DNA from: Archilochus colubris
Lineage: Eukaryota; Chordata; Aves; Apodiformes; Trochilidae
Length of the DNA: 64,000 nt
NCBI GenBank assembly: GCA_023079485.1
Contig: CM041083.1
Coordinates: forward strand, 111,455,554 to 111,519,553
Direction of reading: 5' to 3'
The first letter of the stretch is position 1, and every line of letters begins with the position of its first letter. This document shows, in pieces, positions 1 through 64,000 of the stretch. Both the position numbers and the translations under genes were made by a program. Below the pieces are notes generated by a model. That model was not told the origin of the DNA and did no database searches. It saw nothing but the letters and a program-made list of their open reading frames with translations.

Positions 1-3000
1 AAGATGTGAGCATCTCAATATTAGGCTGGCGTATGTGCCGGGGCAACATTTACGTAAGGTTGGAGAGAGAGGGGGAGGTTTGTTGTTTTTATCATCCAGA
101 TTGCCACTTGGAAAAACGAATTGCAGCAATATTAATTACTAATTTACCTTGTTTTCTTACAGTGCCTTTATGCCAAACGTATTCTGCATATGAGACCTAT
201 TTCATCGGAGACAGCAATGCACCTGCTGCCACTGAAGTGCATCAGAATATGGGCACACAAACTGGCAGACTTTGGCAGGCGCTGACTCTCTCCACTTAAC
301 TACAGGCATCAAAATGAGCTGCTTGCTGGTATGGTCTGTGTTGCCCCCTTGGCACCCAGACCTTCATCCCCTGGCAACTCGTTATTTTGCTTCTGGTTTC
401 CCTCTTGCACTGAGTCCTTCCAAAATGCAGTTATGGGGACAGTTTGCTCCAAAGACTATTCCCTGTTGGAGGAGGGAGCCAGGATGGGAAATACCTGCAT
501 CATTTGCTCCCTCCAGCTTTGCCACATTGCAGGATCCAAAAAGAAAATTCCTACTGCTACCCACTCCTCCCTGTGGAGAGAGTGATGAGCACCTTGAGTG
601 TGGGAGCAAGTGGTGCTGCCCATGCATGCCCACCTCTGCCAATAGAGACCTCCTAACAAAGGTGGTGAGGGTCTTCATTTGGCTGCCTTGGGTGTGAGTT
701 ATCACTGCACAGGTGAGCAGAACAACATACCTTTGAGATGGCAATAGGCTCAGTAGGCAGGAAAATTTTGTGACTAATTATAACACCAAAATAGTATCTT
801 CCCTCTTGTCAGGGATGCTCAGAGACTGCAGGGGGGTGGAGAAAGAAGGGTTTCTCTCACACTCCCACAGGTTGGCCTGCATGTGACATAGCAGCCTCTT
901 GGCCCCAGCAGAAGGGGACCAATTTTTTGCTCTGGACCTCCATCCCTATTTCCCACAACAATCAACCTTTCCCTGAAGTTTTCTGTCACCCTGGCACTGT
1001 CCATGACAGGCTGTTGCCAGACAGCACAATACCCGCTACTTTAAGACCAGCCAGGTCATTTCTTTCTTACTGCTTATTTTTCTGTTTTACAGACAACTTC
1101 CTGGAAAGGAGCTGGTGTGGAACAGAAGCCAAAGCATGGCTCATTGGCAGTCCCCTGTGGTCTCCTTGGAAAGCTGCTTCTGCATCTTAACACGTTTCTA
1201 CTTCTTTAGAGAGATGGACATGCACTGATTATAAAAAAGATGAGTGTTGAACCTTACAGAGATGAAGGCTGAGAGTTTTCAAGATGCTGTCTAGATGTTT
1301 CTCTCATGCATTTAAGAACTTCAGGCTATATAAAAAAAGACTTATTTTTTCCCTCCCAAAATCTACATAAGAAAGCATAAGTCAATAACCTGTGAAAACA
1401 ACATGCAGTTATTTTACTGTAATTTTCTAAATGTCTGGAGGCAAAGTTCCAACAGGATAGTAGTAATAGGAATCCAGAGGCTGTAACTTGTTCTCCAGAG
1501 CTGGGTATGCAACACACATCTCTGACACAGTTTACACAGAGCACTCATTATTTGATATGAGATACACCTTTTCCTATCATAAAAAACCCCAGTGCTTCTT
1601 CATAACTGCAAGAAGCATCCTTCCCTGCAACTGCTTGTAAACCAAAGCAGGTTATTAAAATTATTGGAAAAGAAAAATTTTGGAAAGGTAACTTTTTTTT
1701 TTTCATGGATTGAGGCGGTCTCACAGGATGAAAAAAAGTCTTTGATTTATAAGAATTATGTATTTCAGACTTAAAAATACAGTCTTTGAAATATAGCCAC
1801 AGGGGTTCACTTTTGCCATTCCTACATCGATTCTGAAGGTATTTTTGAGAAGATTAAAAGCCTCTTGCCATGTCTGTGGAGTTACTTGGAGAAACTTCTG
1901 TTCTCATCTTTCTGGACACAACAGTACAGACATTTTTTTTTGGTTTCTTTCTATTCAGCTGAATGATAATTTTTTTCAGGCAAAGCATTATAAAGTTTCA
2001 GGATGGTTCATTGCCTTTGATGCTCTAATTATCTTTTTTCAGAGGTGTGTGTGCCTTATTAGCAATGAAAGCAAACCTTTCAAGTGCATGAGCACTTCAA
2101 ATAAGCATGTTTAATAATTCATGCCTTTTGGCCCAATTAGTACAAAAGACATTATAAAACATTTTTTTTTCTTTTTTTGAAAAGGGAAATTTGCTCTTAT
2201 TTAGAAATACTGAGTTTTTACATAAATGATAAACATTCAGTCAAAATGAATATGGCAATTTAAGCCAGAGCTACATCAGTGTTTTCTTTATGAGTGGCCG
2301 GCCCTTTAATAGATTATTTAGTATAGTACATTTAAGAAATTTTTACCTCCAATAAATATTTGTAAAAAAATGCTAGAAGTCACTTACTATGATATTTACC
2401 ATAAACAACACATTCTACCCAAAAGGAACTATTTTCTGAATTAATGCAGTACTGAGCAAAAGTTATTTACCCTTACACTTTAGAACAACTAAGCTGACAT
2501 AAAACATGTTGCTAAATCAGTAGATACTTTTACCATTCATCTGGAGGTCAGCTTTAGGTATGGGCTTGGATGAATCTGACAAGCTACATGAAGGGAAAAA
2601 TATCACTGCTCAACTTTTCTGTGATTTTATTCAAGATAGCTATCTTTTTTGTAGAACTATAGCAAGCTAAGATGCACACCTTTCTCCTCAAAGATTTACC
2701 TCATTCCTCTTTCAAATGCCAGAGAGCTTGCATGTATTTTTGCTTTCATCTTCTCCAGAAAAATCTAAGGATTTGTGCTATATTCAATACAAAATTCATC
2801 ACAGACTGCAAAAAAAAAAAGATGGTCTTACCAAGCTGTCACATGATAGCTCTATGCATTTTGTCATGACTCATAATTTCTGCTAAAACAAAAGCTATTT
2901 GTCTTCCCGACACTTCAGCACAGATACCTTCAGTGACAATGACTGCCTGATGATTTTCAAGTTTTGGTTGCCATGTGAAGGAAATTCCATGCTGCTTGAA

Positions 3001-4320
3001 AGACCATTTTAGAAAAGTTTATAAAGTAGGACTGGTGACTATGACAGCATATTTTATTTAATAGAGGTAAGAATAAGGCTGGGTGAATAGGGTATTCACA
3101 CAGCTTACTTGTATAAGCAGGGGGGTAAAAAAAGCTCCCAAAGATCCCATGAGCTCATGTCATACATGAATCCATACAGGTCTTTTACCATGTGTAATGT
3201 GCCTTGCTGACACATTTAGGTTGACTGGGGACCCCAATATACAACTCATGCTGACATTGTCAGTGCTGGGGGGGTGTACAAGTCCAGGCAAAGGCAGAGT
3301 GCCACTGTGCTGGGCATCTCTTGTCTTGTCCTGAACTTGGAAGGAGAAGAACTGATCTGACATTTTGTTTTCCTTTGAAAGGAAACAAGGGAGACAATGC
3401 TGCTGACAGCTTTAAGTTCAGGTTTATGCTGATTAAAAAAGTTTAGTGGGCTTTTCCAGCTCACTAGTGCAGTAAATAAATCAGTGAAGCCTTTGCTGAT
3501 ATTCAGAGGCTATTATTCAGGACAAAGACTGCCTATAGGAAAAGCTTATGTTAGAAACAAGGAAAGGGTGACAGGCTTGCAAGGTCAAGGTGAGAGGTTT
3601 GATAAAAAGAAGACCACAAGTGATGTTCAGAGATCTTTGTCACTTCAAAAACTGACACACCATTAAAAGCTAGCAGGCAAAGCTTCCTTAGACAGCAGCA
3701 GCTTGTTCTGAAGCTGAACTGATAGCAGCTATAATGCCTCTCCCAGTTGCTGCTGTCAGTGTTTGAAAAAGCTTGGTGCTTCCTCATTGTCCATCTTCTG
3801 TCCATATACTCTACAGACACAGAACCCACAGAGCAATCTGCACCACACTCCAATCATTCCCACAGAAACAAGCTAGGAGTCAGACCTGCACATTGCAACA
3901 TGAGATATAAATAAGCTTAATGAGGAATAAAGTCAGCTCTTTGGTTACCTTGATCCTGTGTCCTGCTCAGCCAAGCAAAAGGTAAAGAGGATCAGCCCTG
4001 CACCTCCTTGCTTGGCTGGTACAGGTCTCAACCTGGTGGTAGCTCAGTGAAGAGCACAGCACTGGCTCTGCCCTCCTGCCTTGCTAACTGGGAAAAGAGG
4101 CTGGCTGCAAAGGGAAGGAAGAGGATTCCTTCCAGATGCAGTCATTCCTGCCCTGCAGTGGGGAGGTGAGTAGCTGCTCCCAGCACCCAGCTGAGTTTTG
4201 CAGTGTCTTCCTTGACTTAGCACCCAATGGAAGTTTCAGGTGGATACTTGTTGAAAATTTGGAGAATAAGGAAATGGAGAGAACCCAAGCAGTAGACAGG
4301 CTTTAACTTATGTCTGTGTT

Positions 4321-4380
4321 TTGATTGTTTTTTTGTTTTGGTTTTCTTTTCTTTTGGTTTTTGTTTTTTTTTTTTTTTTT
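4321..4380 (+). repeat. T-rich tract
   Basis: Runs of T separated by G, GG or C, ending in T18-20 before ccctggg. It is low-complexity only and may be the reverse-complemented tail of an unrecognised insertion. Confidence 0.8.
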
Positions 4381-7300
4381 CCCTGGGATCTGTTCAGTGT
4401 GGAACTGCCTTCCCAATACTCTTTGTCTAATAATTATTATTTTCTTGTGAAATTTGCAATAAAATGCCACAACTGAACATTAAAAAAGTTGTGAAAGAAG
4501 CCTTGAGTAGCAGGGCTTCACTCTCTGGTGCCAGTATTAATCAGTAATGAAAACAGAGGTGAAATTTCCCCATGCAAATTACTGATGGTTGGAATCATTC
4601 AAAACCTCAGCACCCTCATGGTGAAAAAAAAAGCACACTGTTTGCAAGTTCAGGAGCTCATAGACTCCTTCTGAGCTCATTTTTAAATATAAAGATGGAT
4701 TTAATAATCTGTGGCCCTCTAAAGTGATCCATAACAAAAGACAAAAGGTCCAAGCAGTCCCTTTAATTCCAGGCTTAGCAAGCAGTCAAGCAGTGCAAGG
4801 GGAGAGGCAGGAGGGAGGTAGCAGGGTGCAGTTTTCTAGTTAGCAAATGCAGGTGCTCTTCCCTTCAGAGTAGCTGTAACCTATAATCAAAATGCTCAAT
4901 GTTTGGGGGGCACTTTAAAACTTTGAATAAGGCCAACAAGATGCCTAGATGCATTTCAGCTGTTAACCTGCCCTTTGTGGCTTTGTGACTCACACCATTA
5001 CATCTTTTGGGATTCTCACAGTGTTTTGGCAGATGACATAAAATCACATCTTTACACTTTTAATGTTTGTGATCACATAGATAGGAAACAGCCAAAACAC
5101 TTTAGAAAAATATGCCAAGTTTCCTATTTCTAGACAGAGAAATTAGAACTCCCTGTGTTCCCTATAATTGAGTTTTATTTTACCAGGACAAATCAGGACA
5201 CTTTCTTCATGAAAACTCCACCCTCACAGATAATTTGAAAATCTATAACAATTAAACATGCATGTTGCAGTCTGCTAAAAATGACATTTTCATAAAAGCA
5301 TTGAAAACACCAGCTATGTTTCACACAACAAAATAAAAACAACAGTTTCTGTTGACTACAATCATTGAAGTTATCTCTTAAGAAACACCAGGGTATCAGT
5401 GAAACTGTAGCTCAGGAACCAAATTTGCTACTGGTATAAATCAGAGTGGCTATATTGATTTCAGCAAGAGTGTAAATTGATTTATACTGACTGGAGATTA
5501 GGTTTAAGTGACTGCAAATGAGGATTCCAACTAAGGTGGATAATTTTTTAAAAGATTATCCATTTTTTAAATTTAGGTTTCAGCTTTCTAATGCCAACAA
5601 AAAAGTCCTAAATCTATGTCCTAAAGCACAAGCACAACTGCCATAGTTTAACTAAGATCATACATCTGTAATACATCAATGTAACACACTGTGCATCTGT
5701 CAAACTGAGTGCCAGAATCCTTCATCATTAAATTGCTGTCTACTCCTGAAAGGTCTAATGAAACAGGAATTGAAACACACTTTTAGTTTGTATTTCTCAA
5801 AGTAGAACTTTGGTCTTTCATATAGTGCTGCAATTTTAAAATACCTGTCAGATGCTTTATACTTTTCTGAAGTAACTTTAAGGAGAACTGACGTATTTTT
5901 AAGGGCCTCTCCTCTGCTGAGCTGATGGTCTGGGGAAGAAAAAAACCTGATTAACTCCAGGGGTCAGATAGGTTTAGATGTTATGGATATGCCATGTGAA
6001 TGTTCAGCCTCACTGCTAGTGCCCTCTTTTGATCTAATGCAATGTCATTAGAGACTTGTGACATGAAAAGGGACATCACTATGTCAATCAATAAGCACTC
6101 CAAAAGTAAAGTCAGAAAAATTGTCAATAAATAATGAAATGGTGATAGAAAAGTGAAGCATAGAAGCCCTCTCTTTCTTTCTTTCTTTCTTCCCCTTGTC
6201 ACGCAAGCTGCTTCATACATTTTTAAGGAGGTTCTGAGACAGTGCTCTGCTGCCACGGGCTGAGGCAGGAAAGCTGTGCAGAAGCCCTTGCTTGCTCAGG
6301 CTCTTCTAGTTGTCAGCGCTGGAGTTTTAGGAGTCCTTTGCTGATCCTGGGTGTAAGAAAGTGTTCACTTATACATCACTTCTGTTGAGGGTTAAATAAA
6401 TTGTGACTCCATGGAAACTGGCATCTTCCATGGATTTACTCCTGGGATAGTTTGGGACTAAATTTAGCAGTGAAGCTGGAGAGGTGAGGAGTTCGAGCTA
6501 TTCTTATGGTTCATTGAAATCAGTGGGAGCCACTCTCTAAACCTCAAGAGGCTCTGCACCATCCTCATGAAATCACAGCTAAGCCAGACCATACTGAGGT
6601 GAGGCGAGGATAACACCGTACTAATGGTTAAGGGGAGGTCAGCCTACAAGGAAATAAGGAGCATCACTGTTCCACAGCTCTGCTGAAGATCTGTTCATGA
6701 ATGAATTACTGTAACTAAGTCTCCACACGTCCATCAGTTTGAATTACCTGAGTGATGCTGACAAGCTGCATCGTTGCATTTTTCTTAATTAATCCACAGG
6801 GACCAGAGGTTCACCTCTCATATTTAAATTAAGGAAGCTCCCATGAAAAGATGAGAAATACTGAAACACACCCATGAGTCCATACAGTTAGGCTTTAAAG
6901 GCCAGCAGATAAGGAAGCTCTTATGTGGATGGCAAAAGCCATCACTACAGTTTAAGTAAGAATGCACTGTTAAAACAAATATTTCTTTCTGTAGTGATGT
7001 CAACTTTCACTTTGCTTTCAAAAAATAGCACAGGCATGGCCTTTCTTACAGGTAGGATTTGTTTTACATTTTCAGATGCCAATAGATCTCCTGTAAATCT
7101 CAAATTATGTTAAGGTCCTGTGGCACAGGGCATTTAAAGCAGTAACAGCTGTAAATGACTGCAAGGATCTCACAACCAGGCTAAGTTCTTGTATGGAAAC
7201 AACTGCTTCTGGTTACCTTGGGCAGACTGAAAGGGCCCACGAAAATCATCACACGCTGTCTCAACACCATCAAGTGAAACACTTTGACATTTTCAAAATT

Positions 7301-10300
7301 CAAATGGCATGAGCAGGCCAAATCTAGTTTTTGTAGAAGTGAGGTTTAAAATATGAACTCTAAAAGTACTGTTCTAAAAGTCTATTATTTTAATTGAAGC
7401 AGACACAGTGGTTTGATTTGGAACATTTCCTGGAAGTTTTAAAAATTTAGCATTGCAGTTATGGCCATAAGAACATGAAAGCATCTGAAAATTTACTGAT
7501 AAATGTAATCCTTGCTTTAGGCATGAAACTGTTCCCTCACCAGAGTGGAAACAGTGACTCTAATCCTACAGAAAACATGGGTAGTCTATTTTAGTAGTTG
7601 TAGCTGATGGAAAAAAAGACCACGAATAAAAAAATTTGCTTTATAAAAATTAATCAAATTCATATTAGGAAAAAAATCTCACTGTTAATGAGAAAGATTA
7701 TGTTCATAATAAAAAGATAGAATGTGTACATTCTTGAAAATGCATTCTTGTTGATTTTCCCTTGACATACAACTTTTAATCTAGAAGAAGGCAAAAAACT
7801 CCTACAGTATTGCAAGCCTGCACAGTTTGAGGCAATGTATTTTTCTAAAATCAATGTTACTTTCAAACCAAATTACAAATAAATAAGATAGCAACATGAA
7901 AATATACTTATGCTGCTACAAACTCCCAGTAGAGTTCTTGCAGAGCTGATTCCTGTTTTTTCTCTCCTTTAATAATAAAAAAACAAAACCCAAAAAACTT
8001 CCTAACACCAGTTAGAAACACCCAACAATGATTCATAGATGACAGTTGTAAAATAATTTAAATTACTTTTCTCACCAGTGTATTGAATTTAGCTTTCAGG
8101 CATCTTGTACACCACCTCAAATGGATTTTTCACATAACAATTACACAGAACCTGTGTATTTCCAACCAAACAGCTGCTCTATTTAAATTCATGATTAAGA
8201 CCGATGTGGTTTTCCTTCCTGATCTCATGACATTTTAGCTTCTAATCTGAACCTGTTCCTACTGTACAGCTTTATTGAACTGGCAAGGTTAAAAAACCTG
8301 CAGTGTGAACCTCTCTCCCTGTAAATCCACCAGACACGTAACATAAGCCAACAATTTCAAGTCAAATTAAATGTGGAATTAAATGGTTTTCATCCCTGCA
8401 GAACATTCAGCTTTTCACAGCAGAAGGAGAAAAAGCTCGTGGTACTCTTCAGAAACAAAACCTGAAAGAGGACAAAGGCAATTTACTCTCATCACTGACG
8501 TGCTGTTTTTCTGATAAGATGAAAACAGCTCAGTCTGTCTCTTGGTGATGTGTTCCTAGTTTTCCATCAAAGCAATGGAAAATACAAAGAATGTATGCCA
8601 GGGGCAGGAGGATTTAATGTGGAAACATTAAAAATACTCATCTAGAGGGTTAATTCCAGAATATGTCACATATGTGTAAGTAAGCACATACACAATTACA
8701 TTAACATAAATGTTACCAGTATTTACTACAATTAAAAACAAAAGTGAGATTTTTCCCACTTACAACTCTTTTGCCGATGTTGCTGTTTTCCCATCTGTCT
8801 ATTTGGATTTGCCTCCTAGCTGTCTCAGAACTAGATCATTTTTGCCAGTTGTGGAGTCAGGATGACAATTTCTTCCTTCTGTATCACACTATATGTTGGG
8901 TATATATACATATTTATACATATACATTATATTGTATTTGAAACCAGACAATGCAAGTGTAGAACTTAAAAAGAAAATAGTCCCCATGCTCCCCTTTTCT
9001 CATTTTGCTGCAAGAGTTCTGTACAAAAAAGGTCAAAGGTAGATTCCTTGATGAAATTCAAGTTTTGGATATGGAAATTGTGGAACAGTAGGGTTATATT
9101 TTCAGTTGATGCAGAATGGGAAAAGGAGGCAAAAGGTGAGCTGGAGGCCCCAAGCCAAGAGTCCCAGAAGTTGCTGAATCCTCAGTGGCTGAATGTGTAT
9201 CATTATTTAGTTACTACTGCTGCACTTAGAGCCCTGTCAGCAATTTTCAATAGAAAGCAAGTCTCTAAATAGATGCTATAACTATGTCACACTTGTCTGC
9301 ATTGGGTGAAAGAGGGAAATAGCTCCTTCAGCCCTTGATCAGTAGAAAAGAGTTCACAGCTTTTCATCTCAGGTTAAAGGTCTGACATTGGAAATATACT
9401 GTATACTTTCTATCACTGCCTGCTTCATATTTTTCTTATTGTGCTAAGCAGCTTATTTTTAGGCATAGCGACTGAATACTGGAAAAGAAGATTTAGTTCT
9501 TGACTTGGGTGTTTAAAAGAACAGTCATGCACTTCAGGTGATGTCCAGCATCTATTTTAAGAGACCCCTGTATACACTGATTTAGTAAAGTACTTGTGTC
9601 CTCTATCTGTTTGCTGTTCAAGTCTGCAGGATTAGTCAAAGTAGAAAGAAAGTTGTAAATCAGGTTAATAATGCTAATTAGGGCATCCTAAATACTGAAA
9701 GAACATGATCACCCAGCAAAGCTGGAGAGGTTAGACCAGTGCTCATATCTTTTCTAGTAGGCTTAGAGCTAGATTCAGGATGCTTAATTCATGTGCCCAG
9801 CTGTAAAAAGCCAGACCAAAGAAGTGTCCATACTTGCTTAACAAGGGCTTGACTGAGAGCAGGCCTGCCCTGCTCCCCCAGGCTGTGAGAAGGTGGTACC
9901 AAATGTCCTCTTCTGGGATGGATTGGCCAAGCAAGAGGACTGGCAGAGAGAGGATGGAGCTCTGCATTCATGCATCAACCAGCACCGTAAGAACAACAGG
10001 AAAAAAATGCTTCCAGTGGAGCATGGGCTTAACAAACTGGTGCTCCTGCTTTCTTCAGTTCTAAGGACCAAGGAAAGTACCCAGATTCCCTGTGGGAATA
10101 AGGTGTTCTTGCCATCTTTGTGGCTGTGAAATCAGTCCCTGGAAAATCTCTGGATTTTATTATTTTTTCTTTCTAGAGCCTGCCCGGCTGCTCCTCACCC
10201 ATATGCAGATTTCTATCCTAAATGGTCTTTTCTGTCAGCTGAATGTTCTGAGCAGTTTCTGAGATATAAAATGTTGTGGTGTTTTATATGGATTTCACAA

Positions 10301-12189
10301 TCTCCAAGTCTGATATACTCAGCGAATTATCTCTCCTCTATGGAAGTGTATCTGAGATGACCTTAGTCCTTCAGATTTTATATATTAATGTGATCTCCAA
10401 AGAGGCAAGGCAGCAGGAATGTCAAAACAACCTTGCACTTGCTTTGTGCCATCAGGTAGACAAGCTTCTGCCTGTCCAAGTCAAGTCCAAGTCAAGCTAA
10501 CCCTCAAGGATAATGTCATATATTTGAAGAGGTTCTTTTTAGTGCTGATTAGCATCAAAGAAAACTATAACCTGGGGGTCTGAGTGTTGCAGTACCCCTG
10601 TGAAAAGGAGGTTTATGCAAAGAGCAAGAGACTTGATGAAAACATTCTAGATATTTCCTATTCAAGCACCGGGCATATACTATTTCTTCCAAGCATGGAT
10701 TCCATTGCCAGAAGATTTAAATAAGTGAACTATCCACAAAAGAAAAAAAAAAAAAACAAAACCTAAAAAAAAAAAATTAAATAGTATTTGGAAAGCACAT
10801 AAATATCAAAATATTTCAAAGTTTGTAGCTGTTTTTTTTTCTCAAGCACAGTAACTTAGGAGTAAGGAGAGGGAAAAAAAAGCATACTTTTGGGCTGAGG
10901 CTATTACTGAGATTTAAAATTATAATAATAGGAATCTATTTTTAATAAACTGCTACTGCGATCTGTATTGTACCTAAGAATAATAGTTGATTTTTGGTTG
11001 TTATTTTTAAAACAGAAAATAGAAACATTATTACAGAACTTTTTCAGCCTCTGCAAATACCTTCCACTTTGTTACATTTCAGACTCTCCGGTGGCACAGT
11101 GAGAGGTAGGAAGACATTATATTTCTTCCCAATTTCTGTCCTGTCCAGCTTCTGAATGCAAGATTTGAATGACAGCTTCGGAGGGTGAAGGATTTACTCA
11201 CTTGTCAACCTCCCAAGTAAACCTTGGGTAACAGTTACTGAAATTTCTGAATATTAACATGGAAAAGTTCCTCAGTTTTGATATGGTTTTGATACAGTTT
11301 TTGCCCTAGTATACTGTTCAGATGATTGCCCAGTATGCCTTTTCCTTGAGGAACTGACCTTGCTAACCAAAATACTTATTAGTGACAATTAGACAACACT
11401 AGAGGGGTGAAATACAATAATCATAATCCCAGACTTCTGTGACCTTTGATGCTGAGAAAGATGTAATGTTTGTAATGTACTGACAATTTTTTTTATACAG
11501 TGAAGAATATTGACATGGCACAGAGGTTAGGAACTTAAGACTCACTTTTCTAAAGGATGCAATCCATCCCATGTGTTTAAAATATGGTTTTGCTATCTCT
11601 ACTAATTCAGTGTTTAATGTGCCTCCTGGGACACATGACTATTCTGATGACTTAGTGAGAAATGTCACCATCTGCCAGTGGGGCAACGTCAATGCCTGAG
11701 CAGATTAGGTACCTGCCAGCTCTGTGATGTCCACACAAAAAACCCCATGTGTAGGTTTGCATCTATCCTTTCATTTTTCAGAAGCCATGCAGAAGTTGTT
11801 GTTAAGCAATTTGCTTGGTGGTTTATAATGAATCATTATAAAAGTAAAAAAAATAGCTGTTATTGATGATGCTGTAAGAGAACACTTTTTTTTCAAAAAA
11901 ACCTATCTATGGAGTTCTAAAGATCAGAATACAAGGATGCATAAGACATGATCTCAAAACACTGAAGATAGGGAATCAAAGAAAATATCTTACTTCACTG
12001 TACCATATCCTGTGACTTTGGGAGAGTTTAAGAAAAGTGCAACTCCGAAAATATTTTTATTGAAGACTGTTTAATAACACCTCTCTGTGGACTTGAAAAT
12101 TTCTTGCCTAATGACAAGACTATGGTGCAGAAAATATCTGCAACTGCTTGTACAGACAAGTAGGAGCAGCCTTGTATCTAAGAAAAGTG

Positions 12190-13830
12190 ACTGATATTCA
12201 AGGATCACATCCTCAATGAACTTGGCCAGAATGCCAGAAGGCCTGCATGGATGAAGGAGCTCCTGGCAAAACTCAGACACAAAGAGGGAGTACACAGAAG
12301 ATGGAAGCAGGTACAGGTAGCTTGGAATACAGAGACACTGGCTAAGCATACAGAAGTGTGGTTTGGAAAGCCAAATCCCAACTGGAGTTCAATCTGGCCA
12401 AGATGTCAAAGACAACAAGATCTCCAGAAGTCCCTTTCAACTCCTACCATTCTATGATTCTATGAGTCTGAGAAAGGTTTCTATAAATATGTAAGCGATA
12501 AAAGGAAGGCCAGGGAAAATGGGGCCCCCTGGTTGAATGGAGCAGGGAATGTAGTGACACAGGACATAGAAAATGCTGAGGTACTGAGTGCCTCATTTGC
12601 TTCAGTCTTTACTAGCAAGACCAGCCTGCAGGAGTCCCAAGTCCAAGATATCAGTAGAAGAGTATGGAGCAATGAAGACTGCCCCTTGGTGCCAAAGGAT
12701 CAGATCAGGGAATACTTGAACAAAATGGCATGCACCTACAGCTACTGAGGGAACTGGCAGGTGTCAGTGTGAGCCCTCTTGCAATAGTCTCTAATTGATG
12801 GTGGTGGTTGGGAGAAGTGCCTGAAGACTGGAAGAAAGCAAATGTCACATCTATCTTTAAGAACAAGAAGGAAACCCCAGGAGCCTACATGCCACCCAGG
12901 CTCCTCTCCATCCTTGGGAAGGTGATGGAGCAGATAATCCGGGCAACCATTTCCAGGCACGTGAAGACCAAGAAAGCAATTAGGAGTACAGAGCATGGAC
13001 GCACCAAGGGGATGTCATGCTTGACCAACCTGATAACCTTATGTGGTTAAGTGACTGGCTTGGTAGAAGAGTATAACTCAGTGGATATTGTCTATCTCAA
13101 CTTCTGTAAGGCTTTTGACATGGCTTATTTTAAGATCCTTGTGGAAAACAAATGAACTATTGGCTGGATAAGCAGACACTGAAGTGGACTGAAAACTGGA
13201 TAAATATGAGGTCTAGGGAATGGTGATCAGTGGCACTAAATCTAGCTGGTGGCCAGTAACTAGTGGTGTACTCCAGAGGTCAATACTCCAGAGGTCCAGT
13301 CAGTAATGATCAGTATGGTGGGTCATAGTATTCCCTCAACAAATTCACTGATGACCAAAAAAACCAGGCTGAGTGCCTGATAGACCAGAGGATTGTGCTG
13401 CCACCCAGGGGGACCTTGAAAGGGTCAACACAAACCTCATGCAGATCAGCAAGGGGAAATGCAAAGTCCCCCACCTGGTTAGGAAAAACCTCCTGCATTA
13501 CTACATGTTGGGGGGACACCAAGCTGGAAAGCAGCTTTGAAGAGAAGGCCCCGGGGATCCTGGTGGACATCCTGGTGATCCTGGTGATTCTGGAACGTGA
13601 AGCAGCAATGTGCCTTTACAACAAAGAAGGTCAGCTGTAACCTGGGTTGCAATAGGAGTGTTGCCAGCAGCCCATGGGAGGTGATACTTCCCTCAGCATT
13701 GCTGAGGCCACACTCAGTGTCCATCTCTGTGTTCACCAGTAAAAGAGGGATGTGGAGCTATGGAAGGCAGTCCAGCTAAGGGCAACTGGATGTATCTGCA
13801 GAACCAGATGACTGGAGGGGAAAAGCTCTA
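12190..13830 (+). mobile_element. Degenerate CR1 LINE, reverse-transcriptase ORF2 region
   Basis: Fragments in different plus frames match the order of avian CR1 ORF2. They include LLAKLRHKEGVHRRWKQVQV (about 12254), GFYKYVSDKRKAREN (about 12477), SFASVFTSKTSLQESQ (about 12590), GEVPEDWKKANVTSIF (12811), then MEQIIRATISRHV and GRTKGMSCLTNLITLCG (12925-13047), KAFDMAYFKILVENK (about 13111), and the later SKGKCKVPHL and REVILP-like blocks (13450-13700). CR1 is a non-LTR retrotransposon whose protein primes reverse transcription at the target. This copy has many frameshifts and stops, appears to lack the RT YxDD region in intact form, and is dead. A DNA repeat similar to ATCCTGGTG interrupts it near 13556-13590. 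Confidence 0.85.
12419..12466 (+). mobile_element. Nested CR1 3'-end fragment
   Basis: About 48 bp with the characteristic CR1 3' terminus (tccagaagtccctttcaac, then the tandem attctatg unit). It lies inside the ORF2 region of the older CR1, between codons reading AKMSKTT and KGFYKYV, which are adjacent in ordinary CR1. This is best explained by a severely 5'-truncated second CR1 that inserted into the first copy. Template switching during the original insertion is an alternative. Confidence 0.6.
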
Positions 13831-16783
13831 TTAATAAAAATTACAGTGGGCTTAGAATATGAGGCAATCAGGTAGCATGCATTAGTAATTACAGAGTTAG
13901 AGTTGTATGTAATGTGAACAAGTTCTGAAAAGGTAGTTCTGATTCACTGTTATAATACTAGAATTGATCAATTAATAAGCTTGCCTAGATATCTGATGAG
14001 CCATCCAAATATAATTCAAGCTGAGGGGTTGATCAAATATTTTGATTCAATTTCTGGATGAAAATAGTATGGAAGTTGGGAATGTAAGAGCAGGGTGGTC
14101 AGCCCCCAGTATATGTCATCGAATTTCAATGACCCCTTTTTATCCTCCAACGAAAAAGCACTGAGTTCTCCTACACCTAATCATTAACTACCCCAGTTTG
14201 GAGCAATCTGGGGTCTCAACTACTGCCTGCTGGATAAAACAGACGATCATCAGACTTGGCTAGACAGGTACAAAAGATTGGTGTGAAATGCTCAGGAAAA
14301 GCAAGGGGACAGTCAATGACATGAGGTGGGATGCCCTCTCTCCTGGAACCAAGCTTTAGGTAGTCTAACAGTTTCCTTGCTCCTACAAAACACTTAAGCT
14401 ATCAACAAGCTGTAGTAGCTAGGTTATAGCTGACAATCTTCACCAATAAAGTCCATTATCACCCTTCTTGAGTAAAGCTGCAGCCTTGCCACAGGGTAAA
14501 TTAGTTACAAAATGTCACATCTATCAAAATAAATTTCTGTTGCAATCTTTCTGAGACTGTCTTATAATTTTGAAAAACAAATGTCACCTATTTCAGGCTC
14601 CTAAACCTTTATGGCAGCCAGAAGAGTTGAAGCAGGTAGCATTGCAGGCAGTTTGAAAAGTGAGATGATAAATCAGGAAGGAGGAGGCATAAGCTATTGA
14701 AAGTGTTATTGGACAAGAAAGAGATTGAGTTGGGTGAAAAGAAAAGCAGAGCACCATGAAAATGGGTAAAAAATTAATCTTGAAAGAAAGACTGGGGAGA
14801 ATAAAGATGAGCTAAGGAAGCACACTCAGTGTTTCATCACAGATGTTCTCGTCTACTTAATCTAAATACTTGAAGTTTAATTTCTTCTCCATATTCCCAA
14901 ATGTAGAGTTACTTTGATTAATTATTTGAATTATTAATTACTAATTACTTCTGCAGCATTAATGGGTGAAATAAGATGCCTGGTAATTCTGATTTGAACA
15001 CTAAAAATACGAGTCTGTCTGCTACTACTGAAAATTCTTTCTGTCCACATGTTTTGTTTAAGGCCATTCACATAGGGACCTTTAATAACATATTCAGTAC
15101 TTATGGGCCAACACTCAAGTTGCTGCACTGGAACATTGTATTTTTTTCAAGTTTTTGAAGGTAATTATTGGTTTCATAATACATTTAATTTCCTTACTGA
15201 AAAAGGAAAGCCAAAGTTAATCAAGAAAAGCGGGTACAAAGTCAACCTTTAAACTAAAGATGGGTACAAGACTATAATTCGCTAGGGGGTTCTGATGATG
15301 TTCCAACCCTGGAAGCTTTTAACTCAAGTACAGGGACCAAATTTTGGTGCTGTATTCCCTCAAGAAAAATCAGCTTTATATGGAATACATTAGAATATTT
15401 CCAAGTACTAAATATGCATAGATAATGTATTTTGAACATGAAAGGAAGAGCGTAAGCTATTTGTTAAAGAGATGATAAAAAATGTTGACTGAGTGGAAGG
15501 AGAGGGCTGCAATTTTAACTTAGCTGTGAAAGCAGATGCTTCCCTTTAGCAGAGCAAGTACAAATATTTATTTTACTTTTTTGACTTAGAAATGAAAATC
15601 ATTTCTATCTTTATCTATTTCTACAGCTCCTGGGTTTTTAGTTCTACTCTGTGACTACATAGAAATCAGTAATTTCTCTCACTATTTTATTTCCTGCTTA
15701 ATTCCTTCTTATCTATCTTTATGATAAACTAATTTCCTGCCTTGCCTATTAAGACTTCCTAGCTTCTGGTCTGTCTTTTTCTTGCCATGGTTTTCTTTTA
15801 GCTTCCTCATGCAAAGTCCTTTATACTTTTTTTTTTTTTTTTAGTGTCAGGTCCTGCTTTTGAATGACCTTTCTGAACCCACTAGCTATCTTCCATTCCT
15901 CTGTCTTCACAAGTGCTTTTTCATTTACAGTGTATAATAAGCAAGTTGTGGTAGCTTATTCATTACTCTTTTTCACATATATGAGCACTACTGATGATTT
16001 TGGTGTATGTAGGTAGCCCCACTCAAACTGGCAAATATATATAATAACTAAAATAAATACAGTAATATAAAATAAAGTAAAATAAAATGAAGCATATTTT
16101 CAGCACAGGAATATAATTATGCCTCTCCCCATTTGAATCCTTTTCCACGATAGCACATCAGGTTTCTGCAACAAAGACTGAGAAATCTTCTGAGATTTTG
16201 CCATATATTTGATCTCAGTGCATCAAAAGTAATCCACCTATGCTACTGTGCACTAGGATATCACTAAACCCAACATTCTTTGTGAATTGGCTGTCCCTCA
16301 GGCACCTTTAGTAAGTTAGAACTTGGAATAGGTCTAAATTTGTCTCAAGGTAGAAGGCTCTCTTGAGTTATTGCACTGTCTAAATTTTATCCATTTTTAA
16401 TTCTCCCTCCTTTAGATTACCCTAGTTCAATATTAGATGTCAAAGAGAGAACAGAACAGCTCAAGAACATCACTGAAGGGTTATTACATCTTTGACAAAC
16501 TACAAGGCAAAAGGGATAGAACATCATCTAAAATCTCTCTTTATAAAGTATTCTGAAAGCAAACTTTTGCTCTCAAGCTTAAAGTATTGCTGTAAGACAC
16601 TCTTTATTAGTAGGTGGTTTGAGTTGGAAATGGGCATATGTATCCCATATGGTCTCATTTATCCCAGAAGGATCTTTTGCCTGACAGCTGCAGCTGCAGA
16701 GGAGGTGGATTTGATGGCCTTTTTGTTCCTAGATTTCCAAGCTCCTCATTTTTCTGTGTGTGAGAGAATATACCCAAGCGCTA

Positions 16784-17356
<573 letters not shown>

Positions 17357-17693
17357 TTAAATGGGTCTGCTTCGCTATAAATGTCTGTGTGATTTTTAGT
17401 TTAGTCAGTTTCTTGATAATTACAGATAATCTAAAGTGAAGTCTTATTCTGCTAACAGCATTTTGTGGTTTAGCATTAATTTCATGGTTTAGAAGAAATA
17501 ACCTTTAGTACACGAAGAAGGTTAAAAAAAGCATTTCATTAAAAGTTAAATGCCTTAAAAATGTTAGAAACCCACAAAACAGATTTAGCAATATGAGGAA
17601 CAGCTTCTTCATATTAGCTTTCTAATGCATCTCATGTATTTCTGTGAGGAGATGTCTAGGTGTAGTCTTTCTGTACCTATTTCAATCTCATAC

Positions 17694-17715
17694 TTTTTTT
17701 TTTTTTTTTTTTTTT
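17694..17715 (+). repeat. Poly-T tract (T22)
   Basis: A homopolymer of 22 T in the intron upstream of the 16933-17235 exon. On the transcribed strand it is poly-A, so it is not that exon's polypyrimidine tract. Confidence 0.95.
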
Positions 17716-20356
17716 AAGAAATCCCTGGGGTGAAGGTCAGATATAAAGGCAATGTCTCTCATTGTCTCTGACTGTCTCACACAACAGGAAAAATACAAAC
17801 TCATTTCCTAGGGAACAAAGGTCTTAAGAAAGCAATCTTGTTTGGTAGCTACCAACCTGAAGTCATTCTGGAGCTTTTTTCAATGTTCTGAAGCTAATGG
17901 GGGATTCATATTTGACACATAGGATATTATGACCTAGGAGCTCTTTTATTCTGCTGATGAGTTTCTGACAATATCAGTATTTCTTAAATAAGCATTATTC
18001 TAGAAGATGCAAGTGGCTAACAATTCAGTGAAAAGAATTCTAGAAACCCAGCACTCATTTCTGGGGAGACAAATCTCTGGTCTGTTGCACCCATCTCAGT
18101 TCTGCTTCAGTGGGCTGGAAGAGCAGAGGACTTTGGAAAGTTCCTTGGGCAGAAGTCATGTTTCATCAGAAGATTTGTACCATTTCAGACATTGCTGGTG
18201 ATGTTCAATAAACAGGCACAATGCAATAGCTAATTCATAAAAATGGGACTCCTATAGCAGCCAGAGGCAACTTTGTTGTTATTGTGAATCTTTATCTTTT
18301 TTATTGTGTATTGGGATTCTTGCATCAGTTTTCATTGTGCAAAAGAACTACCCTCCTGCCACTTCTAAATAAGACCATGCACTATTTAAAATGACAAGTA
18401 CTTTTACAATATGATGTAACTTGCTTTAGATTTTCAGCTGGCCAGAACTTAAACAAGCCTTTTTTTTTTTTCTTTCTTTTTTTCTTTTCCCTCAGGACAT
18501 ATCATTCTGTTTTTCACATTTGCTTTGTAAATCAGACCAAAACAATGTCTTGCTGAATTTCTAATCAACTACAAACTCCTGGAAGGTTGCAGCTGCCCAG
18601 TGCCATAGTGTCTGTAAATATGATAGTCATACAAAGGTTCAGTTTGGTCCATGGAGGTCGGGACCTGCTGCTTTCCATATCCCATGACCTGAGGTGACTA
18701 TGCCAGAATTGAGGAAAGTGCATCCAAGTCCAAGGTGAAATTCATGAAACCTGGATTCGTCAGGAAATTTCTAGTCCTCTAGTTAGAGCATCTGAACAAG
18801 CTACAGTTATGAACTGCTTCAATACATTTCTCCTAAGCTTAAAAGCTGCTGCTTTCTAAAACTGAAATTGTTTTGATAAGAAGTGCTAAATTCTACCATA
18901 TATTAACTGCATCAACAGAATAAAAAATATGAACTCATACTGGAAAAGTTATCAAATGTGAACATTTGTTCAACTGATTCTTAAAAAAAATAACCTGGCT
19001 ACATCTATTAGAATGTTTATTTGAAAATGTTAATGTTCTGAAATAATTAGATTAATTTAACTGTATTCTTTTCCCAGAAACCAAGTTGCATAAGAGAAGT
19101 AAATTTTGGCACAAAAAAACCTTTCTTGAGCATGAACTACAGCTTGTTATCCCTTACATAAATCACTGTATGTTCAAGGGTAGACATAGAGTGGGAAAGG
19201 AGCCACATTAAAACATAGATTCTGACATCTGGTTACAACATTACATGTAGCTTTTCTATTAAGCCACATGGCAAATTGAATTCTCTGCCCTTTGTAATGT
19301 GCATTGGAAAATATCCTTGGGGGATAACATTTTGGAACACATGCAAGTTACAAAAATAGTTACAAAAATAGTTTCTGAGATGACATTTCCTATTTATACC
19401 TGTAACTGTAGAGGTATTTGAGTTAATCCTTAAAGCCTTATGATAATTCTACCTGAAGAAATCAGGATGAAGTTTGTCAGCTGGCTGTAGTGTTACCCTT
19501 TGAAGACAACATAGGGGTCTGCAAGTTTAAGAGGATGAAATCCTGAGAGTTCCAACATATAAATTACTGGATGTAAGAGAAGTCAGATGCTTGTTCTTAC
19601 AGAGAGAAAGTAATACTGTTTTTCATGGTGAAAAGTCAGGCTCACCTGCTGCTTTGTAGCTCTAACATACAGCTTTTTCATGTGATAAACACTATTCCAC
19701 TAAGTTCAGGCAATTCCTTCTGAAGAGGCCAGAGTAAGCCTGGATTTGCTTCTGTCAGGCATACCTTTGGATAGTATTTTTATATTTAACCTTTATTAGA
19801 TTTGCTTCATGACTGTTCTTCTGCTTAATCATTTATTTATTTGCCTTTTTCTGTCATTTGTTCAGTGTAAGGCAGAGAAGAAAGCTTTTTTTTTTAAATT
19901 TCTTTTTCTTTTTTTTTCCCCAGTTACAATTGAATTTATAATGTGAAGACATCAAAAAGAGAGGAAGGCTTCAGGCAGAATATGTATGCAATGTCTCCCC
20001 ACTTATCATCTGGAGGACTAAAGCCCATGATGTTTCTCAGGAAAATCAGAGCTAGCTGCTGCAGTATTCAGTGATAAGAATGGATTTTGACTTGGATCTT
20101 TCGCTCTCATTTTTTCTGCTTAGAATAAACCCTATGAACATATTACATGAGTATGAAAAGGAAAATACTAACCTCAATGGAGCTCAAACCATAAAGCAAT
20201 TCTGCCCATGACTCAGGCATGTTGGTTGCTAATACTGCCCCTTTCTGGTCAATGCCAGTTCACGCAGCAAATTCTCCTCCTTTTTCCTTCAGATTCAGGA
20301 ATATTTACCACCATGCTTTTCAAAGGAGTCCAGTATGCATGTGTGGCATACGGATA

Positions 20357-20515
20357 GATTAATAGAATGTCAGGTTGGAAGGGACCTCAAGGATCATCTG
20401 GACCGACCCTTCTAATATTTTTTATATGATATGTCCCAGCACCCTGTCGAGCTGAGACATAAAACTTTCCGTAGTGGGAGAATCCACCACTTCCCTTGGG
20501 AGACCATTCCAATAA
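20357..20515 (-). mobile_element. CR1 3' end, minus orientation
   Basis: The plus strand reads ataga atgtcaggttggaagg gacctcaaggatcatct, the reverse complement of the conserved CR1 3' terminus. It continues with the expected ...gaatccaccacttcccttgg gagaccattccaat. It is truncated at 20515, where a purine-rich microsatellite begins. This copy lies in the same orientation as DSCAM transcription. Confidence 0.85.
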
Positions 20516-20700
20516 GAGTAAGAGTCAGAGTCAGAGTCAGAGTCACAATGAGAAAGGAAGAGGAAGAGGAAGAGGAAGAGGAAGAGGAAGAGGAAGAGGA
20601 GGAAGAAAAGAAGAAGAAAGAAGAAGAGCAAGAAGAAGAGGAAGAAGAACAACAACAAGAAGAAAAACAAGAAGAACAGGAAAAAGAACAAGAAGAAACC
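20516..20700 (+). repeat. Purine-rich compound microsatellite
   Basis: Tandem AGAGTC units (about 20518-20546) are followed by about 140 bp of GAGGAA/GAAGAA-type purine repeats with some ACAAGA units. The strand transcribed with DSCAM is an unbroken polypyrimidine (CTTCCT) tract 200-390 nt past a 5' splice site. Open frames here are Glu/Arg or Phe/Ser homopolymer artefacts. Confidence 0.9.
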
Positions 20701-20901
20701 ACAGACACAGTGTTTGTTATCACAGACAATATATGCATGGGTGGCAGCCTTTATAGGCAGCCTACAGAAAAAAACCTTAGCAAAGCAAAAAAAAAAAAAA
20801 AAAATGATGACACCTAAGCACCAAATGAAGTACATCAAGGACCAAGAAGGTTACTGCAGCTTCTGCTGTCCTGTTTGCTGTCCCTGCAGAGAGCTCCATA
20901 C

Positions 20902-21099
20902 CTGTGTCCTGCGAGGGGCTGACGCTGTAGCTGTCACTCTCCTTGTCCACTGACCCTGCTGGCCTGGGGGTAGGCAGCCTCCAGTCTGTGGTGAGGGTAT
21001 GAGCTGATATGGTGGGGTGAGGTCTGTTGAGGGTCCACTGACTGGCGTAGCGGTTCCGAGCTGTGGGTCCGGTTTTGGCACTCCTCCTCGTGGTAGGAT
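20902..21099 (-). CDS. DSCAM: DSCAM cytoplasmic-tail exon, proline-rich
   Basis: This 198-nt exon has phase 1 at both ends, so it could be skipped without shifting the frame. The acceptor is ctgtcacag before AT CCT ACC, and the donor is GAC ACA G followed by GTATGG. It encodes [20 protein letters not shown], then [20 protein letters not shown], then [20 protein letters not shown] and PSQDT. The residues are basic and proline-rich, with SH3- or WW-ligand-like stretches (NRPHPT, LPTPRP) and a Ser/Tyr-rich end (SDSYS). Its terminal G combines with AT of the next exon to give Asp. Antisense and frame-shifted open frames over this exon are shadows. GC content is clearly above the flanking intron. 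Confidence 0.95.
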
Positions 21100-21197
21100 C
21101 TGTGACAGATAACAGAGAGGGTCTTTGCTTCTAGCCTCTTGAATTGGTAAGGAAACAAGCCTGGCCAGAAGGGGATGGCCACTGAAATCACGTTAGT

Positions 21198-21219
21198 AAA
21201 AAAAAAAAAAAAAAAAAAA
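21198..21219 (+). repeat. Poly-A tract (A22), polypyrimidine on the DSCAM strand
   Basis: 22 A on the plus strand, so U22 in DSCAM pre-mRNA, ending about 99 nt before the acceptor of the 20902-21099 exon. It may add to pyrimidine-rich context, but it lies beyond the usual acceptor tract. Confidence 0.9.
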
Positions 21220-22689
21220 GCACAAAACGAAATCATGTATTTTAAAATGGGTAAAACTGAATAGCTGAAATCCCTAGCAGTCTCCCATTGACACATTCAT
21301 CATCACCCCACTCCGACTTAAGCAGTTCTCCAGTACAAAAAAAATGCTTTGAGATGTGAAAGAGCACAAGGCAAGCAAATCAGGTTGGGAATTTCACAGA
21401 ACATCTTCAAGTGAAGTCTAAGGTAAATTATCAGCATAGATGTGCTCTCAGAAACAACCAGGTAAATGCTCTCAGCTTGTAAAAACATGTGGTGATATAA
21501 TATCCTAAACCCAAATGTTATTTGAGGTATATAATCCTTGGCTAATATTATGTGCCTGTTTTGGAGAAGGATACATCAAAAGGGTTGGCAGACTACTTTT
21601 ATGATTTAAAGTCTCGGTCTTATTTAAGTTTCCACAGTCTATTGCTTTCTAGCAGAATACAAGCTATCTAGAAAAGTCCACCATTCCAATACAGTAAGTG
21701 TTGCTGATTGTTTAAGAAAGTTGATTTTGAATTGTACTGACAATAGTGGAAAGAAATCAGTATTCTGGAAAAATATCCTAATCTGGATACTTTACTATAT
21801 TATACTATTAATCAGTTACAGATTCCATATTCTTTTTTACAAGTAGTCAAGACAAAACGTAACAGGCAATAGTGCCATCAGAGTTTCAGTAGGAAGAGTT
21901 TCATAAATATTTGATTATTTTCTTAAGGTTTAAAAATCACCAGTTATTTGTTTAAGAACAGCAAAGTTTTATTTTTCATTACCCCAGAGATAATTGGGTG
22001 ATGGAGTAGAAGTGAACTATCTGCCGAAACTGACCTTCTTAATTTTGCTAATAAATAGTTCTTCTGTAAAAGAAGTGAGCCTTTTACTCGCTAACAAAGC
22101 AAGTGGAATAGAAAAATCATTATGTGGCAAACAGAAAGTGACTAAATCAGCACAGAAGGATTTCTCTTTGAAGCTTCTGAAAGGATATCACTAACACTAG
22201 AAAGGGTATTATAAATGAAAAATTCAAATCTATTCAAATGTTCTTTGACATTCAAATGGTGAAGTTGTCAGTCTTTGAGGTAAGAGACTTTAGCAGAAGC
22301 AATTTAAAGAAAAAAACAATACCCAGATAATGACTGAGCATTGCTGCTGCCTGAGCATTACCAGTAAGAATTTGTATTCTTCTGCTTCAAAGAAAAAAGT
22401 TGTGGCCTTCTCCTACTTCACATCTACCCTTTAGAGCAGTGGAAAAAATATGAGCCCAGTGCCACTGATAACTGATCCTCTTGGTAGAGCAACACATAGC
22501 TGCCTCACATGGATGACATCCCAAAACACACTTGACACAGTGTGACCCACCCGTCAGTATAAACCACTTCTTGTAACAAATGTGGAAAGCTGGCACATGG
22601 CTGTTGTGCAGCCAGAAGTGAGCCTTCATGCCTGCTTAAAGGAAAGACATGAAGGACAGAAGGAGAATGCTAGTGAGGAAACTCTTGGC

Positions 22690-23060
22690 TGGGGCTGCTT
22701 GTCCTGGAGAAGAGAAGGCTCAGTGGGAATCTCATTGATGTACACAAACACCTGAGGGCAAGCTGCAAAGAGGACAGAGCAAGGCTCTTTTCATTGGTGC
22801 CCAGTGACAGGAGCAGAGGCAGTGGTCACAAAGTGAAGCACAGAAACTTCCCTCTGAACATCAGCAAGCACTTTATGGTGTGGGAGACTGAGCACTGGCA
22901 CAGGTTGCCCAGAGAGGTGATGGAGTCTCTGTCTTTAGAGATACGCAGAGGTTGTCCAAGCACATCTGTGGGCAACTGGCTCTTAACTTTGCTTTAAGCA
23001 GAGGAGTCAGGCTAGCCAGTGCCCAGAGGTCCCTTACAACCTCAACTATTCTCATCCTGT
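22690..23060 (+). mobile_element. CR1 fragment: ORF2 C terminus and 3' UTR
   Basis: It begins ggggctgcttgtcctggaga agagaaggctc, the typical end of CR1 ORF2. The frame from 22794 reads VPSDRSRGSGHKVKHRNFPL followed by TEHWHRLPREVMESLSLEI, a clear match to the CR1 ORF2 C-terminal block. The element ends with the eroded 3' motif agaggtcccttacaacctc. It is 5'-truncated and non-functional. Confidence 0.85.
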
Positions 23061-24922
23061 GCCTCAGTACTTTCCTTGAAGGAGGTGGGAGGTCCTGCTG
23101 CCAGCATGCAGGACATCAGTGCTCATCCTGCTGAGCGTGTGCTGAGCAGTAGCTCTGCCCCAGTTGTGCTGTGCCTGCATAAGGGGCTCTGTAGCACAGG
23201 CATAGCCCACTCCAGAGCTGCCTATGTCATGGAAAACAGTGTGCATCTGGTCTTTAAGCCAGCCCTGCTGTCATGTGCTGAAATCTAATTGCAGAGAGCA
23301 GAAGTGAACAAGCCAAGGAAAAAGGTTCGTGAAGCATAGGTCTTTTAGAAATAAATACAAAAGAACATGAGAACAAATTAAAAAGTTATGTAAGGGAATA
23401 TGTGCCAGCCAGTGGGTGTGAGTGTACTCAGTCAGAAGGATCCACAGTCTCTGAGCCACTGAGCTGGGCACTTCACTCCTCTTCAGAGGGAAAGCTGTGG
23501 GTCTAGACAAAACATCATAGTCTAGCCTCTATCAAAAGTATATTAGCGTCTTAAATCCTGAGAACACTACCTAAAAGCCTTTGACCCAGCCCCATGTAAT
23601 GCTGCCATCAGATGTTTATTCCATAATAAAAGTAATGGTGGATTTCTATTTTCAAAGCTGAGCTGGACACTGATCATACTTTTTCACATGAGTTAAATCC
23701 AATTATAATTTGAAGGAAATCCTCCTGATTTCAGTGGAAAGATACACATGACTGCACACAAAAAAGTGATTAGGCATGGAAGGTGATGATGCTATAACTG
23801 GTGCTATAAAGTGCTGTGGTATGATTCAAGCAGGCAATCTGGGAGTGGTGCCTCTTTCCTTATTAGAAAAGACAGGGTTGGAAGACAACAGAGGTCCACT
23901 GTTTACCCAGATGATCCTGACCTGTCAACATGATAAAAAATAGCTGGTGATATTTTTGCTTTTAGTGAGCAGGCTAGACAGCACATACATGAACTAAAGG
24001 AGTGAGAAAAGAGCGGTGTGAGAAAGAAAACAAATACTGTATCTTGACTCTTTCAATTCAAATGCTATGACTCTCTATAGACGAAGAATGGTGGTACTAA
24101 TCTAGTCTTCACATATTTTAAAACTGTCAGAGTCAGAAAAGCAACAAGGTCAGGACTAGATCAGCTGTTGCTTAAAGACTGAGGTGGATTTCAGCATTTA
24201 CATTCACCAAACTCACCAAGTAAAATTTCCAAAATGGTCAGGGAATAGAAAAAATCCAAGAGATTCTAGAAATTGCAGTGTTAGTGAACTACACTTTGGT
24301 AAAAGCCCTAAGTATTTCTCTGATCTAGAGATTTTCATTTCCATTTATATAGATACAGAACACATTCATGAGAGAAATAAGAACGATGGATTGCAGCAGT
24401 GTATTAATTTATGATATCATTTTAATCACTATAAGAATAGCTCAGCACAAATATATGTCAGAAAAGTAATTTACCATAATAACTAAAACTGGAAATACAC
24501 CTTTTTCAGAAAAGCGATAATAAGAAATGTGTTTCTTGCCAGATGTAGAGGTAAGAAGGGAAGAAATAGTTTGAAATACAATAAAGACTGATCACCGATA
24601 AAAAATATATTAGACACTAAAAGTCATTAAGCTAATTTACCCAATAAATTATAGAAATTAAAATTTAGCATGCACTTGGTTTAATGAAAGCCAGATATGA
24701 ATTATTTCAAATTACACCTACATTTCAGATGCACGTGCAATTTTTACCATATTGAATCACTAAATGCAACTGTAGAGGAAATGTTCTCTGCTGACCTAAA
24801 TACATTTCTCTCAGCTTTCAGACTGAAGAGTAAAACCCCATGATGATGTAAACACAGGAGAACAGTAATAATTTTCTTATAGTTTTCTCTTCTCCAGATA
24901 ACATATTCTCTTAGATGCTTAC

Positions 24923-25072
24923 TTGTTCCTGGCCGGGCATCAGAAACATCAACCAGTGGTCCAGTAGCTTGTGACACAGACTGGTAATGTACTGTGTGGG
25001 TGACAGTCAATGACTTCTGCTTAGACGTCTCTCCAAAATCAGCATCAGTGAGCAGAACTGTAGATCTGTCAT
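24923..25072 (-). CDS. DSCAM: DSCAM cytoplasmic-tail exon
   Basis: This 150-nt exon has phase 1 at both ends. The acceptor cttccag precedes AT GAC AGA, and the donor is GGA ACA A followed by GTAAGC. It encodes [20 protein letters not shown], then [20 protein letters not shown], then DVSDARPGT. With its neighbours it rebuilds METI-DD-RST upstream and ARPGT-N-PTT downstream, matching the known vertebrate DSCAM tail. The single tyrosine (HTVHYQS) lies in the most conserved-looking block. Because the exon is a multiple of three, cassette skipping would keep the reading frame; nothing in the sequence shows whether that happens. Confidence 0.95.
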
Positions 25073-33058
<7,986 letters not shown>

Positions 33059-33089
33059 CTCATTAGCATTTCAGCCAAACTCTTTGCAT
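33059..33089 (-). CDS. DSCAM: DSCAM 31-nt microexon (DAKSLAEMLMS)
   Basis: Thirty-one nucleotides lie between acceptor ttttcttctag and donor GTAAGA. They are read as AT GCA AAG AGT TTG GCT GAA ATG CTA ATG AG, giving (D)AKSLAEMLM(S). The first base of Asp comes from the transmembrane exon and the last base of Ser from the next cytoplasmic exon. The peptide is a known conserved block in both DSCAM and DSCAML1, just inside the membrane, so despite its size the exon is well supported. It enters in phase 1 and leaves in phase 2. Skipping it would join the transmembrane exon out of frame and truncate the tail. It is isolated by 5.1-kb and 6.9-kb introns, and gene finders will often miss it. Confidence 0.93.
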
Positions 33090-34986
33090 CTAGAAGAAAA
33101 CAGAAGAAATGTCATTACAAATGAAAATCTATTCCTCAGATAGATTAGGAAGTGATTTGAATTATCCATGTGTAAAACCACTGTTTTTTCTCAGATCAGT
33201 AGCAAGAATAAAATAATCTTAGAGAGTGACTACTTGTTCTGAAACTACATTTCTGTCCCAGGGAGTCCTCTTTAGCTCCTCAGTAGCTCCAAAGATGCTT
33301 AGAGAAGTATGAACCTCAACCTCCTTTAACTCAAAACCGATATGGAACCTTACAAGAAGTAGGACCAGTTTAACAAATAATGGGGGTCTTTATTCCTTCA
33401 GTTAGCAAATGAACAAGTGAGGAAGGAAAAATAGGCAAGAGGACAGAAAAGCTGAACTCCACCTGTGGGCTGGACCCAAGCCCAAGCTGGATGAGCAGTT
33501 GCCAACCTGGAGTTCCCAAACCAAACCTGTCTGCCTGAAGGTCTGAGCAAGGCAGATCTCCACGGAGTCACCTTGTTTGGTTGCTCTCAAATATCGATGT
33601 TTTTCAGCTAGCAATAGTTCAAAACTATTACTGCATCTTCAGAAGACAGGCTATATACAAAACAGGTGGTGGTTGATTCCCACATGGATGAGCCCTGCAA
33701 AATGAGGCTCTGCTGAAAGAGATCTATTCTTCCTGTTGTTGTAATTGATGTTATTATTAGCATAAAATCCTTTGGGGACATAATTATTCTGATACTTATC
33801 AGATCAAAAGACACTGATGAAGTTTACCCAGTGTTCTTCAGATGGCATTCTGTAAAACTTTATCAACATAATATAACCATTTCTGTAGTATTTTTCAGCA
33901 AAAATGGACAGCTATGTTTTGATATCCTGCAGTCTGCTTCTAAGTAAATGTACTTAAAAATACTGACTCCAGATATCACACGGCAGCAAAGCAGCTTTTT
34001 GTGCAATCGAGTGAAGCAAATCTCAGAAGAAAACAATTCCAAGTTGTCAAACAACTCTCCTATTATGTGAAACTTTAAATTTTTTTTTTTTTTATCTGTC
34101 ATGTGAAAACCTACTAGCATCTGCCAAGGATTTAACTGAATTGGTCTGTTTTCCCCATTTCACCTTTTTTATTACTTAATCACCTCCTGGGTCTTGTACA
34201 TTTACAACAATTTCCCTGCTTGAGATCCTATTAAATATCCTGCCTTTAAATTTCAGAGAATGCAGGCAGAAATAGACAACCATCTTAATGCATCACTCTG
34301 GTTACATCTGTATTAATTTTTAAAAGAAATGGACAAAAGCCTCTTTTTAGTCATAAAAAACCCCTCAATAAAACTGTTTCATCAACTTTCTGCATTGTTT
34401 CTTTGTACTGTGCCATTTTTCCTGTATTTGGTTTATTTATTTTTTTTAATTATTTTTTTATTTTTATTTTTATCTTACTATTTTTTGCCTGTTTTATTTC
34501 TCACCTGCTACTGGAGAAGCTGAAATCCTGCACTTCCTCTAGATCTGTTTGCTCCACTACTTCATTTTTAACCATCCTCTATCCCTTTTCAGCACAAAGC
34601 ATTGCAGATTCCTGGTGGAGTCAAGGACTCTTCATCTGAGTTGTCCCATCAGATCTGAACTGTGCTCCATTTAGGTACTCAGACATTTTATTTTTTGCAT
34701 TGGGATTGCCTTTTTCTGCTAACACTCAGAAATGCTACCAGAGTAGATGATAATGTCTTTATCATCAGTCTAAACCAAATTACCACTGCTTCTGCTCCTA
34801 AATGGTTTCAGAGATCATTTTACTACTGTATTCTAAGGACCTAGAAAGGGATCCAGGTCTTTTGAAGAAAACAAAAAACCAAAAACCCAACAACAACAAA
34901 GACAGTCCAGTCCAAGTATTTTTTTTTTCAGCACATTTCATGATATTTCTTGTTATTCTAGCAGCACTAGAATCATGAAGGGACTA

Positions 34987-34993
34987 AGCAAGC
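34987..34993 (+). repeat. Left copy of putative target-site duplication (AGCAAGC)
   Basis: A seven-base direct repeat immediately outside the left arm of the palindromic element; the matching copy is at 35419-35425. It could be 6-8 bp, depending on where the element tip is placed. Confidence 0.5.
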
Positions 34994-35128
34994 TGTAGAG
35001 AAACAAGATAAACCAGGTGTCTTGAGTTGCCGAAGAGTGGGTGTGAGTCCACCTGTGCCTGGTTAGGGCAGGCCCCCTATGACCAGGGGGCCAATAAAGG
35101 TGGGACACACACCCACAAGGTGCTCTCA

Positions 35129-35140
35129 TGGCGCAGCTGG
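35129..35140 (+). promoter_or_regulatory. A-box-like Pol III promoter motif
   Basis: TGGCGCAGCTGG fits the A-box pattern TRGYNNARNNGG and sits 45 bp before the B-box-like motif, a normal tRNA or SINE spacing. Function is inferred only. Confidence 0.4.
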
Positions 35141-35173
35141 TTAAGACCCAGTACTGCAATGCCGAAGGCCCCG

Positions 35174-35186
35174 GGTTCGAGACTCC
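35174..35186 (+). promoter_or_regulatory. B-box-like Pol III promoter motif
   Basis: GGTTCGAGACTCC contains the core GTTCRANNC. The related element at 44160-44466 keeps the same motif as GGTTCAAGACTCC on the minus strand (44421-44433), so this part is conserved between copies. Confidence 0.45.
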
Positions 35187-35418
35187 ACAGAGAGCACACC
35201 CTAGAGGCGATGAGCCCTAGTGGCGCAATGAAGGTAATACAGTGCTCTGAGAGTTACCAGTCTCTCTCGTCTAACACAAGAGTGAGCTCTCTCCTTGTGG
35301 GTGTGTGCCCCACCTATATTGGCCCCCTGGTCATAGGGGGCCTGCCCTAACCAGGCACAGGTGGACTCACACCCACTCTTCGGCAACTCAAGACACCTGG
35401 TTTATCTTGTTTCTCTAT

Positions 35419-35425
35419 AGCAAGC
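35419..35425 (+). repeat. Right copy of putative target-site duplication (AGCAAGC)
   Basis: An exact copy of 34987-34993 at the right border of the palindromic element. Together they support insertion by a transposase- or integrase-like mechanism rather than a local inversion. Confidence 0.5.
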
Positions 35426-37399
35426 ATTTCCCTCTGGCACACTTAATGCAGGTGATTTAATATGCAAACATTGTTTTCACTTAACAAGCAGCTTTTGTGA
35501 AGAAATTGCTGCCTCCTTAAGAGAAGACTACGGATACTTGTGCAATTAGTCCACAACTGAAGAAAGCCTGAAGGAAGTTGAAGATCACTTGGCCCGATGT
35601 GGTTCAGATTGCTTTTTAAATTAGTTTACAAGGATTAAATGACAAACAACCTCCCTCACATGTTCTTAGGTGCTGTATTCCATGCTGCATCTAGAAAAAG
35701 TATTGTGTTCTCATCCTTAAATGTATGTGGCACATATTCAAATGCATGTTAACAAATATGAAATCCACAGGAGATTGTGCATCTTCAGTCAAAAAAACCC
35801 AAGAGGCATTGTGAAAGATCATGTTACATGTCAAAAGCTGAACAAGGAAGAACTGCAGAAAAAAAGGTTTAAATGTACCAATTGTACAAGTAGATTGCTA
35901 CTATAGTCAGCAGCATTACTGTAGATAATGATGATTATGCAGGGTATGTGGCTCAGTGTAGCACAAACGTCCCAAGAAGATAGGGATCTTGTGTTTCTGT
36001 CAATGTAAAATTCAGAAGCCTAAAAGCAACTGCATACAAAAGCATGTCCAAAACATCAGCTAATGGAGAAATGCTAGTTTCACAAACCAATGACTATAGA
36101 CTACAGGTTGTAATGTGTATTCCATAGATTACACTTTTGATCAGCGAATCGAGAATGCTTCATAAAAAGGAGCCAATGTCACTGCCAGTGTCCCATCTTC
36201 CAGCCTTCAGGTGGAGAAAATAATGGCTTGGGAGGCCACGAATGACAGTGGGAAAGACCACATCTCCTACTCCAGTGAAGTATCACCCCATTCCTTCATA
36301 AAAAAGACAAACTGCTCCTCTCCGTGGGTTTGACACGACTGCACTGGCAGGCACCAGCCCACTGACAGCCCTCACTTCCATTTGCTGGGGCAGGCTCTTT
36401 TAAAATTCTTAACACATTTGGCTCACCCCTGGGAAATCAGGGGCTGTGATGGAGTTTTAGATTGCATGCTGCCAGGTCTGGACTATCACGCCGTCCTGAT
36501 GCTTTCTGCTTGGATTAAGGAGAGCTGGATTTAAAACAAAGAGAAAAATATCGTGCAAGTAGTGGATCTAGGTTAATAGTCAGGAGAAAGAGTGGTAAGT
36601 CATCAGGTTGCTGTGTTATAATATATGCTGACCTACTGAGTGGCTGCATGAACTCCAGCAGTCTATTGACCTTCTGCTGACCTGTGGAACTACTAAGCTG
36701 ATCAAAAATCAGGGCTTTGCAGAAAACCACACTTTCTTTCTAAACAGAGTACTCCTGAAGAAATAAATCATACTGGGTCTGCATAGGAGGAAGGCAAAGG
36801 TTTACCTGATCCTACATGATAAAAAAAGGAGCAAAAGGATTAAGAATAGTGAGACTGCAGTTCTTATGCTACATTTGCCCCATTAAAACTTGAACCACAA
36901 ACCCATTTTCTAGAAGCACAGATACTACGTTTGCATGCAGAATGCACTGGAAATAAATCTACAATTCTCAGTTCTCTCTGTCAAGCAGTTTCAAAGAAAA
37001 CATATCTCCTAAAGCCACAAAAAAAAGAATTACTTTTGTTACTTGTATGAAATCTTTTGGAAGGTCTCCCCATGGAAACTATTATTTCTGAAGGAAACTA
37101 GAGGAAAGCCAATGATGGAATAATGATTTAGGAAAAATGAGTTCTGTGCCTCAAAGAAACTCCACCAGGTGGCACATATCAAGTGGTAATGACAGGATTT
37201 CAATTTCCAAACTAATTCAGATGACAGCTGAACACAACATCTACTAGAGCAGTCAATTTTTTTAGCTAGGAGATGAGAAAAACTTGCACATAGGTTTGTT
37301 GGTATTTTTTTAGGCAACTTACTAAGGAGTTTTCTGGAACAGCAATACTGATTGTCAGTAACACTTCTAGAATATGAAGTGAACTCCAAAAGAGCAGAA

Positions 37400-38460
37400 A
37401 ATAGCTAATATGAGATCAGTTTTCAAAAAGAATGAGCAAAAAAAATCTGAATTATGAAAGTCCTATCAATCTGATCTTGGCAATGAGCAGAATGATGAAA
37501 AAAATGGAATGAAGCTTGATAAAATGAATTCAGGGAGATAGAATCATTGAGGCCAACCAATATATAGGCTTGTGGTCAATCAGCCATGTCAAAGTTGATC
37601 TTTTAAAAATGAGATTAAAACTGATGACATTGAAAAAGCTCTCACTGAGATTTGAGTAAATAACATTAAAGTACTGCTTTGACATTTCTCTAGAGCAAAT
37701 TCTGTTACTTCAAAATATCTTAATAACAAGGTAGCACAATGCAAAAAAATTAACACAGCAGCCATTTTACATGGGTGTCAACATGGTGAAACTGCCAGGT
37801 AACTAAGGCATAACAATCTGGATCATCAGGTATGCTGGCCACATTAGCAGTGTATCTGCATAGGTATCAAGACTACAAGCCATAGATACACAATGGAGAA
37901 TATTATCCTGTTGCACTGTAATTAGAGAATTACCAGATGATCTCAATGGATAAGATGTTAAAAGCAGACTTAAAATAATGCTGTGCCCAGAAAGGTGACC
38001 TTTGCAGATATAGACTGAAGACTGTAAATGAAAAGAAGGAAGGCTCCTACCTCTATCTGGTGCTGATATGTATGCTGCTGGAATACTGTGTTAATTTCTA
38101 TCATACACAGATGAGGAAAGCTACCTAAAGACTGCAAAGAGACCAGCTAAAATTCCAGCTAAAATTCCAGCTAAAAGCCTTGGAATTAATGAATGATAGG
38201 AAAAATACAGAGAAAAATTAAAGAAGATTAAACTGTTTCATTTACCAATGAACACATTAAGAAATTACTTGGTTACCAGCATGTATAAGGAATATAACTG
38301 AAAGTTAGATAGAAAAAGGCATTTTAGTTCTTGTATAGCAGACATAGGTATAAGAGCACCAGATGGCTGGGATGTAGAGCTGTACCTTGACAAATTCAGA
38401 TAAGAAGTGAGACACTACTTTCACAGAAATGTTAGTTAAATATTGATGACTTTTATCAAA
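37400..38460 (+). mobile_element. Ancient CR1-type LINE remnant
   Basis: Heavily eroded plus-strand similarity in the expected order. A 5' part (about 37410-37600) has gatcagttttcaaaaagaa and ...tcatc...catgtcaaa pieces that resemble the CR1 ORF2 region around GFxKxxSC. A 3' part (about 38300-38450) has tagcagacataggtataaga gcaccagatggctgg and gacaaattcagataagaagt gaga, which resemble the CR1 3' region. The middle is hard to align by eye. This copy looks much older than the CR1 pieces at 20357 or 22690. Confidence 0.55.
38143..38177 (+). repeat. 12-bp tandem repeat, about 3 copies
   Basis: CCAGCTAAAATT occurs twice in a row, followed by a partial third copy (CCAGCTAAAAG). It lies inside the ancient CR1 remnant. 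Confidence 0.9.
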
Positions 38461-39839
38461 ATGAATTTGTCACTGCCTATGTTTGATCAGATATTTTTCT
38501 AAATTCCTATATATATTCTATATTCCTATATTTCCTCTATTCTGAGAGTAAATACTTCAGAGAAGTCTTATGTTATGCAAAAGCCAGACTGCAGCCTTCC
38601 TTAAGAGACTCTAAATCAAGAATCTGTGACTACTTGTAAAATAACCATGAAAAACTAGATGTGCGCAGCCATCATTTCCTGGAGCCAAGAAGCTGAAAAT
38701 ATCCCGCTCATTACTGGATGGAATTCCACAGTATTTCTGAGAAGAGAAGATAACACTTTCTTCACCCTTAACCCACCACTTTTTTGATGAAAAAACTGCA
38801 CAGAAATAAAAGAATGAAAAGATTTTGAATGAGAAAGTTGTTATCCAAGCTAAAGCATCCAGATGCCCTGATTCCCAGAGATGTAAATGGACCATAAGGC
38901 CAGTTATCTCTTTGATCTTTGAATTTGCCCATACCTAAAAGCCCTGTATCTCTCTTTTTTCTTTTGGTTTTTCTTTCTTTTTTTCTTTTTTTTTTTTAAA
39001 AAAAACATCCAAAAGATGCAAAAAAATGAGTAGGTGCCTAGATGATATGGAAGACACGGGGCTGACCCTTGTTTTAATCCATATTGAGATAGTATTTATG
39101 TTAAAATACAAATAACTAAACAATTTGTTGGCTTTTGGAAATGGTTAGACTTAATTTAGCAGATGACAAATCACTTTACTATTTATTCAGTGTGTGATTT
39201 GAAAGACTTTTTCCCAAACACCTTCACTGTAAGGTCTGCTGTTTTACGCTAGTGCATAACCTACAGGGCCAAGTGCAAAAGTGGCAGACTGCAAGGATCA
39301 AATACCTGGTTGTGGTTCAGCCAGGGGTACTTACTAGAAGATTTATGAAATATAAAGAATTCACAGACTAAAGATTATTCACCTAGCAAACAAGTGAATT
39401 TTAATGCAGATAAAACTATAGAAAGGTCAGTGAACAGTGAAGTGTTGCTGCAAAAGTTCTTCTATAGCACATGATGGGTAAAAAGATGTGGCAACAAATC
39501 TGAAACCATCTGGTTGTGTTTTCTAGCATACTAACGTGGATACTTTCATTTTATGATTTGAGAACCACGATTTGCATCTGCTTGAAAACAAAAATTCCTC
39601 CGTCTTCAGAACATCTGATTTTACTCTTTGAAAGAAAATATGATTTGAGGTTTTTGAGACCATTCACAAGGGAAACAAAACACAACAACAAAAAGGGAAA
39701 ACAAACACCAACAAATGAGAATTATTCTCCTTTCCCTCAGGAAAAAAAGAACAATGGATACAAGAGTAATTTTTTTGAAATTTACTACCAAATGAAAAGT
39801 AAGGGATTTCTGCAGAACTGCAAGTGCTTCGCTGCCTCA

Positions 39840-48920
<9,081 letters not shown>

Positions 48921-49019
48921 CTCGGATAGAACTGCCACCATTGTCTCCAGGTATCCAGGAAAGAGTGATAGAGGAAGATGTAGTTTTGGAAACAGTGAGT
49001 CTTGGCTGGTCTGGTGGAA
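48921..49019 (-). CDS. DSCAM: DSCAM FNIII domain 5, first half
   Basis: This 99-nt exon has phase 1 at both ends. The acceptor ccatctag precedes TT CCA CCA, and the donor is ATC CGA G followed by GTAATA. It encodes (V)[20 protein letters not shown] followed by [12 protein letters not shown]. This is the start of an FNIII domain: the PPDQP linker, strand A/B ([15 protein letters not shown]) with its core tryptophan, and the [11 protein letters not shown] turn that continues in the next exon. It directly follows Ig10. It is short and starts without an internal Met, so it is easily missed by ORF-based methods. Confidence 0.95.
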
Positions 49020-58533
<9,514 letters not shown>

Positions 58534-61500
58534 TTACAAACTGGTTTTATTCAATATATGAGGACTTCTTTGTGTGCTTTTTACAAGGTTGGACAGACAA
58601 TACACATGAACATATTTGCCAAATTTTTACAATCTATAGTTCCAATAAACTGATTTTGTTGTAAACAAAACTTTCCCAACAGTCCTGCATCTGCTGTGAT
58701 ACCTGGGGTTTACTACTCAAGATATATCTTTTGTCACCCAGAAGCATTCTGCTGGTTTTCTTCATGCCTGGCTTTGGTGGCTTGTGCCTTTAGTAACAGA
58801 ATGAGTTAACAAATAAAACTGTCGTCTGTAACAGACTGTTCAGACTTCCCCTAAGTCTAGTCTTGTTATATCATGAAATTGCTTCCACTCAGAGATTCCC
58901 AGCAGAAGGTCAGCTCAGCTATTTAGCTGCTTTAGCAAGGAAGGACAAGTGCTGGAAGAAATGCCAGTTCAGTCTGTTCTTGCACTGTCACCCAAGTCCC
59001 TGAGCCGTGGGCTGCAGCGAAGCCGAGCAGCTGCTATGCAGTACTTGCTCAGCAGTGAGAAGTTCTGCAGTCTGCTGGAAGTGACCTGGGTAAGGAGAGG
59101 TGCAGAGGAATGTAGAGATTCCTCTCAGGAACATGGCTTTTGTGCATTTCAGCACATCCTCTGTAGGAAGTTTGATTCCGTAGTGGAGGAGAAGGGAAAC
59201 CTCATCAGCCCTGAACAGTATTACAGTGCTCAGTACAGCTAGTTTTATTTCTGACATAGGCTCTGTGATGCCTCTACGTAGAAACAGAGGGGTGATGAGC
59301 CACTAGAATGAATAATACTCACTTTCCTGTGCAGTACTGAGCATGGTAATGGCTATCACTGGGCTAAAAATAATTAGAACTTTAATGACGTAGAAAAGGT
59401 TTTATTAGGAATCAGCATTAAAAATAATGCGTCAGTGCATTCTGAACTTTATTCAGGCTGACAGAAGGTGTGCAGGAAATCTCTTTGATATACAAATATC
59501 TGCCAGTGGTAAAGGCCAATTTCACCTGATTAGCATTTCAAAGGCAGGTTGACCTGAAAGCGTTGAAATACACAGTCATTCAAAGTGAATTCAAAATAAA
59601 TAAGGGTTGTTTCTGAGATAGCATTATCTCAGAATGCTATCTGTAATGTGAACCAGGTAACCATTTTTAGCTACTGAGTGGGTCACAGTATTTCTGCATT
59701 CCTGAGCTGACATCTCCTATAGGCAGGGAAAGACAGAAGTTCATATAATTTCATTTTTGAAATCTAGAGCAAAGACATCTGCATCTAAGCCAGTAGCCCT
59801 AACTCCCCTCCAAGACCATCCAAGAGGTAACTTCTAAGGCAAGGTTCTTCTGGCCTAGCTGAGACACTTATATTGCAGTGGGATTAATCAGACCCTTGAC
59901 ATACCTATGTTTCCCTAACAACCTCAGAAGAGTCCATATAAACAGCCCAGGCATAGGTGTCTGTGTAGAAGGCATCTGAAATTAATGTGCTCGTTAACTA
60001 AAATACTTCACTTTGTGAGCTAAAATTCCTAATTCCCTGGCTTTTACAAGAATACATTCTGTGTCCTCCCTGGATGTTAACTTTTCTAGAGAGCCTGGTT
60101 GTCTCTGACTAACAGCTACCCAGGCTCAACACAAGCCTAAATAGGGACCTTGCTGTGCTTTCTAACCAATCTGATTGCTCCTGTCAAAATGCTGAGTCAG
60201 TTTGTCCCATTTACCAAGGGTTTGCCTGGGTTTGCCTGGATTCCCACTTCTGATATGAATAGGTCAGTTCAGGAAGACACTTCTATTATTATATGAAATA
60301 TTACATCAGGTTTTGACATTTACACAAGAATATTGGACAAATGCCCGTAGCTTGACAGGTTAGATTTTTGTGAGGTCATACATAAAAATTAATGCAATGA
60401 TCATGGTACAGGAGGCTGAATTTCAATATTCATGAGGCAGCATTTCCCAGGGTTAATTTGAAAGTCAAACAGGCTAGGCTGTCTCTAGCACATAGGCTCC
60501 ACTCATTAATGCAGCTATCTGGGACAAGATCCTTCTAAACCATCTATTAACATGGGACAAGGGATTCATCATTTAGGAACACATAACCATTACAGACTTC
60601 CTTACTGTAAAACTTTCACTCCAGGAAGCATCAGTCTGGTTAAATTCACACCAATTTTCTCTATGACTCCCATAGCTTATGAAAGGGACATATGGCTGCC
60701 TTTGGAAGACACTCCTAATACTGCAGATGTCCTGCTTGAAATGCTTCACTGCTCTGCTCTCCTCTGCAGTGGAAATCTGTGTACAGCTGCGAAACACAGC
60801 TCAGAGAAACCTGGTTTGAGACTTTATGCTGGGGAATAGGGAGAGCAGCTAAGCAGAAAAAGAAAACCTCAGCCTTGACGTTATAGCACTGGCACTAAGC
60901 ACTCCTGCAATGAGGACCAAAGTTAAAGACAGAACAGAAAAAAACCAGCCAACCCTACAGAATTCCTCTGCTTGCAATGTGAGTAGCTAGGACAGCAGGC
61001 AAAATTGTCTCAAATCATAGGAGCCCTCTTTCTCTGGAAAACCAAAGATGGAGTAGTCACAGAACCAGCATCTCTAATGCCTTTTAAAAATGCCTTTCTT
61101 TCATTCACAGAGAACTAGCATCATTCACAGATTTGCAGCTGCAGCTACTCCAAATATCAGTTCAATTATTAATGGGAGTAATTTATTACTTGAATCTGGT
61201 AAATGTACCTTTACTAAATTAATGATTCTTATTTTTAAAAAACAAACTGCTATATCAAAAGATTTTGATTTCTAACTGGTTAACTTACACCTTCTCTTTC
61301 CTCTGCTATCATTCCCTTTTAAACACTTGGGGATGTTCCTGTGACAAAGAGTCAATTTTACTTTTAACTTCTGCCTGTAATTTCAATTAGAATAACATGC
61401 CAGAGACTTTCCTTACACAAGAATATAAAAGGGAGCTTTGCTAACAAAGAGAAGATTAAACAACTGAAATAAGATAATAAGATATATTTTAAAGAAATGT

Positions 61501-61588
61501 TGCCTTGTCACATATTGGTCTTTGCCTGTGCCAGTATGGAACATATTCTGCTGTTTTATCTCAATGCAGTAACATGCTTGCTCAAGGT

Positions 61589-61694
61589 GTTGTTTTTTTT
61601 GGTTTTTTTGTGTTTTTTTTTGTTGTTTTTTGTTTTTTTTTTCTTTTTTCAATTTTTTTTTTTCATTTTTTTTTCTTTTCTTTCTTTTTTTTTC
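61589..61694 (+). repeat. T-rich low-complexity tract
   Basis: About 105 bp of T runs broken by G or C (tttttttggttttttt and ttttcttttcttt patterns). Open frames rich in Phe here are artefacts of composition. Transcribed with DSCAM it would be A-rich RNA. Confidence 0.9.
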
Positions 61695-62509
61695 TGAGTG
61701 TCTTTTTTTATTCAGCTTATGGATTGTGGGCTAATTTTTCCTCTGTCTTTAGCTAAGACTCACAGACAGTGGCAAGTCTCTAAAAGGCCAACAAAGGCTG
61801 TGAAGAATAAAATGAAATCAAATTCCTTTATCAGGATGCAGTTAATCTACTTCCCAAATCAGGCAACAGCAAGACATGCTAAAGAACACTGTCAAAGTCA
61901 CTGGGAGGTTCCTTTTCCTGTGATGCAACTTCTGCTCTATTGGTGTGCATTGCTTTGCATATTTTGAAGCAGTATGCCATCTCCTGGCATTTATGACTAC
62001 TGTAGAAAGCAATTAGATGAGTAATGTGCATAAACTCTGAATACTCTGGCTGTATTTGTGTTTTATTTGTTTGTTGTGTTTTTAACCCAGCCTAGGAAAA
62101 CTTCAAAAGGGCACTTTAGAAGAAAAATAAAAGTTTTTAATCTTTATTCAAGCAGTCAGGTAGTTTCCCAAGCAGGAAAATGAGGTAAAAGGTAGAATTT
62201 ACTGTGGACTGAAAGAATATTCAGCCAAAGCAAGCCTACACCTGGCCTACAGCTGCCTCTATGCAACTTCTGATGTGGGAAGGGTGCAATGAGTATTTCT
62301 GTATCTTCATTCTCTGGAAATTTCAGGAAACCTGGAGGCAAACTGAGAAAACCATGTGTCTCCATGGAGACATTAAGGACAAGATTGAAATGCAAGGAAC
62401 ATCCCAGGTTTGTAATGTACGCTGTGAAGTAATAGTGTATAAAAGTCAGCTACCTGTATGTTGGCTGCCTCATCTTGAAAATTAAAAGTAGAGTGGCATG
62501 TGTGTTTTC

Positions 62510-63340
62510 AAAACTGGGCTGGAAGGACCTTGAGAGTTCACTCAAGTGTATCCTTCTTTAAACAAGGTTCGTGTATTTCAGACAGATGTTTGTCCAACTT
62601 GATTTTGAAGATTTACAATAATTAGAGATTTTGCAACTCCCTAGGCTGCAAGACCTATTCCAGCGCTTAACTGAGCTTACTATTACAAAGCTTTCTTGAA
62701 AACTAGCTTGAGATATCTGCTTCACTTTAAGCCCATAGATTCTTTTCCAGTCTGTTTGGAACATGGATAATAGATTATTACCTTAATCTTGCACCAGTCT
62801 TTAACCTACATTAAGTTTTATCATTCCTTTCCCCACCAGTACCCTTATCATTTTACACCTTAATAACCATGATGCTTTAAACATTGTCTAGAAATCACAT
62901 TTTCTCTAATATTATCTGCTGTTATCCTTTAGACTCCCTAATGTTGGTTAACAGCCTTCTGGAACAGTTTCCAAACCTGTATCCAACTATCCCAGTGTAT
63001 AGCATTTGGCTTTTCACAACAGGATTATAAAGGTAGCTAATGTTCATCTTGGGATGAACAGTAACCTCAAAATCATCTTCTGAAGAATATAGCCAATTGC
63101 TCTCAATACTTTTGTAGATGGCTATTTGTAGAACCCATTTTCTTGCACTTACCCATACTAAATTTTACCTTTTTTTCCAGAACAATTTCCCAGTTCATCA
63201 AGATCTGTATGAATTCTAGTTCTCTCTTTAGTGTACTTACAAGGCCTCCCATCCTTATATGTATTGCATATTTAATAGGCATGCTCACTATTTGATTATC
63301 CAGGTCACTAGTGGAACCACTGAACAGAAGCAGACTACAC
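62510..63340 (-). mobile_element. Ancient CR1-type LINE remnant, 3' end and downstream ORF2 region
   Basis: Plus-strand reading begins gggctggaaggaccttgaga gttcactcaag, then ...gtttgtccaacttgattttg aag, then gattttgcaactccctaggc tgcaagacctattccagcgc ttaactgagc. This is the standard order of a CR1 3' end read in antisense. Further right, tttcccagttcatcaagatc tgtatgaattc and gcatgctcactatttgatta tccaggtcactagtggaacc actgaacag resemble the antisense of CR1 ORF2 around the ADDTKL region. Its sense strand is the DSCAM-transcribed strand. It is strongly diverged. Confidence 0.65.
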
Positions 63341-64000
63341 AGGTATAGAGTCCTGCTATCTCCTGCCCACAACAACAAACTGCTTGTTTCATAGCCTCCC
63401 ACAGATCAGCAATCAGTTTTATATCTAGTCTGAGCTGTTTCAGTGAAATTGTGTTTGCCAAGTTAGGTTTCTCTTATGCATCTTCTGGGCTTTTCTCTGC
63501 TGCTAAACGGGGCACAGCCAGGAGTGTGTTAAGCACTCCACCTCAATGATCCATATTGCTTTTTAACCTGATCTCAGCTCAGTTTTGTACAACTCTAAAC
63601 AGCTCTCTTCAAAACAAGTCTGCTTCAGAGGGGCTAGTGCTAAGCAGTGCAGACACATCAGCAAGTATCACTCACTCTTAGAGCCAGGTGCTGTTCCTTG
63701 CCCTTTGTTTAATCAGCAGTACAGATGAGGCTACAATGAACACTCAGTCTCACCAGTAAAGTAAGTTTTTAGTTCTACAAAGTCAAAACACAAAGATCTC
63801 CATCTTTTTTGCACAGCACCATCACAGTGTTTTCTATTCTGCCCTACTTCAGGCCTTCATTGCACTAGGAGATGATGGTTTAGAGTTTTTTGGGCAGACA
63901 AGATACCTGGTAATGAGGGCTATGTCAAGTTGTTTCTTCTCTCAAGCAAACCGGGCTACTATGAAACCAATACATTGCTGTATTTATAGAGAATAGACTT

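Follow-up and report, generated by a model that had tools for sequence, protein, structure and literature searches.

A family of palindromic, LTR-derived elements with a tRNA-like core in the genome of Archilochus colubris

Results

An LTR-derived palindrome in many copies

The long inverted repeat in the window (the whole stretch of DNA analyzed here, 64,000 nucleotides) is one copy of a genuine, fairly young family of non-autonomous, LTR-derived palindromic elements. The family is multicopy, and its members combine a palindromic layout with TG...CA ends, target-site duplications of 6 bp (sometimes 5 bp), arms corresponding to the U3 region of an LTR, and agreement between the two arms of a copy. 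The complete explanation favored here, to which a probability of about 0.55 is assigned, is that a cDNA folded back, primed its own second strand and was inserted as a palindrome by an integrase. Insertion by an integrase of the retroviral type is well supported, and we infer that the palindrome itself was made by the folding back of the cDNA. To our knowledge, no established class of mobile element has mirror arms of a retroviral LTR around a tRNA-like center. The literature searched yielded no account of an element of this kind; one may exist in a repeat library or in another paper.

The element in the window

The window copy has two 127-bp arms, 98% identical as an inverted repeat, on either side of a 172-nt spacer (Table 1). 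These dimensions agree with the first-pass annotation, as does its count of about three differences between the arms, although only two of these are internal and the third is the second base from the end. With 42 inverted pairs found in the 64 kb, the element is the longest; the next longest measures 53 nt at 72% identity, and most of the others, among the 25 listed, are A/T runs. Folded as RNA, the element reaches −324 kcal/mol, against −150 kcal/mol (SD, 5.9) in 100 shuffles. The flanking direct repeat had been read as the 7-bp AGCAAGC. This was corrected to an exact 6-bp duplication, because homology to the other copies sets the ends of the element at TG...CA with 6 bp duplicated; the extra A of the 7-bp reading belongs to the element itself, as its last base. 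The outer end of the right arm differs from the CTACA seen in nearly all other copies whose ends were printed.

Table 1. Features of the palindromic element and its relative in the window
Feature	Position	Strand	Evidence
Left target-site duplication, GCAAGC	34988..34993	.	Exact repeat just outside TG...(C/T)A; 6-bp length from other copies
Left arm, U3 end of LTR, TGTAGAG..., 127 bp	34994..35120	+	98% inverted copy of right arm; U3 of solo LTR L027, 125/127
tRNA-like core (U1), nearest tRNA-Ile(UAU); 8-bp closing stem	35121..35199	+	Score 41, 0/300 shuffles
U2, inner-arm segment; tRNA-Ile(UAU)-like in other copies	35200..35292	+	Layout compared with other copies
Right arm, U3 of LTR, outer end ...CTCTATA	35293..35419	-	Positions 3-145 of LTR L027 match 139/143
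Right target-site duplication, GCAAGC	35420..35425	.	Exact repeat
Older half-copy, LTR-like, TG...GCA, 288 bp	44160..44447	+	End-to-end alignment to 35419-35160
Target-site duplication of half-copy, GAGGTT	44154..44159 (left), 44448..44453 (right)	.	Sole TG..CA pair with exact 6-bp repeat in scanned range
Segment like intron-containing tRNA-Ile(UAU) gene	44305..44394	-	64/94 columns identical; score 54, highest of 300 shuffles 30

Provided that the element was inserted with identical arms, their 3 differences in 127 positions would correspond to an age of roughly 6 million years at a bird substitution rate of about 2e-9 per site and year. The minus strand of the window carries exons of DSCAM/DSCAML type (for 45578-45928, Pfam PF25059 at E = 5.8e-30), so that the element is most likely inside an intron of a DSCAM-type gene. 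A protein search with the frame across the element gave no match, a BLAST search of phages and plasmids gave none, and pattern scans of the viral and of the bacterial and archaeal collections gave 0 matches each.

Copies in the genome

The search covered 1.10 Gb in 182 contigs, a size that is consistent with a bird, as are the DSCAM-type exons, and returned 1645 first-look candidates, of which 40 were scored and 20 of these fetched as a first set. A 21-mer from the core has 242 exact matches in the genome, and a 23-mer from the other side of the core has 164; the reversed 21-mer and the control for the 23-mer have none. A sample of 40 copies was taken from the first 100 listed places of the core word, all on contigs C1 and C2, omitting those already fetched, and a last set comprised 16 places of the second word on the same two contigs without a listed core match.

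When complete, the element is palindromic, in the order U3-U2-core-U2'-U3', with TG...CA ends and a length of about 490 to 570 bp. Eight copies of the first set have arms of 214 to 257 bp around a spacer of 53 to 62 nt, which is the tRNA-like core, and are 512 to 566 bp long. The symmetric copies of the 40-copy sample have a similar layout down to 493 bp, and two of them carry U3s of another subfamily, which the queries match in part. Classed by eye from the printed layouts, the 40-copy sample contains 11 symmetric copies, 16 asymmetric copies, in which one arm is complete and the other is reduced to an outer piece, 12 one-armed copies, some of which retain up to about 30 nt of the second arm, and 1 irregular copy (L043). 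All or part of one arm is absent in 28 of the 40, with about as many complete arms on one side of the core as on the other (14 versus 12, with 2 undecided). The window copy is a reduced form and belongs to the asymmetric class, with its left arm cut to 127 bp, the other arm complete and, by comparison with the layout of other copies, no inverted partner of U2.

Eleven of the 40 scored loci are on contig C32 (32.4 Mb, about 3% of the assembly), and an enrichment like that of a W chromosome would fit this. A small inverted fragment of the same U3 at L085:5179-5319 (gT 42-152 beside inverted gT 22-52) is perhaps a collapsed palindrome.

Target-site duplications

The first set, whose edges were set by hand after viewing the copy ends, has 14 palindromic copies, that of the window among them, and 13 have an exact 6-bp duplication beside TG...CA, L022 being the exception. 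The 40-copy sample has it in 18 of 28 copies (L043 counted), with three more at five of six positions, and 5-bp repeats were seen by eye in L034, L040 and L058. By class, exact duplications in this sample are distributed as 5/11 symmetric, 13/16 asymmetric, 0/12 one-armed and 0/1 irregular copies. The last set has them in 9 of 16 copies, corresponding, when the copies are classed by hand, to 9/10 two-armed and 0/6 one-armed copies. Displacing the edges as a control gave 2 in 694. The two-armed copies thus have the TG...CA ends and constant duplication of 4 to 6 bp of an LTR element. Many copies of one arm-core-arm layout and target duplications of constant length had both been named as things to look for when the element was first described; the exact core matches and the palindromic layout of the fetched copies bear out the former, and the duplications are nearly constant.

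Among one-armed copies, the flanks of L029 carry an inverted 7-mer, GGTTTCA/TGAAACC, which is not a direct duplication. L070, L074 and L080 break near the middle of the core, close to the ends of L020 and of 44160-44447, and showed no duplication in the scan.

The duplications bear on whether the palindromes are real single insertions. Palindromes are a known artifact of long-read assembly, and chimeric reads could have made inverted arms; this origin is scarcely conceivable here, and was rejected, because dozens of copies in different flanks have their own exact target duplications. Two independent back-to-back insertions were rejected because a single 6-bp duplication spans both arms in many copies. 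Readings based on the window by itself, as an LTR or as a SINE formed by double target-primed synthesis, were superseded by the genome copies.

Arms shared with the U3 of solo LTRs

An ordinary solo LTR of 209 bp, L027 (754-962 of its locus), has TG...CA ends and the duplication CTCTTA. Its first 127 bases correspond to the left arm of the window copy, and on the right-arm side the local alignment ends at its position 145 (Table 1). L090 (688-895, 208 bp, GATTCA) and L087 (318 bp, GTTGGA) are solo LTRs of the same kind that lie next to one-armed copies. All three were recognized by TG..CA and duplications and not by a named library entry. The match of the arms to solo LTRs identifies both termini of the insertion as U3 termini of an LTR that is flanked by 6-bp duplications, which makes a non-autonomous LTR element the nearest known kind. 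The LTR behind these U3 ends presumably belongs to an endogenous retrovirus, and from the duplication length we take the solo LTRs to be ERVK/ERV2-like. The 318-bp solo LTR at L087:3405-3722 contains an R-U5-like part twice (matches at 3499-3554 and 3405-3457).

Neither direct LTRs nor the pairing of a U3 with a U5 end expected of a solo LTR was found in the palindromes, both of whose ends are U3; one U3 and one U5 end occur only in the half-copies L020 and 44160-44447. A retroviral primer-binding site was rejected, as the best match beside the LTR-like end to 25 tRNA 3' ends is 12/18, and 43 of 300 shuffles do equally well. No helper provirus or proviral interior was seen in the fetched loci. 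The 10 kb past the broken ends of 8 one-armed copies contained no autonomous element and no complete second arm; U3 pieces were present there in 4 of the 8, as two solo LTRs with their own duplications, one one-armed copy and one fragment.

The two arms of a copy change together

Over the outer 110 nt, arms are 99.0% identical within copies against 88.4% between copies, and an arm is closer to its own partner in 12 of 14 copies. Letters found in at least 3 of these 14 copies (25 columns) occur in both arms of a carrier 93 times and in one arm 8 times. When partners are shuffled among the same 14 copies, the means are 30 for both arms (maximum, 73) and 157 for one arm. The effect is weaker in a younger, more uniform subfamily, with 12 in both arms and 16 in one against 5.6 and 35 after shuffling. 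There, paired rare letters number 12, compared with a shuffled mean of 1.1 and maximum of 3, identity is 97.8% within and 96.6% between copies, and in 7 of 19 cases no other arm comes as close as the own partner. The earlier suggestion of arms that are either young or homogenized agrees with the identity within copies and with the pairing of shared letters.

A palindromic MITE, that is, a TIR DNA transposon moved by a transposase that duplicates 6 bp and carrying captured tRNA-like sequence, would also have long inverted arms and near-constant 6-bp duplications, and TG...CA ends or duplications of 6 bp do occur in some families of DDE transposons. This origin is nevertheless improbable, since the arms are the U3 of solo LTRs whose other end is different and not inverted, the arms of a copy change together across subfamilies, and no complete second arm was present in the 10 kb beyond the broken ends of 8 one-armed copies.

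Across 17 copies the core is 94.6% alike and the U3 88.6%, and the core is the more alike of the two in 105 of the 136 pairs compared. The pattern looks like that of a single core joined to U3s of several types. Among 20 asymmetric junctions, counted by eye (including that of L084, which was read by eye), 11 lie at the complement of the tRNA-like 5' end (GAGA to GAGAGCC) and 9 elsewhere. In four asymmetric copies the junction is the same and has a GCC overlap; common junctions could go back to a source copy that was itself asymmetric. Mispriming at formation and later one-sided deletion are equally possible causes of asymmetric arms, and junctions near the stem with microhomology fit both.

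The tRNA-like core and inner arms

The start of the spacer had been called tRNA-like, which holds for its similarity and not for its recognition as a tRNA. Its score was obtained against 25 tRNAs, an incomplete list, and compared with dinucleotide shuffles (Table 1). When both strands were scanned in 3194 windows of 120 nt, it was not reached outside the element; the runners-up score 37, in the relative at 44 kb, and 36, at an unrelated site around 18041-18200. ARAGORN with bacterial settings called no tRNA at 35121-35199, and Rfam covariance models gave no tRNA there up to E = 10, only matches at chance level. Relaxed ARAGORN settings gave 78 to 80 candidates overall, 44302-44396 among them, and were uninformative.

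The closing stem of the core is matched by 36 of 20000 shuffles. This stem, GGTGAGGCTCTC...GAGAGCCTCACC, runs into the arms, and among 18 printed copies each of its strands is unchanged in 12; the palindrome as a whole is a tRNA-like fold whose acceptor stem is very long. Among 40 other copies, 28 have a core whose nearest tRNA is tRNA-Ile(UAU) and 4 a core closest to tRNA-Ile(AAU), with a mean score of 36.4; of their 51 inner-arm segments, 46 come closest to tRNA-Ile(UAU), either with its intron or without. In 407 flank windows taken as a control, the 99th percentile is 30.9 and the highest score 37. In the window copy, the tRNA similarity of U2 alone is not significant (87 of 300 shuffles equally high). 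Judged by their sequence, core and inner arms are taken as degenerate tRNA-derived sequences and not as tRNA genes. A fresh copy of a host tRNA was rejected, as the 39-nt half scores only 24 to tRNA-Ile of the same incomplete list and 13 of 300 shuffles are as high. The core also contains motifs that we take, from the consensus, to be A-box-like and B-box-like; these motifs would make Pol III transcription of the element possible.

The tRNA-Ile-like core and body, and one-armed copies that read core-U2-tail, could also be those of a tRNA-derived SINE mobilized by LINE machinery, with palindromes arising when both target ends prime on two RNAs. Short duplications (peak, 3 to 5 bp) are moreover typical of LINEs of the L2 and CR1 clades (PMC4245944, in part). 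Such an origin is very improbable, as the tail is LTR U3 with a CA end, the ends printed have no A-rich or microsatellite tail, and one-armed copies lack the 6-bp duplication; 5' inversions of SINEs are also very rare, at 0.02% for germline Alu (PMC12016303, in part). A plain SINE was rejected for its LTR tail and for one-armed copies without duplications.

A half-copy 9 kb away

About 9 kb from the window element, on the opposite strand, lies an older half-copy (44160-44447). Its alignment to 35419-35160 has 52 gap columns and 78.2% identity (194 of 248 positions). Only 37 of the 72027 TG..CA pairs that are 200 to 400 bp apart in the whole window carry a 6-bp repeat, which makes chance an unlikely source of such a repeat where homology sets the boundary. 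The inner part of the half-copy still resembles a whole intron-containing tRNA-Ile(UAU) gene (Table 1); of the tRNA sequence used for this comparison, the 5' 24 to 38 nt and a 3' primer, which cover part of the exons, agree with excerpts of PMC4694795 and PMC7555719. A profile search of the window for further copies returned the known ones only, the next match having an E value of 0.03 at 23180.

The half-copies raise the question of whether the palindromes form a self-propagating family. They could instead be dead-end by-products of an endogenous retrovirus with a tRNA-like R-U5, whose plus-strand strong-stop DNA occasionally folded back and was inserted by integrase through two U3 ends. The half-copies 44160-44447 and L020 (duplication CATACT), which end at the same place in the core, resemble solo LTRs of such a virus, and the U3 is common to palindromes and ordinary solo LTRs. 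We regard this reading as unlikely, because half-copies are few (1 of 20 first-set loci and 0 of 16 last-set loci, in addition to 44160-44447) and no primer-binding site was found. The 40-copy sample is blind to half-copies, as it was chosen by a word in the half that they lack.

Discussion

In the self-priming explanation preferred here, an RNA from the tRNA-like 5' end through core, U2 and U3 would be reverse transcribed. The 3' end of the cDNA would be the complement of GGCTCTC, the 5' strand of the tRNA-like stem, and could pair with the other strand of the stem. This folded-back end would prime a second strand up to the U3 terminus, giving palindromic DNA with two identical U3 ends, which the integrase of an endogenous retrovirus with the same U3 would insert. 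Mis-annealing of the 3' end, or later one-sided deletion of the unstable palindrome, would produce the asymmetric and one-armed copies, that of the window included. Self-priming would explain the identity of the arms, their paired variants and the U3-U3 ends, as well as the missing primer-binding site and the junctions at the stem complement.

A further step, offered tentatively and held to be doubtful, is that the family is a retroelement that replicates through a self-primed hairpin, the tRNA-like acceptor stem at the 5' end of a half-length RNA serving, after reverse transcription, as a built-in primer of the second strand, and a perfect palindrome with two identical integrase sites being made in every round. 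If true, palindromes would be formed without primer-binding site, polypurine tract or strand transfers, and this would be a third route from RNA to insertable DNA, beside LTR strand transfer and target-primed reverse transcription.

The family joins a SINE-like tRNA core, foldback arms and LTR ends, which classification keys keep apart, and the earlier statement that it fits neither foldback elements and MITEs nor SINEs is supported by its U3 ends, its paired arm changes and the lack of a LINE-type tail. Avian ERV solo LTRs, which are abundant in birds, notably ERVK in Passeriformes (PMC11009239, in part), have the same TG...CA ends, 6-bp duplications and U3, whereas the palindromic family has tRNA-like sequence behind the U3, is mirrored and has U3 at both ends. 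Chicken LTRs are described as about 200 to 350 bp long with duplications of 4 to 6 bp (PMC2329609, in part), and retroviral att ends as imperfect inverted repeats (PMC1180852, in part). TRIM elements, especially plant Cassandra, are likewise short, non-coding and of LTR type with sequence like that of a Pol III gene, in Cassandra the 5S sequence in its LTRs (PMC7215508, in part). Cassandra has LTRs and a primer-binding site, while the present family consists of a single palindrome around tRNA-like sequence, and a primer-binding site was looked for and not found. Foldback elements and palindromic MITEs have the same long inverted arms, multiple copies, lack of coding capacity and fixed-length target duplications; they differ from the palindromic family in that the latter has LTR ends and arms of a copy that change together. 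The bird SINEs TguSINE1 (tRNA-Ile, as here) and PittSINE (tRNA-Asp) share a tRNA-derived part but have CR1-derived tails ending in an 8-bp microsatellite instead of LTR U3, and excerpts of PMC5729268 do not mention inverted arms for them. The accounts of chicken repeats in excerpts of PMC4992247 and PMC4540587 contain no sequence for comparison.

However they are made, the copies are a natural collection of hundreds of datable long palindromes in which palindrome instability can be studied. The family also spreads strong hairpins, which bring LTR U3 and possible Pol III motifs with them, across the genome.

Other features of the window

Exons of DSCAM/DSCAML type (FN3, Ig) are located at 12458-13047 and 45578-58533. 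Fragments like CR1 reverse transcriptase were suspected by eye near 12191-13640, where Pfam returned no family for the two frames tested. A purine-rich tandem tract with AGGAAG/AGAAGAGGAAGA units occupies 20515-20698.
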